Below, one piece after another: positions 1 to 64,000 of a DNA stretch of 64,000 nucleotides (the first letter of the stretch is position 1; every line of letters begins with the position of its first letter). Both the position numbers and the translations under genes were made by a program. The stretch covers positions 124,001 through 188,000 of the forward strand of contig NZ_AEIZ01000026.1 of the NCBI RefSeq assembly GCF_000165675.1, in the 5' to 3' direction. The notes beneath the pieces were generated by a model. It saw nothing but the letters and a program-made list of their open reading frames with translations. It was not told the origin of the DNA and did no database searches. Source of the stretch: Leuconostoc fallax KCTC 3537. Its GTDB lineage: Bacteria > Bacillota > Bacilli > Lactobacillales > Lactobacillaceae.

Positions 1-454
1 CATCATCTGAAAATTGTTGTGGATTAAATGGAATTTCATCTAGATCCTTAAATATTTTTGTGCGAATATGATTATCTACCTCATCTACTAAACGGATATA
101 GTGCTTATAGTCAGCTTTCAGTGCATTTGGCAAAATTGTCTTTAGAATTGAGATACGGAAAGCAAAAGTTGTTTCTGCTAAATACCGTGATAGATTCAAT
201 AATTCGGTATTTAAGACCGGTGCTAAATCTAGTGCTCGCGTTACTGCTTTCAATTTGCTAGCTGATACATCTTTTGGTAATTGTGCACTTATGCCAACAA
301 TAATCCCCAAAACTTGCCGATGTCCAAAGGGAACTTCAACTCGCATACCAGCAGCCAGAACAGATTTTAAATGCTCAGGTACTAAATATGTGTAGGGATG
401 ATTCGTTTGCATTGCCGGCACATCGACAATGATTTGTGCAAAAGTATTTGTCAT
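1..454 (-). CDS. priA: Primosomal protein N' (PriA), N-terminal part
   Basis: The minus-strand reading frame starts at 454 (MTNTFAQIIVDVPAMQTNHP) and stays open past the left edge, so about 151 N-terminal residues are present. The pattern of a short beta strand, then YTYLVPEHL and RVEVPFGHRQVLGIIVG, is the 3'-DNA-end binding domain of PriA, the helicase that reloads the replisome at stalled forks. The helicase domain lies outside the window. No clear Shine-Dalgarno sequence precedes the ATG. The gene diverges from the amino acid operon starting near 541. Identification rests on family recognition of the N-terminal domain only. Confidence 0.88.
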   Translation of the reverse strand, partial: MTNTFAQIIVDVPAMQTNHPYTYLVPEHLKSVLAAGMRVEVPFGHRQVLGIIVGISAQLPKDVSASKLKAVTRALDLAPVLNTELLNLSRYLAETTFAFRISILKTILPNALKADYKHYIRLVDEVDNHIRTKIFKDLDEIPFNPQQFSDD

Positions 455-540
455 ATTCTTATTTTAACAAAGGCGTATTATTTTTTATAGTTTACGCATT
501 TCAATTCAACATTAAAATAAACATATATTAAATTAGATTA

Positions 541-569
541 TTGACATAATATACTAATCATGTCATAAT
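541..569 (+). promoter_or_regulatory. Promoter of the leader peptide / ilvE operon
   Basis: A perfect -35 TTGACA lies at 541-546 and CATAAT at 564-569, with a 17-base spacer. Transcription would begin near 576, placing the Ile/Val leader ORF at the 5' end of the transcript. An overlapping alternative -10, TAATAT at 566-571, has a longer spacer. Confidence 0.75.
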
Positions 570-598
570 ATCGATACACTAACAAAAGGAATAATCTG

Positions 599-667
599 AT
601 GTCATATTTAAACGCTAACAATTTCACAGCAATTATTGTGGTCAACATTATTGTCATTATTATTTGA
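599..667 (+). CDS. Ile/Val-rich leader peptide (22 aa) of an attenuator
   Basis: This small ORF has a good ribosome binding site (AAAGGA, 585-590, 8 bases before the ATG). The first eleven residues are MSYLNANNFTA and the last eleven are IIVVNIIVIII, ending with TGA at 665-667. Ten of the last eleven codons are Ile (7) or Val (3). Such codon bias is the hallmark of ribosome-stalling leader peptides that sense charged branched-chain tRNAs. The ORF sits between a consensus promoter and a terminator, ahead of a transporter-like gene and a branched-chain aminotransferase. It probably acts in cis as a sensor; the peptide itself need have no function. Confidence 0.85.
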   Translation: MSYLNANNFTAIIVVNIIVIII

Positions 668-672
668 CAAAC

Positions 673-786
673 AGTGGTTGATCTATTTGCTTATGCAGCC
701 ACTCAAAAGGTAGTGGCTAGCATGTGCTGTTAATGTTTAAATGTGATTTAGACGTGCTAGTTATTAAAACTAGCGCGTTTTTATTT
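673..786 (+). promoter_or_regulatory. Branched-chain amino acid attenuator (alternative hairpins plus terminator)
   Basis: Five segments pair in a chain. Segment 1 (673-680) pairs with 2 (696-703), 8 bp. Segment 2 (693-703) pairs with 3 (712-723), 11 bp with bulged A719. Segment 3 (717-725) pairs with 4 (752-760), 9 bp. Segment 4 (752-762) pairs with 5 (768-778), 11 bp with one G-U, followed by TTTTT: an intrinsic terminator. A ribosome that finishes the leader would cover segment 1 and leave 2:3 plus 4:5 (termination). A ribosome stalled on the Ile/Val codons would leave segment 1 free, giving 1:2 plus 3:4 (read-through). The pairings are read from sequence; the mechanism is inferred from known attenuators. 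Confidence 0.8.
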
Positions 787-808
787 CTAAAAAATATGGG
801 AGAACAAT

Positions 809-1966
809 ATGAAGAATTCATACAAGAAGCACTCGGATCGTCCTGATCCCAAAGAATTACAGCCAGGTACCGGGCCGTTAACACGCCCAGAAGAAAAAAT
901 GCGTGTTCGTGATTGGGTATATTCTGTATCTCAAGGCGTATCTAATACAATTTTAGCTGTATTGGGCATGGGCTTGCTATTAGCGATGCTTGGTGAGCAA
1001 CTCCACTGGCCTGCCTTACAAATGGCTGGTATCCAAGGCCAAAAACTTTTAGCACCTGCTTTGGGGATGGCCGTTGCCGTTATGCTTCGGACATCAACAT
1101 TAGTAACTGGTGCTAGTATGATTGCCGCCACTGTTGGTTCCAACGCCATCTATTTCACTGCTGCACCAATTTCAGGCGCAAGTACGGCCACTGGATGGGT
1201 TGCCTCTGGTAGTCATGCTTTGCCAGCAGGTTCCGCAGTTCTCACATCTGGTCAACCCATTTCAGCCGTTTTAGCTGCTGTAGTTGCTGCCGTTATTGGT
1301 AAGTGGTTAACAGGAAAAACACCCTTAGATATGGTATTGGTCCCATTGGCCTCAGCATTAGTTGGTTCCGTTGTCGGGCTTGGGTTAGCTACCGTCGTAA
1401 CACCCGCTTTAAATGCAGTGTCTAAAACATTAGCAAATACCATGCAAGTTAATCCAATTCTTGGTGCTATCATTGTATCGGTTGCTTGGTTTATTTTCTT
1501 AATGACGCCAGCCTCTTCAGCCGCCTTAGCTATTGCTGTTCAGTTAGATCCAATGAGTGCCGGTGCTGCGCTTATTGGAACAACAGTCGCCTTCGTTGCC
1601 TTCGCTGCAATGGCACCCATGCAAAATAATTTAGGTGCTAATATTGCACAAACAATCGTGACACCCAAGATTCAGTTTCCCAATTTACTTAAACGACCAA
1701 TTCTTGCTGTTGGTCCACTAGTAATTGCCGCCGTCATGTCTTGTATTGCAGTCGTCGTATTTCAATTTCAAGTACCGTATACAATCGGTGGTTTAGGTCT
1801 CAACAGTTTCATCGCGCCACTCACATTAACATCTACACCAAATAAACTACTTATTCTCATCGTATTTGGTATTGTTTTACCAGCAATACTATCATTTATT
1901 TATTATCGTTTCTTACAAACCATTGGTCAAACAAAACCCAACGACCTACACCTAGAAGAAGTTTAA
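809..1966 (+). CDS. EIIC-like (PTS_EIIC_2 / PfoR-type) membrane protein
   Basis: This 385-residue, very hydrophobic protein has about 8-10 predicted membrane segments after a charged cytoplasmic N-terminus of about 35 residues. It resembles the PTS_EIIC_2 family, which includes PfoR-like proteins, and has no attached EIIA or EIIB domain and no phosphorylatable Cys/His domain. GGGAGA at 798-803 is the ribosome binding site. It is the first structural gene after the Ile/Val attenuator, and ilvE follows 81 bases later without a terminator. The context suggests transport of branched-chain amino acids or keto acids rather than a sugar; this is inference. A second family member lies at 30512-31750. 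Confidence 0.7.
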   Translation: MKNSYKKHSDRPDPKELQPGTGPLTRPEEKMRVRDWVYSVSQGVSNTILAVLGMGLLLAMLGEQLHWPALQMAGIQGQKLLAPALGMAVAVMLRTSTLVTGASMIAATVGSNAIYFTAAPISGASTATGWVASGSHALPAGSAVLTSGQPISAVLAAVVAAVIGKWLTGKTPLDMVLVPLASALVGSVVGLGLATVVTPALNAVSKTLANTMQVNPILGAIIVSVAWFIFLMTPASSAALAIAVQLDPMSAGAALIGTTVAFVAFAAMAPMQNNLGANIAQTIVTPKIQFPNLLKRPILAVGPLVIAAVMSCIAVVVFQFQVPYTIGGLGLNSFIAPLTLTSTPNKLLILIVFGIVLPAILSFIYYRFLQTIGQTKPNDLHLEEV

Positions 1967-2047
1967 GCGTAATCATAGAAAATGATTTGAAAAATTAAAA
2001 TTAAACGAGTAATATTAAATAAATTAATAAGAATAGAGGAATATATT

Positions 2048-3088
2048 ATGACATCAGCAAAAGTTAAACCAGAAGATTTTGATTGGAATGACCTAGGCTT
2101 TGCCTATCATGAATTACCTTATCGCTATCGTGCTTACTATAAAGATGGTAAGTGGTCTGCTGGCGCATTAGAGACTTCAGCTACAATTCCTGTTCACGAA
2201 GCTGCTACCGGCCTTCATTATGGTCAACAAATTTTTGAAGGATTAAAGGCATATCGTCGTCCTGATGGTGGTGTTAACCTTTTTAGACCTGATATGAACG
2301 CAGCACGGTTAAACCGTTCTGCCAAACGACTCATGATGGCTGAATTTCCTGAAGAACAATTTGTCGAAGCACTTAAGCAAGTTGTTCAAGCAAATGCTGA
2401 TTTCATACCACCTTACGGTAGTGGTGCCACGCTATACTTACGCCCCTTTATGATTGGTCAAGGCCCTGTTGTTGGTGTTCATCCTGCTTCAGAATACGTT
2501 TTCACTATTTTTGCAACACCTGTTGGTGCTTATTATAAAGGTGGCCTAACACCAACTGCTTATGTTACCAATGAATATGATCGTGCAGCCCATGGTGGTA
2601 CTGGTCAAGCTAAAGCTGGTGGTAATTATGCAGCTAGTATGTTGCCTGGACACGAAGCCCACAAAGCCGGATATTCTGATGTCGTTTATCTAGATCCTCG
2701 TCTTCATGAATTTATTGAAGAACTAGGCTCAGCTAACTTCTTTGGTATTACGAAAGATGGTCAATTCAAGACGCCAAAGTCACCCTCAATTTTGCCATCA
2801 GTAACAAAATACTCACTCTTAGCTTTAGCTGAAGAATTTGGTATGCAACCAGAAGAAACAGCAATTAGTATTAATGACTTGGATGAATTTGCTGAAGCTG
2901 GCGCAATGGGAACAGCCGCAGTTATCTCACCAGTTGGTTCTATCACCCATAATGGTGATAAGCACGTCTTCTATTCTGAAACAGAAGTGGGCCCACAGAC
3001 TCAAAAGTTATATGATCGTTTGGTCAGCATTCAGTTTGGCGAACAAGAAGGTCCTGAAGGCTGGACAGTTGATGTCCCATTAGATTAA
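2048..3088 (+). CDS. ilvE: Branched-chain amino acid aminotransferase
   Basis: The 346-residue protein is a class IV (fold type IV) PLP aminotransferase that interconverts Leu/Ile/Val and their 2-keto acids with glutamate/2-oxoglutarate. The PLP lysine is K189 in GGTGQAKAGGNYAAS, typical of IlvE. The N-terminal FEGLKAYRRPDG and C-terminal region LDEFAEAGAMGTAAVISPVG (substrate/phosphate loop) also fit. AGAGGA precedes the ATG. It is probably cotranscribed with the upstream membrane protein and so controlled by the Ile/Val attenuator. Length matches the family. Confidence 0.95.
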   Translation: MTSAKVKPEDFDWNDLGFAYHELPYRYRAYYKDGKWSAGALETSATIPVHEAATGLHYGQQIFEGLKAYRRPDGGVNLFRPDMNAARLNRSAKRLMMAEFPEEQFVEALKQVVQANADFIPPYGSGATLYLRPFMIGQGPVVGVHPASEYVFTIFATPVGAYYKGGLTPTAYVTNEYDRAAHGGTGQAKAGGNYAASMLPGHEAHKAGYSDVVYLDPRLHEFIEELGSANFFGITKDGQFKTPKSPSILPSVTKYSLLALAEEFGMQPEETAISINDLDEFAEAGAMGTAAVISPVGSITHNGDKHVFYSETEVGPQTQKLYDRLVSIQFGEQEGPEGWTVDVPLD

Positions 3089-3126
3089 GCACGCAATACA
3101 ATTGTAAAAAGAAAGTAGGTCACCTT

Positions 3127-3917
3127 ATGGTTTCTGGGATTTAATACAAAACAAGCACAATTAGTTAACGCCTTATATCAGGCCTATCTTAATAATGTAG
3201 CGTTAGATATGACCGATTGGCAAAATACGGTTGATAATTTTAATACCGGCTATCTCATACAAGATGCGCTACTAAAAAGAAAATGAACGTATCACCGGCT
3301 ATAAAGTATCATTAACAAGTGATACAACCCAACAAATGTTCAATACTAACGAACCATTGTATGGTCAACAAGTTGCTTCCAGAGTACTCACTCACCCCGC
3401 CAATGTTTCTTTAGATAATTTAAATGAACCATTAATTGAAGTTGAGCTCGTTTTCACAGCTAAGAAAACTTTAACAACAGACATGGATCTCGCAGAACTA
3501 TTACAGAACAGTTTTATGAGTGGTGGTATCGAAGTACCCGATGCGCGTTTTAAAGATTGGTTTCCGACTTTGAATAAATATCTAGTCGTTAGTGATGCAG
3601 CTGTGGGTGGTTACATTGTTAGTGGTATACAGGTTGATGGTAATACATTAACAGTAGCTGATTTAAAAGACATTCACGTTGATACTTATCATAATGGTGC
3701 GCTCATTGCGAGTGGTGATGCAACAGAAGTATTGGGCAATCCACTTCATGCTTTGCAATGGTTAGTTAAAAAGTTAGCTCAAACTTGCAAACAGATTAAC
3801 CCTGGAGATACCATATCCGCTGGAACATTTTTCGTACCACCAAAACTCGTTAAAGGTGAGTATGAGGCAAAGTTCAGTGGTCCACTCACTCAAACAACTA
3901 TTTTGCATGTTAAATAA
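3127..3917 (+). pseudogene. 2-keto-4-pentenoate hydratase-like gene, two frameshifts
   Basis: The 3' two thirds (3336-3917) read FNTNEPLYGQQVASR, DLAELLQNSFMSGGIEVPDA and NPLHALQWLVKKL, recognisable as the fumarylacetoacetate hydrolase / 2-keto-4-pentenoate hydratase fold. Upstream, ATG at 3127 opens MVSG and the continuation FNTKQAQLVNALYQAYL is in another frame. A second break near 3278-3286 separates it from NERITGYKVSLTSD. Both breaks are cured by removing one base (GGG to GG, an A run shortened by one), unlike the single-base losses elsewhere in this window. It may be a true pseudogene or an error. It follows ilvE by 38 bases; the substrate is unknown. Confidence 0.7.
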
Positions 3918-3935
3918 ATAATTAATTTAAAAGTG

Positions 3936-3964
3936 TTGACAACCTACTATAGCCATGGTATTCT
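3936..3964 (+). promoter_or_regulatory. Promoter of tRNA-Glu
   Basis: TTGACA (3936-3941) and TATTCT (3959-3964) are separated by 17 bases. Transcription would start about 30 bases before the mature tRNA at 4002. Confidence 0.55.
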
Positions 3965-4001
3965 AATATAGTTGTTTAATACGAACAACGTAATTGACCA
4001 T

Positions 4002-4073
4002 GGCTCGTTGGTCAAGTGGCTAAGACGCTGCCCTTTCACGGCGGAATCGAGAGTTCGATTCTCTCACGAGCTA
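4002..4073 (+). tRNA. tRNA-Glu (UUC)
   Basis: A full cloverleaf is visible: acceptor GGCTCGT (4002-4008) with ACGAGCT (4066-4072), anticodon loop CTTTCAC with anticodon TTC, T arm GAGAG/CTCTC with loop TTCGATT, and discriminator A4073. The 1:72 pair is G-U. The 3' CCA is not encoded (genomic CTA follows). It stands alone between its own promoter and a terminator. Confidence 0.93.
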
Positions 4074-4080
4074 CTAAAAA

Positions 4081-4107
4081 AGCTGGAACTTCGGTTCTGG
4101 CTTTTTT
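4081..4107 (+). terminator. Intrinsic terminator after tRNA-Glu
   Basis: The stem AGCTGGAAC (4081-4089) pairs with GTTCTGGCT (4094-4102) around a TTCG tetraloop, followed by a run of six T. Confidence 0.85.
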
Positions 4108-4130
4108 GTTTGCTTATTTTGATAGCAAAT

Positions 4131-4171
4131 AAAGAAGACGACAGTGTTTATTTCTCACTGTCGTCTTCTTT
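4131..4171 (-). terminator. Terminator embedded in the 3' end of the 4148-4645 gene
   Basis: A perfect 16-bp inverted repeat (4131-4146 with 4156-4171, 9-base loop) includes the last codons and the stop of the minus-strand gene. The minus strand ends CTTCTTTATTTG. It could also stop plus-strand transcripts arriving from the tRNA. Confidence 0.75.
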
Positions 4172-4645
4172 GTCCGCTTCAGCTACTTCTTCGGACTGCT
4201 TTTTATTTTGTGCAATATTTTGCAATTGTTCTGTAAACCATGTCGATATTTTAGCCTTCACGCTTTCTGCATCATCCTGATATGCAGATACTGAACTTGC
4301 TAACGCTATTTTTAAATTAGACTGACTAACAAATTCATTTTCTATAATCATATATAGATTAATATCACTTGTTTTATCTACCCAAATTAATTTACGTAAA
4401 GCATTTTTATAACGCAGTGGTAAATTAATAAAATTAGTTTCAATACTTAAATTTGTACCACCCGCTGCACTGCCCTCATTAATATCAAGCGTTACTTGCA
4501 TAAAATGTTCATCTTCAATATGTGCGTCAACCACTGAAAAAAGTTGATCCAATGGAATTGTTTCAGTATCATCGCTAATCAATGTTTGTTTATAATAAAC
4601 TTCATCAACAATATTTGTCTGTATCTGTTCACCAGAAATCATCAT
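4148..4645 (-). CDS. Uncharacterised acidic protein
   Basis: This 165-residue soluble protein has no signal peptide or membrane segment. It has a predicted mixed alpha/beta body, then a helical C-terminal region and an acidic tail (EEVAEADKEDDSEK). I do not recognise a family. A GAGGG motif precedes the paired ATGATG start. The last five codons form one arm of a 16-bp terminator hairpin. It is followed (leftward) only by the convergent tRNA and preceded by the kinase gene at 4681. The ORF is real by length, ribosome binding site and terminator; its function is unknown. Confidence 0.75.
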   Translation of the reverse strand: MMISGEQIQTNIVDEVYYKQTLISDDTETIPLDQLFSVVDAHIEDEHFMQVTLDINEGSAAGGTNLSIETNFINLPLRYKNALRKLIWVDKTSDINLYMIIENEFVSQSNLKIALASSVSAYQDDAESVKAKISTWFTEQLQNIAQNKKQSEEVAEADKEDDSEK

Positions 4646-4680
4646 GATTCATACCCTCTAGTGAATTATTTTACCATAAT

Positions 4681-5528
4681 TTAAAACGTTGCCAATAACC
4701 GATCAACCCGTGGTGCATAAATATCGCCAAATCGTACAAAATGCATCAAAATATAATAGAATTTATACCAGTTCGCACGTGTTTGGAAACCCGAGTCCAA
4801 TGGATATGCTGCTTCATAGCTTTCATAAAAGGCCGGTTTAAAACCACTAAAGACTTGTGAAATTGCAATATCATATTCACGATCACCATAAAATGAATTT
4901 GGATCGATTAAAATCGGTGTTCCTAAGCGATCAAACATAAAATTACCAGACCATAAATCGCCGTGCAATAATGATGGTTGCACCGTTTGAGCGTGGTCAT
5001 CTTGAAGAATTGTTTCTCTTAGCTGCTCATAGTGGTTACCCCTTTGTGTTAACCAAGAATTTTGCTTCTTAGCTTGTGCCATCAGGGGATCTAATCGTTG
5101 TGTGACAAAGAATTCTGCCCATGATTTTTGCCAGTCGTTATGTTTTGGCACTGTATCATTTAAATTATCAACGTCAAAACCAAATAGACCGTTATCCGAT
5201 TTTTTTGATGTAAATTTGCTACAGTGCGTCCCAACGCACCCTGGTCGCTCTTACCACGATCAATCCATTCCAAAATGAGATATGCATCCCCACGGATTTC
5301 GCCGTTGGCAATAACTTTGGGTGTTCTGACAACTTGGGATAATGCTGTTAATCCAGCTATTTCAACATCAAAAAATGATGCTGGATGTTGCTTTTGAACT
5401 TTCAAGAAATAATGTTGCGTGCCGGAATACAATGAATAAGCTTCATTAATATCTCCACCACGAACAGGCACAACATCATGTATGTTTTGAATATTCAATC
5501 GTGTTAAAAAATCTTCGGTTACCGTCAT
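4681..5528 (-). CDS. Fructosamine kinase family protein (frameshifted)
   Basis: The start MTVTEDFLTRL at 5528 follows a GGAGG site. The N-terminal half (FLKVQKQHPASFFDVEIAGL, AYLILEWI) and C-terminal half (LLHGDLWSGNFMF, LIDPNSFYGDREYDIA) form one aminoglycoside phosphotransferase-like kinase of the fructosamine-3-kinase family, about 282 residues. These phosphorylate ketoamines on glycated proteins or free glycated amines. HGDLWSGN holds the catalytic Asp and IDPNSFYGDRE the metal-binding Asp. The frame breaks in an A run (plus-strand T run near 5198-5204); one extra A restores it, so the break is probably an artefact. A leader ORF and terminator lie just upstream. Confidence 0.85.
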
Positions 5529-5549
5529 TTGATACCTCCAAAATAAAAA

Positions 5550-5580
5550 GCAGCTACTACATATAACCTGTAATAACTGC
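5550..5580 (-). terminator. Terminator between a leader ORF and the kinase gene
   Basis: Minus-strand stem GCAGTTATTACA (5580-5569) pairs with TGTAGTAGCTGC (5561-5550), 12 bp with two G-U pairs, then TTTTTATTTT. It lies 21 bases before the kinase start. Its first arm lies inside the small ORF at 5557-5655. It may serve as an attenuator for the kinase gene or simply end the small ORF transcript. Confidence 0.8.
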
Positions 5581-5655
5581 TTGATTTGCAATTTTGGCAA
5601 AAGAAATCCCCATAACAATGATTATTATCCTTTTTGATAATGCTATCTTTGTCAT
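5557..5655 (-). CDS. Small hydrophobic peptide or leader peptide (32 aa)
   Basis: ATG at 5655 has a strong site (GAAAGGA, 6 bases upstream) and the frame runs 32 codons to TAG at 5557-5559. It begins MTKIALSKRIIIIVMGISFA and includes four consecutive Ile codons followed by Val. A promoter with a 17-base spacer lies immediately upstream and an intrinsic terminator overlaps its last codons. It may be a membrane-inserted small protein or a leader peptide acting on the kinase gene. I do not recognise a homologue. Confidence 0.5.
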   Translation of the reverse strand: MTKIALSKRIIIIVMGISFAKIANQAVITGYM

Positions 5656-5682
5656 AAAATATCCTTTCACCTACCTAAATTC

Positions 5683-5711
5683 ATTCTAACGTTAAATGAA
5701 AAAGTCTGCAA
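5683..5711 (-). promoter_or_regulatory. Promoter of the 32-aa ORF / kinase unit
   Basis: On the minus strand, TTGCAG (5711-5706) and TAGAAT (5688-5683) are 17 bases apart. The -35 overlaps the region just after the glmU stop, so the kinase unit need not depend on the purR-glmU transcript. Confidence 0.5.
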
Positions 5712-5713
5712 AC

Positions 5714-7090
5714 TTATTTTTTATGTGGCATTCTTGACCAGAAATTATCTTTATTCATTTGCTTCGATCGAGCAATGCCCATCGCCTTCTCTGGCACATC
5801 ATTAGTAATAGTTGAGCCTGCTGCAGTGATGGCTTGTGTACCAATATGAACTGGCGCTACAATTTTTGTATTAGAACCGATAAACGCATGGTCCCCAACA
5901 ACGGAAGTAAATTTATTCACACCATCGTAGTTTACAAAAATTGTACCAGCCCCAACATTAACATCTTGACCCATCTCAACATTTCCAACATATGATAAAT
6001 GACCAGCCTTACTGCCTTTACCTAAAGTAGCCTGCTTTGTTTCCACAAAGTTACCGATGTGAACATCATCTGCCAAATGTGATTGTGGCCTTAAGTGGGC
6101 ATAAGGACCAATGGTGACACGATTATCAACAACCGCTTCTTCCAAATGAGAAGCAGTAATCACAACTTCGTTACCCACTGTACTGTCTTTTAGACGTGAC
6201 CCTTGCGTAATCACCGTATCATGACCAATGCTTGTCTGTCCTAACAAAGATACGCCACCCTCAATAATTGTATCTTTACCAATAACAACAGTTGCGTCAA
6301 TGTAAGTATTATCTGGATCAACAAGTTCAACACCTTGTGTCATTAAACGATGATTAATACGTTGACGCATCACCGCATTAGCTTTAGCCAACGCGACACG
6401 ATCGTTAACACCCATTGATTCCGAAAAGTCTTTAAGCACATGCGCACCAATATGATGCCCAGATTTTCTTAAAATATCTAATGTATCAGGTAAATAATAT
6501 TCTCCTTGCGCATTATCATTTGTCACCTGTTTTAATGACTCAAACAATAAGTGATTATCGAATATATAAACCCCTGTATTAATCTCTTGAATACGACGCT
6601 CTGTGACACTAGCATCTTTTTGCTCAACAATTTTTAAAACAGTATTATCATCTGCACGGACAATACGCCCATAACCAGTTGGATCATCTGCAATAGCAGT
6701 TAAAACAGTTACCGCATTATTGGTTTGTTTATGTGCCTGAATAAAATCCTTCAACGTATCTGCTTGAAACATTGGTGTATCACCTGACATGATTAATGTA
6801 ACACCATCTTCATTTTTGAGTTCATCTTCAGTTTGGCGAACAGCATGTCCTGTCCCCAGTTGTTGCTTTTGCAATACAAATTTACTGTGGTCACCCATAT
6901 GATCAGCAACACGTTCCGCACCAGTCCCAATAACTGTAATTAATTGATTGGGTTGGATTGGTGTGACAGCATCTAAAACCCAATCAATCATCGCTTTCCC
7001 AGCTACTTCATGTAATACTTTGGGAATTTCTGATTTCATTCGTGATCCCATACCCGCAGCTAATATGATCACATTTACTTGATTAGTCAT
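5714..7090 (-). CDS. glmU: Bifunctional UDP-GlcNAc pyrophosphorylase / GlcN-1-P acetyltransferase
   Basis: The 458-residue protein makes UDP-GlcNAc for peptidoglycan in two cytoplasmic steps: acetylation of glucosamine-1-phosphate and uridylation. The N-terminal nucleotidyltransferase motif LAAGMGSRMKSEIPKV is at residues 10-25. The C-terminal half is a left-handed beta helix of hexapeptide repeats (for example IGPYAHLRPQ, VETKQATLGKGSKAGHLSY, GNVEMGQDVNVGAGT). Length is normal and no break is seen. It starts four bases after the purR stop, so purR-glmU form one unit, an order seen in many Firmicutes. Confidence 0.97.
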   Translation of the reverse strand: MTNQVNVIILAAGMGSRMKSEIPKVLHEVAGKAMIDWVLDAVTPIQPNQLITVIGTGAERVADHMGDHSKFVLQKQQLGTGHAVRQTEDELKNEDGVTLIMSGDTPMFQADTLKDFIQAHKQTNNAVTVLTAIADDPTGYGRIVRADDNTVLKIVEQKDASVTERRIQEINTGVYIFDNHLLFESLKQVTNDNAQGEYYLPDTLDILRKSGHHIGAHVLKDFSESMGVNDRVALAKANAVMRQRINHRLMTQGVELVDPDNTYIDATVVIGKDTIIEGGVSLLGQTSIGHDTVITQGSRLKDSTVGNEVVITASHLEEAVVDNRVTIGPYAHLRPQSHLADDVHIGNFVETKQATLGKGSKAGHLSYVGNVEMGQDVNVGAGTIFVNYDGVNKFTSVVGDHAFIGSNTKIVAPVHIGTQAITAAGSTITNDVPEKAMGIARSKQMNKDNFWSRMPHKK

Positions 7091-7094
7091 TGAT

Positions 7095-7928
7095 TTAAGC
7101 CTCTTGTTTATATATCTCTTTTAGAAAATTACCAGCAGTTACTGAAATAGGTGTATTAGCGCTTAAATTGGTATCAACATGTAGTAAGGATGTAAAGCGC
7201 TCCAGTAGTCGATTCATTGATCGCCCTTCGGCAAATACAGCTGTTCCAACGACTGTTCCATCAAATTCTCCAACCAAAGTTTGCATCCCTTGAATAGTTC
7301 CGCCAGCTTTCATGAAATCATCCACAATTAAAACACGAGAACCAGTTTTAAGCGAACGTCTTGATAATTCCATTTTTTCAACACGTTTGGATGACCCTGT
7401 TAAATAATTCACGCTAACTGTTGGTCCCTCAGTCACCTTGGCATCATCTCTAACAATGACAAAAGGTACATTTAACTGTTCAGCAACAGATTGTGCTAAG
7501 GGAATACCCTTAGTTGCCGCTGTCATCACAGCATCAATATTATCTTTCAAATACTGTGTTGCAATTAAACGACCAGCCTGTCTTAAAATATCTGGTCGCC
7601 CTAATAAATCTGACAAATAGACATAGCCACCAGGCAAAACGCGCGTCTCATCATCAACTAATTGACGAATATCTTCAATAAATGTTTCTGCTTCGTCTTG
7701 TAACATGTAAGGTACAAAACGCGCTCCTCCAGCTGCCCCAGGAATTGTTTCAAGCAATCCTGTGCCACGTTCTTGGAATGTCCGCTTTAATATTGATAAA
7801 TCTTCTGATATCGATGACTTTGCAGATTCATATCGTTTGGCAAAGAATGATAGAGAAACTAATTGACGTGGTCTTTCCAACATATAACGTGCCATATCAA
7901 CTAATCGATCAGATCGACGTGTTTTCAT
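7095..7928 (-). CDS. purR: Purine operon regulator PurR
   Basis: The 277-residue protein has an N-terminal winged helix (about residues 1-75) and a C-terminal phosphoribosyltransferase-like domain. The PRPP-binding loop is VLIVDDFMKAGGTIQ (199-213). In Firmicutes PurR binds PurBox DNA and senses PRPP, acting as repressor or activator of purine genes. A palindrome matching the PurBox (8020-8031) lies about 90 bases upstream, suggesting autoregulation. It is cotranscribed with glmU. Confidence 0.95.
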   Translation of the reverse strand: MKTRRSDRLVDMARYMLERPRQLVSLSFFAKRYESAKSSISEDLSILKRTFQERGTGLLETIPGAAGGARFVPYMLQDEAETFIEDIRQLVDDETRVLPGGYVYLSDLLGRPDILRQAGRLIATQYLKDNIDAVMTAATKGIPLAQSVAEQLNVPFVIVRDDAKVTEGPTVSVNYLTGSSKRVEKMELSRRSLKTGSRVLIVDDFMKAGGTIQGMQTLVGEFDGTVVGTAVFAEGRSMNRLLERFTSLLHVDTNLSANTPISVTAGNFLKEIYKQEA

Positions 7929-8019
7929 AATTCTATTTAATGGATTCGTTAATTCTTAACCAAATCCATTAATCCTCCTAATTTTTTATAATTACTTATT
8001 AGTATATCACTATTAAACG

Positions 8020-8031
8020 CCGAACATTCGG
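8020..8031. promoter_or_regulatory. PurBox-like palindrome upstream of purR
   Basis: CCGAACATTCGG at 8020-8031 is a perfect 12-bp palindrome containing the PurBox core CCGAACATT, with A/T-rich flanks on both sides. On the minus strand an extended -10 (TGATATACT) lies about 12-20 bases further downstream, so a bound regulator would overlap the -35 region of purR. PurBox identity follows the known consensus AWWWCCGAACWWT; function is inferred. Confidence 0.65.
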
Positions 8032-8033
8032 AT

Positions 8034-8898
8034 TTAATTATTTTTTAGATTATTTATCATATTTTGTATTTTATTTAAATTCTGCTGTTGCCAATTCAAA
8101 ATATCTTCACTTTGATTTTTAGGATAACTAATGGTAATGATCGGTATTTTATGGCTATTTGCCAGCTTGACGAGTTGTTTTGTTGTATTATTTTGCTGAT
8201 TTGGCATCACGACAAAATCAACCTTATCATCGTCGATGTAATCTTTTGCTTCATCTAATAAAGTAGATGACGATTGGTGACTCACTTTTTTAAGCACACG
8301 TTGTGCATTTAACTGACTAAATAAAATATCCCAATCATCGCTAAGTGAAATATAATTTAAATTTTATTTTCTTAGCCAATGTCGCCAATTGTGTATTTAA
8401 TACGGATAACTTAGTATTTAACTGATTATCATTACTAACATACGTATCACGATTTCTAGGATCTATGTCACTTAGCGTCGTGGTGAGCTTATCACTCAAA
8501 GCTTTAGTGGTTAATGGGCTTACCCACAAGTTATCAAAGTCATTATCAGTAATAATTTGATTTGCTGCAATAATTTTACTTTGTAGTTGCCAATTACGAT
8601 ATTGTGCTATTAATGTATCCTGATCATCTTGATGGTCAACCAGTATAATATCTGCTTTCTTTAACTGTTCTTTATCTTTAGCGCCCCACTCCTGAACATC
8701 AGTAGGCAATAATGTCACTTTCCCAGTATCGCCAACAATTTGTTGTGCAGCCTGCTGGTAAGCAGTAATTGTCGTAACAATTCGAATTTTTTGATTGACC
8801 GGACTCGCAGTATCACCGACTAAACGGATAAAAACGAGCATTGCGCCAATAAACACTAATAGGATAGTCAAAATCGCATAGAGGACTTGCTTATGCAT
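8034..8898 (-). CDS. Degenerate ZnuA-like metal-binding lipoprotein homologue (frameshifted)
   Basis: The N-terminus has a single membrane anchor (about residues 5-28, no lipobox Cys). The body follows the ZnuA/TroA substrate-binding fold: KIRIVTTITAYQQAAQQIVG, KKADIILVDHQDDQD, DNLWVSPLTTKALSDKLTTT, and after the break ISLSDDWDILFSQL and KVDFVVMPNQQNNTT. The His residues that bind zinc in ZnuA (in PHxYEP, DPHxW and HNAF) are absent. The frame break is near 8359-8366, and removing one base from TTT (or AAAA) restores it. No ABC ATPase or permease is adjacent. It may bind no metal, or the gene may be decaying. Confidence 0.6.
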
Positions 8899-8948
8899 AA
8901 ATTAATACTCCAAGTTCTTCATCATTTGGGCTTTCTCTTCACAAAAAA

Positions 8949-8964
8949 TAGGCCCGAAGGCCCA
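8949..8964 (-). terminator. Terminator after veg
   Basis: TAGGCC (8949-8954) pairs with GGCCCA (8959-8964) around CGAA. Six T follow on the minus strand. It separates veg from the ZnuA-like gene. Confidence 0.8.
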
Positions 8965-8973
8965 CTCACTATA

Positions 8974-9207
8974 TTAATCAGCAAAAGTGATATCAATATT
9001 TTTTGTCAAAACGTCAGTATAGCTATACGATACACGATCGAACTTTGCACTATCATTTAATTCAACAACAAATAATGAAGGATAAGTTTCGCGTAAAACA
9101 CCCGAACGCTCTGTTATTTTCTTTCGACCAGCTTGAGCTGTCACTTTGATGCTATCACCAACGCGATTATCAAGCTTTTGTTTAATATCTTGTAAACTAC
9201 TTGGCAT
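8974..9207 (-). CDS. veg: Veg family protein
   Basis: The 77-residue protein (DIKQKLDNRVGDSIKVTAQA, then SGVLRETYPSLFVVEL) is a typical Veg protein, a small conserved Firmicute protein with an SH3-like fold. In Bacillus it has been linked to biofilm matrix gene expression. AAGGTGG precedes the start. It lies downstream of rsmA, the same neighbour as in B. subtilis (rnmV-rsmA-veg), and ends in its own terminator. Confidence 0.93.
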   Translation of the reverse strand: MPSSLQDIKQKLDNRVGDSIKVTAQAGRKKITERSGVLRETYPSLFVVELNDSAKFDRVSYSYTDVLTKNIDITFAD

Positions 9208-9299
9208 TTTATACCACCTTTCGTATATAAACCAAGTTTATTATACAACGATTAGAAAAAAATGCAAAAATATTTAAAATAACGAATATTTATAACGTA

Positions 9300-10177
9300 T
9301 CACTTATTTGCATGTAATGCGATATACAGATGTGAAAGCTCAGCTAAGCTCAATTTTTCTGCCCGAATACCTGGATCTATCTCTGCTTTTAATAATGCAG
9401 ATTGAATATTAGTTTTAGTACGATCATCTTTACCATAGGCCTGTACTAAATTATTCCAAAGGCTCTTACGACGATGCGCAAAACTTTGCTTAATCAGTGT
9501 AAATAACTTATCAACATTATCAACTTCGACCACTGGTTTAACTGGTACTAGCTTAACCACAGCACTATCAACATTTGGCGCCGGGTTAAACGCATTGGCC
9601 GAGACTTTCCGTGCTAGATGTGCTTGCGCAAAGTATTGGATGGTCAATGTTAGTACACCGTATGCTTTAGTTCCAATTTCAGCATTAAGTCGATCAGCTA
9701 CTTCTTTTTGCATCATCACCACAATATTTTGCCATTTAAAATCAGCATGTAGCAACTGCGTCAGGATAGGTGTTGTAATATAGTAAGGTAAATTAGCAAC
9801 TATTTTAACTGATGCTTCTGGTTCAAATTCCTGGCTAATCATTTCTGGTAAATTAACCTTTAAAATATCTTGATGAATCACACGAACGTTGTCATATTGC
9901 GCTAAGGTATCATCTAATACCTTAACCATCTGTTCGTCAATTTCAAAAGCCAATACTTTTTTGCTTTACGTGCTAATTGTTCTGTTAAGGCACCAATACC
10001 TGGCCCAATTTCGATGACATAATCTTCTGATGTAATATCAGCAATATCGACAATATCATGTAAAACATTCACATCTGTTAAAAAATTCTGTCCAAATTTC
10101 TTTTTAGCATGCAAACCATATTGATTTAGAATTGCTTGTGTCCGTGTTGGATTAGCAATATCAATGTTCTTTGACAT
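9300..10177 (-). CDS. rsmA: 16S rRNA dimethyladenosine transferase (frameshifted)
   Basis: RsmA (KsgA) dimethylates the two adjacent adenines near the 3' end of 16S rRNA during 30S maturation. The SAM motif [13 protein letters not shown] is near residue 54 and the catalytic NLPYYITTP motif follows in the second fragment. Two frames meet after residue K74 in an A run (plus strand T run 9957-9962). Adding one A gives about 292 residues, the normal length. The start abuts the rnmV stop. The break is probably a sequencing artefact. Confidence 0.93.
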
Positions 10178-10178
10178 T

Positions 10179-10748
10179 TCAAGTCTCCTCGTATTGCGCC
10201 ATTGTTGTTTTCAATTGTTGTGCATCAATATTATATTGCTGCAAACGTTTTTGCAATTGTTTACCATTGCTATAACCGATATGCAATTCATCGCCTAACC
10301 AGCTACGCCTTGCTTTAGCTTGGGTACCGGCAACAAGACCTAATGCCTGCAAAATATCCATATCAATTATTGCGGTATTTGTCATTTGATGATGCGCAAC
10401 AGATGCCAATGCTCTTTGTAAAACAATTGGCGATGCATGCTCAACACCCAATGACTTATGTGGATTATCTTTAGCAGCGCGTCCCTCATCTTGCGTAATG
10501 TAAGCGTGCCACACGTTTGGTACGTGTTGCGTAATGATATGACGGATACGATTACCATTGAAATCAGGATCTGTTAAGACAATAACGCCTCGCTCCTGCA
10601 TGGCTAATTTTATTCTGTCAATCGTTTCTGAGTTAATGGCACTACCACCGGTTTCAATTGTATCAGCATTAACTGCACGCGCTAAATTTTGGGTATCCGA
10701 TCGGCCTTCAACAACAATTATTTCCTGTATCTTTAACGGCTTATTCAT
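10179..10748 (-). CDS. rnmV: Ribonuclease M5
   Basis: The 189-residue Toprim-domain nuclease performs the last maturation of 5S r[11 protein letters not shown] (E14) and TDPDFNG (D60, D62) are the Toprim metal-binding motifs. It overlaps the end of tatD by 8 bases and is followed at once by rsmA, the usual tatD-rnmV-rsmA operon. Confidence 0.95.
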
Positions 10749-11538
10749 GATTTAAAAACAGACGGTGACCATTTGTTCGTGTAATATCTGTTAGTTTTTC
10801 AACTGGTATGTCAAGTGTTTCAGCTAAACTATCTAATACAAACTTCACAAATGCTGGTTCGTTTTGCTTCCCACGGTATGGTACTGGTGCAAGATACGGT
10901 GCGTCAGTTTCTACCAAAATACGATCTAGCGGTACGATTTTAGCAGCATCGCGCACTTCCTGCGCCTTTTTAAATGTTGCAACTCCACTAAATGAAATAT
11001 GCATACCCAAATCAATAAATTTTTGTGCCTGTTCAGGGGTACCTGAAAAGCTGTGCATCACACCTTTAGTAATACCAGATTGTTTAATTATATCGTAGAC
11101 ATCACTAAAAGCATCGCGATTATGGATTATAACTGGTAAATCAGCTGCCTTAGCTAATGCCAAATGTTTTTCAAACGCTGCCTTTTGGACATCATGTGAT
11201 GCTGTATCCCAATAATAATCTAAGCCCGTTTCTCCAACACCAACAACATTAGGATTTTTTATCTGCTCACCCAGAGTTTGCGCAGCTGCGTCACTAAAAT
11301 CATTCGTATCCTCTGGTTGAAAACCTAGGACAGCGTAAACACCTTCATGTGCCTCAGCTATTTGTAAAGCGCGTTGATTACTTTGTGCATCAAACCCTAC
11401 AATATTCATTTCCATAATACGAAATTCGTGCGCTCGCCCAATATATGCAGGAACATCATGAAATAACTGGTCATCATTCAAATGCGTATGTGTATCATAT
11501 CCATCAACTAGCTTTTTATTTGAATTATAAATTGCCAT
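10741..11538 (-). CDS. tatD: TatD family metal-dependent DNase
   Basis: TatD-family hydrolase with the metal-binding DTHTHLND near the N-terminus, GVGETGLDYYWD, HNRDAFSD, MHSFSG and ETDAPYLAP. I choose the start MAIYNS at 11538 because GGAGG lies directly before it, giving 265 residues; an in-frame ATG at 11550 lies within the ribosome binding region. Members have 3'-5' exonuclease activity in DNA repair. It heads the tatD-rnmV-rsmA operon; an extended -10 (TGCTATACT) sits at 11568-11576 on the minus strand. Confidence 0.93.
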   Translation of the reverse strand: MAIYNSNKKLVDGYDTHTHLNDDQLFHDVPAYIGRAHEFRIMEMNIVGFDAQSNQRALQIAEAHEGVYAVLGFQPEDTNDFSDAAAQTLGEQIKNPNVVGVGETGLDYYWDTASHDVQKAAFEKHLALAKAADLPVIIHNRDAFSDVYDIIKQSGITKGVMHSFSGTPEQAQKFIDLGMHISFSGVATFKKAQEVRDAAKIVPLDRILVETDAPYLAPVPYRGKQNEPAFVKFVLDSLAETLDIPVEKLTDITRTNGHRLFLNHE

Positions 11539-11603
11539 TTCTACCTCCAAAAAATTTTATCTTAATTAGTATAGCATGCGACTTTTTTATCATAACAAAT
11601 AAA

Positions 11604-11632
11604 AAGACTGATCGCTATTTTGTATCAGCCTT
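11604..11632 (-). terminator. Terminator overlapping the stop of the second glutamine transporter gene
   Basis: Minus-strand AAGGCTGAT (11632-11624) pairs with ATCAGTCTT (11612-11604), followed by TTTTATTTG. The stop TGA (11627-11625) lies within the first arm. Confidence 0.8.
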
Positions 11633-13108
11633 TTGATGTAAAAAATCTAATTTCTAACCTTTTTTCTACCCAATTACTTAACCATGTTAACAATGTAATG
11701 ACAATCAAGTACATCACCGCAATGATTGCCCACACTCTGAAGCCTTGTGAATTACGTGCCACAATTAAGGTTCCGGTCTGCGTCAATTCTAACAACCCGA
11801 TCGCTGATAAAATAGACGTGTCCTTTAACGTAATAATGAATTGGTTAATAAAGCTCGGTACCATAATCCGCAACCCTTGCGGAACAATGACCTTCCGCAT
11901 CGCTTTACCATATGGCAAACCTAATGATCGTGCTGCTTCCATTTGACCCTTTTCAACTGCCTCAAAACCACCGCGAACAAACGCTGCTGTATAAGCACCC
12001 TCATTCAATACCAAAGTGATAATTCCTGCTAAGAAGGCTGGTACCTTGGTACCAATAACTGTTGGTAAACCAATATAGATGAAGAATGCCAACACCATCA
12101 AAGGTAACCCACGGAAAATATAAATCACCGTTGTGGATACGCCGCGCAACCACTTTGTTTCACTGATACCTAGAATACCTAAGAAAATACCCCAGATAGA
12201 AGCCAAAATAATAGCGAGTACTGTTAACTTAATCGTTTCAATCAAGCCATCAATGAAGGCCTTTCGATTAGTCTTTAACAAACCAAGTACTGAATTATTG
12301 TCACTTGTTTTACCAGTGAAGTGTTCTTGGCTTTTACCAAGATAAGACTTCACAATTTTGTCATATGTGCCATCTTTTTGAATTGACTTGAGACCCTGGT
12401 TGAAAGCAGTTAACAAGGCTTTGTTTTCACCTTTTTTAACAGCAAAGCCATACCAACCAGCATTGCCCAGTTGCTTAGCATTCATGACCTTTAACTTAAC
12501 ACCATTTTTAATCGCATATTGGATAACCGGCATATCTTCAAATGTCGCAACCGAATTACCTGCCACGACATCATTATACATAACGTTTGAATCGTTAAAG
12601 TACTTAACCTTAAAGCCATATTTTTTTGTAAACTTTTACCATAATCAGCTGCAGCAGTACCCGTTTTCAATGCAACTGTTTGTCCTTTTAATGCAGCTAA
12701 AGACGTAATGGTACTATCTTTCTTAACAATCCATGCAACACCAGTTTTATAGTATGGCGTACTGATATCATAAACCTGTTTCCGTTCATCAGTAATGACC
12801 ATACCAGCAATAATACCATCAGCTTGTCCGTTTGCAACTAGTTGGGCTGCAGAATTAAAGCTCATTGGTTTTAATGTGTAGGTGAATTTTTCACGCTTAG
12901 CAATTTCTTTTAAAATATCTTGATCAATACCCACATATCGATTATTTTGATCTTGAAAATCAAACGGTGGATAACTCGCATCAGTTGTAATTGTATAATT
13001 CGGCTTTTCTGCAGCTTGAACGTCTGTAGTAGGTAAAATAAAACTTACCATTACAACAAATATTGATAGCCATAAACCAAGCCAACTAGCGCTTCGTATT
13101 TTGTTCAT
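11625..13108 (-). CDS. Glutamine-type ABC transporter, fused binding protein and permease, copy 2 (frameshifted)
   Basis: The protein has a signal peptide, then a type 3 substrate-binding domain (ITTDASYPPFDFQDQNNRYV), then an AtpC/GlnP-type permease domain with GRRL-like SLGLPYGKAMRKVIVPQ. Such fusions import glutamine or other polar amino acids. The frame breaks in an A run (12621-12627); one more A joins SLQKKYGFKVKYFND to the rest. Its permease half is nearly identical at DNA level to copy 1 (13849-15300), while the binding domain is clearly diverged. The ATG overlaps the glnQ stop by one base. Confidence 0.9.
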
Positions 13109-13848
13109 TATGCATGCATCACCTTACCCAAGAATTCGCGTAAACGATCATTCTTCGGCGCACTAAAGATTTGATCTGGAGCTCCAGATTCTTGAATCTT
13201 ACCACTTTCAAAAAAGACAACACGATCCGCAACTTGTTTTGCAAATCCCATTTCATGAGTCACCACAATCATCGTAATCCCTTGTTTAGCTAAATCTTTC
13301 ATGACATCTAAGACATCACCGACCATTTCTGGATCCAAAGCTGATGTTGGTTCATCAAATAACAAAATATCTGGTTGCATCGCCAAAGAACGCGCAATGG
13401 CAACACGTTGCTTTTGACCGCCGGATAATGACTTAACATTAGCGTCTGCTTTATCAGCTAAGCCAACTGTATCTAACAATTCACGGCCTAACTTCTCAGC
13501 CTCAGTTTTATTCAACTTCCCCAATTCAACAGGCGCCAACATGATGTTTTCCAACACTGAATAGTTATTGAATAGGTTAAAGTTCTGAAATACCATACCG
13601 ATGTTTTCGCGTACTTTATTGATATCAGTCTCTGAATTACTAATATCAAAACCGTCCACAACAATTGTGCCACTATCTGGTGTTTCAAGTTGATTTAACA
13701 TTCTTAGAAAAGTAGATTTACCTGAACCCGATGGGCCAATCATAACGACAACTTCACCGTTTTTGATATCTAATGAGATATCACGTAACACATGATTACT
13801 CCCATAAGATTTATTTACTTTTTCAACATGTACTTTCACATCAGTCAT
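13108..13848 (-). CDS. glnQ: Polar amino acid ABC transporter ATPase
   Basis: The 246-residue ATPase has Walker [10 protein letters not shown] (residues 38-46), signature LSGGQKQR (140-147) and Walker [13 protein letters not shown] (160-171), all of the HisP/GlnQ class. It lies between the two binding protein/permease fusions, adjacent to both, and presumably energises either one. Confidence 0.95.
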
Positions 13849-15300
13849 TTAATTTTTCATCCTTTTTTCTACCCAATTACTTAGCCATGTTAACAATGTA
13901 ATGACAATCAAGTACATCACCGCAATGATTGCCCACACTCTGAAGCCTTGTGAATTACGTGCCACAATTAAGGTTCCGGTCTGCGTCAATTCTAACAACC
14001 CGATTGCTGATAAAATGGACGTGTCCTTTAACGTAATAATAAATTGGTTAATGAAGCTCGGTACCATAATCCGTAACCCTTGCGGAACAATTACCTTCCG
14101 CATCGCTTTACCATATGGCAAACCTAATGATCGTGCTGCTTCCATTTGACCTTTTTCAACTGCCTCAAAACCACCGCGAACAAACGCTGCTGTATAAGCA
14201 CCCTCATTCAATACCAAAGTGATAATTCCTGCCAAGAAGGCTGGTACCTTGGTACCAATAACTGTTGGTAAACCAATATAGATGAAGAATGCCAACACCA
14301 TCAAAGGCAATCCACGGAAAATATAAATCACCGTTGTGGATACGCCACGCAACCACTTTGTTTCACTGATACCTAGAATACCTAAGAAGATCCCCCAGAT
14401 GGAAGCCAAAATAATAGCGAGTACTGTTAACTTAATCGTTTCAATCAAGCCATCAATGAAGGCCTTTCGATTAGTCTTTAACAAACCAAGTACTGAATTA
14501 TTGTCACTTGTCTTACCAGTGAAGTGTTCTTGACTTTTACCAAGATAAGACTTCACAATTTTGTCATATGTGCCATCTTTTTGAATTGACTTGAGCCCCT
14601 GGTTGAAAGCAGTTAACAAGGCTTTGTTTTCACCCTTTTTTACAGCAAAACCAGACCAGCCGGCATCAAATAATTTATCAGCATTCATTATTTTAAGCTT
14701 CAATCCATTTTTGATCGCATATTGAATTACTGGTGCATCTTCAAATGTCGCAACCGAGTTACCAGAAACAACATCGTTATACATAATATTTGAATCATTG
14801 AAATATTTAACTTTAAAGCCATACTGAGACTGAATCTTCTTAGCATAATCAGCACCTGCAGTACCTGTCTTTAATGCAACCGTTTGTCCTTTCAATTCGC
14901 TAAGAGATTTAATATTGCTACCTTTTTTAGTGGCCCAAACAACGCCAGTTTTATAATAAGGCGTACTGAAATCAAAAACTTCTTTTCGCTCATCAGTAAT
15001 TGACATACCGGCAATGACACCGTCGGCTTGGCTACCAGCAACTAATTGAGTAGCAGAATTGAAACTCATTGCTTTTAACGTGTAAGTAAACCCTTCACGC
15101 TTAGCAATTTCTTTTAGAATATCAAGATCAATCCCCACATATTGATTATTTTGATCTTGAAAATCAAACGGTGGAAAACTTGCATCAGTTGTAATAACAT
15201 AATGCGGTTGTTTATCTGCATTAACCTGTTCACTTTGTGTCACTATCGTGATTGTTGCAATAAATATTGCAATACATATTAACCATATTTTTTTCATCAT
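13849..15300 (-). CDS. Glutamine-type ABC transporter, fused binding protein and permease, copy 1
   Basis: The intact 483-residue protein has a signal peptide (about 1-28), a periplasmic-binding-like domain (ITTDASFPPFDFQDQNNQYV to about residue 255) and a C-terminal permease of about five membrane segments. The EAA-type loop is ARSLGLPYGKAMRKVIVPQ. The natural fusion resembles the GlnPH proteins of lactic acid bacteria. It starts the three-gene unit; the ATPase gene follows without a gap. Copy 2 downstream shares the permease half almost exactly. Confidence 0.93.
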   Translation of the reverse strand: MMKKIWLICIAIFIATITIVTQSEQVNADKQPHYVITTDASFPPFDFQDQNNQYVGIDLDILKEIAKREGFTYTLKAMSFNSATQLVAGSQADGVIAGMSITDERKEVFDFSTPYYKTGVVWATKKGSNIKSLSELKGQTVALKTGTAGADYAKKIQSQYGFKVKYFNDSNIMYNDVVSGNSVATFEDAPVIQYAIKNGLKLKIMNADKLFDAGWSGFAVKKGENKALLTAFNQGLKSIQKDGTYDKIVKSYLGKSQEHFTGKTSDNNSVLGLLKTNRKAFIDGLIETIKLTVLAIILASIWGIFLGILGISETKWLRGVSTTVIYIFRGLPLMVLAFFIYIGLPTVIGTKVPAFLAGIITLVLNEGAYTAAFVRGGFEAVEKGQMEAARSLGLPYGKAMRKVIVPQGLRIMVPSFINQFIITLKDTSILSAIGLLELTQTGTLIVARNSQGFRVWAIIAVMYLIVITLLTWLSNWVEKRMKN

Positions 15301-15401
15301 GATTTTATTTTAGCAAAAAAGAATGTAAGTTTTCATACCATGTCATGTTTTATTATTTAAAATATAAAAATATTATATTTTTTATCAGTCACAAATAAAA
15401 G

Positions 15402-15424
15402 AGAATATACTCATCGTATATTCT
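15402..15424 (-). terminator. Terminator after smpB
   Basis: AGAATATAC (15402-15410) and GTATATTCT (15416-15424) form a 9-bp stem, followed on the minus strand by CTTTTATTTG. Confidence 0.7.
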
Positions 15425-15885
15425 TAATGTTTTAACCGACGCCCCAACTCTCGTTCTTGGTCACGGCGCTTGATATCTTCACGTTTATCGTACTTTTTCT
15501 TACCTTGTCCGATACCAATTAATACCTTAGCAAAGCCGTGTTTCATATACACTTTCAGTGGCACGATTGTAATTCCGCTTTCCTGAACTGCTTTTTCTAG
15601 CGCAACAATTTCTCGTTTGTGTAACAATAATTGTCTCGTTCTTAGCGGATCAACATTGAACTGATTACCTTGTGCATAAGTCGATATGTGAACATTGGTT
15701 AATAATGCTGTTTTATTATGAACTGTCACAAAACCATCGCTAATTGTTATTTGTCCAGCACGGACTGACTTAATCTCCGTACCTGTTAATGCAATGCCTG
15801 CTTCATATGTATCGATAATGTTATAGTTGAAACGTGCTTTACGATTTTGTGCAATAACATTATCATTTACATTCTTTTTTGCCAA
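15424..15885 (-). CDS. smpB: SsrA-binding protein
   Basis: The 153-residue SmpB is the tmRNA partner in ribosome rescue. Landmarks are YEAGIALTGTEIKSVRAGQI, IAQNRKARFNY at the start and the basic C-terminus KKKYDKREDIKRRDQERE. It follows rnr closely (36 bases), matching the common secG-rnr-smpB order. Trans-translation and RNase R act together on nonstop mRNA. Confidence 0.97.
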   Translation of the reverse strand: MAKKNVNDNVIAQNRKARFNYNIIDTYEAGIALTGTEIKSVRAGQITISDGFVTVHNKTALLTNVHISTYAQGNQFNVDPLRTRQLLLHKREIVALEKAVQESGITIVPLKVYMKHGFAKVLIGIGQGKKKYDKREDIKRRDQERELGRRLKH

Positions 15886-15921
15886 TTAACTCCTCCCAAA
15901 ATATTACATCAAATATTATTG

Positions 15922-18255
15922 TCAAAAATTACGCTTATTGTCTCGTTTTTGTCCTTTCTTCTGATCCAGCTGGCCATGCTTTAATTTAGGACCTTCAGAC
16001 TGACCACGGCGTTCTTTTTTCCGACGTTCCTGACGATTACGGCCACCTGCTTTTCCGTATGAACCACCTGACTTTGACGCAACACGTAGTTCAGTAGTTG
16101 GTGCACTCTCAGGATTAACTAAGATAAAATCTACCGTTTTCTCTTCTTTATTGACGCGTAATACTTTAATCCGTACTTTCTGGCCTATTTGGAAAATACG
16201 ATGAGATGAACGGCCAATTAATGCCGCATGTTTTTCATCATATTCATAATAATCGTCCGTTAAGTTAGAAATATGCACCAAACCTTCAACCGTATTATCC
16301 AAGCTGATAAATAGTCCAAACTTCAAAGCGGAATTAACAACACCGTCAAATTCCAGACCAACCTTATCCATCATATACTCAGCCTTCTTCAAAGCATCAA
16401 CATCGCGCTCTGTATCAATAGCGCGTCGTTCACGTTGACTCGTATCTTGGCCAATTTTCCCTAAATGACTGGCATACCGCTCTTGTGCAGCCACACCTGT
16501 ACCATGTTGCGCATACCACTTAATCAAACGATGGACCGTTAGATCAGGATAACGTCGAATAGGCGATGTAAAGTGTGTATAGTATGATGCGCCTAAGCCA
16601 AAATGTCCCAATGGTTCTGGTGAATATTTGGCTTGTTTCATCGCACGTAACATCATCGTCGCAATCATTTGTGCTTCTGGCTTACCCTCAACATCTGTCA
16701 TGAGTTGCTGAAGCATAGCAGGCGTTACTTTACTTGGATCACCATATACAGGGTGTCCGAGTGCCTTTGCGAACTCAAAAAAGCTCTTAGCACGTTCTGC
16801 ATCAGGGACTTCGTGGATACGATATAAGAAAGGTACTTTCAACTGATCAAAATGCTCAGCTACGGTTTCATTAGCCGCTAACATAAAGCTTTCAATCATT
16901 CTTTCAGCCGTACCACGTTCTCTTAATTGAATATCGACGGCTTTACCTTCATCATCAACAATAATTTGTGCTTCTGGTGCATCAAAATCAATGGCGCCAC
17001 GACTTTTTCTCATATTTAACAAAATATCATGTAACTCACCCATTGTTTTAAACATTGGCACTAGGTTCGCATACTCATCCTGTACGAAAACATCACCTTC
17101 GAGTATCTTATTAACAGCATCATATGTCATACGAGCATGAGATTTAATGACACTCGTGTGCAAACGATGGTTAACGATATTACCTCTTGGATCAATCTCC
17201 ATTTCAGCAGACATCGCCAAGCGAATGACATTGGGATTCAATGATGCAATACCATTAGAAATATTACGCGGTAACATTGGAATAACGCGATCAGTTAGAT
17301 AAACTGAAGTACCACGATTATAGGCCTCAACGTCGATATCAGCCCCCTCTTTAACATAGTGACTAACATCAGCAATGTGCACGCCCAAATGATAATTACC
17401 ATTATCCATTTTCCAAGCAACTACGGCATCATCAATATCCTTAGTATCTGCACCATCAATTGTAACCAAGGTCTGATCTGTTATATCTTCTCGGCCTTCC
17501 CACTCTTCATCCAAAACATCTGTAGGAATCTTTGCTGCTGCATCTAACACAGCTTGTGGAAATTCATGTGGTACCTTTTTAGCATAAACAATTTGTAAAA
17601 TATCCATGCCAGGTTCATCTTTATAGCCAATTGTTTCAACTGCAGATGCAATCATTTGACGTGGCTTTTCCGCATTAGGAAACTGATTTACTTCAGCCAC
17701 GATGACTTGTCCATCATTAGGGCGCAAACCATTACCATCAATCAAAACTTGATAGTTCATAGCTTTTTTGTCACTAATTGCTAACTCACCAATATAATTT
17801 TTAGCTTCTGAACCTAAAGTAAAGGTTCCGACAATACGTTCAAAACCATGGGTAATGATTTCTTCTACTTTGCCTTCAGGACCACGATCTGCAGAGGCAG
17901 ATGGTTTAATGATTGATACCTTCACGCGATCGCCTTGCATTGCCTGTTTTGTATTGTCAGGAGACACAAATATATCTGGCAAAGTTTCATCATATTTAAC
18001 AAAGCCAAAGCCCTTATCATTAGATCTGAAATCACCCAAAATATAACCAGCATCTTCATTATGCTGAAAAGCGCCATTATCATCCACAATAATATCGCCT
18101 TGACGTTCTAGCGCATTTAAAGCATTAACAACCTGCTTATATCCTTGTTCATCTGTCATGCGCAATCCATCGGAGAGATTTTGCGCTGTAAATTTTTGCA
18201 TTGCATTGGCCTTTAAGAAGCCAGCCAATTGAGACTTTAATTGTTCTAATTCCAT
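15922..18255 (-). CDS. rnr: Ribonuclease R
   Basis: The 777-residue 3'-5' exoribonuclease has an N-terminal winged helix, cold shock domains (GFGFVKYDE, DIFVSPDN), the RNB catalytic domain with DGADTKDIDDAV (D267-D276 carry the metal ligands), an S1 domain (FDGVVNSALKFGLFISL) and a basic Lys/Arg/Gly-rich tail. It degrades structured RNA. The start has AGGAAA 9 bases upstream. A strong terminator lies between secG and this gene, with a -10 TATAAT near 18302-18307, so rnr probably has its own promoter. Confidence 0.96.
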   Translation of the reverse strand: MELEQLKSQLAGFLKANAMQKFTAQNLSDGLRMTDEQGYKQVVNALNALERQGDIIVDDNGAFQHNEDAGYILGDFRSNDKGFGFVKYDETLPDIFVSPDNTKQAMQGDRVKVSIIKPSASADRGPEGKVEEIITHGFERIVGTFTLGSEAKNYIGELAISDKKAMNYQVLIDGNGLRPNDGQVIVAEVNQFPNAEKPRQMIASAVETIGYKDEPGMDILQIVYAKKVPHEFPQAVLDAAAKIPTDVLDEEWEGREDITDQTLVTIDGADTKDIDDAVVAWKMDNGNYHLGVHIADVSHYVKEGADIDVEAYNRGTSVYLTDRVIPMLPRNISNGIASLNPNVIRLAMSAEMEIDPRGNIVNHRLHTSVIKSHARMTYDAVNKILEGDVFVQDEYANLVPMFKTMGELHDILLNMRKSRGAIDFDAPEAQIIVDDEGKAVDIQLRERGTAERMIESFMLAANETVAEHFDQLKVPFLYRIHEVPDAERAKSFFEFAKALGHPVYGDPSKVTPAMLQQLMTDVEGKPEAQMIATMMLRAMKQAKYSPEPLGHFGLGASYYTHFTSPIRRYPDLTVHRLIKWYAQHGTGVAAQERYASHLGKIGQDTSQRERRAIDTERDVDALKKAEYMMDKVGLEFDGVVNSALKFGLFISLDNTVEGLVHISNLTDDYYEYDEKHAALIGRSSHRIFQIGQKVRIKVLRVNKEEKTVDFILVNPESAPTTELRVASKSGGSYGKAGGRNRQERRKKERRGQSEGPKLKHGQLDQKKGQKRDNKRNF

Positions 18256-18319
18256 AAATTATTTTCCTAACATGTGATAACGCGTACGTTATACATTCTT
18301 TATTATAAACTAATAAAAA

Positions 18320-18360
18320 GCTGGGACATCTACGTAGCGAAATACGTAAAATGACCCAGC
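18320..18360 (-). terminator. Terminator between secG and rnr
   Basis: GCTGGGACAT (18320-18329) pairs with ATGACCCAGC (18351-18360) with one internal mismatch, and TACGTA repeats inside extend the stem. TTTTTATT follows on the minus strand. Confidence 0.8.
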
Positions 18361-18369
18361 CTCGTTACA

Positions 18370-18606
18370 CTAATGTGCTGATAAATACATCAACACGAAT
18401 CCAATGATAAACCAAATTGTGCCCAAAACTGCCGTCGTTCGTCGCATAACAGCTTCAAACCCACGTGACTTACGCTCTGCAAACAAATCACCAGCACCAC
18501 CAGAAAGTGCTGATAATGCATCTTGCTGTTTACTTGGTTGCATCATGACTGTAATAATTAACATGACACCAACAACGATTAAGGCAATGGTAAGTATATT
18601 TTCCAC
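18370..18606 (-). CDS. secG: Preprotein translocase subunit SecG
   Basis: The 78-residue protein has two membrane helices (about 3-22 and 55-75) separated by the conserved segment QQDALSGGAGDLF-like (SALSGGAGDLFAERKSRGFE). SecG joins SecY and SecE in the secretion channel. The downstream neighbours rnr and smpB are the usual ones. Confidence 0.93.
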   Translation of the reverse strand: MENILTIALIVVGVMLIITVMMQPSKQQDALSALSGGAGDLFAERKSRGFEAVMRRTTAVLGTIWFIIGFVLMYLSAH

Positions 18607-18675
18607 AGCACGCGTCCCCTAACTCAATTACTATCTAGTAGTATATCAAAAAACAAAGATTTAGCTAATACTGTA

Positions 18676-19449
18676 CTAATTACCTAAAGCTAATGTAAAC
18701 ATCAAAATGCCACCTGCAATAGCAACATTCAAGCTTTCAGCACGCCCTTGAATTGGAATATACAAATTAGCTGTTGTTTTATCAGCTAATGCTGCACTCA
18801 TGCCATTACCTTCATTACCAACAATTAAGCCAAACTGTGTTGCTGGCTGCACATCGTGATATGATTTGGCTTCTTCATTAAGTAGTGAGCCATACACTGG
18901 TAGATCATTGCTAATTAATGCATCTGTCCACTCATCCAAATCGCCATTCAAGACTTCCAAATGGAACTGAGAACCCTGCATAGCACGAACGACCTTAGGT
19001 GAATAAGCATCAGCTGTACCTGCACCTAATACGACACCTTTAAAGCCAGCAGCGTCTGCTGTTCTGACTAATGTTCCAACATTTCCTGGATCTTGAATGT
19101 TATCCAATAATAGCCAAGCACCGTCATGCACATATTTAGGATCGAAAGTCTTCTCTGGCAAACTAATTTCGGCAAATATTCCTTGTGGCGAGTTCGTTCC
19201 AGCAATATGCTTTGCAACTTCTTCACTAATTTCAAATGCTGGAACGCCATGAGGAACGTCTGGCAAATGTTCGGCCATTTGTGTTTCTGTTGCCATCACC
19301 GCATGAAACTTTGCCTTTACTTTGATAGCCTCTTCAACTAGATGCCAGCCATCTAATAAATAAGTACGGTTCTCTTGACGGCCTTTTTTAGTTGCCAATT
19401 TTGCCCATGCTTTTACGCGTGGATTTTGATTAGATAAAATTCTATCCAT
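18676..19449 (-). CDS. TrmH family RNA 2'-O-methyltransferase
   Basis: The 257-residue SpoU/TrmH enzyme has motif 1 LLLDNIQDPGNVGTLVRTAD, motif 2 GLIVGNEGNGM and motif 3 LYIPIQGRAESLNVA, the knotted SAM-binding fold. An N-terminal substrate-binding domain starts ILSNQNPRVKAWAKL. It methylates a ribose in rRNA or tRNA; the exact target cannot be told from sequence. yidC follows downstream. Confidence 0.9.
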   Translation of the reverse strand: MDRILSNQNPRVKAWAKLATKKGRQENRTYLLDGWHLVEEAIKVKAKFHAVMATETQMAEHLPDVPHGVPAFEISEEVAKHIAGTNSPQGIFAEISLPEKTFDPKYVHDGAWLLLDNIQDPGNVGTLVRTADAAGFKGVVLGAGTADAYSPKVVRAMQGSQFHLEVLNGDLDEWTDALISNDLPVYGSLLNEEAKSYHDVQPATQFGLIVGNEGNGMSAALADKTTANLYIPIQGRAESLNVAIAGGILMFTLALGN

Positions 19450-19516
19450 AATTTACTTCTTTCTACTCTTGTCGAGCACGTTAAAAATAAAATAACAACA
19501 GCCCATCTATGGATGC

Positions 19517-20458
19517 TTAATTGTCTTTATTTTGATTGCGATTTTGTTTACCAGAATTACGACCATGCTTATTATTAGTTGGCGTAGTATGATCATCTTG
19601 CTCTTCATTAACATCCGAATTTGGCTGTGTAACTGGTACTTTTTTCGCTGCACTTTGTAACAAGTCTTCAGCAGTTTTTTCCACTTTGAATTCCTTGCTA
19701 ACTTTTTCTTCCATTGCTGGGCGTTGCAAATGATTAATAGCAGACTGGAACAATAAGAAGATACCGCCAACGATAAAGTACAAACCGATTGCACCGGAAG
19801 CATACATTGAGAAAGCAAAGATCATAATTGGACTAATATACATCATTGCACTTGATGCTTTGCGCTGCTCCTCTGGCAAGTGCTTAGCCATCAACCAAGC
19901 TTGTGCCAAATAAATCAAACCAGCAATTACTGAAAAAACAATCTGTGATTGATTTAAATTGAATCCAAAGAATGTCGCATCTCGTAACGAAGGTGAATGT
20001 AAGATAGCAGAATATAATCCAGAAAATACCGGTACTTGCATGGCCATTGTTAGAAATGAAATACCACCAGTCAAACTAACATTATTTTCACGATACAGTG
20101 ACATCATCGCCATACTAGCTTGCTGTTGCTCTTGTTGCGTACCTGCTTTACGCGTAATAGCCTGTAATTTGTCAATTTCGGGCTTTAGCTGTTGCATTTT
20201 AATTTGGTTAATTGTAGATGCCTTTTGTTGGTTAAGAAAGAAAGGTAACAATATTAAACGTAGCACAGCAGTAATAATAATAATTGCCCAACCAATACCG
20301 TTTGTACCACCAACAAAGTTCGCGATACTAGTCATAATGTCTGCTAGTGGGTGCCCAATCCAACGATACATCCGGCTATGCTGATCGTATCCGCCAGTGA
20401 TTAAAATAATATCAAAAATAACAAAAATAATTGTTAAAACTCTTTTGAGTTGTTTCAT
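19517..20458 (-). CDS. yidC: Membrane protein insertase YidC/OxaA
   Basis: The 313-residue insertase has five or so membrane segments, with the conserved core GIGWAIIIITAVLRLILLPF (hydrophilic-groove Arg), QVPVFSGLYSAI and ALGLYFIVGG-like sequence, and a polar, Asn/Lys-rich tail. Gram-positive YidC proteins are usually lipoproteins, but here the signal region reads ILITGGYDQHS with no Cys at the lipobox. AGGAG precedes the start. It inserts membrane proteins with or without Sec. Confidence 0.93.
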   Translation of the reverse strand: MKQLKRVLTIIFVIFDIILITGGYDQHSRMYRWIGHPLADIMTSIANFVGGTNGIGWAIIIITAVLRLILLPFFLNQQKASTINQIKMQQLKPEIDKLQAITRKAGTQQEQQQASMAMMSLYRENNVSLTGGISFLTMAMQVPVFSGLYSAILHSPSLRDATFFGFNLNQSQIVFSVIAGLIYLAQAWLMAKHLPEEQRKASSAMMYISPIMIFAFSMYASGAIGLYFIVGGIFLLFQSAINHLQRPAMEEKVSKEFKVEKTAEDLLQSAAKKVPVTQPNSDVNEEQDDHTTPTNNKHGRNSGKQNRNQNKDN

Positions 20459-20518
20459 GTGTCCATGTCTCCTAGATTATGACGCACGTCATCGTACAAG
20501 TAGCCATTATATCAAATA

Positions 20519-20797
20519 CTATGGCTTAATAGCAAAATCATTTGCTGTAAAGGGTTTAATTTCAGTTATTTTGATATGGTCAACATGGCTATATTCACCG
20601 GGTCCCGCTTCAACAGCACTCAAAAAAGGTTTAATTTGCTCTTCAAGCCCTTGTACACAAATTTCAACAGACCCATCACGTTTATTTCTAACCCAACCAA
20701 CTAAATGGTGCTGCTGTGCTATATGTTGTGTATACCAACGAAAACCAACACCCTGCACTATACCACTAACATTTATCATTAAATATTTTGTCATCAT
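20519..20797 (-). CDS. acyP: Acylphosphatase
   Basis: The protein of about 90 residues has the acylphosphatase signature GIVQGVGFRWYT (catalytic Arg) and GWVRNKRDGSVEI (catalytic Asn). It hydrolyses acyl phosphates such as carbamoyl phosphate or 1,3-bisphosphoglycerate. The ATG overlaps the end of the histidine kinase gene, so both are translated from one mRNA. An acyP-yidC neighbourhood is common in lactobacilli. Confidence 0.93.
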   Translation of the reverse strand: MMTKYLMINVSGIVQGVGFRWYTQHIAQQHHLVGWVRNKRDGSVEICVQGLEEQIKPFLSAVEAGPGEYSHVDHIKITEIKPFTANDFAIKP

Positions 20798-21888
20798 TCA
20801 CTCACTAGGGGCAAGCGTATTGTAAAAATTGACCCTGAACCTTCGGCGCTTTCTAAATTAATATCTCCACCATAAGCTTTCACTAGTCTTTCAGCAATGC
20901 TTAATCCTAATCCACTGCCGCCTTTTCGTCTTGAACGCGCCTTATCAGCCCGATAGAAACGATCAAAAACATGTTGCGCATCTTCTTGCGACAATCCCTC
21001 GCCAAAATCTTGAATACCAATTTCTACTTGATGTCTTGTTCGTGATACCGCAAAATGAATCTCTTTTCTATCCAAAGAATACTTAACGGCATTATCTGCC
21101 AAAATGATAAGAATTTGTTCTAAATGATCTTGACGAATGCGCGCATGCGCAGGTTCTAGAAGATCATCATCCATCGTAAAATTAAAATCTGGATGAATCA
21201 TTTTAAAGTTTTCGAATACACGATGAACCGTCCCATCTACTTCGGTCATATCCTTAATATTTTCAACGGGAATCTGCTCAGCCCGTGTTAAATTAAGCAT
21301 TTCATTAATGAGGGTTTCCATGCGTTGTACTTCAGCCAAGGATGAACTAATTGAATCAGCTAATACTTCAGGATCATCCTTTCCCCAGCGGTTAAGTAAC
21401 TCCATATGTCCCTTCACGATGGTTACAGGTGTTCTCAATTCATGTGACACATCTGACACAAATTGTTGCTGGGCACTAATCAGTCCCTGTAAGCGATCCA
21501 TCATACGGTTTAAAACTTTAACAACATCTGTTAATTCATCGTTAATTTTACCCTCGCTAGCACGTTGACTTGTCATCGGATCTTCTTGGAACGCTTCAAT
21601 TGTTTTTTCAATTGACCGCACGGGTTTAATAATACGCATGACTAGAAAATAAGAAAACGCTGTAATTCCTAGTCCACCAATGAATACAAACGCAATAAGC
21701 CAATAATAAATCGTATGTGCCAATGGCCCAAAGTAATTACGTAATAGTTCGGTAACCGCTAATGCAAATAAAATAAAGATGACAAAAAAGCCTAACGTCA
21801 TTCCAATAGCTAATTGCCAGCGTAACGAGAAACGACGGGGGGCTTTTTCTGTTGTCTGATCTTTTGTTTCTTCCATTTTACTTAACAA
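20794..21888 (-). CDS. Two-component sensor histidine kinase
   Basis: The 364-residue kinase has two membrane helices (about 27-50 and 60-84) with a very short outside loop of about ten residues, then HAMP, HisKA with phospho-accepting H149 (SDVSHELRTP) and an HATPase domain (ILADNAVKYS, DFGEGLS, GGSGLGLSIAERL). The short loop suggests sensing within the membrane. It is encoded 10 bases after the response regulator gene. The pair resembles CovRS/LisRK/ArlRS-type systems; the signal is unknown. Confidence 0.9.
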   Translation of the reverse strand: MLSKMEETKDQTTEKAPRRFSLRWQLAIGMTLGFFVIFILFALAVTELLRNYFGPLAHTIYYWLIAFVFIGGLGITAFSYFLVMRIIKPVRSIEKTIEAFQEDPMTSQRASEGKINDELTDVVKVLNRMMDRLQGLISAQQQFVSDVSHELRTPVTIVKGHMELLNRWGKDDPEVLADSISSSLAEVQRMETLINEMLNLTRAEQIPVENIKDMTEVDGTVHRVFENFKMIHPDFNFTMDDDLLEPAHARIRQDHLEQILIILADNAVKYSLDRKEIHFAVSRTRHQVEIGIQDFGEGLSQEDAQHVFDRFYRADKARSRRKGGSGLGLSIAERLVKAYGGDINLESAEGSGSIFTIRLPLVSE

Positions 21889-21898
21889 TACACATGCC

Positions 21899-22587
21899 TT
21901 AGCTTCTCATGACATATCCAGTACCACGTACTGTTTGAATGTAAGAAGCCTTACTCTCAGGATCATCAATTTTATTACGTAAGTAACGAATATAAACATC
22001 TACAACATTGGTTTCAACTTCAGAGTCAAATCCCCAAACTTCTTTAAGTAATTGCTCACGTGATTGTACAATGTTAATGTTCTCAACTAATGTGAGCAGC
22101 AAGTCGTATTCGCGCTTTGTTAAATTAATAATCTGATCATCACGACGCGCTATCCGATTCTCTTTTTCAATACGTAGATCCTTAAACTGAATAATAGAAC
22201 GGTGTTGATCACTTGATTTATTTTCAATTGCAATACGTCGCAATAATGAACGCACGCGAGCTAATAGCTCTTCAATTGCAAATGGTTTTACAAGATAATC
22301 ATCAGCGCCATAATCCAATCCAGAAACACGATCAATAACTGAATCACGAGCTGTCATCATGATAATCGGTGTTTTTTACTTTCGCGCAAACGGCGCGCTA
22401 CTTCCAACCCATTTAACTCAGGCAACATCAAATCTAAAAGAATGACATCATAGTCATTCTCTAAAGCTGAATCTAATCCAGTACGACCGTCCATAACAGT
22501 TTCAACGTCGTATCCTTCATGTTTTAATTCGAGGCCAATAAACTTTGCTAAGTTTTCCTCATCTTCAACAATTAATACTTTACTCAT
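21899..22587 (-). CDS. OmpR-family response regulator (frameshifted)
   Basis: The start MSKVLIVEDE at 22587 follows GAGGA. The receiver phosphorylation site is D52 (LLDLMLPELNG), and the C-terminus is a winged-helix effector (LTKREYDLLLTL, VDVYIRYLRNKID, TVRGTGYVM). The frame breaks in an A run (plus T run 22372-22377); one A restores RRLRESKKTPIIMMTA. About 229 residues, CovR/LisR-like. A tandem 10-bp repeat in its upstream region is a likely autoregulatory site. Confidence 0.92.
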
Positions 22588-22635
22588 ATTCGTCCTCAAT
22601 ATTTTTAAAATGGGGACTCTCTCCCCTTATAAATA

Positions 22636-22655
22636 CTAATCTTAACTAAGCTTAA
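22636..22655 (-). promoter_or_regulatory. Tandem 10-bp repeat upstream of the response regulator gene
   Basis: On the minus strand TTAAGCTTAG is followed directly by TTAAGATTAG (9 of 10 identical). A -10-like TATAAG lies a few bases downstream. Head-to-tail repeats at 10-11 bp spacing are the typical target of OmpR-family dimers. Confidence 0.5.
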
Positions 22656-22685
22656 AGGATTTTTTCATTCTATGCAAGTATTTTC

Positions 22686-23264
22686 TCATTCTTTGAAAAA
22701 ATCATCTAACTTTGCTAGCCGAGGATCTAATTTTTCAGAATCCTTTTCGGCTGATGATTCTTTTTCAAAATCATCTTCGCTAACAACAACCCAATCTTTT
22801 CCAGCAGGTAAATCATCACTTTGTTTCTCTTCATCAGTCAGAATTTGTAGTGGCAAACTTGCCATAATATTATCTAAAACTGATTGGTCGACATCCAGCA
22901 TATCATTTTCTAACAAAAAGGCAGCTTCTGTCTCTTCAAAGTGCTCTAATCTTTCTTCCTTTTCAACATACCTTTCGTTGATCATTAAGTCGAGTGGTAG
23001 TTGAACTGGTAATAGCGAACGCGAAGAAGGTACTGTGATTTTCCCCTTCACTGTTGCATTAAACAGTACGTCATTTTCTGGAGAATAGCTCACTTCTCCA
23101 GTAACAGTTAATTGACTCAAGGCCAATACAGTTTTTGGGAATCGCTCTTTAGCAACATCTTCCAATGAAATATCTTCTTTAAAAGATAATGGCTCATCAT
23201 GATATTTTTGAATTTGTCTTTTTGCAAATTTCATATTTAAACAATTCATTAACAGTGATAACAC
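22686..23264 (-). CDS. YceD/DUF177 family protein
   Basis: This is an acidic protein of about 182-192 residues with the DUF177 pattern (LTVTGEVSYSPENDVLF, LPLDLMINERYVEKE, VLDNIMASLPLQI). DUF177/YceD proteins are linked to large rRNA accumulation and usually precede rpmF. No rpmF is found here: the next gene is a response regulator. The start is either GTG at 23264 or ATG at 23234 (MKFAKRQIQKY); neither has a strong site. It follows tmcAL as in B. subtilis (ylbM-ylbN). Confidence 0.8.
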   Translation of the reverse strand: MLSLLMNCLNMKFAKRQIQKYHDEPLSFKEDISLEDVAKERFPKTVLALSQLTVTGEVSYSPENDVLFNATVKGKITVPSSRSLLPVQLPLDLMINERYVEKEERLEHFEETEAAFLLENDMLDVDQSVLDNIMASLPLQILTDEEKQSDDLPAGKDWVVVSEDDFEKESSAEKDSEKLDPRLAKLDDFFKE

Positions 23265-23270
23265 CGTTAA

Positions 23271-24471
23271 TTACTTCTCCTTCTCTACTAAAATTGGTAC
23301 TCGACTCACATCTTGTTGTGGCACGTTATCACCTGTAGCCAACATCTGCCACAGTTTACCGGCCTTATAATCTAACCTTAAATTACTCTTAGCCAAACTC
23401 ATATCGACTTTGCTAATTAAGGGTAAATCCAAATGTTTCTTTGTTACATTGAGATACTGTTGTCCGAGAGGCGTAAAACCTAATACCCTCAAATAAGCAT
23501 CTTGCATGGCTGCTTGCATTTGATCAACCTTGATATTAGCTAACGTATAAAGCAGTGTTCTTTGTATACGAGCAAAAGTATAACGCTTTGATTTAACTGC
23601 TTTAATATAACTTTGATAACTTTGTGGACCTGGTTCACCTAAAGCCATCGCTGATAGACGATGCTCTAAGCCTTCCGCCATTTGATAAATCTGGCCTAAC
23701 TGTCCCACGGTGTCTGTCACTAAACGATATTTTAACAATTGCCAAAATGGTTGTTCAAAATTAATTGTATTTGCACTACTTGATAATAATGCCTTTGTCT
23801 CATTGGGGACAACATCAGCTAGCTTTTCTAACTTGCCCTTGTGCAATGCCAGACGAATCGAAGATGCTGATGCAATTTTTTGGTCTTCAGTAAACGTTTT
23901 ATCATGATACCCAGCACTCATTCGTTGTATAGGGCGTAAATTAATTTGACTTTCTAGCCCTAGTTTTGATACTGCTCTCGCATAACCAAAGGCCAAGATA
24001 TCGTTAGGATCTTCTAGCTTAAAGCCTGTACTCATTTCCAATTCGTGCGCATAAGCACTCGCAAAAGTTTGCTTTTTGTCTTTAAAATTACCTGCATCAC
24101 TTTTTTAGATAATTGGACATCTGGTGCATTTTTCGCTAATGTCAAAAAATCAACATCAGCATGTTCACTACCAAAGACAATATCCTCAACACCCATTGCA
24201 GCAAGTAGTTTCACTGCGCCTTCGGTAAAGATATGACTTGGTTGCACGGCAAAAAAGTGGGTAACTCTATGACAATATCAACACCGTTTTGTAAAGCAAC
24301 TTGTGCACGCGTCCATTTATCAAAAATTGCTGGTTCCCCTCGTTGCACAAAATTACCTGACATTACAGCAATAACAACATCTGCACCTGTTAATTTTTTA
24401 GCTTGTTCAATGTGATATAGATGACCATTATGAAATGGATTATATTCAGTGACAATACCGACTGCTTTCAT
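23271..24471 (-). CDS. tmcAL: tRNA(Met) cytidine acetate ligase TmcAL (two frameshifts)
   Basis: TmcAL (YlbM) uses acetate and ATP to form N4-acetylcytidine at the wobble base of elongator tRNA-Met. The nucleotidyltransferase motif is [16 protein letters not shown] at the N-terminus; later segments include [23 protein letters not shown] and [14 protein letters not shown]. Start MKAVG at 24471 has GAAGGG before it. Two breaks, both in six-base runs (24251-24256 and 24101-24106), are each repaired by adding one base, giving about 400 residues. Confidence 0.92.
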
Positions 24472-24489
24472 ATCGTTACCCTTCTTCAT

Positions 24490-25229
24490 TTATTTTTTCA
24501 TTTTAAAGAACCAGCGATCAGTTTCTAAATCAATGGGTTGTTGTCCAAAAGCAGATGTCACTTCAATATCTTTAAAACCAACAGTGGTTAAAAGTTGCAT
24601 ATAAGTATCCAGTTCGTAAGTCTGTTCATGATGCACCTCTCTTAATAACTTAAACCCATCGATTTTTCATTATAGACGAAGAACTTTAAATCATGATCAA
24701 CACTATTAGCTATTTCTCCAGGATAACTGGTCCACATAAAGATATTTTCTGGATCGTCATCATTATTATAAAAGTAATTATCATACAATACGTTAACTTG
24801 ATATGGCGTAATAACGTCAAACATGAACGTACCACCCACAACAAGATGTTCAAAAACCTGTTGTAACGTCTTTACCATATCATCTTGTGTTGGTAGATAA
24901 TTCAAAGCATCAACAGAGCTAATAATGAGTTCATATTGCGTCTTCCAATCTGACCATTCTCGCATATCTGCTTGCAATAGCTGTATAGACTGATTAGCTT
25001 GAGCACTATTTTTTTGAGCCAACATTAGCATTTCAGGAGACAAATCTAAAACATCCATTTTGTAACCCAATTTTGCTAATTCAATGGCTAATCTGCCTGA
25101 GCCACCCCCTAAGTCTAGGGTTGAGCCAATTTGAGTATTTTGACTCACGTAATCTGCCCACTGCTTATACAAAGTCTGATCAAACAGCTCATCATACTTC
25201 TCTGCAAAGGTATTATAATTATCGCTCAT
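24490..25229 (-). CDS. Class I SAM-dependent methyltransferase (YqeM-like, frameshifted)
   Basis: The N-terminal SAM site is TLDLGGGSGRLAIELAKLGY, then LDLSPEMLMLAQ and ISSVDALNYL. The C-terminal part is displaced by a lost A at 24663-24667; with it restored the protein continues FKLLREVHHEQTYELDTYM and ends at 24490, directly before the tmcAL frame, about 246 residues. It matches YqeM, which sits with rsfS and yqeK in many Firmicutes. The substrate is unknown. A terminator separates it from rsfS. Confidence 0.85.
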
Positions 25230-25258
25230 TTATTCATCCCTTTGTCACTACATGAAAA

Positions 25259-25284
25259 GTGACTGAAAATAAAATTTCAGTCAC
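25259..25284 (-). terminator. Terminator after rsfS
   Basis: A perfect 10-bp stem, GTGACTGAAA (25259-25268) with TTTCAGTCAC (25275-25284), is followed on the minus strand by TTTTCATG. The T run is short, so termination may be partial and the methyltransferase partly cotranscribed. Confidence 0.6.
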
Positions 25285-25298
25285 CATCTACTTAATCT

Positions 25299-25664
25299 TT
25301 ACTCTGCAATCATCCACTGTTGTAAATCTACATAAGGTGCATCGCCCCACAAACGCTCTAGATTGTAAAAATCTCGATCTTCTGTAGCAAAAATATGGAC
25401 AATAACATCTCCCAAATCGAGTAATACCCATTCACTAGCCTTGACACCTTCAATACGATTAATTGTGCCACCAGCTTCGGCAACCTTATCTTTAATTTCA
25501 TTAACGATGGCTTGAACTTGTCTTGGCGAGGCTGCATCAGCAATAACAAAATAATCCGCCATTAGGCTGACCTTCTGCATATCTAAAGCAACAATATTAT
25601 TCGCTTTTTTACTATCCGCAGCTTTAACCGCTGTTTCAAGCAATTGTTGTGCATCTAATGTCAT
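25299..25664 (-). CDS. rsfS: Ribosomal silencing factor RsfS
   Basis: The 121-residue protein binds uL14 and blocks subunit joining in poor nutrient conditions. Recognisable segments are IVALDMQKVSLMADYFVIA, SWVLLDLGDVIVHIF-like sequence and FYNLERLWGDAPYVDL. Start MTLDAQQ at 25664 follows AAGGAG. It belongs to the yqeG-yqeH-yhbY-nadD-yqeK-rsfS block. Confidence 0.95.
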   Translation of the reverse strand: MTLDAQQLLETAVKAADSKKANNIVALDMQKVSLMADYFVIADAASPRQVQAIVNEIKDKVAEAGGTINRIEGVKASEWVLLDLGDVIVHIFATEDRDFYNLERLWGDAPYVDLQQWMIAE

Positions 25665-25699
25665 TAGAATTTCTCCTTTAATATCTAAAAAATAAAAAC

Positions 25700-26278
25700 T
25701 CACGCATGTTTTACCCAATAATTATACGTCGTTAATGATAAGGGATGAATTGGCAAGGACTGGCTGGCCAGATAAGCAAGCGTATGTGTAATTTGATATT
25801 TCACACCACTTTGTAAATTATTATCAGTTAACGCTCTTGCTTCTTCAACGCCTGGAAAATGGCGTCCCATTTCAAGATAATCCGCCATAAATAATATTTG
25901 TGATAATAACGACATATTATCCGACCCTGTGGTATGTTGACGAACGGCATCTAAAATTTCCGAATCAGTAATACCCAATTCATCATGAATCATCTCCGCA
26001 CCCACAACGCCATGCCAAATAGCATTATTCCAATTTTTCAAATCCGGATCTAGATGTTTTGCATCAATGACATTCAAAAAATCAGAATCAGATCGGTCTT
26101 TGGCATAATCATGGACAAGGGCTGCAACTTCTGCTTGATCCGAATTAACGTTATATTTTTTAGACAAGACAATTGCATAGTCTCTTACTCTCAAAATATG
26201 TTCAAAACGCTTTTGTGAAACAGCTTTAGCAACGATACTTTCTAGTTGCGCTACTGTCCCACTATAATACTTACTCAT
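25700..26278 (-). CDS. yqeK: HD-domain hydrolase YqeK
   Basis: The 192-residue HD protein has HxxRV-type H (RFEHILRVRDYA), ALVHDYAKDRSD (HD pair), HGVVGAEM and AVRQHTTGSDNM. YqeK proteins hydrolyse Ap4A symmetrically. Start MSKYYSG at 26278 has GAGGA and overlaps the nadD end by 8 bases, a usual translational coupling of nadD-yqeK. Confidence 0.93.
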   Translation of the reverse strand: MSKYYSGTVAQLESIVAKAVSQKRFEHILRVRDYAIVLSKKYNVNSDQAEVAALVHDYAKDRSDSDFLNVIDAKHLDPDLKNWNNAIWHGVVGAEMIHDELGITDSEILDAVRQHTTGSDNMSLLSQILFMADYLEMGRHFPGVEEARALTDNNLQSGVKYQITHTLAYLASQSLPIHPLSLTTYNYWVKHA

Positions 26279-26902
26279 ACAATCCTCGATATAAATGATA
26301 TTCTTCAATAAAGGCCACTTCGCGATCTGGCACTAAATAATTAATACTTTGATTCAAGCGAATCCGCGTTCGAATATCTGATGCACTGATATGAACATCA
26401 GGCACATCAAACCACAAAGCAGGATATGCGGATTCCCTTTTTTGTCCTGCTCTTAAGCCCGCCACAAAAGTAACTAATTGACTCAGTTCCTCAATATGAT
26501 CCCATTGTGGTAAGAACTTCATTTTTTCTGCACCCATAATAAAGTAATACTCATTTTCTGGATGCTGTTTAACAAGTTCTTGCATTGTGAAGAAAGTATG
26601 TGATTCACCACCATTACGTATCTCAGTCAGGTCAATATCAAACAAAGGATTATCCATAATGGCTAATCGTACCATTTGTGCACGATATGAGGGCTCAATA
26701 GCACTCGTATGCGTTGCATCAACGGGTATAGCATTAGGCATCCAATATACTTTTTCTAAACCAAGTTGTTTGCCAACACTTTCGGCTAAAATAAGTTGAC
26801 CAATATGCGGCGGATTGAATGTACCACCGAAAATGCCCACTCGTTTTTTAACTTTTGTGATGTTGATTGGACCTGTGTCTGTGTACTAATAGTTGCAATC
26901 AT
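26271..26902 (-). CDS. nadD: Nicotinate-mononucleotide adenylyltransferase (frameshifted)
   Basis: NadD makes deamido-NAD from NaMN and ATP. The core is RVGIFGGTFNPPHIGQLILA, HFLPQWDHIEEL-like FLPQWDHIEELSQLV, and SASDIRTRIRLNQSINYLVP (the ISSTxIR-type motif). The true start is ATG at 26902 behind GGAGG, with a lost A at 26844-26849 separating it from the rest. The catalytic HxGH motif reads HIGQ, so the second His is replaced. Confidence 0.92.
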
Positions 26903-26917
26903 ATACTCCTCCAATAT

Positions 26918-27232
26918 TTAAAGATCGTTAACTAACAACGATAATTTAGCATATTTTGGATTAATTGCCGGTAAATATAACACCAATGTTTTACCAATGG
27001 TCTGCACAACAGTAATATTTGAATGATCTTCAATATATTGTGCAACCTCTTTGACCGTAACATCTGCACTTTGCTGTACATTTACCTTAACTAATTCACG
27101 TTTGTTGAGTGCTACAACGATTTCATCCACCCATGTTTGCGTCATACCATTTTTACCAACTGAAAAAATAGGGTTCATAGTATTCGCTTGCGAGCGCAAA
27201 AAACGTTTTTGTTTCCCAGATAATTGTATCAT
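26918..27232 (-). CDS. yhbY: YhbY family RNA-binding protein
   Basis: The 104-residue CRM-domain protein reads LSGKQKRFLRSQANTMNPIF, then VGKNGMT (GxxG loop) and NKRELVKVNV. YhbY associates with pre-50S ribosomes. It overlaps yqeH by one base in the conserved yqeG-yqeH-yhbY-nadD order. Confidence 0.95.
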   Translation of the reverse strand: MIQLSGKQKRFLRSQANTMNPIFSVGKNGMTQTWVDEIVVALNKRELVKVNVQQSADVTVKEVAQYIEDHSNITVVQTIGKTLVLYLPAINPKYAKLSLLVNDL

Positions 27233-28371
27233 TAAATCATAGCCTTTCGAATTAAAACATTAACACCTGCTGGTGCCCATCCTCTTATATGCATTCCCGC
27301 AGGAACTGTAATCCATCCTAGTCCTGCAAAAACCAGGTCACTTTTTTCACTAGTCCTAAATTCATGCATCACTAACGTGTTGCCTTGAGCGGGAATGGGT
27401 TGTAATAAATTACCCGCATGTTTATCGTAAAAAGCATCTGCATTAGCTAATTTTGTACGATGTAGCATCAAATTATTCTCAAAATAAGCAGTAACAGCAG
27501 CGCGTTCTCCATTCACAAAATCAAAACGTGCTAGTCCACCGATAAAAATCGTTTGTTCTGCATTTAATTGATAAGTTTTTGGTTTAATTTCATGATTAGG
27601 CAAAGCAAATTTCAAATCTTTTTCAGATAAAGCATGCGCCATTTGATCACGTTTCACAATACCTGGCGTATCTACTAATTGTGCCCCATCATCCAGTGGT
27701 ATCTCAATACGATCTAATGTGGTACCTGGAAAGCGTGATGTTGTAATCAATTCTTGAATGCCTGTTCTAGACTTGATAATCCGGTTAATCAATGTTGATT
27801 TTCCAACATTTGTCACACCAACAACATAGACATCTTCGCCTAATCTTAACTCATCGATCTTTTCAAGTAATTCATCTAAGTTTTGAGGCTTCTTAGCGCT
27901 TGTCAAAAAAGTATCAACTGCTTGAATACCCTGCTCTTTTAGCACACCTTGTAACCATTGTTTTAAGCGTTGCTTGTTTAAAGATTTAGGTAACAAGTCT
28001 ACTTTATTAGCGACAACCAAAATCGGGTTGTTCTGTCCAACGAACCTAGGTAGACCAGATATGATTGAACCTGTCACATCAAATACATCGATAACATAAA
28101 CAACTAGCGCACGCGTTGCCGAAATTTGATGTAGCAGACGAGCAAAATCATCGTCTGTCAATTCAACGGGTTGGATTTCATTGTAGTGTCTTAGCCTAAA
28201 GCAGCGCTGGCATAACAATTCATCATTGTCAATTTGTTTTCTTAATGCGCTAAGCGGTAAATAACCAGCATGCTCAGGTTCATCAATCTGCATACGGGCA
28301 CCACACCCAATACATTGTAATCCTTCAGCTAACTGCGCCTTAAGATATTCGTCTGTGATTTCAATTGTCAC
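27232..28371 (-). CDS. yqeH: Ribosome biogenesis GTPase YqeH
   Basis: The 379-residue circularly permuted GTPase is needed for 30S assembly. An N-terminal zinc ribbon (CIGC near residue 19 and CQRC near 53) comes first. The G4 motif ANKVDLL precedes G1 GVTNVGKST and G3 DTPG, the permuted order. It overlaps yqeG by 11 bases. Confidence 0.96.
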   Translation of the reverse strand: MTIEITDEYLKAQLAEGLQCIGCGARMQIDEPEHAGYLPLSALRKQIDNDELLCQRCFRLRHYNEIQPVELTDDDFARLLHQISATRALVVYVIDVFDVTGSIISGLPRFVGQNNPILVVANKVDLLPKSLNKQRLKQWLQGVLKEQGIQAVDTFLTSAKKPQNLDELLEKIDELRLGEDVYVVGVTNVGKSTLINRIIKSRTGIQELITTSRFPGTTLDRIEIPLDDGAQLVDTPGIVKRDQMAHALSEKDLKFALPNHEIKPKTYQLNAEQTIFIGGLARFDFVNGERAAVTAYFENNLMLHRTKLANADAFYDKHAGNLLQPIPAQGNTLVMHEFRTSEKSDLVFAGLGWITVPAGMHIRGWAPAGVNVLIRKAMI

Positions 28372-28909
28372 GAAGTTTTTTCTCCCATTTTAACTGTGGA
28401 TGTGCTTTAAAGACTACTTTTTTAACCTGCTTTTCAATTGCTCGATTTATCCAAGTTTGCCACATATCTGATTCTACAAGTCGTTTTACTAACACACTAC
28501 GTATACCTGCACTATGCGCAGCCCAGACATCGGTCAACATTTGATCGCCAACCATAATGACTTCTTCTTTTGTTAAATCGTGCGTTTTCAAGACATGCAA
28601 AATACCCCTTGGTAATGGTTTAAGTGACCAAGAGACGAATTTTACATTCAGTGGTGCCACTGCTTTAGCAACTCTTTTTGTTGTATTATTCGAGATAACA
28701 ATTAACTCAATTCCTTCATCACGCAGACTTTTTAACCATTCACGTAATTCTGGTGTACCCTCGGGATTATTCCAAGCTAATAAAGTATTATCTAAATCCG
28801 CTAAAACGGTGGTTATACCGCGCGTTTTTAAATCATCAACTGTTAAGTCATATATTCTTTCAACCATGAAAGTTGGTGTAAAGTATTCTAAACGCATCTT
28901 GTCAGCCAT
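28361..28909 (-). CDS. yqeG: YqeG family HAD IIIA phosphatase
   Basis: The 182-residue HAD-superfamily protein has motif I LADLDNTLLAWN, motif II VISNN, and motif III/IV GDQMLTDVWAA. The substrate is unknown, possibly phosphatidylglycerophosphate, as for related enzymes. It heads the conserved ribosome-maturation operon; a -10 TATAAT lies at 28932-28937 (minus). The start may be 28909 or the second Met at 28897. Confidence 0.92.
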   Translation of the reverse strand: MADKMRLEYFTPTFMVERIYDLTVDDLKTRGITTVLADLDNTLLAWNNPEGTPELREWLKSLRDEGIELIVISNNTTKRVAKAVAPLNVKFVSWSLKPLPRGILHVLKTHDLTKEEVIMVGDQMLTDVWAAHSAGIRSVLVKRLVESDMWQTWINRAIEKQVKKVVFKAHPQLKWEKKLRDN

Positions 28910-29028
28910 CCATCAATAATTCTTATCTTACATTATACATGAAAGCGAACATGTCTGTTACAACAAAAATACGAACAATGTGATGAAATGCCTTTCACGA
29001 TTACTCTTAGCTTCCATATAGAATAAAA

Positions 29029-29050
29029 ACAAGCAATTTATATTGCTTGT
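29029..29050 (-). terminator. Terminator after the APC permease gene
   Basis: ACAAGCAAT (29029-29037) pairs with ATTGCTTGT (29042-29050). TTTTATTC follows on the minus strand. Confidence 0.8.
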
Positions 29051-29066
29051 GCTTTTAGAACCAGTG

Positions 29067-30381
29067 TTAGTGGCGCTTTAAGTATAAATAAATTGGATAT
29101 CCCACAGCTACAATCAACAATGAAATCACAACACCATAAAAGTCATAATATATTTCAGATATTTCAACATAAAGTGATCCTGCAATCGCCACTAAAGGTA
29201 TCATTGGAAAAAATGGTGTTGAAAAGCCAGGTTTAACACCCATGGTATTATGTCGACGTAATTTAATCACACCCACAAAGGCCATAATATAAAATAGAAA
29301 CGTTGTAAAAATAGCAATATCAGATAAACGATTAGGATCAGCAACCGCCATCATCACAATCGCAATCATAATCATAAGCCAAATGGCTGCGTTGGGTGTC
29401 CGTGATCGCATGTTTATCTTAGCAAATGTCTTCGCAAACGGGAAAATACCTTCATTAGCCATCGCAAATAATACACGTGGGAAAGAGACAACTTTACCAT
29501 TTAAAGTGCCTAATAAAGATACTAAAATGGTGACACTTAATAAACGGCCACCAAATTCACCAAAAGCTTCTTGCGCAACACGTAAAGTCGCATTTTCGCC
29601 AAAACTAATAATTTGGTTGGCTGGTAAGCTCTGATACACACCATAAGTTACCCCAACATAAGCAAAAATAACCAACACAATACCAAAAACAATTGCTTTA
29701 GGTAATGTTTGACGTGGATTCTTAATTTCACCGCTAATGTTAGCCAATGTTACCCATCCATCATAGGCAAACAAAGTTGCTAAAATAGCAACACCAAAGC
29801 CGCCACCGCTATTTGATACTTGATGAACAACCTGACCAAATGCATCATTTTGGCCAAAGAAAAAGCCAAAAATAACTAATGCTAATACCGGTAATAACTT
29901 AATAATTGTTGTTACAATTTGAAAACCAGCACTAAAACGATTAGGAATCGAGTTTAACAAACCAATAAACATTAGTGTCACTGCTGATAATATTAAAGAA
30001 TACTTTTGTGGCAGACCGAATAATCCTAGGCACAGATAAGAGAAATAAGTTGCAATCGCTCCCATCATGGCTGGACCATAAAAAATAACCTGCATCCATC
30101 CTGTTAAAAATCCCCAAGTTTTACCATAAATATGGCCGATATATTGAAATATACCACCTGTCTTGGTCATCTGGGAACCGAGTTCAGCAATACTCAATCC
30201 GGAAGCCAATGTCAAAATACCACCAACAAGCCAAGCAAGCAATCCTGCTGTTGTCCCACCAGCAGAAGACAAAACACTACCTTGCTTAAAAAGATGCCAG
30301 ATCCGATAACAGTTCCAATAACTAAAGCCAAAGACGCCCATAATCCAAAGCCCCGATGCAGTTTTTTTCGTTTGAATCCAT
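29067..30381 (-). CDS. APC family amino acid permease (two frameshifts)
   Basis: About 438 residues with twelve membrane segments. The first helix has the APC motif: after repair it reads GLWASLALVIGTVIGSGIFF. Others are GILTLASGLSIAELGSQM, GWVTLANISGEIKNP and a C-terminal block of four helices. Start MDSNEK at 30381 follows GGGAGA. Breaks lie in an A run (plus T run 30362-30368) and a T run (plus A run 30288-30292); each needs one more base. It looks like an LAT/SteT-type exchanger; the substrate cannot be assigned. Confidence 0.88.
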
Positions 30382-30458
30382 CTTATATCTCCCACAATAA
30401 TCTTAGTTACTAGTATAGCACGTGATTTTCTGTCTTCTAAACATATACAAAATAAAAA

Positions 30459-30492
30459 AGCACCTATTTCTTAAACATAGAAATACGCGCTT
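30459..30492 (-). terminator. Terminator after the second EIIC-like gene
   Basis: AAGCACCTATTTCT (30459-30472) pairs with the segment 30479-30492 with a single mismatch, followed on the minus strand by TTTTTTATTTTG. Confidence 0.8.
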
Positions 30493-30511
30493 CATGATAA
30501 ATAATTAAAGA

Positions 30512-31750
30512 TTAAAGATCTTGTTGGAAGTCCATTGGTGAATACAACTTCAATAATTTACTAAAGATGTATTGAGAAATCAAACCAGCAATGATAGGTA
30601 CAACCAACCATGCAATTAATCCAACCATTGGATTCACAAAATTATTCATTACTGTGCTAGGTACATTAGGGTCCTTAACCATTGATTGAATAGGTGAAAC
30701 TAATCCAATATAACCGAAACCAGCCGTAATCGGTGTACCTTGAATATTAAACAAAGCCACTGGAATACCTGAAATAGCAGCAGTCAATAAGAACGGTATC
30801 ATGGTAACAGGCTTAGCAAACACCGAAGGCATCATTCCCTTCATGGCACCTAATGCAATTGCGACTGTAACACCTGGCTTGTTGACACGCCATGAGTTAA
30901 TCAATAACACAATAGTCGTAGCTGCAACACCCATACCAGCTGCACCTGATCCAATACCAGATAAGCTAATTGCCAAGGCAATACCGACAGTTGATACTGG
31001 TGTAATAATAATAATAGCAAAAGCCATTGCAATCAACATGGCCATTGGTATTGGTGCCAAACGTGTAAACGTAGCCACCACATCACCAATCCAAGTTGTG
31101 ACATAGGCCACATATGGTGCAATTTCTTTACCTATCCAACCAACACCGCCGCCGACGATAATGGGACTCAAAATGATTGCAACTGAACCAAAGCCTTTGA
31201 GATAACGTGCAACTAACCAAGTAACGAACACTGCTAGTGCAGCAACAATCATCGCATTAATCACGTCACCGGCACCAGAAGCAATATAGACTGTTGATGG
31301 CGCTGGTAATGCTACCCCGGTTACTGGATTAACAAATCCTTTCGGTGCTGTTGCCCATTTAATTGATCCGGATGCAACTGCCGTCGCAATTGCGACAACA
31401 CCAACATCTAGACTCTTCATTTTAAATTGCAATGCAATTGCCATTCCAATTAAGAATGGAATTAACGATGTAAATAACGTTAAAATTGCGTTGAAATCAG
31501 CGCCCAACGCTGTTGTTCCTAATCCTGAATATTGAATAATGTACTTCATTACCGCACTAGGTAGCACACCAATCAAGATACCTTGAGCAGATCCAGATAA
31601 CACTTTAAAGAAGAAATCTTTCAAATGTAACTGTTGTGTACCATCAAAAATCTGAGGGGCAGCTTCTGAGGCTTTACGTGCATATTCAACATTACGTTTA
31701 CCCTGCGATTCTTTGGAAGCCCATTTGGAACCATTAGCTTTAATAGCCAT
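30512..31750 (-). CDS. EIIC-like (PTS_EIIC_2 / PfoR-type) membrane protein, second copy
   Basis: The 412-residue membrane protein is in the same family as the product of 809-1966, with about ten helices, Gly-rich repeats (VAIILSPIIVGGGVGWIGKE, GMGVAATTIVLLINSWRVNK) and no EIIA/EIIB domain. I prefer the start MAIKANGS at 31750 because GGAG lies at a proper distance; ATG at 31759 is too close to it. It follows D-ldh but has no attenuator and is separated by the ldh terminator. The substrate is unknown. Confidence 0.75.
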   Translation of the reverse strand: MAIKANGSKWASKESQGKRNVEYARKASEAAPQIFDGTQQLHLKDFFFKVLSGSAQGILIGVLPSAVMKYIIQYSGLGTTALGADFNAILTLFTSLIPFLIGMAIALQFKMKSLDVGVVAIATAVASGSIKWATAPKGFVNPVTGVALPAPSTVYIASGAGDVINAMIVAALAVFVTWLVARYLKGFGSVAIILSPIIVGGGVGWIGKEIAPYVAYVTTWIGDVVATFTRLAPIPMAMLIAMAFAIIIITPVSTVGIALAISLSGIGSGAAGMGVAATTIVLLINSWRVNKPGVTVAIALGAMKGMMPSVFAKPVTMIPFLLTAAISGIPVALFNIQGTPITAGFGYIGLVSPIQSMVKDPNVPSTVMNNFVNPMVGLIAWLVVPIIAGLISQYIFSKLLKLYSPMDFQQDL

Positions 31751-31783
31751 CTCACTCATCTCCTAAATTATTACGTAAAAAAC

Positions 31784-31804
31784 ACCCAAGCACTAGGCTT
31801 AGGT
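31784..31804 (-). terminator. Terminator after D-ldh
   Basis: ACCCAAGC (31784-31791) pairs with GCTTAGGT (31797-31804), with TTTTTT following on the minus strand. Confidence 0.85.
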
Positions 31805-31821
31805 ATTTATATGCTATTATT

Positions 31822-32847
<1,026 letters not shown>

Positions 32848-32940
32848 TCAATTATATATCAGTTACTTAAATTTAGCACGTAATTGTTTACATTTTCACG
32901 AACAAAATGATAGTAAACGTTAAACAATTATGGCCAAAAT

Positions 32941-32975
32941 AAAAATGATAACACACGATTACTGTTACCATTTTT
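32941..32975 (-). terminator. Terminator after clpP
   Basis: AAAAATGATAACA (32941-32953) pairs with TGTTACCATTTTT (32963-32975) with one wobble pair. The T-rich end follows on the minus strand. Confidence 0.8.
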
Positions 32976-32982
32976 ATCAGTA

Positions 32983-33591
32983 TTAATTTTGTTTTGTTAC
33001 AGGCATTTCACCAGATTGCGTTAAAATACCATCAATCAAGCCATAATCCAAAGTCTCTTCAGCACTCATCCAATAATCACGTTCTGTGTCATTACGGATT
33101 TGTTCAAGTGGTTGCCCTGAGTTTTCAGATAGTATCTTATTCAAACGTTCACGGGTTTTAGTCAATTGTTGTGCAATAATGGCCATATCTGTCTGCTGTG
33201 TACCACCAGCAGCACCACCCATTGGTTGATGAATTAAGTATTCAGCATTAGGCAACATAAAGCGCTTACCCTTGGTACCTGAAGAAGCAATAATTGTTCC
33301 CATTGATGCAGCAAGCCCCATAACAATTGTGGTCACTGGCGCTTTAATAAAACGCATTGTATCAACAATTGCTAATCCAGCAGTTACTGAACCACCTGGT
33401 GAATTAATATACATTGAAATTTCTTTGTCAGAATCCTGTGCCTCTAGGAACAAGAGTTGTGCCACAATGGACGTTGCCATCTGGTCCTCAACTTCACCTT
33501 GCACTAGAATAATACGGTCTTTCAGTAAGCGAGAAGGCAAATCATAACTTTCACGCCCATTTGCAGTTTGTTCAATAACACCTGGCCACAT
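32983..33591 (-). CDS. clpP: ATP-dependent Clp protease proteolytic subunit
   Basis: The 202-residue serine protease subunit has S96 (GLAASMGT), H121 (YLIHQP) and the Asp in DTERDYWMS (168-172) as its triad. It forms the barrel used by ClpX/ClpC/ClpE. A CIRCE element sits immediately upstream (33645-33671) with a TATAAT -10 (33622-33627, minus), pointing to HrcA control. No CtsR heptad repeat was seen. clpP lies downstream of whiA, the usual place. Confidence 0.97.
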
Positions 33592-33644
33592 AATTTATTC
33601 CTTTCACTAGTTCAAATAAACATTATAAATGATACAACTTCATT

Positions 33645-33671
33645 TTAGCACACAACGATAAAGAGTGCTAA
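33645..33671. promoter_or_regulatory. CIRCE element (HrcA operator) before clpP
   Basis: TTAGCACAC (33645-33653), a 9-base spacer, then GAGTGCTAA (33663-33671). This matches the CIRCE consensus TTAGCACTC-N9-GAGTGCTAA with a single mismatch. It ends 17 bases upstream of the clpP -10. Confidence 0.88.
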
Positions 33672-33676
33672 TTTAT

Positions 33677-34624
33677 TTATATTTTTGTCAAATCAATCGA
33701 CAATCCCTGCTCCAATGCCTGTGCTAATTGCGTCAATTTACGCATACGATGATTAACACCTGATTTACTAATTGGCTTTCCTTGCACTAACTCGCCTAAT
33801 TCACTCAATGATTCATCTGGATGTGCTAATCTCAGTTCAGCAATTTCTCTTAATTTATCAGGCAATACAGTCAATCCTATTTTGTCACGAATTAACTCAA
33901 TTTGCATTACTTGTCGATTAGCTGCAACAGCTGTTTTTTGCATATTTGCCGTCTCCGCATTAACCAAGCGATTAACGGAATTACGCATATCACGCATAAT
34001 GCGAATATCCTCGAAATGTAACATTGACTGTGTTGCGCCAATCGTGCTCATGAAATCAACTATTTTTTCGGCACGCTTAAGATAGATAATAAAGCCAGAA
34101 CCACGATCTGCTATTTTAGCTGGTAAATTAAATTCGCGCATCAATTGTGCGATTTGATCAGCTAACTCTTCATGTGTTGTATAGATTTCTAAATGATAAT
34201 TGGATTTTTCTGGTGAATTAACCGATCCAGCCGCCAAAAAGGCCCCTCTTAAAAAAGAACGTCGCTTATCAACTTGGTTTAAAATACGTGTGGGAATGAT
34301 AACATTTAATCCAAATGGATCAATGCCTAAATCATCTAAGACATCATCAACGGCATCTTTCATCAAAACACCATAACTTTTGTGTTGTGATAAATGAACA
34401 TGATCACTTACTAAAACTTCAACATCAATATGATAGGTTTCTTTTAATAATGTATAGATACGCCGCGCAATTGCAGCATTTTCTGTTTGCACAGTAACCG
34501 TCTGATTATGTCCTAATGTGCTCACGCCATTCATTCTAATCAGCGCTGATAATTCTGCTTTAGCATTACCATCATGCACGATTAAACCAGTCAGCTCTTT
34601 TTTAACATCCGCTGCATATGACAT
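33677..34624 (-). CDS. whiA: WhiA-type DNA-binding protein
   Basis: The 315-residue protein has a LAGLIDADG-like N-terminal domain ([21 protein letters not shown]) and a C-terminal helix-turn-helix ([25 protein letters not shown]). WhiA takes part in cell division and chromosome segregation in Firmicutes. Its start overlaps the yvcK stop by one base in the yvcK-whiA-clpP string. Confidence 0.95.
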
Positions 34625-35610
34625 TAATTATTCTCCAGAATTTTTAATAGTTCCTGCGTAATTTTATGACCATCATGAAACGCCCCTGAATCACGTAAGT
34701 CCAAAAAATCTCCAGCAATCTGCTGAGCATGTTGTACTTGAACAGCTGCTTGATCTAGTTTTACTTGACTAGATATCTCATTCCACCGTTGAAAATCAAC
34801 AAAATCATCTGGTACTTTTGTGGCATTAGAAATGACATAATCAACAGTTTGCTCACCAATGTGTGCGTTCAGAGCTAATAAATGCTGCGCATCAGTGTAA
34901 GCATCCGTTTCACCTTTTTGGGTCATAATATTAGCAATGTATACTTGCTTGGCTTTAGTAGTACGTAACGCTTCACCCACTTCTGGTACTACTACATTAG
35001 GTAAGATACTGGTAAACAAGCTTCCTGGCCCATAAACGATAAGGTCCGCATCTTGAATAGCTCGTAACACAGCTGGTGCAGCTTGTGGTTCTTCACCTAC
35101 TTCATCCCCAGTTACCCAGACATGATCAATTGTTTTATGTGCATGTGTAATTTCTGATTCGCCCGCCTGCTGCTGGCCATCTTTAAACTCAGCATGTAAA
35201 ACGAGTGGCTCATTAGACACCGGATAAACATGACCTTTAATATGCAAAAAGTCAGCCATACGCTGTACGGCTTCAAAAACATCATCATATTTCTCAATCA
35301 AGGCAGCAATAATTAAATTTCCTACCGCATGTTTTGCAAAAAAATCATCTTGCGCATTAAAACGATATTGTAAGATGCTTAAAATATCTGGCTCAGTATT
35401 CGTAGCCATTGCGACTAAAATATTCCTAATATCGCCTGGCGGTACAACGTTAATGTAGTTTCGTAGGACACCAGACGAACCGCCATCATCAGCGACTGTT
35501 ACAACAGCAGTCAAATCAACATCTTCTTGAACCAGCGGCTTAATGATAACGGGAAGCCCAGAACCACCGCCAATAATCACGATTTTTGATTTTGGTTTGC
35601 TTTTGGTCAT
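34624..35610 (-). CDS. yvcK: Gluconeogenesis factor YvcK/GlmR (UPF0052)
   Basis: This 328-residue protein of the CofD-like fold has the P-loop-like [17 protein letters not shown] and [20 protein letters not shown], and SLFTSILPN. It binds UDP-GlcNAc and regulates carbon flow to the cell wall in B. subtilis. Start MTKSKP at 35610 has GAGG before it. The usual upstream neighbour rapZ is missing: uvrA lies 93 bases away. Confidence 0.95.
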
Positions 35611-35703
35611 TTTTACCTCCATAGCTGCATCTCAGTATATGATGCCAGTTCTATTTTATCATTGAATGCCCACTGAATTTTATATCAGCATAACAATACC
35701 CTA

Positions 35704-38570
35704 TCAATCTGGCATTACACGTGCACGATTTCTTTCAATGACTTGTTTCAAATATTGGCCAGTATACGATTCTGCAGTATTCATTACCTTATTAGACGTC
35801 CCAGCAACTAATACTTTACCACCACCAGCACCACCTTCTGGTCCCATATCAATAATCCAGTCTGCAGATTTAATGACATCTAAATTATGTTCAATCACAA
35901 CAATGGTATTCCCTTGATCAACTAATCGGTTGAGAACTTCTAACAATCGTGCAATATCATCTGTATGCAAGCCTGTAGTTGGTTCATCCAAGATGTAGAG
36001 CGTTTTGCCATTCGTACGACGATGCAGTTCGGAAGCTAACTTCATGCGTTGCGCTTCACCACCTGATAATGTTGTCGCACTTTGTCCTAATTTAATATAA
36101 CCTAAGCCAACATCAACAATAGTTTGTAGTTTACGTGCAATTTTAGGTATTGGTGAAAAGAATTCGAGTGCTTGATTGACTGTCATCTCTAAAATTTGAG
36201 AGATATTCATTCCTTTGTACGTCACCTCTAGCGTTTCTGAATTATAACGCGTTCCACCACAGACTTCACAAGCCACATAAACATCAGGCAAGAAGTTCAT
36301 TTCAATCTTGATGACGCCATCCCCACGACAATTTTCACAACGGCCACCTTTGGTATTAAATGAAAAGCGCCCTTTATTGTAACCACGCATTTTGGCGTCA
36401 TTCGTTTGTGCAAATAGTTCACGTATATCATCAAATACACTAGTGTATGTTGCCGGATTAGATCGTGGTGTTCGGCCAATAGGTGATTGGTCAATATCAA
36501 CTACTTGTTCAATATTTTCAACGCCTTCAATTGCTTTGAATTTTCCAGGCTTTTCAGAGTTATTATTCAATTTTTGTTTCAGTGCACGTTTTAGGATGGT
36601 ATTCACTAAGGTTGATTTACCTGATCCAGAAACGCCACTCACAGCAATAAATTGACCGAGTGGGAATTTCACATTAATATTTTTTAGGTTATTTTCTTTA
36701 GCGCCTTTTATCGTAATAAATTTACCATTACCCTTACGTCGTTCTTGTGGTAACGGTATTGCTTTCTTACCCGATAAATATTGGCCAGTTAAAGAATCGG
36801 GATTAGCTTCAACTTCCTTTGGCGTGCCATTGGCAATGATTTTACCACCTTGCATTCCCGCACCTGGACCAACATCAATCAAATAGTCAGCAGCTCGCAT
36901 TGTATCTTCATCATGCTCAACAACAACTAAGGTATTCCCCAAATCTCTCATGTGTCGCATGGCATTTAACAGCATATCATTATCACGTTGATGTAACCCA
37001 ATTGATGGTTCGTCTAAAACATATAGCACACCCGACAAATTAGAGCCAATTTGTGTGGCTAATCTAATACGCTGTGATTCACCGCCGGACAAAGTCCGTG
37101 CTGATCTTGATAACGTTAAATAAGATAACCCAACACTTTGAAGGAATCCCAAGCGATCTTTAATTTCCTTAATAATCGGTGCAGCAATTTCTGTATCCTG
37201 TTGTCCCAAAGTTAATGACGCAAAAAAGTCGAGTTCCTCATTAACTGGTAATTCGGAAACTTCACCAATATGTTTGCCAGCTATTTTAACGGATAAGGCG
37301 GCTGGGTTCAACCTATAGCCATGACATTGCTGACACGTTAACGCCGTCATATAATGGCTCATCTGTTCTCTAGTAAAATCAGAATTTGTTTCATTAAATC
37401 GACGTTTAATATTATTCAATACGCCCTCAAAGGCAACATCGACATCGCGAACACCACCAAATTCATTTTGATAATGAAAATGGAATGTTGTTTCTCCCGA
37501 ACCATTTAAAATCAATTGTTGCTTATCTTTAGTCAGTTTTTCAAATGGTATATCCATATCAATATCAAACTGATCAGCAAATTGACGTAACATTTCAGGG
37601 TAGTAATTCGATGAAATCGGATTCCATGGTGTAATGGCGCCATCAGCTAATGATAAACTCATATCCGGTACAACTAAATCAATATCAACTTCACGTTGAA
37701 CACCTAATCCTTGACACACGGGGCATGCACCTAAAGGCGCATTAAAACTAAAGAGTCTTGGCTCTAGGCGACCAACACGAAAATCACGTAACTCGCCTAA
37801 ATAATGTGTTGAAAATTTAAGTAATTGATTCTCTTCATTTGTGTCTCGCGATACCATTTCTAACGTCACTTGTCCATCTGTCAAGCGTACAGCAGCTTCA
37901 AGAGAGTCAAACAGTCGCGATCTAACATTATCTCGTAACACAATACGATCAATCATGACATCAATATCATGATATTGATTTTTATTAAGATGAATATCTT
38001 CACTATCAACTTCTTGGATATCACCATCAATTTTGGCACGAATATAGCCCTGCTTGCGCATATTTTCAAACGCCGTTTCATGAGAACCACGTACATGTTG
38101 AATAATCGGCGCAAAAATTTGTAGCCGTGTCCCTTCAGCCAAATTTTTTGTACATAATCAACCATTTGATCAACAGTATACATGATTTTAGTACCGTCTT
38201 CTGGATCGTCTGGTCGTCCTATTCGTGCATAAAGCAAACGAAAATAATCATTAATTTCAGTAACAGTACCAACAGTTGAACGTGGATTATTACTCGTTGT
38301 TTTTTGATCAATAGATATCGCAGGTGACAGGCCGTCAATTGAATCAACATCCGGTTTATCCATTTGTCCTAAAAATTGGCGCGCATAAGAACTTAATGAT
38401 TCTACATACCGCCTTTGCCCTTCGGCATACAAAGTATCAAAAGCTAATGATGACTTCCCCGATCCAGAAAGGCCAGTCACAACAGTCAAACTTTCCTTAG
38501 GTATATCAACATCAATATTTTTCAAGTTATGTGCTCTTGCGCCTCTTATTTCAATATGGTCCTTTGCCAT
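35704..38570 (-). CDS. uvrA: Excinuclease ABC subunit A (frameshifted)
   Basis: UvrA recognises DNA damage. The N-terminal Walker A is [19 protein letters not shown], and the second is [11 protein letters not shown]. There are Cys-rich zinc fingers ([39 protein letters not shown]) and two ABC signatures ([24 protein letters not shown]). A lost A (plus T run 38144-38149) splits the gene near residue 143; one base rejoins it to about 955 residues, the normal length. It follows uvrB by 31 bases. Confidence 0.96.
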
Positions 38571-38601
38571 TTAAATCCTTCTTTTCTTTTATTCCACAAA
38601 A

Positions 38602-40613
38602 TCAAAGTCCAGCTGACGTTTTTAACTCCATAATTAAGTCACGTAAATTCGCTGCTTCTTCGAAATCAAGCGCTTTAGCTGCTGCACGCATTTGCCCATC
38701 CATATTATTTAAGATTGATGTCTGTTCGTCCTTTGGCAAATCTTTGAAGGCAACCTTTGTTAAATCGATTGTTTCTTCTTTATTATTTGTCTCATGTGAT
38801 ACAGAAATTAAATCACGAATATCTTTCTTAATGGTTCTAGGTGTAATACCATGTTTGGTATTATATGCTGTTTGTATTTCTCGACGGCGCCTTGTTTCAT
38901 CCATTGCGCGTTGCATAGAATCTGTTACTGAATCAGCATACATAATCACATGCCCATTCTCATTACGCGCAGCCCGACCAATTGTTTGAATTAAAGACCG
39001 TTCATTACGAAGGAATCCTTCTTTGTCTGCATCCAAAATTGCAACTAACGATACTTCTGGAACATCAATTCCTTCACGTAATAAATTAATACCAATTAAG
39101 ACATCATATTTTCCCAATCGCAAATCACGGATAATTTCAGTACGTTCAAGTGTTTTTATGTCCGCATGCAAATAGGCAACTTTGATACTTAAGTCCTTGA
39201 GGTAATCCGTTAAGTCCTCTGCCATTCGTTTGGTCAAAGTTGTAATAAAGACGCGTTCGTCTTTTTCAACACGCTGATTAATTTCACCAACTAAATCATC
39301 AATCTGCCCCATCACTGGCCGCACTTCTATTTCGGGATCCAGTAATCCAGTTGGTCGAATAATTTGTTGTGCAATATATTTTTCAGGTACACGTTCACTT
39401 TCATACACACCTGGCGTTGCTGACATATAGATAATTTGATTGACGTGTTTTTCAAATTCTTGTAGTGTTAATGGTCGATTATCTAAAGCGCTTGGTAAAC
39501 GGAAACCATAATCAACTAATTGCTGCTTACGTGCTTTATCACCATTGTACATCCCCCTCACTTGTGGCATTGTCACATGGCTTTCATCAACTACAATTAA
39601 AAAGTCATCTGGGAAGAAATCGAGTAGCGTAAATGGTGGTTCCCCAGGTTTGCGACCATCCATATGTCTTGAATAATTCTCAATACCATTGGTATAGCCC
39701 ATTTCCTCCATCATGGCTAAATCATATTCTGTTCTTTGCTTCAGGCGCTGTGCTTCAAGTAACTTACCTTCTTGTTCAAATACTTTAAGCTGTTCATCAA
39801 GTTCTACTTTAATTGTCCCAATGGCGCGATTCATAATCGCATCATTTGTCATAAAATGCGTTGCTGGGAAAATAGCAATATGATCTAATTCAGCCACAAC
39901 CTCACCCGTTAGCGCATGAAATTCACGAATACGATCAATTTCATCACCAAAAAATTCAATACGTAATGCGTTTTCATCAGAAGATGCTGGGAAAATTTCA
40001 ACAACATCGCCACGCACACGGAAACGGCCACGTTGAAAATCAATATCATTGCGTTGAAATTGGATGTCAATTAAATCTCGAAGTAACTGATCTCTACCAT
40101 ACTCTAATCCATTACGTAAACTGACAACATGATCTTGGTACTGATGTGGATCACCCAAGCCAAATATTGAACTTACTGATGCCACAATAATCACATCGTC
40201 ACGCTCAAACAAAGCGCTAGTGGCAGAGTTACGTAATTTATCAATTTCATCATTGACAGATGAATCTTTTTCAATATACGTATCCGAACTAGGTACGTAA
40301 GCTTCTGGCTGATAATAATCATAGTACGATACAAAATATTCAACCGCATTATTTGGGAAGAACTCTTTAAACTCACCGTATAATTGGCCAGCTAGTGTTT
40401 TATTATGACTCAAAATTAATGTTGGTTTTTGATATCTTGAATGACATTAGAAATTGTGAAAGTTTTCCCCGTACCAGTAGCACCAAGAAGAATTTGTTCT
40501 TTCACTTTTTCTTTCAAGCCCTTAGTTAATTGCGATATTGCTTGTGGTTGATCGCCAGTCGGTTTATATTTTGATACCAAATCAAAATCACGATTTATTC
40601 TATGTTCAATCAT
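38602..40613 (-). CDS. uvrB: Excinuclease ABC subunit B (frameshifted)
   Basis: UvrB is the helicase-like subunit of nucleotide excision repair. Walker A is [12 protein letters not shown] in the first fragment; the second has [12 protein letters not shown] (the beta-hairpin), DESHVTMPQ, and helicase motif [18 protein letters not shown], ending in a UVR domain ([20 protein letters not shown]). A lost A (plus T run 40426-40430) separates the parts; repaired length is about 670. An extended -10 (TGGTATAAT) lies at 40643-40651, minus strand. Confidence 0.96.
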
Positions 40614-40661
40614 ATATTTTTGTCCTCTAAAAAGTTATCTATATTATACCAAAGATATAAA

Positions 40662-40695
40662 AAAACGAACAAATGTTCTAACATTTGTTCGTTTT
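40662..40695 (-). terminator. Terminator after the ABC exporter operon
   Basis: A 15-16 bp perfect inverted repeat (40662-40677 with 40680-40695) has minus-strand TTTTTTT at its end. It stands between the exporter genes and the uvrB promoter. Confidence 0.9.
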
Positions 40696-40698
40696 GAT

Positions 40699-42480
40699 TT
40701 ACTCAAAAACCATTTGATTATGATACAGCTCGGCATAAAAGCCTTCTTTTTCAAGTAATTCATGGTGTGTGCCAGATTCAATAACTTGACCATCACGCAA
40801 TACAACAATTTTATCGGCATTCAAAATTGTTTTCAGGCGGTGCGCAATCACAAAACTAGTTCTCCCAGCAATCACATTATCCATTGCTTTTTGAATACGA
40901 TTTTCTGTGACCGTATCCACGTTTGATGTTGCTTCATCTAAAATCAACAGATCAGGATTTGTCAAAATCGTACGAGCAATACTCATCAATTGTTTTTGTC
41001 CGGTTGAAAATACTGAATTTTCATCACTAATTTTAGTTTGATAACCATCTGGTAGACTGCTAATAAAATCATGAATATGTGCCTGCTTAGCAGCTTCAAT
41101 CATCGCTTGGTCATCTATTGTCGGTTGCCCAAATTTAATATTTTCTGCAATTGTACCCGAAAATAGCACTGCGTCTTGTAAAACAATCCCTACATGATCA
41201 CGTAATGATTGCAAACTCACATGACGAATATCCTGATTATCAAACAAGACTTGCCCAGCGTCGACATCATAGAAACGATTTAGCAGATTCATCACTGTTG
41301 TTTTACCCGAACCAGTTGGTCCGACCAACGCTACCATCTCACCCTTTTTAACCTCAATCGTTACATCATGTAGAATTTCTTTGCCTGGATTATAGCTGAA
41401 ATGAATATTTTTTAAAGTAACCTTATCTTGGATGTAAGGTAAATTCTCAGTATTTTCTGATTCAATTTCTTCATCTTGTTGATGCACTTCACTTAATCGA
41501 CGCGCACCTGTAATCGCTAATTGCAGCATATTATAGATAGATGTAATTTGTGTAATGGGCTGATAGTACTGCTGTGAGAAAGATACAAAAGTAGCAACTA
41601 ATCCCAAACCAACAGCTTTGTCCATACCGTCGTTCAAAACAAGCCAAGAGCCAAAGAAAATAACAACCGCGAGATTAATTAAAGACATCCCCTGCATCAA
41701 TGGGAATAATAATCCAGAATAAATTTGGCCCTTCAATGTTGTTTGGCGTACGTCTTTATTATAGTCAGTAAATTGGTGTAACGATTGTGCCTGTAAGCCA
41801 TTAGTAATAATAACCTTTTCACCATTTATCTGCTCATTGACAAAGCCATTTAAGCGACCAACTGCATCTTGCTGTTGGTCAATAGCTGTACGTGCTTTTT
41901 TAATCACAAACCAAGCAAATAATATTGCTACTGGTGTCGATATCACAGTTACCCAAGCTAGCTTGGTGTTTTGCTGGAACATCACAATAATGACACCAAT
42001 CCAAAGCGCTAAATTAGAAAACAAACTAAATATCGCTTGATTCATTGCATTGAAAATATTATCTAAATCAGATGTAAATAACGATAATATTTTACCATCT
42101 TGATGACTATCAAAATATTTGATCGTCATTTTCTGTAACTTACCAAACAAACCATGCCGCATTTGGCCGGTTGCTTCTGAAGAAACTTTTGAAATCAGCA
42201 TTGAGGATAGGAACATGGCAATGGCATTTGCAATATAAAAAGCAAGTAACATCAATAATGCTGTATAAAAATGTTCTTTTGACGCTGTAGAACGTGTCAT
42301 TGGGTTCATCCAGGTTGTTAAGAACCTTGCGAGTTCAGTCAAAGATTTTCCCATGTAGACTGGCGCTGTTACTTGAAAGTAAGTGGCCATAATCGTCAAA
42401 ATAGCGCCTAAACTCAGTGCTTTCCAGTACACTTTGAGATAAAAACTAAAGAAAATAACTGCTTGTTTAATATCTTTCAT
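40699..42480 (-). CDS. ABC multidrug exporter half-transporter, canonical Walker B
   Basis: This protein of about 593 residues is an ABC exporter subunit with six helices then a nucleotide-binding domain. Walker A GPTGSGKTT, signature FSTGQKQLMSIAR (degenerate, SGGQ replaced by STGQ) and Walker B LLILDEATSNVD (catalytic Glu present). Start MKDIKQAV at 42480 has AAGGAG, which lies in the end of the partner gene. With its partner it resembles LmrCD/BmrCD/TM287-288 heterodimers, the Glu-bearing subunit being LmrD-like. Confidence 0.92.
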   Translation of the reverse strand: MKDIKQAVIFFSFYLKVYWKALSLGAILTIMATYFQVTAPVYMGKSLTELARFLTTWMNPMTRSTASKEHFYTALLMLLAFYIANAIAMFLSSMLISKVSSEATGQMRHGLFGKLQKMTIKYFDSHQDGKILSLFTSDLDNIFNAMNQAIFSLFSNLALWIGVIIVMFQQNTKLAWVTVISTPVAILFAWFVIKKARTAIDQQQDAVGRLNGFVNEQINGEKVIITNGLQAQSLHQFTDYNKDVRQTTLKGQIYSGLLFPLMQGMSLINLAVVIFFGSWLVLNDGMDKAVGLGLVATFVSFSQQYYQPITQITSIYNMLQLAITGARRLSEVHQQDEEIESENTENLPYIQDKVTLKNIHFSYNPGKEILHDVTIEVKKGEMVALVGPTGSGKTTVMNLLNRFYDVDAGQVLFDNQDIRHVSLQSLRDHVGIVLQDAVLFSGTIAENIKFGQPTIDDQAMIEAAKQAHIHDFISSLPDGYQTKISDENSVFSTGQKQLMSIARTILTNPDLLILDEATSNVDTVTENRIQKAMDNVIAGRTSFVIAHRLKTILNADKIVVLRDGQVIESGTHHELLEKEGFYAELYHNQMVFE

Positions 42481-42481
42481 T

Positions 42482-44194
42482 TTATATCTCCTTAGCTCGT
42501 TGTGTCTCAAATATTTCACGATAAACAGCAGATTCTTTTAGCAACGTTTCATGCGGGCCATTACCCACTAAGCGGCCATTATCCAATACCAGAATGCGAT
42601 CGGCATGTCTAACTGAACTAATCTTTTCTGCGATCACGATTGTTGTCGTGTCCTTTAAATGAGTTGCTAAAGCATCTTGCACTAACTTTTCGCTTCTGGC
42701 ATCCAATGCTGAGGTAGAATCATCCAAAATTAATATTTTGGGCTGCCCAATAACACCACGCGCAATTGATAATCTCTGCTTTTGACCACCAGATAAATTA
42801 GCCGATCTTTCAGATATGAGATGTTCAAATTGATCATCATATCGATTAATAAATTCACTAGCTTGCGCGATGTCGGCTGCGTTTTGCATCTCTGTTAACG
42901 TTGCGTCTTGTTTACCTTGTCGCAAATTTTCAGCAATAGTACCCGAAAATAAAATAACACGTTGTAGTACATAAGAAATACCGCGACGTAAAGATTCTTG
43001 GCTAATATTTTTAAGGTTAACCTGATCGATCAAAACATTACCGTGTGTCGGATCATATAACCGCCCAATTAGCTGTGCCAACGTCGTCTTACCTGATCCA
43101 GTCGCACCAACAATACCAACCATTTCACCTGGTTTAATGTTAAAACTAATGTTTTTCAGCGTTGTGTCATTACTTTCTGGATATTGAAAACTAACATCTT
43201 CAAATGCAATATCACCTTTAATTGTCATATCGTTAACATCTTCATCAATCAAATCCGGTGTTGTTTGTAATACTTCACCAATTCTGCGCAGCGCCACTAG
43301 TCCACGAGAAGCAAATGTAGAAATCATACCGCCAATCATAATTGCAAATAATACCTGCATTAAATAAGTTACAAACGCTGGAATAGCTGCTAAATCTTGG
43401 GGATGACTGGCAACACCTAAACTAACAAAGTAAATGGCAACAGTTATCGCAAGATTAGCAATCAACATAAATCCGGGAAACATCGCTGAGAAAAGGTAAC
43501 CAATTGTTGTATTGAGTTGCGTTAAATTATCCGAATCATGATCAAATTTTTGCTGTTGGTTATTTTCTTGATTGAAACTTTTAACAACACGAATACCTTG
43601 TAAATTTTCCTTAGCTATTGTGTTAATACGGTCAATTAATTTTTGTACACGACCAAAATACTTGCCCATCCGTTTAAAAAGTATTTGTGAAGCTAAAATA
43701 ATGCATACAATCATCAAAATCATTACCCACCACAATTTAGGTAGGGTCGTAATAGCTAAAATAAACGCACCAATAAATAGTATGGGAATCCTGGCTAATG
43801 ACTGTAGTGACATCATAATCAATGATTGTACCTGCCAGACATCATTCGTTAATCGTACAACTAAATGGCCAGTAGAAAATTTTTCAATATTACTTAAGGA
43901 GAAACTTTGTACCTTTTGGTAAGCTTCTTCACGTAAATCAGCAGCAATTCCCTGTGCTACACGCGCAGCAAATATTGTATTCAAGATACCACCAATTAAC
44001 CCAACACAGGCTACTGCAATAAGTGCGATACCATATTGATTAACAGTGTCCTGATCACTAGCCATAATCGCTTTTAATATTTCTTGCAATAAACGAGGTT
44101 GCAATAAAGTAGCGCCAGCCATCACCATAACTGAAATCACAGCAAAAAATATATCAAGGCGGTATGTTTTAATATGACGTTTTAAAATGTGCAT
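42482..44194 (-). CDS. ABC multidrug exporter half-transporter, degenerate Walker B
   Basis: The 570-residue partner has six helices and an ATPase domain: Walker A GATGSGKTT, signature [13 protein letters not shown] (canonical) and Walker B ILILDDSTSALD, in which Asp replaces the catalytic Glu. The two subunits therefore form one complete and one degenerate ATP site, the asymmetric pattern of heterodimeric drug exporters such as LmrCD. The two genes are directly adjacent. Confidence 0.92.
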   Translation of the reverse strand: MHILKRHIKTYRLDIFFAVISVMVMAGATLLQPRLLQEILKAIMASDQDTVNQYGIALIAVACVGLIGGILNTIFAARVAQGIAADLREEAYQKVQSFSLSNIEKFSTGHLVVRLTNDVWQVQSLIMMSLQSLARIPILFIGAFILAITTLPKLWWVMILMIVCIILASQILFKRMGKYFGRVQKLIDRINTIAKENLQGIRVVKSFNQENNQQQKFDHDSDNLTQLNTTIGYLFSAMFPGFMLIANLAITVAIYFVSLGVASHPQDLAAIPAFVTYLMQVLFAIMIGGMISTFASRGLVALRRIGEVLQTTPDLIDEDVNDMTIKGDIAFEDVSFQYPESNDTTLKNISFNIKPGEMVGIVGATGSGKTTLAQLIGRLYDPTHGNVLIDQVNLKNISQESLRRGISYVLQRVILFSGTIAENLRQGKQDATLTEMQNAADIAQASEFINRYDDQFEHLISERSANLSGGQKQRLSIARGVIGQPKILILDDSTSALDARSEKLVQDALATHLKDTTTIVIAEKISSVRHADRILVLDNGRLVGNGPHETLLKESAVYREIFETQRAKEI

Positions 44195-44246
44195 CTTTGT
44201 ATCCTCTTACTCTGTAGTGCAATAATTAGCACGATAAAAAATAAAA

Positions 44247-44271
44247 ATACCACTGAACTATTCAGCAGTAT
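44247..44271 (-). terminator. Terminator with the stop codon as its loop
   Basis: ATACCACTGAA (44247-44257) pairs with TTCAGCAGTAT (44261-44271), 11 bp with two wobble pairs. The three-base loop is exactly the TAG stop of the HD gene. TTTTTATTTTT follows on the minus strand. Confidence 0.8.
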
Positions 44272-44911
44272 GCGCTTTGAAATCAGGTAACAATGATTTA
44301 GCTAAATCAGCGAGTTCCTTTTGATGAATGAAATTACTAGAGAATATTTCTGGTAAAATTTCACTCGCAAAATATTTAACACTTGCCATATTTTGATAAG
44401 CAGCTAAAGCCTCTAAACTACTTTGAAAAATATCAACAAATACGGGTTCGGGATTAAACTTTTCTAGTTCTCCAAAAGCTTCGTATAACAAGTCAACTTT
44501 ATCCGCAACTGCTAAGATTCTACCCTCTAAGGAGTCATCTTTCCCTTCACCTAGCCGTCTCTCATAAGCTTTTTGAAAATCTTGTGGTATTTCATTACGA
44601 ATGAAGTTTTCAGTCATTGTTTCTTCAACATCTGCTAGCATTGAACGTAATGTTGCAGTGGCATATTTAACTGGTGTTTTAATATCGCCAATAAAGCGTT
44701 CCGTGTAATCATGATTCAGCGCTTTTTCATAAACAGATTGCCAATTAATATCTGAACCAGCCTCTACTTCAACGTCAGCCAAAAATTGTGCAATCTGTGT
44801 TACCTTCCATGAATGGGCAGCAACTGAATGAGGTTGATATTTAAAAAATCCCGGTGCGCGATTAATCATTTCCAACTGATTCATGCCCATGAAGAATTGA
44901 TGCATTCCCAT
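44258..44911 (-). CDS. HD-domain hydrolase, YfbR-like
   Basis: The 217-residue protein has H33 (SVAAHSWKVTQIA), H67-D68 (ALNHDYTERFIGDIKTP) and ADKVDLLYEAFGE (about 136-148), the HD metal-site pattern of the YfbR-like 5'-deoxynucleotidases. It probably hydrolyses nucleoside monophosphates. The first Met (44911) or Met3 may be the start; no strong ribosome site is seen. It is followed by its own terminator and lies upstream of the exporter genes. Confidence 0.8.
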   Translation of the reverse strand: MGMHQFFMGMNQLEMINRAPGFFKYQPHSVAAHSWKVTQIAQFLADVEVEAGSDINWQSVYEKALNHDYTERFIGDIKTPVKYATATLRSMLADVEETMTENFIRNEIPQDFQKAYERRLGEGKDDSLEGRILAVADKVDLLYEAFGELEKFNPEPVFVDIFQSSLEALAAYQNMASVKYFASEILPEIFSSNFIHQKELADLAKSLLPDFKAHTAE

Positions 44912-45037
44912 ATAAAAACTTTGTACCGTTTTTCAATCTCTTAACAGTACTTCCCCCTTTTACTATTGTTATAGATGATTATACACGAATATAAAATGAT
45001 GTGGTGCTTGTCATTTATGAAAAATATCATAATAAAA

Positions 45038-45060
45038 AAGAATAGGATAATCCTATTCTT
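45038..45060 (-). terminator. Terminator after pgm
   Basis: AAGAATAGGA (45038-45047) pairs perfectly with TCCTATTCTT (45051-45060), with TTTTTTATT following on the minus strand. Confidence 0.85.
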
Positions 45061-45065
45061 CTTTA

Positions 45066-46767
45066 TTATTTAACGCGCTTCAATAGATCACTTTCGATAT
45101 CATCTAACTTAGCTTGTGATTTAGCTTGTGAATCTGATTCAACACCGACATATAATTTCAACTTAGGTTCTGTACCAGAAGGACGTACAGCTACCCATGA
45201 GCCATCAGCTAACCAATACTTCAATACATTTGCTTTTGGTTGTGTCAAAGTAGTTGTTGCGCCTGTGGTAATATTTGTTTCAGTCTGGGTACTAAAATCT
45301 TGTAATCTTTCAACGGCTATACCACCAACAGTAACTGGTGCATTGTTTCGGAAATCAGCCATAACACCGGCCATTTCATCAGCACCATTAATACCTGGGA
45401 AGTCTAAGCTAACCGTCTTTTCTTCAAAATAGCCAAATTGCGCAAACAATTCTTGTATGCCATCATACATTGTCTTATTTTGTGATTTGTAATAAGCTGC
45501 AACTTCGGCAAATAATACCAATGCCTGAATAGCATCTTTATCATGTGCAAATGGCTTAACTAAATAACCGAAACTTTCTTCAAATCCAAACAAGAAAGTT
45601 TTTCTTGTGTTGCTTCAAAACGATCAATTGTCGCAGCAATATATTTAAATCCTGTCAAAACGTCTGTCGTTGTAACACCAAAACTTGCAGCTACCTTTGA
45701 TGCAAAACGCGATGACACCACAGAAGTAACAATAGCACCATTATTGGGCAAAGTACCTGTATTTTTCTTAGCTGTCAAAAGATAATTGACCAGCACTGCA
45801 GCAATTTGATTTCCTGTTAGCACCTGATAAGAACCATCATTCAGACGTACTGCTGCACCCAAACGATCAGCATCAGGATCAGTTGCAACAACCGCATCCG
45901 CATTATTTCGCTTAGCATACTCAATAGCTAAAGCCAACGCTTCAGGATCTTCGGGGTTGGGTTTCTTCACCGTAGGAAAATCGCCATCAATAACAGCTTG
46001 TTCTTTAACAATTGTGTAGTTTGTAAAGCCAGCTTGCTGTAATGCCTTCTCACCAATATACTGTCCCGTACCATGTAAAGGTGTAAAGACAAATTGCAAT
46101 CCCCTACCTTCTCGGGCAACCAAATCTGCATCAACCGTTACATTTTTAACGTTTGCTAAATATTTATTATCAACATCATCGTCAATTTCAGTCACATGTT
46201 GATTTGTTGAATCTAATTTAATATTGAAGATATCCTCAATATCATTTAATTCTGAAACAACTGCGTCAACAGCTTCTGGTGTCATCTGTCCACCATCTTC
46301 GCCATAAATCTTGTACCCATTATATGCTTTGGGATTGTGAGATGCTGTAATCATAATACCCGCAAATGTCTTCAATTCACGAACTGTAAAAGACAATTCA
46401 GGTGTTGGACGGAGACTAGTGAATAGGTAAGATTTTATGCCGTGAGCACTGAGCACTTGCGCAGCATCCCTTGCAAATTCAGGGGAGAAGTGACGTGAAT
46501 CAAAACTGATTGCAACGCCTCTTTTTTAGCTTCTTCACCAACAGAATCCATGTAACGCGCCAAAGCTTCAGTTACTTGTCTTACCGTGAAAATATTCATA
46601 CGGTTACTACCAACGCCTAAAATACCACGCATACCTGCTGTGCCAAAGCTTAGGTTTTGATAAAAAGCATCTTCTAATTGTTCTTCACTTAAATCATTCA
46701 ACTCTTCTTGAAGGTAATCAGGTAATTTTGCTGACTGCCATTGTGACAAAGTCTCTTTCCACGTCAT
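45066..46767 (-). CDS. pgm: Phosphoglucomutase / phosphomannomutase (two frameshifts)
   Basis: An alpha-D-phosphohexomutase of about 568 residues. The first fragment has FGTAGMRGILGVGSNRMN (substrate loop). The second has the catalytic serine loop MITASHNPKAYNGYKIY and the metal loop DPDADRLG. The third has the phosphate-binding loop VRPSGTEPKLKLY. Breaks in A runs (plus T runs 46522-46527 and 45599-45603) each need one base. It interconverts glucose-1-P and glucose-6-P, and follows sucrose phosphorylase, whose product is glucose-1-P. All catalytic loops being intact argues against a true pseudogene. Confidence 0.95.
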
Positions 46768-46813
46768 ATGATTAATACCTCTTTTTTATTGACCTTTGTT
46801 TATTATAACAAAA

Positions 46814-46842
46814 AACACCGCATTCTAGCAGAATACAGTGTT
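46814..46842 (-). terminator. Terminator after gtfA
   Basis: A 13-bp stem (46814-46826 with 46830-46842, two wobble pairs, 3-base loop) is followed on the minus strand by TTTTTTG. It separates gtfA from pgm. Confidence 0.85.
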
Positions 46843-46849
46843 TAATCGC

Positions 46850-48301
46850 TTACTTTGTTGCAAAGATTGTCTTACCATTCTCAGTTACAGTAAACTGCTT
46901 TGTTGCAAAGTTTGCATTCAAAGTTGCTGAAATTTTGCCATCGGCTGATGTACGTGTCACAGTCAAATCATTTTCACCATCGTTCTTAACATCAATTGAA
47001 CCTTCCAAATCAAAGGCTGCAGAAGTGTTACGGAACTTCAAAAGTGTGAACAAGTCTTGAACAACTGGACGCTTTGTTGTTTCTGCAATTTCTTCAAGGT
47101 CATAGTAATGACGGTTGATGTTACGACCTTCTTTTGAACTTTCAAGCAATTCAATATCATTTTCACCAGCTAACAAACCAACATAGTAAACTTGTGGAAT
47201 ACCAGGTGCAAAGATTTGAGCCGCACGTGCCAATAAGTATGATGCATCATCATTACCCAAAGCTGAGTAATAAGTTGTGTTAACTTGATAAATATCCAAG
47301 TTGTTATAGGCAGCTGAAGAGAAAATCTTCTTAACATTAGCACCGACTTTATACATTTCTTCTGTTGTATAGTCAGTTTCTTCTTGTGTCAATAAGTCCT
47401 TGGCATCAACAACACCAATACCATCATGTGTGTCTAATGTTGTGAATTGCTTCATTGGGCTTTGGCGCAACCAATCAGCAATACGGTTAGTCTTACCTGA
47501 GTACAATGAGTACAATGTAATCAATGGCAAAGCAAAGTCATATGAATACATGTCATGTTCAGTAATCTTACGAACAATCTTGTAATGTTCATGAATTTCT
47601 GGTAATACTTCTGAACCTTCTGCCTTCAAGATGTCGACAACTTCTTGTAAGATTTCCCAAATTTCTGGTTCAACGAAGAAGTCATTTGTGTCCAACTTCT
47701 TAATGGCATAAGCAAAGGCATCCAAACGAATAACTGATGCACCATGGCGAGCCAAGTTAACCAAGTTGTCTTTAATAAACTTCTTAGTCACTTCTTTTGT
47801 TACATCCAAGTCCATTTGTTGGTCACCGAAAGTGTTCCAAACTTGGTCTGTTGTGCCATCAGCAAAAGTAACAGGTGCGAAAGGTGCCTTATCCTTACGC
47901 TTATAAATCATATCGATATCTGCTTCTGTTGGGCGGTTTTCAGGCCAAAATTCAGAATACTTAATGAACATATCCCAATATTCTGACTTTTCTTTCTTTT
48001 CCAAAAAGTCTTGGAAGTACTTTGATGCTGGAGAAATATGATTCAACATAAAGTCAAACATCAAGTAATACTTATCGGCCAACTTTTCAACATCTGCCCA
48101 GTTACCGAATTGTGGATCAACCGTTTCATATTCTTCTGGTGCAAAACCACGGTCACCAGTTGATGGGAAGAATGGCAATACGTGTACACCACCAACAACA
48201 CCATCAAGTTCATTAGCCAATACTTGATCTAATTCTTTTAAGTTCTTACCAAGGGAATCAGCGTATGTAATCAACATCGCTTCATTTGTAAGCTTCTTCA
48301 T
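46850..48301 (-). CDS. gtfA: Sucrose phosphorylase
   Basis: The 483-residue GH13 subfamily 18 enzyme splits sucrose with phosphate into alpha-glucose-1-phosphate and fructose. The catalytic nucleophile is D194 ([10 protein letters not shown]) and the acid/base E235 ([10 protein letters not shown]), with the transition-state Asp at D293 (TLDTHDGIG). The N-terminus has [19 protein letters not shown] typical of the family. It follows an MFS carrier by 40 bases and lies ahead of pgm, which can feed glucose-1-P to glycolysis. Confidence 0.96.
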
Positions 48302-48341
48302 AATTCAAATTCTCCTAAATTAAAATAAAATATTTTTATCA

Positions 48342-49559
48342 CTACTCAGCAAGTAGTGGTTTCTTCTCGCGCGCTGTAAAAATTGTCACAATAGCAATAG
48401 CCAGTAGCACAACACCCAAATAAGGGATAGACTCATACGCTGCTCGATTATCAGCTGAGTTCAAAATTGCGCCCATAGTCGAAATGACAAATGGTTCAAT
48501 AAACACACCAACGTTAAAACCGATCAAAATGATTGACGTTACCAATGCTTGTTTTCTCAAAGGTGCTAATTTTGGCAATTGATTAAATATAAATGGTGAA
48601 ATTAACTGTAATGGGAAACCGATGAGTAAGACACCAGCACACAAAACAAAGAAGTTACCATTTGAAAAGGCCACCATAAAATTAGAAAGTGCCATTAACA
48701 CCAAACCAATTTGTAATGTAAAACGGCCAAACATATTTTGAAAACGACCATACAATATACCACCAAGCATTGCTGCAATCAACATTGCTGATAGAACTGG
48801 AGATGCATTATATCCATCTCCTTTTAGCTCAGCAGCCATGAACGGGAAGCTCAACTGAATCGCCATATAATCAATCACCAAGAAAGCTGCAAATAGTGTC
48901 AAAACACCCACTAAGGCACTCACTTTTTGTGGTTCGTCTTGTAGTGTTGTGGTTGTGGTACCCGCATCTTCATCATCTGATGAAACAGCTACTTTACCAA
49001 TCATCTCAGATGTATCTGGCACTTGACGATAGAATAGATACAAAATTGGGAAAGCGATTAAATATACTAGGAACGTTTCTCGCCAACCAAAAGATAATAA
49101 TAATCCAGCTGCAAACGTTAAGACAGCTTGCCCAATTTGTTCAGAGGCAGCACGTATACCTAGCATGCTAGAGCGTACCTGCCCATCATACATCACACTA
49201 ATCATCGAAACAGCCAAAGAATTAAAAATTCCAAATCCCGCACCTAAGACAGCACGTGAGGCTAAAATGATGGGATATGATGAAACGAAAAATGGTACGA
49301 CACCTGCAACCCCTACTAAAGTAACACCTAAAATAATCGTTCTTTTATCACCTAATTTATTAGCAATAAAGGAACTCAACAAAACAAAAATTGTAACAGC
49401 AATCGACGGCGTTGTCGCCAATACTTGAGACTGTGTCGTCGTGATATGCAATTCCTCGGTCATCTTTGGCAGTGCGCCGTTAATTGCATATGCACTGGTT
49501 AAGACGAAAGATATACCAAGAAAAGCTACTTTGGTAATCCACTTGTCTTGACTTGCCAT
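48342..49559 (-). CDS. MFS transporter of the sucrose locus
   Basis: The 405-residue major facilitator has twelve predicted membrane helices and the loop motif NKLGDKRTIILG between helices 2 and 3. It is closest in style to DHA1/AraJ-type carriers. It is probably cotranscribed with gtfA (40-base gap), suggesting sucrose or a related sugar as substrate; this is inference. Its promoter (49590-49618) has palindromes upstream, and a LacI-family gene lies next to it. Confidence 0.85.
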   Translation of the reverse strand: MASQDKWITKVAFLGISFVLTSAYAINGALPKMTEELHITTTQSQVLATTPSIAVTIFVLLSSFIANKLGDKRTIILGVTLVGVAGVVPFFVSSYPIILASRAVLGAGFGIFNSLAVSMISVMYDGQVRSSMLGIRAASEQIGQAVLTFAAGLLLSFGWRETFLVYLIAFPILYLFYRQVPDTSEMIGKVAVSSDDEDAGTTTTTLQDEPQKVSALVGVLTLFAAFLVIDYMAIQLSFPFMAAELKGDGYNASPVLSAMLIAAMLGGILYGRFQNMFGRFTLQIGLVLMALSNFMVAFSNGNFFVLCAGVLLIGFPLQLISPFIFNQLPKLAPLRKQALVTSIILIGFNVGVFIEPFVISTMGAILNSADNRAAYESIPYLGVVLLAIAIVTIFTAREKKPLLAE

Positions 49560-49589
49560 GTTCTTCTCCTTTCACTTGCGCACTAGATT

Positions 49590-49618
49590 ATTATCTCAAT
49601 TTTGTTTAACGTTGTACA
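49590..49618 (-). promoter_or_regulatory. Promoter of the MFS-gtfA operon
   Basis: Minus-strand TGTACA (49618-49613) and GATAAT (49595-49590) are separated by 17 bases, followed by the AAAGGAGAAG ribosome site and the ATG at 49559. Confidence 0.5.
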
Positions 49619-49634
49619 TAGATAACAAAACAAA

Positions 49635-49690
49635 AAGCGCTTAACAATCTAGATTGTTCAATAAAGCACAATTAATTGTATACGCTTTCG
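49635..49690. promoter_or_regulatory. Operator region of the sucrose locus
   Basis: Three elements lie upstream of the MFS promoter. AAGCGCTT (49635-49642) is a CG-centred palindrome of the LacI-family type. AACAATCTAGATTGTT (49643-49658) is a perfect 16-bp palindrome directly next to it. A cre-like site reads CGAAAGCGTATACA on the minus strand (49690-49677), one mismatch from the CcpA consensus. The likely binders are the adjacent LacI-type regulator and CcpA. Confidence 0.55.
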
Positions 49691-49756
49691 TTACGTTTGT
49701 CAAATTTTTTCACAAATGAAAATATAAAGAAAATATCGCGGTGTTTTCAGAAAACA

Positions 49757-50706
49757 TCACTTGTATTTCAATGAAACTGACACAATGTTATCCGTTGTGA
49801 TTTCTGCCGAGTTATCACCTATTTTCACAAGCATAATTTCAACTAATTTTTTCACAATTTCATCAACTGGTTGCACAATTGTCACCAAATCTGGATGCAA
49901 TAATGTCAAAAGTGGTGTTCCATCATAACCTACTATAGGTAAATTAGGCAAAACATTTTTCAACATAATAGCTGTTAAATCATTATTAGCAAAAATACCG
50001 TCAATTTGATTATCTAGAACAAATTGTTTGATTTTTTCAACATCGGCTTGTTGCATGCTCAACTTATCAGAAACTTCATATCTTAAAGCTTGAACATTGT
50101 GTCGCGTCATATAGTTCACAAAACCTTGACCACGCTTCACAGTTGGCGAATTAGAATTATCATCATCGCGAATGACTAGTGGTTTGTGCACCTGCTGATT
50201 AAGCAAATACTGTGCAGCCAATTCGCCACCATGATAGTTATCAGAACTAACAGTTGGAATATCATCAGAAAGATGCCGATCAAAAGCCACAATGGGTAAA
50301 GAAGCATCTTCGTATTCTTCAATACCTAAATTATGTGAACCAGTAATAATGGCTTCAACTTGGTTGGCCGCCAACATTTGTAGATATTGTCGTTCTACTT
50401 CTACATTATTAGCAGAACTAGCAATAATCACTTTATAGCCACGTTCAAAAAGTGCTTTTTCAAGTGCACCAGCCAGCACACCAAAAAAGGATTATCAATA
50501 GTCGGTAAAATCACACCAATAAACTGTGATGACTTTCCTTGTAAGCTACGAGCCATCGCATTTGGCTGATAGTGTAGTTGTCGCATCGCAGCATGCACTT
50601 TATCCTTAGTTTTTTGGCTAATCGGGCCATACGAATTGATAACACGTGACACTGTCGCGACTGAAACACCGGCCAATTCCGCGACATCTGATAATTTTGC
50701 AACCAT
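49757..50706 (-). CDS. LacI family transcriptional regulator (frameshifted)
   Basis: About 316 residues after repair. The N-terminal helix-turn-helix is KLSDVAELAGVSVATVSRVI, with hinge helix NAMARSLQGKSSQFIGV. The effector domain follows (IIASSANNVEVERQYLQML, VSSDNYHGGELAAQYLL, DGIFANNDLTAIM). The frame breaks in a T run (plus A run 50483-50488), needing one base. It sits directly upstream of the MFS-gtfA operon in the same direction and probably controls it in response to sucrose or fructose. Confidence 0.92.
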
Positions 50707-50746
50707 TATATTTCTCCATCTGAATTATTAAGCTAACAAAAAAAGG

Positions 50747-50764
50747 TGGGACGATAATGTCCCA
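50747..50764 (-). terminator. Terminator after trxB
   Basis: TGGGAC (50747-50752) pairs with GTCCCA (50759-50764), with seven T following on the minus strand. Confidence 0.85.
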
Positions 50765-50783
50765 GCTTTCTTGTCTTGACGAC

Positions 50784-51728
50784 CTACTCTGCCTGGATTT
50801 CTGATTTAGTATTAAGACGACTTACATAATCGTATGCTGCTTGTCCAGCAATACCACCATCACCAACAGCTGTGGTAATTTGTCGTAGATCTTTAACACG
50901 TACATCACCAATTGCAAAAATACCGGGTATATGCGTTTGCATTTTCTCATCGGTTATTACCCATCCGGCATTGTCAAGAATGTCTAAATCACTAAACATA
51001 CTTGTATTAGGTTGAAGGCCAACATAAATGAACACACCACTAGTATCAATATGTGATATTTCATTCGTTTGATTATCAAAAACCTCTAAGCCTGTAACTT
51101 TATCGCCATCACCAATAATTTGCTTAACCTCAGTATGCCACTGAAAGTGAATTTTATCGTTAGCAAAGGCACGTTCTTGAATAATTTGTTGGGCTTTTAG
51201 CTCATCGCGCCGATGTAAAATTGTAACAGATCGCGCTAACTGTGTTAGATACAATCCCTCTTCAATTGCAGAGTCACCACCGCCAACAACAATAACATCT
51301 TCATCGCGGAAGAAGGCACCATCACAGACTGCACAATAACTCACACCACGTCCTTGATAATCTTCCTCGCCTGCTACGCCCAAATGGACATGCTCAGAAC
51401 CAGTAGCGATAATAACGGCTTTAGCACCGTAATCGCCCATGTCTGTGTGGACAATTTTACTTGTATCTTGTATCTCAATACCGCTCACAACGCCAAAACC
51501 ATACTCCGCACCAAATTGCATAGCAGAATGATACATTTTTTCAGATAAATCAGGACCCAAAATCGAATCAAATCCCGGATAATTTTCTACATCAGCCGTA
51601 TTATTCATTTGCCCGCCATAAATACCTTGATCAAGCATCAAAACGGATAAATTAGCACGTGATGCATAAGTAGCTGCAGTCATGCCGGCAGGTCCTGCCC
51701 CAATAATTACCACATCATAATTTTTCAT
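50784..51728 (-). CDS. trxB: Thioredoxin reductase
   Basis: The 314-residue flavoenzyme reduces thioredoxin with NADPH. The FAD motif is VVIIGAGPAGMTAA (residues 6-19), redox cysteines are C132 and C135 (SYCAVCDG), the NADPH motif is VVGGGDSAIEEGLYL, and IFAIGDVR closes the FAD site. It follows galU as in the conserved hprK-gpsA-galU-trxB gene order. Confidence 0.96.
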   Translation of the reverse strand: MKNYDVVIIGAGPAGMTAATYASRANLSVLMLDQGIYGGQMNNTADVENYPGFDSILGPDLSEKMYHSAMQFGAEYGFGVVSGIEIQDTSKIVHTDMGDYGAKAVIIATGSEHVHLGVAGEEDYQGRGVSYCAVCDGAFFRDEDVIVVGGGDSAIEEGLYLTQLARSVTILHRRDELKAQQIIQERAFANDKIHFQWHTEVKQIIGDGDKVTGLEVFDNQTNEISHIDTSGVFIYVGLQPNTSMFSDLDILDNAGWVITDEKMQTHIPGIFAIGDVRVKDLRQITTAVGDGGIAGQAAYDYVSRLNTKSEIQAE

Positions 51729-51813
51729 AGCATGTCCTCCACTAACTTTTAGTTCATAAACATTTTACGTGATTATTTTCAAATTGTCGAGTACACACTC
51801 AAAATGGTTGAGC

Positions 51814-52689
51814 TTACAACTTAGATGCTAATTCTTTAATATAAGCACGCAACTTGTCTTTTGTCTGCGGATGCTTTAAACCAAACTCAATATTAGTCTC
51901 TAAGAAGCCAATTTTAGAGCCAATATCATAACGATCACCCTTAAATTCATGGGCATAAACATGTTGACGATTGTTTAAAGAATCAATTGCATCTGTTAAT
52001 TGTATTTCGTTACCTTTGCCTGGTTTAGTCTTTTCGAGTTCTTCAAAAATTTCAGGTGTAAGTAAATAACGACCAATAATAGCTAAATCAGAAGGTGCAT
52101 CTTCTGGTTTTGGCTTCTCAACAAAATTTTTCACGCGATACAAACCATCTTCAGTAATTTGCGTTGCCGGATCAATCACACCATATTCTGATACCTGTTC
52201 ATGTGGTACTCGCATAACGGCTAGTGTTGACTCACCTGTTTCATTATAACGGTCAATCAATTGCTTAGTCAGTGGTGTCTTATCTTGCATTAAATCATCG
52301 CCTAACAAAACAACGAATGGTTCATCACCAATAAAGGCCTTAGCTGTCAACACAGCGTCACCAAGACCATTAGGATGCGATTGACGGATAAAGTAAAGAT
52401 TAATATCAGTTGTCTCTTGGACCAACTTCAACATTTCATCTTTGTTCTTTTCTTTTAAGTTATTCTCTAATTCAGGGTTTGAATCAAAATGATCTTCAAT
52501 TGAGCGCTTTGATTTACCATCGACAATGACAATATCTTCAATGCCAGAAGCGATTGCTTCTTCGACAATAAATTGAATGGTTGGCTTGTCAACAATTGGT
52601 AACATTTCTTTGGCTAGAGCTTTAGTAGCTGGTAAAAAACGCGTGCCTAATCCAGCTGCTGGAATAATCGCTTTACGTACAGGTTTCAT
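51814..52689 (-). CDS. galU: UTP-glucose-1-phosphate uridylyltransferase
   Basis: The 291-residue GalU makes UDP-glucose. The N-terminal nucleotide-binding motif is [20 protein letters not shown] and other landmarks are [14 protein letters not shown] and [11 protein letters not shown]. An extended -10 (TGGTATAAT) lies at 52729-52737 on the minus strand, so it may have its own promoter besides read-through from gpsA. Confidence 0.96.
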
Positions 52690-52776
52690 AATAACTCCTC
52701 AATGACAAATAATTAGACTACTGTTCAGATTATACCATAATATTGTTTTATCAATATTGGTAACGCTTACAAATTT

Positions 52777-53805
52777 TCAACTTTCAGACTTTAATGGCCG
52801 TGACATCAGCTCATCAATGGCGTCTGGTATAGACAGTCCTTCGTACAATACACGATAGATAGCTGCTGTAATCGGCATGTCTACTTTGTATTGCGTTGCA
52901 AAATCATAAACAGCCTTAGTTGTGTTAACGCCTTCAATAACCATGCCCATATCTTCTTGAACAGCGGCTAAAGTTTTTCCCTCACCCAAAGCCATACCAG
53001 CTCGATAATTACGAGAATTCTTGGACATCCCCGTCACAATTAAATCACCAATCCCTGATAACCCTAAAAACGTTTCAGGTTGCGCACCCATCGCTTGACC
53101 TAAGCGACGCATTTCCACTAAGCCACGGGTCAACAAAGCTGCCTTGGCATTATCACCATAGCCCAAGCCAGTCAACGCACCAGAGCCAATCGCAATAATA
53201 TTCTTTAAAGCAGCGGCTAATTCAGAACCTAGTAAATCGTGATTGGTATACGTACGAAAATGACGATTGGATAATACTTTTTGTAGTAACTTTGCAGCCT
53301 CGTCATCTGTACTTGCAATTGTCACTGCTGTCAGATCATGTTTAATCACATCTTCAGCATGAGAGGGTCCTGATATAACAGCTAACGCACTACGACGTTG
53401 TACTGGGACTTCCTCAGCCAACATCTCTGAAATACGCTTATATGTACCTTGTTCCAGCCCTTTTGTTGCGTGCGCCAAAATAACAGTATGATCTAATAGT
53501 TCTAGTGTCTTCGCCAGTTCTTTGGCAACTTCGCGTACTGCTTTAGTTGGTACAACATTTAATACAATATCCGCACCCGCTACAGCAGATGTCATATCTG
53601 ATGTAGCTGTTAATGTCTGTATTAATTTTGCGTTTGGTAAGTAGCGCGCATTAGTATGATTTTGGTTGATCTCGTCAGCTTGTTTAGGGTTATGCGTCCA
53701 CAGGTGCACTTCTGTCCCGTTTTCTGCTGCGGTGTTAGCTAATGCTGTGCCCCATGAACCGGCACCGAGTACTGCCATTTTAGTCATATTATGCATTCTC
53801 TCCAT
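52777..53805 (-). CDS. gpsA: Glycerol-3-phosphate dehydrogenase (NAD(P)+)
   Basis: A protein of about 336-342 residues that makes glycerol-3-phosphate for phospholipids. The NAD motif is AVLGAGSWGTALANTAAENG, the catalytic Lys lies in ELAAALKNIIAIGSGALTGL, and a long helical C-terminus follows. Several in-frame starts exist near 53787-53805; the GGAGAG site overlaps the hprK end, so translation is coupled. Confidence 0.96.
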   Translation of the reverse strand: MERMHNMTKMAVLGAGSWGTALANTAAENGTEVHLWTHNPKQADEINQNHTNARYLPNAKLIQTLTATSDMTSAVAGADIVLNVVPTKAVREVAKELAKTLELLDHTVILAHATKGLEQGTYKRISEMLAEEVPVQRRSALAVISGPSHAEDVIKHDLTAVTIASTDDEAAKLLQKVLSNRHFRTYTNHDLLGSELAAALKNIIAIGSGALTGLGYGDNAKAALLTRGLVEMRRLGQAMGAQPETFLGLSGIGDLIVTGMSKNSRNYRAGMALGEGKTLAAVQEDMGMVIEGVNTTKAVYDFATQYKVDMPITAAIYRVLYEGLSIPDAIDELMSRPLKSES

Positions 53806-54745
53806 TCAATGCTGCATTCTTTTCCATTTCTTCTGTCATCCGGTTTTCCAAAGTAGTTAAGGCATCAAATCCCATATTTTGTGTGCGATTTTTCAACGCA
53901 GCAGCATCAATGACACTGGCTGTATTACGACCTGGTGTCACCGGTACAACCATCTTAGGAATTTTCACACCAGAAATCTCTAATGTATCACCATCATTTC
54001 CCAAGCGATCAAAGTTCTTTTCACCAATGCGCGCATTGGAAAGATGAATATTCAAAGAAACTGTTGAATGTGAACGAATAGACATCGCACCATAAACTTG
54101 CTGAACATCAATAATACCAACACCGCGAATTTCCATCATGTTTCGTAATACTTCACTTGGTTCACCAATCAAGCGTTCTTCATCCTGCTGATAAATATCC
54201 ACACGATCATCTGCAACCAATCGTGCCTTCCCTTGTTGAATTAATTCAAGTGCAGCTTCAGTTTTACCGATACCAGCATCACCAGTAAGTAGTACACCTA
54301 ATCCATGCACGTCAATTAGCACACCGTGCACCGATTCACGTGGTGCGAGTTGTCCACCCAAATAGTACGTCATATTTGACAAAATACGTGACGATGTCAA
54401 TGAAGAGGTCAAAATTGGAATATGTGCTTCAGCAGCAGCCTGTTTGAGTTCTTCACTGATATCTAACCCAGTTGATACCACAAATGCAGGTGTTGTGTCA
54501 CAAGCCATACGGCGATAAACCATCAATAGTTCATCATGACGCATACGCTCAGAAAACGATGTTTCGGTAATACCTAATAATTGAACACGTTCTGGTGCAT
54601 AATAATTAAAATATCCCGTCATTTCTAATCCAGGGCGACTGATATCAGATGTTGTAATTTCACGTTCCAAATATTCTTTACCGGAAACAATTTCTAAACG
54701 TGTATTTTCAACTAATTGTTTTACTGTAACTGATGTTTTTGGCAT
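53789..54745 (-). CDS. hprK: HPr kinase/phosphorylase
   Basis: The 318-residue HprK phosphorylates Ser46 of HPr and so drives CcpA-dependent catabolite control. The P-loop GDAGIGKT is at 155-162 and the HprK signature region follows (EIRGVGIIDVQQVYG). It overlaps gpsA by 17 bases and follows a small membrane protein gene. The common intervening gene lgt is absent here. Confidence 0.96.
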   Translation of the reverse strand: MPKTSVTVKQLVENTRLEIVSGKEYLEREITTSDISRPGLEMTGYFNYYAPERVQLLGITETSFSERMRHDELLMVYRRMACDTTPAFVVSTGLDISEELKQAAAEAHIPILTSSLTSSRILSNMTYYLGGQLAPRESVHGVLIDVHGLGVLLTGDAGIGKTEAALELIQQGKARLVADDRVDIYQQDEERLIGEPSEVLRNMMEIRGVGIIDVQQVYGAMSIRSHSTVSLNIHLSNARIGEKNFDRLGNDGDTLEISGVKIPKMVVPVTPGRNTASVIDAAALKNRTQNMGFDALTTLENRMTEEMEKNAALNGENA

Positions 54746-54747
54746 AA

Positions 54748-55104
54748 TTAATCTCTTCCTGACGTGACATGCACATCGCTTGTTAGTAGCATATTAACGA
54801 CTGATAACAAAAATGCAATGAACATAGCCCATCCAAAACTAGCAAATTCGAAACCAGAAACTAAGTTGGCTGTGATGTCTAACATTAAACCATTAATGAC
54901 TAAGGCAAAAAGCCCAAAAGTAATAATTGTGAGTGGCAAGGCAAACAAACTAATGATTGGTTTGATAATCGCATTTAAAATGCCTAACACAATAGCTGCT
55001 ATTAATGCTGTTCTCCAGTTATCTACACGAAAACCGTTCTCAAAAATCGTTGATAACACTAAGAAAAGTAACACATTAATTGCTAGCCTAGCTAGTAAAC
55101 GCAT
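54748..55104 (-). CDS. Phage holin family / YvlD-like membrane protein
   Basis: The 118-residue membrane protein has four helices and the Mycobact_4TM/holin-4 pattern (AAIVLGILNAIIKPIISLFA, FGLFALVINGLMLDI). Despite the family name these are chromosomal proteins, often next to hprK in Firmicutes. Function is unknown, possibly envelope stress. AAGGAG precedes the start; hprK begins two bases after its stop. Confidence 0.88.
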   Translation of the reverse strand: MRLLARLAINVLLFLVLSTIFENGFRVDNWRTALIAAIVLGILNAIIKPIISLFALPLTIITFGLFALVINGLMLDITANLVSGFEFASFGWAMFIAFLLSVVNMLLTSDVHVTSGRD

Positions 55105-55140
55105 GCAATTCTCCTTAATAATATTGATAAATAACCTATC

Positions 55141-55159
55141 ACTTTGATTGCATCAAAGT
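55141..55159 (-). other. Hairpin in the 5' leader of the holin-like / hprK transcript
   Basis: ACTTTGA (55141-55147) pairs with TCAAAGT (55153-55159) around five bases, about 35 bases before the start and just after a TATAAT -10 (minus strand, near 55173-55178). There is no T run, so it is not a terminator; it may stabilise the mRNA or bind a regulator. Confidence 0.35.
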
Positions 55160-55225
55160 ATCTATTCATATTATAACAAACACCTCAATAAATGGCTGAA
55201 GATACTCTATTCTCAAGACAAATAA

Positions 55226-55246
55226 AAAAGGCACATTGTGCCTTTT
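55226..55246 (-). terminator. Terminator after phoU
   Basis: AAAAGGCAC (55226-55234) pairs with GTGCCTTTT (55238-55246), with more T following on the minus strand. The phoU stop begins inside the first arm. It closes the phosphate operon. Confidence 0.85.
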
Positions 55247-55919
55247 AAATAAAGAATGATGATCCTGGATTTAATTCAATAATTTTTCCTGTTCGCTTAT
55301 ACACAATCCATTCTGCAATATCTGTTGTATAATCCGAAATTCGCTTGAGATAACCGGCAATCACCAAGTAATCAGCAGCTGAATCAACCAATTCTGCGTC
55401 TTCTTTCATACCATTAACGGCATCTAAACGTACTTGCCCGGCTTTCTTAGCTAAATCGCGACTCTTAGCAGCAATCGCTTCAGCACCGATGGCATCATCT
55501 TTGACATAGTAAGACATCACCTCAGAAACCATACTAGCGACTTCTTCACCCATGTCGCCCAATTTAGCCTCGATTTCGGGAACGTGTTTTGTCCCTTTAA
55601 CGCGAATTGTTGAATTGGCGATGTTTCGTGCTTGATCCCCCATTCGTTCAAGAACAGAAACGGCCTTTAGTATTGTTACAATTTCACGTAAATCTGTTGT
55701 CACTGGCTGATACAAAGCAATCATTTCAAACGTTTTCTTTTCAATTGCTGCTTCACGTTCATTGATACGATAATCGTTATCAAGAATGAGCTTTGCTGTT
55801 TCACGATTATGATCCACAAAGGCCTGTACTGACTTCTGAATTGTTTGTGAAACTAACATTCCCATTTCTGTAAAGGAACTATCCAAATCTGCTAGTTCTT
55901 CATCAAATAATCGACGCAT
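55245..55919 (-). CDS. phoU: Phosphate signalling complex protein PhoU
   Basis: The 224-residue protein is made of two three-helix bundles with the repeated E/DxxxD metal motifs (LDNDYRINEREAAIEKKTFE, LERMGDQARNIANSTIRV, RISDYTTDIAEWIVY). PhoU links Pst transport to PhoR. Start MRRLFDEEL at 55919 has AAGGGG. It is the last gene of the pst operon. Confidence 0.96.
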   Translation of the reverse strand: MRRLFDEELADLDSSFTEMGMLVSQTIQKSVQAFVDHNRETAKLILDNDYRINEREAAIEKKTFEMIALYQPVTTDLREIVTILKAVSVLERMGDQARNIANSTIRVKGTKHVPEIEAKLGDMGEEVASMVSEVMSYYVKDDAIGAEAIAAKSRDLAKKAGQVRLDAVNGMKEDAELVDSAADYLVIAGYLKRISDYTTDIAEWIVYKRTGKIIELNPGSSFFI

Positions 55920-56017
55920 AAGTTTACCCCTTTTCAATAATGTTAATTATTTTTTCTACATAGAATAACATATCGTTCATTTCTAAAGCTAGAATAATGC
56001 CCTACAAAAAAATATGA

Positions 56018-56787
56018 TTAACCAAAACGCCCACTGACATAGTCCTGCGTTTCTTTCATTGAAGGATTTAAGAAAATGGACTTTGTTTTATCAACTTCGA
56101 TTAAGTTACCATCTAAGAAGAATGCTGTTCGATCTGATACACGCGACGCCTGTTGCATATTGTGTGTCACGATAATAATGGCATAATCATCGCGTAATTT
56201 AAGCATCGTCTCTTCAATATTGTGACTAGATACTGGATCTAGAGCAGAAGTTGGTTCATCAAGTAATAGCAATTCTGGTGAAGTTGCCAACACTCGTGCA
56301 ATTGATACACGCTGTTGCTGTCCGCCAGAGAGGCCCAGTGCTGATTTATTTAAATCATCTTTAACCTCATCCCAGACAGACGCCTGTCGCAATGTCGTTT
56401 CAACCGCTTCATCTAAAATTGCTTTATCTTTAACACCAGCCAAACGTAATCCGAACACCACGTTTTCGTAGATTGAAAATGGGAACGGATTAGGTTGCTG
56501 AAACACCATACCAATGCGCTTACGTAAATCAACTGTATCAGTTGTTGGTGCATAAATATCTGTCCCATTGAAATCAAACGAGCCAGTTACAGTCACACCA
56601 TCAACCAAATCATGCATTCTATTAATCGCGCGCAAATAAGTCGATTTACCAGAACCAGAAGGTCCAATTAGAGCAGTGATGCCACTGTCAGGAAAAGAAA
56701 GATTAATACCATGCAATGCTTCTTTTTACCGTACCATAAACGAACATCTTTAGTTGTTAAAATTGTTTTATTGTGACTATCCGTCAT
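56018..56787 (-). CDS. pstB: Phosphate ABC transporter ATPase PstB, second gene (frameshifted)
   Basis: About 256 residues. The start [12 protein letters not shown] at 56787 (AGGAG) joins, after adding one A at 56723-56727, to [20 protein letters not shown]. Walker A is [17 protein letters not shown], signature [13 protein letters not shown] and Walker [13 protein letters not shown]. Tandem pstB genes are common in lactic acid bacteria. Confidence 0.95.
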
Positions 56788-56816
56788 TCTCCTGCCTCAT
56801 GTCTCTATTGATTTAA

Positions 56817-57659
56817 TTAACCGAAATTACCTGAAATATAATCATTTGTTAGTGCTACCTTAGGACGGGTAAATATCTTACGTGTCAGATCATATTCAAT
56901 GACTTTACCTAAATGGAAAAATGCAGTGTAATCACTAATTCTAGCAGCCTGTTGCATATTATGCGTCACGATAACAATCGTATATTTCTCTTTTAATTCT
57001 AACAAGGTGTCCTCTACTTGAGCTGAAGATACGGGATCTAAAGCACTAGATGGTTCATCCAATAATAGAATATCGGGCTTCAATGCCAGTGCACGTGCAA
57101 TCACTAATCGCTGTGCCTGACCACCAGACAAGGCTAATGCACTTTTATTCAAGTTATCTTTTACTTGATCCCACAGTGCTGCTTGTTTGAGACTTGTTTC
57201 AACAATTTCATCTAATTCATCTTTAGTGTAATTACCGCGTTGTGTTAGTGCAAATGTAATATTTTTATAGATCGATTTAGCAAAAGGATTGGGGCGTTGA
57301 AATACCATGCCAATATGACGACGCATTTCATACACATCGATTTTACTTGAATTAATATCCAAGTCACGATACATAATATTACCTTTAACAGTGGCCACAC
57401 CGTCGTTCATACGATTTAAAGAACGTAAAAAAGTTGATTTTCCCGACCCAGATGCGCCAATTAAACTCGTGATTTTAAAACGCTCAAAATCTAAATCACC
57501 CTCGCTTAGTGCTTCGTTGTCGCCATAGAAAACTTTTAAATCATGGGTTGATAATGCAATTTCATGCTTATCTGGATTCATTTTGTAAATAAAACGTTCC
57601 GGTGCTTCATCAGGAATAAAGTCTTTAACTGTTTTTAAGTTGATGTTTGGATTTGTCAT
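56817..57659 (-). CDS. pstB: Phosphate ABC transporter ATPase PstB, first gene
   Basis: The intact 280-residue ATPase has Walker [34 protein letters not shown], signature LSGGQAQRLVIAR and Walker B LLLDEPSSALDP. An N-terminal extension of about 30 residues precedes the ABC core. It lies between pstA and the second pstB. Confidence 0.95.
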   Translation of the reverse strand: MTNPNINLKTVKDFIPDEAPERFIYKMNPDKHEIALSTHDLKVFYGDNEALSEGDLDFERFKITSLIGASGSGKSTFLRSLNRMNDGVATVKGNIMYRDLDINSSKIDVYEMRRHIGMVFQRPNPFAKSIYKNITFALTQRGNYTKDELDEIVETSLKQAALWDQVKDNLNKSALALSGGQAQRLVIARALALKPDILLLDEPSSALDPVSSAQVEDTLLELKEKYTIVIVTHNMQQAARISDYTAFFHLGKVIEYDLTRKIFTRPKVALTNDYISGNFG

Positions 57660-57680
57660 ATTTTTCTTTCTTAAATATTA

Positions 57681-58567
57681 TTAATTCGCACTCGTTAACT
57701 TATTATAAAGTTTTTGTCCTAATTTACGTGCACTAAAGTTGAAAATCAATACTACAATAATCAAAACTGCTGAGGCACCAGCTGATACAGCATTCACATC
57801 CGGCATAATACCTTCTGAATTAATTTTCCAAATATGAACAGCTAATGTTTCAGCCGGGCGCATTGCATTTAATGGACTCGATATATTAAATGGATTCCAA
57901 TCTGTAAAGTCCAATGCTGGAGCAGACTGACCAGCAGTATAAATCAAAGCGGCCGCTTCACCAAAGACACGCCCTGCAGATAACACAACCCCTGTCACGA
58001 TACTTGGTACCGCAGCCGGTAAAATCACATGCATGACTGTTTCCCAGCGAGAAAGGCCTAACGCAGCACCTGCTTCACGTTGTAAATTAGGAATTTGCGC
58101 TAAACTCGTTTCAATTGAACGTGTTAGCAGTGGTAAGTTAAACAATGTTAATGCGATTGCTCCTGACAAAATTGAAAAGCCAAATTTAAATTTAACAACC
58201 AATAGCAAGAAACCAAACAAGCCAACAACGACTGAAGGTAATGAACTCAAAATTTCAATTGCTGTACGCACAATACTTGTAAAATATTCTTTTTAGCATA
58301 TTCGTTTAAATAGACCGCAGCGCCCAGCGCAATCGGAAAACTGATTAACATAGCCAGAATCAATAGATAAAACGAATTAAATAATTGAATACCAATACCG
58401 CCTCCAGCCTCAAATGCCCGTGCTGGAGAAGTTAAAAAGTGTAAAGACATGTGTGGCACACCACGTACTAATATGAAGGCCAACATAGATACTAATATTA
58501 AGACCACGATAGCAGAAATCGCATAAATAACTGCTGTCGCAATTTTATCAACTGTTTTTGCGTTCAT
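57681..58567 (-). CDS. pstA: Phosphate ABC transporter permease PstA (frameshifted)
   Basis: About 295 residues with six membrane helices and the permease loop REAGAALGLSRWETVMHVIL (EAA motif). A lost A at 58290-58294 breaks the frame at NEYAKKEYFTS. The ATG overlaps the pstC stop by one base (58567). It pairs with PstC in phosphate import. Confidence 0.95.
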
Positions 58568-59490
58568 TACTTCATCTCTCCCTTACGCCCAATTGCACGA
58601 ACAATTAAATTAAAGACCAAAGACATAATCAAAAGAATTAAGGCCAATGTCCACAAAACATCATTCTGCAATGATCCCATAACGGTATTACCAATTCCCA
58701 TCGTTAACACAGAAGTTAATGTTGAGCTCGCTGATATTAAGTTATGTGGCATCAATGCAGCATTTCCAATGACCATCTGAACAGCCAAAGCTTCACCGAA
58801 AGCACGTGCCATACCGAAAACGATGGCTGTTAAAATACCTGGTGTTGCTGCTCTTAAGATCACTTTGTAAATCATTTGCCAACGTGTAGCACCAATCGCT
58901 AAGGCACTTTCACGATAATGTCCTGGCACAGATTTCAACGTGTCAACAGTCATTGAAGTAATCGTTGGTAGAATCATGACAAATAGCACAATTGTTCCAG
59001 CTAGAATACCAAATCCAGATCCGCCAAAAATATGTCGAATCACCGGCACGACAATTGTCAAACCAATGAACCCATAAACAACTGACGGAATACCAACCAA
59101 CAACTCAATAACAGGTTGCATAATTTTGGCACCACGTTTTTTAGCAATTTCTGTCATAAACAAAGCAGTACCAATGGCAAACGGTGTCGCCAATAGCGCT
59201 GATAGAAATGTGACTAAGAACGATCCCAAAATCATGGGTAGGGCACCAATATATGGATGATCTGTCTTAGGATTTGTAACTGACGGATTCCAAGTTGTAC
59301 CAAATAAGAAATCCTTTACACTAATACCATCATGAAAGAAGGTCGCCAAACCACGGCTCGTTACAAAGACAAATATCGACAACACAATAAGCACAATCAG
59401 TACCAGCGCCGATAAGCTAATGCCTTTCCCCATCAAATCACGATTTGTCGATTTAGAACGTTTAACAAGCTTTTCTTGAATACTATCCAT
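58567..59490 (-). CDS. pstC: Phosphate ABC transporter permease PstC
   Basis: The intact 307-residue permease has six helices with the EAA loop YRESALAIGATRWQMIYKVI and the VYGFIGLTIVVP segment typical of PstC. It follows pstS1 and overlaps pstA by one base. Confidence 0.95.
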   Translation of the reverse strand: MDSIQEKLVKRSKSTNRDLMGKGISLSALVLIVLIVLSIFVFVTSRGLATFFHDGISVKDFLFGTTWNPSVTNPKTDHPYIGALPMILGSFLVTFLSALLATPFAIGTALFMTEIAKKRGAKIMQPVIELLVGIPSVVYGFIGLTIVVPVIRHIFGGSGFGILAGTIVLFVMILPTITSMTVDTLKSVPGHYRESALAIGATRWQMIYKVILRAATPGILTAIVFGMARAFGEALAVQMVIGNAALMPHNLISASSTLTSVLTMGIGNTVMGSLQNDVLWTLALILLIMSLVFNLIVRAIGRKGEMK

Positions 59491-59522
59491 TTTCTACTTC
59501 CCTATGCATATTTCTGCCAAAA

Positions 59523-60406
59523 TTATTTGTTCGTTATTTTTCCATCAACATCACGGTGAATTTGCATATCATGAATTGAAATATAACCTAATTTCTTAAC
59601 GAGCGTATTTTGAACATGACTAGATGACAGATAATCTAAAAATTTTTGCGTTTTGCTATTTGGCTTACCTTTGGTATAAACATGTTCATAAGACCAAATT
59701 GGATATTGACCCGTCATCACATTTTTATCGGTAGGTGCCACTTGATTAAATTTGGGTGCAACAACACTATCGTCAACGTAACCAAATGCAACATATGAGA
59801 TGGCTCCTGGTGTTGTTGAAACAATTGATCTAACCATGCCAGATGAGTCTTGTTCTTGCGCTTCACGACTCTTAGCACCGTCCAATCCCCATTTTTCAAA
59901 AGTTGCTCGTGTACCCGAACCAGCTGCACGATTAATTAATACAATATCTAAATTATTACCACCAACTTGAGACCAATTCGTTATTTTTCCTGTGAAAATG
60001 TCACTCAGCTGAGCTGTTGTTAAATTGGTAACACCGTTCTTACGATTCAAAATAGGTGTAATACCCACAACGGCAACCTGATGGTCAACTAATTTATTGG
60101 CATCAATGCCTTCTTTTTCTTCTGCAAAGACATCTGAATTACCTAAATCAACTGCACCTTGTGCCACTTGTGACAGACCAGTTCCAGTTCCACCACCTTG
60201 TACATTAATAAAGACACCCATATTTTGCTTAGCATATTCTTCACCAGCTGCTTCAACTAATGGCTGTAATGCCGTAGAACCAACTGCTGTAATGGATGTG
60301 CCAACATTTTCTTTTTTCTTGTTACATAGGCAGTACTCAGTAATCCGCCAAAAATAACGATTAGGATTATTGCCACAATCCCACTTTTATGTGCTTTAAG
60401 CATCAT
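59523..60406 (-). CDS. pstS: Phosphate-binding protein PstS, operon copy (frameshifted)
   Basis: The start is ATG at 60406 or 60403 behind GGGAGG. An N-terminal membrane anchor (about residues 10-28) lacks a lipobox Cys. After adding one A at 60312-60317 it continues [20 protein letters not shown], then VQGGGTGTGLSQV, IVLINRAAGSGTRATFEKW (phosphate-binding Ser/Arg/Thr loop) and a PstS fold, about 294 residues. Phased TTTACA hexamers lie just upstream. It is first in the pstSCAB-B-phoU operon. Confidence 0.93.
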
Positions 60407-60436
60407 TGCCTCCCAAGTTTTACTACTACATTAAAT

Positions 60437-60490
60437 ATTATCTACAATGCATGTAAAAACTTCATACTGCTTTTGTAAAGATTGTGTAAA
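60437..60490 (-). promoter_or_regulatory. PhoP box array and promoter of the pst operon
   Basis: On the minus strand, TTTACA occurs at 60490-60485, 60479-60474 and 60457-60452; the missing 11-bp step (60468-60463) holds AGTATG. All are spaced in multiples of 11 bp, the geometry of Firmicute PhoP boxes (TT(A/C/T)A(C/T)A with 5-bp spacers). A -10 GATAAT follows at 60442-60437. Direct control by the PhoP encoded at 63002-63700 is the natural inference. Confidence 0.75.
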
Positions 60491-60494
60491 GAGA

Positions 60495-61852
60495 TTATTT
60501 ATTTGGAAAAATTACAGTAAACGTTGTCCCAACACCAACTTGAGAATTGAGTTTAATATTACCTTGATGTTTAGCTAATAGTTCATTAACAATAGCTAAT
60601 CCCAATCCTGTTCCATCGGCAATTGTTTTTTGTCGTGATTCATCCCCGCGATAGAAGCGTTCAAACACACGTGCTTGCTGATTCGTTGGTATGCCTATAC
60701 CAGTATCACGCACTGAAAATGACCAATGATCTGCAGTCTTTTGTGCTGATAAACGCACCTGCCCATTTTCTCGGTTATACTTTACGGCATTAGCCAAAAG
60801 ATTTTTCACAATAATCGTCAAATCATTTTTAAATGTAACCACTTCAAAATTATCCGGAATGTCATTCACCAACTTTATATCGTTCTTAATAACGAGATGC
60901 TGAATACTTTGCCACTGTTCTTGAACTAGCATATAAAGGTTGATACGTTCCTCGGTATTACGATCAGGTTCATGCTTGATTTTAGATAAGGATAAGACAT
61001 CATTCACTAATAACGTTAGTTTCTTTGTTTCATCACTAATAATCTGCAAAAATTGTTCACGAATAGATTGGTCTTCCCCTGCTGATCCTTGTAGCGTTTC
61101 AGCAAAGCCGGTGATGGCCGTTAGCGGTGTTTTGAACTCGTGAGAAGCATTAGCTAAGAAGTCGGCTTGCATGCGTTCAACTTTTAATACAGTCGTTAAA
61201 TCATACAGAATCACCATAACTTCCGTATGTTCATCATCGGTTTGGAAAAAGGTTGTTGCTTCATATTGTTTATTTTCCCCATCAATTGCCAAATTTAAAA
61301 TGGTTCGTTGCCCATTTTTTGATTAAAAGTTTGGCTAATCAACTCCGACAAAGTAAATTGTTGAATTAATAAATGCTCTGCCACTGGTAATATAGGCGTT
61401 GTCATATGCAACATTCGGGATGCTGTTTCATTAAAAACATTAATTTCATGATGATGATTAACATTAATCACACCAACTGGTAGACTCGCTAACAATGTCT
61501 GGTAATTCAAAATTTGGCGTCGATTATGATGCTGCTGTTGACGAACATAACTTTGCAGATCATTAAACTGCCGTATCAAATCCCAATTATCAGAGTCGGC
61601 AGAAACCAATACACTGCGTGGCAGATCACCATCAATAACAGATTGCATACGTTGCTGCATAACAACTAAATCTTGGCGATCTCGACGCTGCCAAAACCAA
61701 ACTAATCCCCATGTTGTACTTGATAATATTATAGAAATAATAACAATTTGTAGCGTTCGACTTAATTGATTAGCGATGAAAATTGCTGCTACAACAAGTA
61801 TCGCAACATTCAAAACAACCAGTATTAAAAATTTTGATATATTTTTTTGCAT
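60495..61852 (-). CDS. phoR: Phosphate sensor histidine kinase PhoR (frameshifted)
   Basis: About 452 residues. Two adjacent N-terminal helices (about 8-28 and 33-52) leave almost no outside loop, then a linker, a PAS-like domain (LASLPVGVINVNHHHEINVF), HisKA with ADFLANASHEFKTPLTAITG (phospho-His) and HATPase (NLLANAVKYN, VRDTGIGIP, DGTGLGLAIV). A lost A at 61315-61320 breaks the frame after FNQK; one base joins it to NGQRTILNL. Lack of a sensory outside domain fits signalling through PstSCAB-PhoU. Confidence 0.94.
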
Positions 61853-61903
61853 ATATCACTCCCAATTTAACATATTGCCTTAACTGTAGCATGCGCAAAA
61901 AAA

Positions 61904-61926
61904 ACAACAAGCACATGACTTGTTGT
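61904..61926 (-). terminator. Terminator between the second pstS and phoR
   Basis: ACAACAAG (61904-61911) pairs with CTTGTTGT (61919-61926), with eight T on the minus strand. It would let pstS mRNA exceed phoR mRNA. Confidence 0.85.
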
Positions 61927-61936
61927 AATATGTGAT

Positions 61937-62837
61937 TTACTTTTCAGTAACTTTACCATCGGCATCACGTTGTACCTTCATGTTTGTTAAGCCAATATAA
62001 CCCAGCTTAGGCACAATATTCTTTTGCACATCTTTGGTTAAGAAATAATCCAAGTAACTCTTTGTGGCACCCGTAGGCTTACCCTTGGTATACATGTGTT
62101 CATAGGCCCAGATTTTCCAATCATTATTCTCAACATTTTCAGATGTCGGCTTAACATCATCAATCGATAATGATTTGATACCATTACTATTTAAATAGGC
62201 AAAAGCTAAATAAGAAATAGAACCAGGTGTGGCTTTAACAATCTTTTGAACCGTTCCGTTAGAATCTTGTTCTGTCGCTTGAACTGCATTTTGACCATCA
62301 AGGACGTTCTTTTCAAAGACTGCCCGTGTACCAGAACCAGTTGCACGGTTAATGACGACAATTTTTCATCATCACCACCGACTTCTTTCCAGTTTGTAAT
62401 TTTACCTGTAAAGATATTTTTAATTGTTCCTTCGTTAGGTTTTTAACACTAACATCTTTGTTAACCACAGGTGCAATACCAACGACTGCAACTTGATGAT
62501 CAACTAGTTTGCTAGCATCAACTCCCTCTTTTTCTTCTGCGAAGACGTCTGAGTTACCAATTTGAACTGATCCATCGGAAACTTGACTAAGACCAGCACC
62601 TGAACCGCCACCTTGTACGGTAATATTGGCTTCTGGATTTTTCTCCTCAAATGAAGTACCAACTTGTTCCGCCAAAGGCTGAAGAGCAGTAGACCCCACT
62701 GCTAAAACTTTACCGCTTACTTTACTACTCGTTGCTGATGACTGATGACTGGAACCCTTATCAGCATTGGCATACAATGCAAATCCTGCACCAATAACGA
62801 CTAAGCCACCGACAACTGCTGGAATTAATTTATTCAT
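61937..62837 (-). CDS. pstS: Phosphate-binding protein PstS, second copy (two frameshifts)
   Basis: The protein starts [20 protein letters not shown] (membrane anchor, no lipobox Cys) and continues [33 protein letters not shown], then after repair at 62417-62421 and 62362-62366 (one A each) IFTGKITNW and [19 protein letters not shown], ending near KVTEK at 61937. About 300 residues. It is separate from the operon copy, lies between phoP and phoR, and has its own terminator. It may be the more highly expressed or differently tuned phosphate-binding protein. Confidence 0.9.
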
Positions 62838-62871
62838 CTCGACATCTCCATTGTCCTTAATTTATCAGTAA

Positions 62872-62921
62872 GTAAGCAACCCTTTGTAGTAGTTAGGCTT
62901 GGGAAAACCTTTGTTGCTTAC
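62872..62921 (-). other. Long hairpin in the 5' leader of the second pstS
   Basis: GTAAGCAAC (62872-62880) and GTTGCTTAC (62913-62921) form a perfect 9-bp stem with a 32-base loop, at or just after the likely transcript start (-10 candidate TATAGT, 62929-62924). It has no T run. It may protect the 5' end of a highly expressed mRNA or bind a regulator. Confidence 0.4.
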
Positions 62922-62966
62922 AAACTATATATTAAATGGATAATGTCAATATTTGCTACGTAAAAA

Positions 62967-62994
62967 GATAAATACTTTGTCTAATTAATGTAAA
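62967..62994 (-). promoter_or_regulatory. Possible PhoP boxes upstream of the second pstS
   Basis: Minus-strand hexamers TTTACA (62994-62989), TAGACA (62983-62978) and TTTATC (62972-62967) are spaced by 11 bp, then a TTGACA at 62949-62944. The first also belongs to a small inverted repeat at the phoP stop, so the evidence is weaker than for the pst operon. Confidence 0.45.
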
Positions 62995-63001
62995 GCTGTC
63001 T

Positions 63002-63700
63002 TTACAATGCATCGGACATCGTATATCCGAATCCGCGCACTGTTTTTAAAATTGTTGGGTGCTTTGGATCTTTTTCGATCTTTTCACGAAGATTACTGAT
63101 ATGCATGTCTACCATGCGACTTTGACCCGTAAAGTCATATCCCCAGACACTAGTCAATATGGTTTCACGATCAATCACTCTACCAATTCTTTTGGCAAAA
63201 TACAGCAAAAGTTCATACTCTCTTGGTGTTAATATAACGGTCTGACCATCTTTTTTCACAACTTTACGCGCATCGTCAATAACTAAATCTTGAATGGTTA
63301 AATAACCAACTTGATCGTTTCTGTTAGTACTCTGCTCGTGGTAACGACGTAGTACGGCTTTTAGACGTGCTATGACCTCTCGCGGGCTAAACGGCTTAGT
63401 AATATAATCATCAGCACCAATTTCTAAACCAAAGATACGATCAAATTCATCTCCTTTGGCGGTAACCAGTATTACGGGAATCCTAATACTATTTTCGCGC
63501 ATTTGTCTCAATACTGACATACCATCCACTTCAGGTAACATTAAATCCAGAAGTACGGCATCGTACTGTTCCTGCTCAACGAGCTGTAACGCAGTCGCCC
63601 CATCCGCAGCAATCGTAACGTGATAACCATTTTGCTCTAAATTGAACTGTAGCAATGTCGTAATTGCTTGTTCATCATCAACCACCAAAATTCTTGACAT
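63002..63700 (-). CDS. phoP: Phosphate response regulator PhoP
   Basis: The 232-residue OmpR-family regulator has phosphorylation site D52 (LLDLMLPEVDG), K in VTAKGDEFDRIFGL, and a winged-helix domain (LTPREYELLLYFA, DMHISNLREKIE, TVRGFGYTM). Start MSRILVVDD at 63700 follows GGAG. It is encoded ahead of pstS, phoR and the pst operon, whose promoters carry TTTACA repeats. Confidence 0.94.
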   Translation of the reverse strand: MSRILVVDDEQAITTLLQFNLEQNGYHVTIAADGATALQLVEQEQYDAVLLDLMLPEVDGMSVLRQMRENSIRIPVILVTAKGDEFDRIFGLEIGADDYITKPFSPREVIARLKAVLRRYHEQSTNRNDQVGYLTIQDLVIDDARKVVKKDGQTVILTPREYELLLYFAKRIGRVIDRETILTSVWGYDFTGQSRMVDMHISNLREKIEKDPKHPTILKTVRGFGYTMSDAL

Positions 63701-63763
63701 TTTTGTCTCCATATCAAAATCAGTAAAATAGTAAAGTTTGATTACACTTTTGAATTATAACAA

Positions 63764-63784
63764 AAAAGACACAAAGTGTCTTTT
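63764..63784 (-). terminator. Terminator after recA
   Basis: AAAAGACAC (63764-63772) pairs with GTGTCTTTT (63776-63784), and more T follow on the minus strand. Confidence 0.85.
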
Positions 63785-63792
63785 AAAATCAT

Positions 63793-64000
63793 TTATATAA
63801 TAGGTTCATCAGTTAATGCATCGTTATCTGTATTTAAGTCTAACGTATCATCTGTAGATGTATCTTTATCATCCGATGGTACATCCATACTGTCAGATGA
63901 TTGATCAATACCGTATGCTTCACGTACTCTAGCATAAATTTCTTTACGCATTTGTTCGTGTCCTTCTGAATCCAAAAATTCTTTAACTTTTTCGCGTCCC
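63793..64000 (-). CDS. recA: Recombinase RecA, C-terminal end
   Basis: The last 68 or so residues are present. GREKVKEFLDSEGHEQMRKE and IYARVREAYGI match the C-terminal helical domain of RecA, followed by the usual acidic, disordered tail rich in Asp/Ser/Thr that modulates filament assembly. The gene continues beyond the right edge. A terminator separates it from phoP. Confidence 0.85.
   Translation of the reverse strand, partial: GREKVKEFLDSEGHEQMRKEIYARVREAYGIDQSSDSMDVPSDDKDTSTDDTLDLNTDNDALTDEPII

Follow-up and report, generated by a model that had tools for sequence, protein, structure and literature searches.

A probable isoleucine/valine leader-peptide attenuator upstream of an EIIC-like gene and ilvE in Leuconostoc fallax

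The region 541-786 of the analysed DNA is best explained as a ribosome-mediated transcription attenuator. It would respond to charged tRNA-Ile and tRNA-Val and regulate an EIIC-like gene together with ilvE. We assign this reading a probability of about 0.93. The parts of the attenuator were read in the sequence, they are conserved among relatives, and the ribosome position selected between two mutually exclusive folds in silico; from these results we infer the regulation itself. The initial annotation had proposed an Ile/Val leader-peptide attenuator at this place, and the ribosome simulation, the conservation in eight genera, the covarying exclusive stems and the downstream ilvE gene all support it.

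When isoleucine and valine are plentiful, the ribosome would reach the stop codon at 665 and cover segment 1, so that segment 2 would pair with segment 3 (2:3). With segment 3 occupied, the terminator 4:5 would form and halt transcription. When isoleucine or valine is short, the ribosome would stall in 632-661, where it would cover segment 0 and leave segment 1 free to form 1:2. Segment 3 would then be available to take segment 4, resulting in read-through by the RNA polymerase. In a leader that is left untranslated, or with a ribosome halted upstream of the run, segment 0 would capture segment 1, leading to 2:3 and to termination. Only a stall on the control codons would open the operon.

Promoter, leader ORF and RNA segments

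The window, a stretch of 64,000 nucleotides (G000:C5:124001-188000), belongs to a genome of 1.64 Mb whose assembly is 91% complete. For comparison, 398 genomes of the family were used, among which this genome is the sole representative of its genus; the other genera are denoted by g-numbers. The nearest named relative found was Periweissella beninensis (Lactobacillaceae), which broadly fits the Leuconostoc and Weissella genomes put forward for comparison in the initial annotation. The features of the locus are listed in Table 1.

Table 1. Features of the probable attenuator and of the genes that follow it
Feature	Position	Strand	Remark
Extended -10 sigma-70 promoter, TTGACA-17-CATAAT	541-569	+	TTGACA at 541, CATAAT at 564-569, upstream TG, 11/12 consensus matches
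Shine-Dalgarno sequence of the leader ORF, AAAAGGA	584-590	+	direct reading
Leader peptide ORF, 22 codons, MSYLNANNFTAIIVVNIIVIII*	599-667	+	Ile/Val/Leu-rich leader at the equivalent place in 43 distinct orthologous loci
Segment 0 (Val-Asn-Ile codons)	640-649	+	10 bp helix with 673-683 when the RNA is exposed from 612 or from 627 on
Segment 1 (673-680 in the initial annotation)	673-683	+	pairs with segment 2, or with segment 0 when no ribosome covers segment 0
Segment 2	693-703	+	partner of segment 1 or 3; covariation in relatives
Segment 3	712-725	+	partner of segment 2, or of segment 4 (antiterminator)
Segment 4	752-762	+	5' arm of the terminator or antiterminator partner
Segment 5 (768-778) and T tract, intrinsic terminator	768-786	+	pairs with segment 4
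First gene downstream (putatively regulated), membrane protein of the PTS_EIIC_2 family with 385 aa	809-1966	+	PF13303, E 1.2e-63
Second gene downstream (putatively regulated), ilvE type II, branched-chain amino acid aminotransferase	2048-3088	+	PRK13357 473.9 bits (cut-off 307), TIGR01123 416.2 (cut-off 250)

The consensus promoter that had been claimed for this locus was found with 11 of 12 matches and a TG before the -10 element, and similar TTGACA / TG.CATAAT promoters precede leaders of relatives. Likewise, the 22-codon ORF with a good ribosome site and with ten Ile/Val codons and one Asn codon at its end could be read directly, the peptide ending in IIVVNIIVIII* (7 Ile, 3 Val and 1 Asn in the last eleven residues). 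When the own genome was searched for the leader pattern (Shine-Dalgarno sequence, ATG, Ile/Val run and stop), it occurred at this locus and at one other; the reversed control pattern gave 1 match.

The calculated duplex energies were -10.5 kcal/mol for 1:2 (8 bp), -15.7 for 2:3, -14.1 for 3:4 and -15.4 for 4:5 (11 bp). All four helices of the chain described in the initial annotation are real, with 4:5 followed by the T tract. Its five segments stand, but the chain was incomplete since a sixth, segment 0 at 640-649, was missing. An additional long-range helix of 19 bp (601-620:728-747) joins the start of the leader ORF to the loop between segments 3 and 4 and closes the untranslated leader.

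The EIIC-like protein was also searched against NCBIfam and against the sequences of the PDB, in both cases with no match. An AlphaFold2 model calculated from a four-sequence input was poor (mean pLDDT 47). Behind ilvE, at 3127-3917, a gene of the HpaH / 2-keto-4-pentenoate hydratase family is located that resembles 2-oxo-acid hydratases. Its N-terminal part lies in different frames, and the gene looks frameshifted, either as a pseudogene or by assembly errors.

Simulated choice of the fold by the ribosome position

The ribosome was represented by masking the RNA as far as 12 nt beyond the first A-site base. The remaining RNA was folded up to the end at 766, which lies before the 3' arm of the terminator, and partition-function profiles were calculated across the ribosome positions. 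With the A-site codon at 599-626 the probability of the antiterminator 3:4 was at most 0.12, and at 629 it was 0.40. For stalls at 632-659 (Ile, Ile, Val, Val, Asn, Ile, Ile, Val, Ile, Ile) it rose to 0.96-0.99, then fell to 0.49 with the last Ile codon in the A site and to 0.16 with the stop codon there. The geometry had been taken earlier to mean that a stall results in read-through and the completion of the peptide in termination, and in silico the ribosome position selects the fold as claimed. The low values at the early codons are explained by the helix 640-649:673-683, which takes segment 1 away from segment 2. Since segment 0 sequesters segment 1, transcription should terminate if the leader is not translated, and opening of the operon should require a stall on the run. 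The pairing of segment 0 may also explain why the run contains a single Asn codon.

The shape of the profile was stable over footprint offsets of 9-17 and RNA ends of 766-770, with the stop codon no longer closing the switch at offset 9. When the RNA ended at 762, the antiterminator was only patchy, as too little RNA was yet available. In the complete RNA the terminator 4:5 dominated at every ribosome position with 0.98-0.99. Since the terminator always wins in the complete RNA, the switch must be kinetic with the choice made during transcription, as in other attenuators, and the equilibrium folding of a shortened RNA is a proxy only for this process. Shuffling of the linker rarely reproduced the stall-versus-stop switch of the window (p 0.07, 30 shuffles), and synonymous leaders rarely showed a stall-versus-early-codon effect as strong as that of the window (p 0.03, 30 trials).

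Other procedures were discarded. A greedy search for the duplexes of the chain was misled by the similarity of segments 1 and 3 and assigned wrong partners (p<0.05 in only 16/48), a metric that counted any pairing of the terminator arm was too loose, and the attempt to pick segment 3 automatically from individual minimum-energy folds failed at many loci of one genus.

Conservation in the family and rival explanations

A relative of the EIIC-like gene is present in 249 of the 398 family genomes, and about 115 EIIC loci were inspected for leaders. Including that of the window, 43 distinct orthologous genes follow a leader rich in Ile, Val and Leu, which in nearly all cases has a ribosome site. 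These loci span eight genera (the own genus, g2, g7, g16, g18, g19, g26 and g29), and in every leader examined an intrinsic terminator lies between the leader and the gene. Ile, Val or Leu occupies 69% of the last 11 positions of the 43 leaders, and at leaderless EIIC genes an ORF of this kind that also has a ribosome site was hardly ever found. In the EIIC tree, the leaders all fall within one clade of 47 rows (SH-aLRT 100). Its 4 leaderless rows comprise L063, where the contig breaks off upstream, and three genes of g11, in which the leader was lost. The g11 genes (L014, L015 and L016 in the genomes G378, G370 and G353) form leaderless EIIC-ilvE pairs inside the leader clade and are possibly transferred genes under another control.

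Covariation was analysed in an alignment of 19 sequences, consisting of 18 loci of g16 and the window. In the state 1:2+3:4, 94.4% of the cells were paired with 13 double-sided changes, and in the state 2:3+4:5, 97.0% were paired with 31 double-sided changes. For both states the covariation score was reached by none of 500 shuffles, which ignore relatedness, and slid controls were 25-52% paired. Compensatory changes were seen in 1:2, 2:3 and 4:5, whereas 3:4, paired in 98% of the cells, is nearly invariant and thus shows conservation but not compensatory change. In the comparison with relatives suggested in the initial annotation, a run of Ile, Val or Leu is kept in 43 orthologous loci, and the mutually exclusive folds covary. 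Of the four stems, 1:2, 2:3 and 4:5 showed covariation, and 3:4 was nearly invariant.

The ribosome simulation was then extended to 43 leaders, 40 with Ile/Val and 3 with Leu, from which near-identical ones were excluded. The mean stall-minus-stop difference in 3:4 was 0.44, compared to 0.13 with dinucleotide-shuffled linkers (Wilcoxon p ~1e-7, ignoring relatedness). The mean stall-minus-early difference was 0.38 versus 0.22 with synonymous leaders (Wilcoxon p ~1e-5, again ignoring relatedness), a modest excess for the gating by segment 0. The stall-minus-stop difference was at least 0.3 in 27/43 leaders and about zero or slightly negative in L057, L033 and L064. For stall-minus-early, 27/43 likewise reached at least 0.3; both differences did so in 20/43, and the others were weak to absent. 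Termination of the untranslated leader is predicted for the window and most of its relatives (27/43), but not for the remaining ones. With 27/43 for each measure and the others weak to absent, the form with six segments is not universal in the simulation model.

This bears on a variant of the main explanation, a plain attenuator of five segments in which segment 0 plays no role and an untranslated leader results in read-through. Several relatives (L029, L035 and L066) behaved in this way in the simulation, as the antiterminator also formed at early codons. In the window, however, RNA exposed from any early codon folds segment 0 onto segment 1 and keeps 3:4 low, and the gap between early codons and stalls exceeds that of synonymous leaders, as described above. 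We therefore regard the variant as unlikely for the window.

Attenuation by a translated leader was also weighed against explanations of another kind. The short ORF could encode a real small hydrophobic protein, such as a membrane or type I toxin-like peptide, with the hairpins serving as the terminator of its own transcript. The peptide is indeed short and hydrophobic and has its own promoter, ribosome site and terminator. However, the relatives have kept Ile, Val and Leu near the stop codon while the other parts of the peptide vary widely, and evolution has preserved two covarying folds of the RNA past the stop codon that exclude each other. The ORF also has a fixed place before the EIIC gene, whose paralogue has a Leu leader, and a small protein is in our view very improbable. 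Hardly any weight at all is given to a leader RNA that works without a translated ORF, either as a T-box or by sensing some other ligand or a protein. T-boxes are common in this genome, with about 20 including those of ileS, leuS and valS, but a search of the whole genome with RF00230 gave no match at the locus, and the Rfam scan of the window returned a tRNA at 4002-4073 as the one match above the gathering score. Moreover, the leader ORF and its control codons are conserved, and the choice of the fold follows the ribosome position.

The paralogue just mentioned (L005, G000:C5:106642-107700) is a PTS_EIIC_2 gene of the same genome with 47% identity and its own leader, MTNQYVRLNQTLLLNLLLI, followed by a terminator. 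This leucine leader, LLLNLLLI, is located about 230 nt upstream of the gene. The same ending, or LLLNLQLI or LLRNLLLI, was found in all 20 readable paralogue loci of the own genome, g16 and g19. The paralogue loci of g7 have a variant of this leader, and in those of g2 none was found. In two of the three simulated Leu leaders (L127 and L128), the antiterminator was on just at the Leu/Asn codons.

Known attenuators and the substrate of the EIIC-like proteins

Peptide attenuators for branched-chain amino acids (BCAA) are known from other Firmicutes. Rli60 of Listeria monocytogenes is a ribosome-mediated attenuator of ilv-leu (PMC5864092) and has, like the element of the window, a short BCAA-rich leader peptide and overlapping terminator and antiterminator hairpins. 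Mutants of Rli60 in the start codon or the ribosome-binding site super-attenuate (PMC5864092), which is consistent with the gating by segment 0 that is predicted here. Rli60 controls BCAA biosynthesis and is under CodY, whereas the targets here are the EIIC-like gene and ilvE in a genome in which CodY and IlvC were not found. The ilvD leader of Staphylococcus aureus has Ile and Leu codons ahead of a terminator, and a T-box was considered there and set aside (PMC5794164). In contrast to the window, this leader is dominated by Leu and belongs to a biosynthetic operon co-regulated by CodY. For Lactococcus, Corynebacterium and Streptococcus, BCAA peptide attenuators have been predicted according to work cited in PMC5794164.

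The his attenuator of Salmonella has an extra structure that permits antitermination only with the ribosome in the control codons (PMC1183508). It shares the chain of several segments with the element of the window, and its gating logic is the one predicted there for segment 0, but it differs in the amino acid, the sequence and the phylum, and the resemblance is mechanistic and not homology. Histidine leader peptides have also been described in Bacillus and further Firmicutes in which T-boxes are otherwise the rule (PMC2965389, PMC9413887); these too are peptide attenuators but, unlike the window, for histidine and with other genes. T-box riboswitches (RF00230) respond to the same class of signal, uncharged tRNA, which they sense directly; the genome uses them for ileS, leuS and valS, and the locus has no T-box match. 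The argument for novelty made in the initial annotation holds as far as these T-boxes are concerned, but it is weakened by the BCAA peptide attenuators already established in Listeria and S. aureus and predicted in Lactococcus. Since such attenuators are known in Listeria and S. aureus, the element of the window belongs to an established kind. In the open papers, subscription papers not being covered, we found no report of this element itself, and Rfam holds no family matching this leader.

CodY and the ketol-acid reductoisomerase IlvC were searched in the own genome (assembly 91% complete) and were not found, while BrnQ-family proteins gave three matches. The organism is thus likely to be auxotrophic for BCAA and to import them. 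In view of the three BrnQ-family matches, the idea that the EIIC protein is a simple replacement of BrnQ was rejected. The ilvE gene lies directly downstream of EIIC in 18/43 of the Ile/Val-leader loci and upstream in 4/43. It also lies upstream of EIIC in five leaderless loci (L110, L111, L113, L134 and L135), which supports a functional link independently of the leader and indicates that EIIC and ilvE were paired before the attenuator arose or irrespective of it. No T-boxes were found at the leaderless EIIC loci, either at the gathering score or at a permissive threshold.

By its membership in PTS_EIIC_2 (PF13303) the protein would count as a sugar PTS permease, but the BCAA attenuators and the ilvE context point elsewhere than to sugar transport via EIIA and EIIB. 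Because of the Ile/Val attenuator and the Leu-run switch on the paralogue, the EIIC-like proteins are probably transporters that serve the BCAA supply and not sugar PTS permeases. We see an even chance for the more specific proposal that the PTS_EIIC_2 proteins of this group are transporters of BCAA or of their 2-oxo acids instead of sugar permeases, with the two paralogues tuned separately by Ile/Val and by Leu through parallel peptide attenuators in organisms without CodY.

With this element, peptide attenuators found throughout a clade are added to a group of bacteria in which T-boxes would be expected as the regulators. Both systems occur in one genome: the genes of the Ile, Leu and Val tRNA synthetases have T-boxes, and transporter-like genes have peptide leaders. 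The main interest lies in the pairing of Ile/Val and Leu leaders on EIIC paralogues and in what it implies for their substrates. It gives a direct hint at what a large family of membrane proteins annotated as PTS EIIC may transport, and the substrate prediction made by the paired leaders could be checked by a simple uptake assay.

Follow-up and report, generated by a model that had tools for sequence, protein, structure and literature searches.

A PTS_EIIC_2/PfoR-like membrane protein of Leuconostoc fallax as a candidate importer of branched-chain 2-oxo acids under putative leader-peptide control

The question raised by this locus of Leuconostoc fallax KCTC 3537 is what a membrane protein bearing the Pfam name of a sugar phosphotransferase system (PTS) component might carry when its gene is found in the company of branched-chain amino acid (BCAA) metabolism. 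The initial annotation placed the gene between an Ile/Val attenuator and ilvE with no terminator between the two genes, and proposed that its product transports branched-chain amino acids or keto acids. That arrangement was confirmed (Table 1): a leader peptide ORF and a terminator hairpin precede the first of two genes lying within positions 809-3088 of the 64-kb window (the whole stretch of DNA analysed, 64,000 nucleotides), a search for a terminator between this gene, which we call pfoR-type, and the second found none, and RNA from the gap (1940-2062) had no notable structure when its folding was compared with that of shuffled sequences (z +1.18). The second gene encodes a product of 346 aa that scores 416 bits against the ilvE_II model TIGR01123 (cut-off 250).

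Table 1. Features of the pfoR-type gene-ilvE locus, with positions given in the window
Feature	Position	Strand	Basis
Sigma-70-type promoter-like site TTGACA-17-CATAAT	541..569	+	11/12 consensus match only
Leader peptide ORF MSYLNANNFTAIIVVNIIVIII; Ile/Val codons 632-664, stop 665-667	599..667	+	ORF reading, control scan
Segments 1 (673-680) and 2 (696-703), pairing with ribosome stalled on early Ile codons	673..703	+	Predicted fold
Alternative hairpin with ribosome at leader stop; frees terminator	689..727	+	Predicted fold
Antiterminator, 712-729 x 749-765, 17 bp; sequesters terminator 5' arm	712..765	+	Predicted fold
Intrinsic terminator hairpin, 13 bp, T-rich tail	750..780	+	Terminator-like hairpin search
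PTS_EIIC_2/PfoR-like membrane protein, 385 aa; predicted transporter of branched-chain (2-oxo) acids	809..1966	+	Domain match, predicted fold, alignment
ilvE, branched-chain amino acid aminotransferase	2048..3088	+	TIGR01123
Broken 2-keto-4-pentenoate-hydratase-like gene homologue	3149..3917	+	Two tblastn pieces, two frames

Leader-peptide attenuators of the Ile/Val and Leu types control ilv and leu operons. The L. fallax locus resembles these systems in having a leader peptide, alternative hairpins and a terminator, the leader ORF being short, equipped with a ribosome-binding site and containing a stretch of Ile/Val/Leu codons, and the 13 bp terminator being mutually exclusive with the predicted 17 bp antiterminator. 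It differs from them in that the leader would govern a transporter-like gene together with ilvE rather than a biosynthetic operon, in a genome (91% complete) that gave no ilvD match. For the leader RNA (585-810) a folding energy of -72.3 kcal/mol was obtained (z -7.07), a stability equalled by none of 200 shuffled sequences. Its alternative folds are predicted ones, in which sequestration of the terminator arm is 0.93 with a stalled ribosome and 0.55 with a ribosome at the leader stop; the stalled value was reached by 0 of 300 shuffles, and the rise between the stop and stalled states, matched by 14 of 300, is marginal. Predicted sequestration was also greater in the stalled than in the stop state for all 29 leaders with a scored terminator. 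A control scan covering 274,232 bases of the contig, on either strand, yielded 45 leader-like ORFs. Only three of these had, in addition, a terminator and an ORF downstream; among those three only the leader at 599-667 had at least eight Ile, Leu or Val among its last 13 residues. A search of the window for known leaders at Rfam gathering scores returned just a tRNA, the attenuator matching no family.

Leader peptides with ends rich in Ile, Leu and Val precede the pfoR-type gene in all 20 of its closest orthologues (L005-L024) and at 27 of 80 named orthologue loci, the latter count being 30 detector matches less three judged spurious (L111, L134 and L149). At 10 of the 27 leader-bearing loci ilvE is not beside the pfoR-type gene. 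Five Weissella species have ilvE upstream; there the leader sits between the two genes. Because it is present in all 20 closest orthologues, even where ilvE is elsewhere, the leader is best assigned to the pfoR-type gene; it is this gene, and not ilvE, that the BCAA-type leaders accompany. A probable T-box takes the place of the leader at all three Ligilactobacillus loci (73.6, 58.9 and 45.3 bits against RF00230, with E values of 2.3e-14, 1.4e-10 and 4.3e-7, all below the gathering score of 93), and its specifier, read by hand, is CUC, for Leu. These three came out of a T-box pattern search in the regions ahead of the 80 named loci, together with weak single matches at L091, L108 and L130, while searches at gathering scores, covering 27 loci, returned only one T-box, which faces a divergent hydratase gene. 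The same pattern search gave a weak match ahead of ilvE at L081. Neither a leader nor a T-box was found at 49 of the 80 loci, L099, whose upstream sequence is cut off, standing outside both counts.

The only Pfam match of the L. fallax protein is to PF13303, PTS_EIIC_2 (215.6 bits, cut-off 28.9; residues 39-381), and covers positions 2-326 of the 327 in the model. This full-length profile match is shared with other PTS_EIIC_2/PfoR-like proteins, four copies of which are encoded in the L. fallax genome; within the family the L. fallax clade (about 45-69% identical) is partly marked by BCAA-type leaders, probable T-boxes and ilvE. A structure model of the protein (pLDDT 75.8, pTM 0.70; poor at residues 114-148) was compared with the crystal structure of MalT (Z 18.5, rmsd 3.9, 313 residues aligned), with a model of PtsG (Z 21.9) and with ChbC (Z 9.9), and a glucose-superfamily EIIC fold is predicted for residues 29-381. 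Sequence comparisons at this distance were uninformative: an hhalign comparison between the orthologue profile and E. coli PtsG (probability 0.4%) supports nothing firmly, and PDB sequence searches yielded no relative, giving a single chance-level match with the protein as query (E 0.95) and none with the profile.

The Pfam name, the PF13303 match and the predicted fold would all suit a membrane subunit belonging to a sugar PTS, a reading that we nevertheless find hardly credible. The sugar site of EIIC proteins contains a conserved Glu and a conserved His. Across 43 aligned orthologues there is no conserved transmembrane Glu, D174 and K287 are the only fully conserved charges, and the one largely conserved His of the transmembrane part (H66, 40/43) lies near a loop. 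In this the protein, at about 12% identity, differs from PtsG, MalT and ChbC, as it does in having no EIIA/EIIB partner: no gene for either is adjacent, PTS families are absent from the 25 commonest of 83 families among 144 neighbours, and the control predicted for the gene is of the BCAA type. The initial annotation had considered sugar phosphorylation unlikely for want of EIIA/EIIB domains, and the Pfam scan did find none; however, many PTS have EIIA and EIIB as separate subunits, so that missing domains alone prove little, and it is the absent partners and the lack of a conserved transmembrane Glu that carry the point. Nor, on that count of the commonest neighbour families, were homologues found chiefly beside sugar PTS genes, the outcome named at the outset as speaking against a branched-chain transporter. 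A membrane-bound regulator, the role implied by the historical PfoR name and by the annotation of relatives in some genomes, also appears very improbable, since the protein consists almost wholly of membrane-type helices in an EIIC fold and, according to a review, mutation of pfoR in C. perfringens left pfoA expression unchanged (PMC4448169).

The nature of the substrate is better approached through the neighbouring genes. In the genome survey of branched-chain adjacency suggested with the initial annotation, ilvE lay within 6 kb at 23 of the 80 named loci, in both gene orders, and was absent within that distance at 57; its family was the commonest among the 144 immediate neighbours (22). The pairing label changes seven to eight times on the tree, and a homologue of about 25% identity from another family of the same order has ilvE directly behind it. 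Taken with the leaders and the probable T-box read as Leu, the pairing bears out the earlier view that regulation and neighbours point to branched-chain metabolism. Other partners recur. In Liquorilactobacillus the order is ilvE-pfoR-L-HicDH, the last having as its best PDB match the L-2-hydroxyisocaproate dehydrogenase 1hyh (275.7 bits; second match 173.5); in W. cibaria and W. confusa the pfoR-type gene is followed by one for a PanE-type reductase, a D-2-hydroxyacid dehydrogenase gene is divergent to the pfoR-type gene at nine Leuconostoc loci, and AzlCD is convergent to it in Apilactobacillus.

The main rival to an oxo acid transporter is a permease for Leu, Ile and Val themselves, acting beside BrnQ and BcaP, with ilvE co-expressed merely through a shared response to BCAA shortage. 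Attenuation by BCAAs fits uptake genes, and T-box control of some LIVCS/BCAA symporters has been described (PMC2494555). Indeed, both brnQ genes of L. fallax carry the same kind of leader, and a PF13303 paralogue in the genome (C5:106642) has a Leu-type leader, MTNQYVRLNQTLLLNLLLI, and is followed by a permease gene whose product has BcaP as its best NCBIfam model (440 bits, cut-off 690). The pfoR-type protein shares with the BrnQ/LIVCS symporters its leader kind and its genome but is unrelated to them in sequence, the Pfam scan finding only PF13303 in it; the PF05525 matches of the genome lie on contig C29. That it replaces BrnQ was considered and rejected, as the two co-occur in L. fallax; among 201 genomes of the family, BrnQ is present in 157 and a match to the pfoR-type protein, at any distance, in 126. 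We consider such a permease somewhat unlikely. The substrates of HicDH, PanE-type reductases and D-hydroxyacid dehydrogenases are 2-oxo acids, and because these oxo/hydroxy acid enzymes are the recurrent partners we favour an oxo acid over an amino acid as substrate. An auxotroph importing the finished amino acid would, moreover, have no obvious need for extra IlvE, and as an ilvD match is absent not only from the L. fallax genome but from 16 of 20 leader-bearing genomes (present in 4), induction of IlvE would be most sensible with oxo acids coming from outside.

The IlvE reaction is reversible, so that the direction of transport is not fixed by the ilvE neighbourhood. Export of branched-chain 2-hydroxy or 2-oxo acids such as 2-hydroxyisocaproate, or their exchange against an amino acid, would form the last step of Leu catabolism and serve redox balance; the adjacent genes for L-HicDH, PanE-type and D-2-hydroxyacid dehydrogenases and AzlCD would fit such a role, as would the production of 2-hydroxyisocaproate by Leuconostoc lactis (PMC5589888). 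Leaders and T-boxes of this kind, however, would raise expression at BCAA shortage, which is the wrong sign for catabolic export and makes an exporter improbable.

Our working hypothesis, held tentatively and at a little under an even chance, is that the protein imports branched-chain 2-oxo (or 2-hydroxy) acids independently of the PTS and that IlvE aminates them during BCAA starvation. The original idea of a branched-chain transporter is thus supported and sharpened, as a prediction. The protein would be a secondary transporter with an EIIC fold that needs no phosphorylation by the PTS. At a shortage of charged Ile, Val or Leu tRNA, the ribosome would stall at the Ile/Val codons of the leader, the antiterminator would form, and the pfoR-type gene and ilvE would be transcribed; the transporter would then supply a cell unable to make Ile and Val with branched-chain 2-oxo (or 2-hydroxy) acids from outside, and IlvE would aminate the imported oxo acids to Ile, Val and Leu. 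The sequence itself gives the order of the genes, the leader, the terminator, the conservation of the association and the lack of an ilvD match, and both the alternative RNA folds and the EIIC fold are predictions; from these we infer the starvation response, the inward direction and the substrate class. Uptake of BCAAs would account for the leader equally well.

It is conceivable, if on the doubtful side, that the orphan PTS_EIIC_2/PfoR proteins of Bacilli are in general PTS-independent 2-oxo/2-hydroxy monocarboxylate transporters, each clade matched to its partner enzyme, and that none are sugar permeases. Branched-chain clades may be partnered by IlvE, leucine dehydrogenase, HicDH and PanE-type reductases, and pyruvate/lactate clades by pyruvate formate-lyase, D-lactate dehydrogenase and 2-oxoacid dehydrogenase complexes. 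A gene for such a 2-oxo/2-hydroxy acid enzyme lies within 1.5 kb at 13 of the 30 highest-scoring Bacilli loci, many of which come from the same genera and are therefore not independent draws; 20 wider Bacilli regions were chosen partly by their observed content, and no rate was derived from them. The invariant Lys287 may, on a weak alignment, stand in place of the catalytic Glu of PTS EIIC proteins. The enzymes seen in Bacilli occurred at none of the 30 top clostridial loci (L224-L253; 103 ORFs read by eye), which lie near murI, nadC, selD, xanthine-dehydrogenase-like and other genes, and a 2-oxo acid role throughout the family in all Firmicutes was for now rejected on this count.

Our literature searches found no PF13303/PfoR-like protein with a demonstrated substrate and no PTS_EIIC_2 protein with a branched-chain one, queries with the PfoR name being dominated by pyruvate:ferredoxin oxidoreductase and PMC10105947 proving to be a false match. 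PTS_EIIC_2 proteins are currently annotated as sugar PTS components or toxin regulators. If the proposed role is true, the EIIC fold has been adapted to carry carboxylates independently of phosphorylation, many PTS_EIIC_2 annotations are wrong, and lactic acid bacteria have a means of taking up branched-chain keto and hydroxy acids, which are of importance in fermented food.

A further gene of the locus has counterparts elsewhere. The broken hydratase-like homologue that follows ilvE changes frame near 3276-3283, and in other species a 2-keto-4-pentenoate-hydratase-like gene, its family assigned from the homologue at L104, adjoins the pfoR-type gene.

As had been noted in the initial annotation, pfoR lies between an Ile/Val leader and ilvE; it is a single-domain PF13303 gene. 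A terminator was looked for in the pfoR–ilvE gap and none was found; this gap was predicted to fold no more stably than shuffled sequences (z +1.18), and none of 200 shuffles was as stable as the leader RNA (z -7.07). The genome (1.64 Mb, 91% complete) contains four PF13303 genes.

Coordinates of the features described (window positions unless a locus is named)
Feature	Position	Strand	Remarks
promoter-like site	541-569		5' of leader ORF
leader ORF	599-667		22 codons, C-terminal IIVVNIIVIII
terminator hairpin	750-780		13 bp
pfoR	809-1966		385-residue membrane protein; sole Pfam match PF13303 PTS_EIIC_2, 215.6 bits (cut-off 28.9)
ilvE	2048-3088		branched-chain aminotransferase; ilvE_II model
tRNA gene	4002-4073	+	sole Rfam match within window
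distant PF13303 paralogue	30512-31759	-	directly 3' of D-lactate dehydrogenase gene
D-lactate dehydrogenase gene	31822-32829	-	
PF13303 gene	L204 5993-7033	-	in or at end of 2-oxoacid dehydrogenase operon
PF13303 gene	L205 6072-7199	+	in or at end of 2-oxoacid dehydrogenase operon

A match to the window protein, at any distance, was present in 126 of 201 Lactobacillaceae genomes in a family-wide sample. When the 30 best loci (L005-L034) were inspected, a leader with an I/L/V-rich end preceded all 20 of the closest (L005-L024, about 53-100% identical), no convincing leader was seen at the ten that follow, and ilvE lay within 1.5 kb at 13 of the 30. In the named set of 80 orthologue loci the detector flagged 30 leaders, of which L111, L134 and L149 were dropped as chance hits; L099, where the contig is cut, was left outside this judgement. 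The remaining 27 belong to Leuconostoc, Weissella, Periweissella, Convivina, Fructobacillus, Oenococcus, Fructilactobacillus lindneri and one MAG, and ilvE adjoins in 16 and not in 10 (at L087 the contig ends too early). The order in five Weissella species is ilvE, leader, pfoR, and therefore the leader there cannot serve ilvE; as judged from gene order, the putative attenuator is that of pfoR. When both strands of 274,232 bases were scanned as a control for leader calls, 45 leader-like ORFs were found, three with a terminator and downstream ORF and one of these with at least eight I/L/V in its last 13 residues; this single ORF was the pfoR leader of the window itself.

Predicted folds suggest how the leader may act. 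If a ribosome stalls on the earliest Ile codons, 673-680 would pair with 696-703, and 712-729 would then pair with 749-765, tying up the 5' arm of the terminator. Once the ribosome has reached the leader stop, hairpin 689-727 would form instead and the longer sequence would fold with the terminator. Predicted mean sequestration of the terminator arm was 0.93 in the stalled state versus 0.55 at the leader stop. No shuffle of the upstream stretch (0/300) reached 0.93, and 14/300 reached the stalled-minus-stop difference, which taken alone would be marginal; the stalled state has more sequence available for pairing, a bias of 0.01 on average in these shuffles. Computed folds changed in the same direction in 29/29 leaders for which a terminator was scored (the window, the 27 named loci and the genome's own paralogue).

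The three Ligilactobacillus loci, L114, L138 and L140, have a putative T-box 5' of pfoR (73.6, 58.9 and 45.3 bits, all below the Rfam gathering score of 93; E-values 2.3e-14, 1.4e-10 and 4.3e-7). The T-box specifier is the codon preceding a conserved A, and was read by hand as CUC (Leu); the divergent hydratase-like gene at the same loci has its own T-box (100.2, 71.5 and 76.2 bits) reading AUC (Ile). The pfoR T-box would be a second device reading the same kind of signal as the leader. Elsewhere in the window's genome, leaders precede the intact brnQ (MMSIQFTSTEQILPSVVVSVY), a broken brnQ copy (MYTSNVVTELVIISAIIII) and a second pfoR paralogue at C5:106642 (44-47% identical; MTNQYVRLNQTLLLNLLLI). 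Directly 3' of this paralogue is the gene of an APC permease that scores best against the NCBIfam model BcaP (440 bits, short of the 690 set as that model's cut-off). Both brnQ genes (L155 and L157) lie on contig C29, each with its own Val- or Ile/Val-rich leader. A whole group of BCAA transport genes in this genome thus seems to be under leader-peptide control, and control by leader and T-box suggests a product needed at BCAA shortage.

A survey of the named loci placed ilvE within 6 kb of pfoR in 23/80 (15 pfoR-ilvE, 7 ilvE-pfoR and 1 divergent). These related loci are not independent; the arrangement changes 7 to 8 times on the protein tree, and the pairing has therefore been made or broken repeatedly. 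Aminotran_4 was the commonest Pfam family among 144 immediate neighbours (22), followed by D-2-hydroxyacid dehydrogenase (8). Homologues were not found mainly with sugar PTS genes, the 25 commonest of 83 neighbour families being without PTS. Liquorilactobacillus has ilvE, pfoR and then a dehydrogenase whose top PDB match is L-2-hydroxyisocaproate dehydrogenase (1hyh, 275.7 bits; runner-up lactate dehydrogenase, 173.5); a PanE/ApbA-type reductase lies 3' of pfoR in Weissella cibaria and W. confusa, a D-2-hydroxyacid dehydrogenase is divergent from pfoR at nine Leuconostoc loci, and AzlCD lies opposite a tandem pfoR pair in Apilactobacillus. In lactic acid bacteria, branched-chain 2-oxo acids are substrates for reduction by PanE-type enzymes. 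Production of 2-hydroxyisocaproate by Leuconostoc is described in PMC5589888.

The AlphaFold2 model of PfoR (pLDDT 75.8, pTM 0.70; 114-148 poor) has, over nearly its whole length, the fold of a glucose-superfamily EIIC (Z 21.9 to a PtsG model and 9.9 to ChbC, unrelated entries starting from 6.7; Z 18.5, rmsd 3.9 over 313 residues to the MalT crystal structure). PTS EIICs of this superfamily retain a catalytic Glu and His. Although the predicted fold is alike, the membrane Glu conserved in PTS EIICs is not conserved in PfoR: the membrane part has no conserved Glu among 43 aligned orthologues, in which D174 and K287 are the fully conserved charged residues (K170 42/43; H66 40/43). A very weak alignment (probability 0.4%) sets the TPK(V/I)QF motif, which includes K287, opposite ITEPIEF of PtsG, a mere hint that the two might correspond.

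The compounds common to the enzymes around pfoR are 2-oxo acids, not amino acids. No match to ilvD was found in the window's genome (91% complete), nor in 16/20 leader-bearing genomes (it is present in G045, G053, G120 and G159), and without it IlvE could supply Ile and Val solely from external oxo acids. Because of the predicted control by BCAA shortage, the nearby 2-oxo-acid enzymes and the lack of an ilvD match, we tentatively favour PfoR as an importer of branched-chain 2-oxo (or 2-hydroxy) acids; uptake of BCAA themselves ranks second and is rather unlikely, and an exporter, third, is improbable. That PfoR is a branched-chain acid transporter of one of these kinds is very probable on genomic grounds, and the earlier proposal of such a transporter holds up as a prediction, now on evidence that is stronger than before and in part of another kind. 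Among open-licence papers we found no branched-chain substrate for PF13303 or PfoR; the main text of PMC2494555, which predicts transporter specificity from T-boxes, is without PfoR, and a review (PMC4448169) recounts that pfoR was once suspected of regulating pfoA, which a later mutant study contradicted.

PF13303 occurs in 80/250 genomes of the class. A 2-oxo- or 2-hydroxyacid enzyme lay near 13 of the best 30 Bacilli loci (91 ORFs at most 1.5 kb away, cluster members beyond those scanned being assigned by similarity): leucine dehydrogenase near L184, L185 (top PDB match leucine dehydrogenase, 541.6 bits), L187 and L194; PanE type near L174, L182, L188 and L190; pyruvate formate-lyase or activase near L179, L184, L185, L187, L192 and L194; a 2-oxoacid dehydrogenase complex near L181 and L188; and D-lactate dehydrogenase near L176 and L177. 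In two genomes (L204, L205) the 2-oxoacid dehydrogenase operon in or at the end of which the PF13303 gene lies comprises E3, E1 alpha, E1 beta and E2. L219, which belongs to a different family within the order, has a homologue of about 25% identity and, directly 3' of it, an ilvE 57% identical to that of the window. None of these enzymes was seen at 30 clostridial loci read by eye; the oxo-acid link is therefore valid for the Bacilli sampled here and is not extendable to the whole PF13303 family. By eye, xanthine-dehydrogenase-like or selD-like genes neighbour clostridial PF13303 genes (L246, L248, L251 and L235, L236, L253), a hint that the clostridial proteins have another substrate. The distant paralogue in the window (about 25% identical to its first PF13303 protein) is possibly a lactate or pyruvate transporter; the adjacent dehydrogenase best matches D-LDH (2dld, 486 bits; D-HicDH 1dxy, 234), and the pair recurs in L215/L216.

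A 2-keto-4-pentenoate-hydratase-like gene 3' of ilvE (3149-3917, +) carries a disruptive frame change near 3276-3283. Homologues adjoin pfoR in Fructobacillus, Weissella cibaria and Ligilactobacillus, with the Ile-type T-box in the last. Several housekeeping genes at 35704-38570 and 45066-46456 (-; by eye uvrA-like and phosphoglucomutase-like) each fall apart into overlapping frames, so the draft assembly probably contains single-base errors, and the break in the hydratase-like gene may be an artefact. At 11625-15300 (-) a fused amino acid ABC binding protein/permease gene is present in two near-identical copies, one split into two frames, with one ATPase gene between them.
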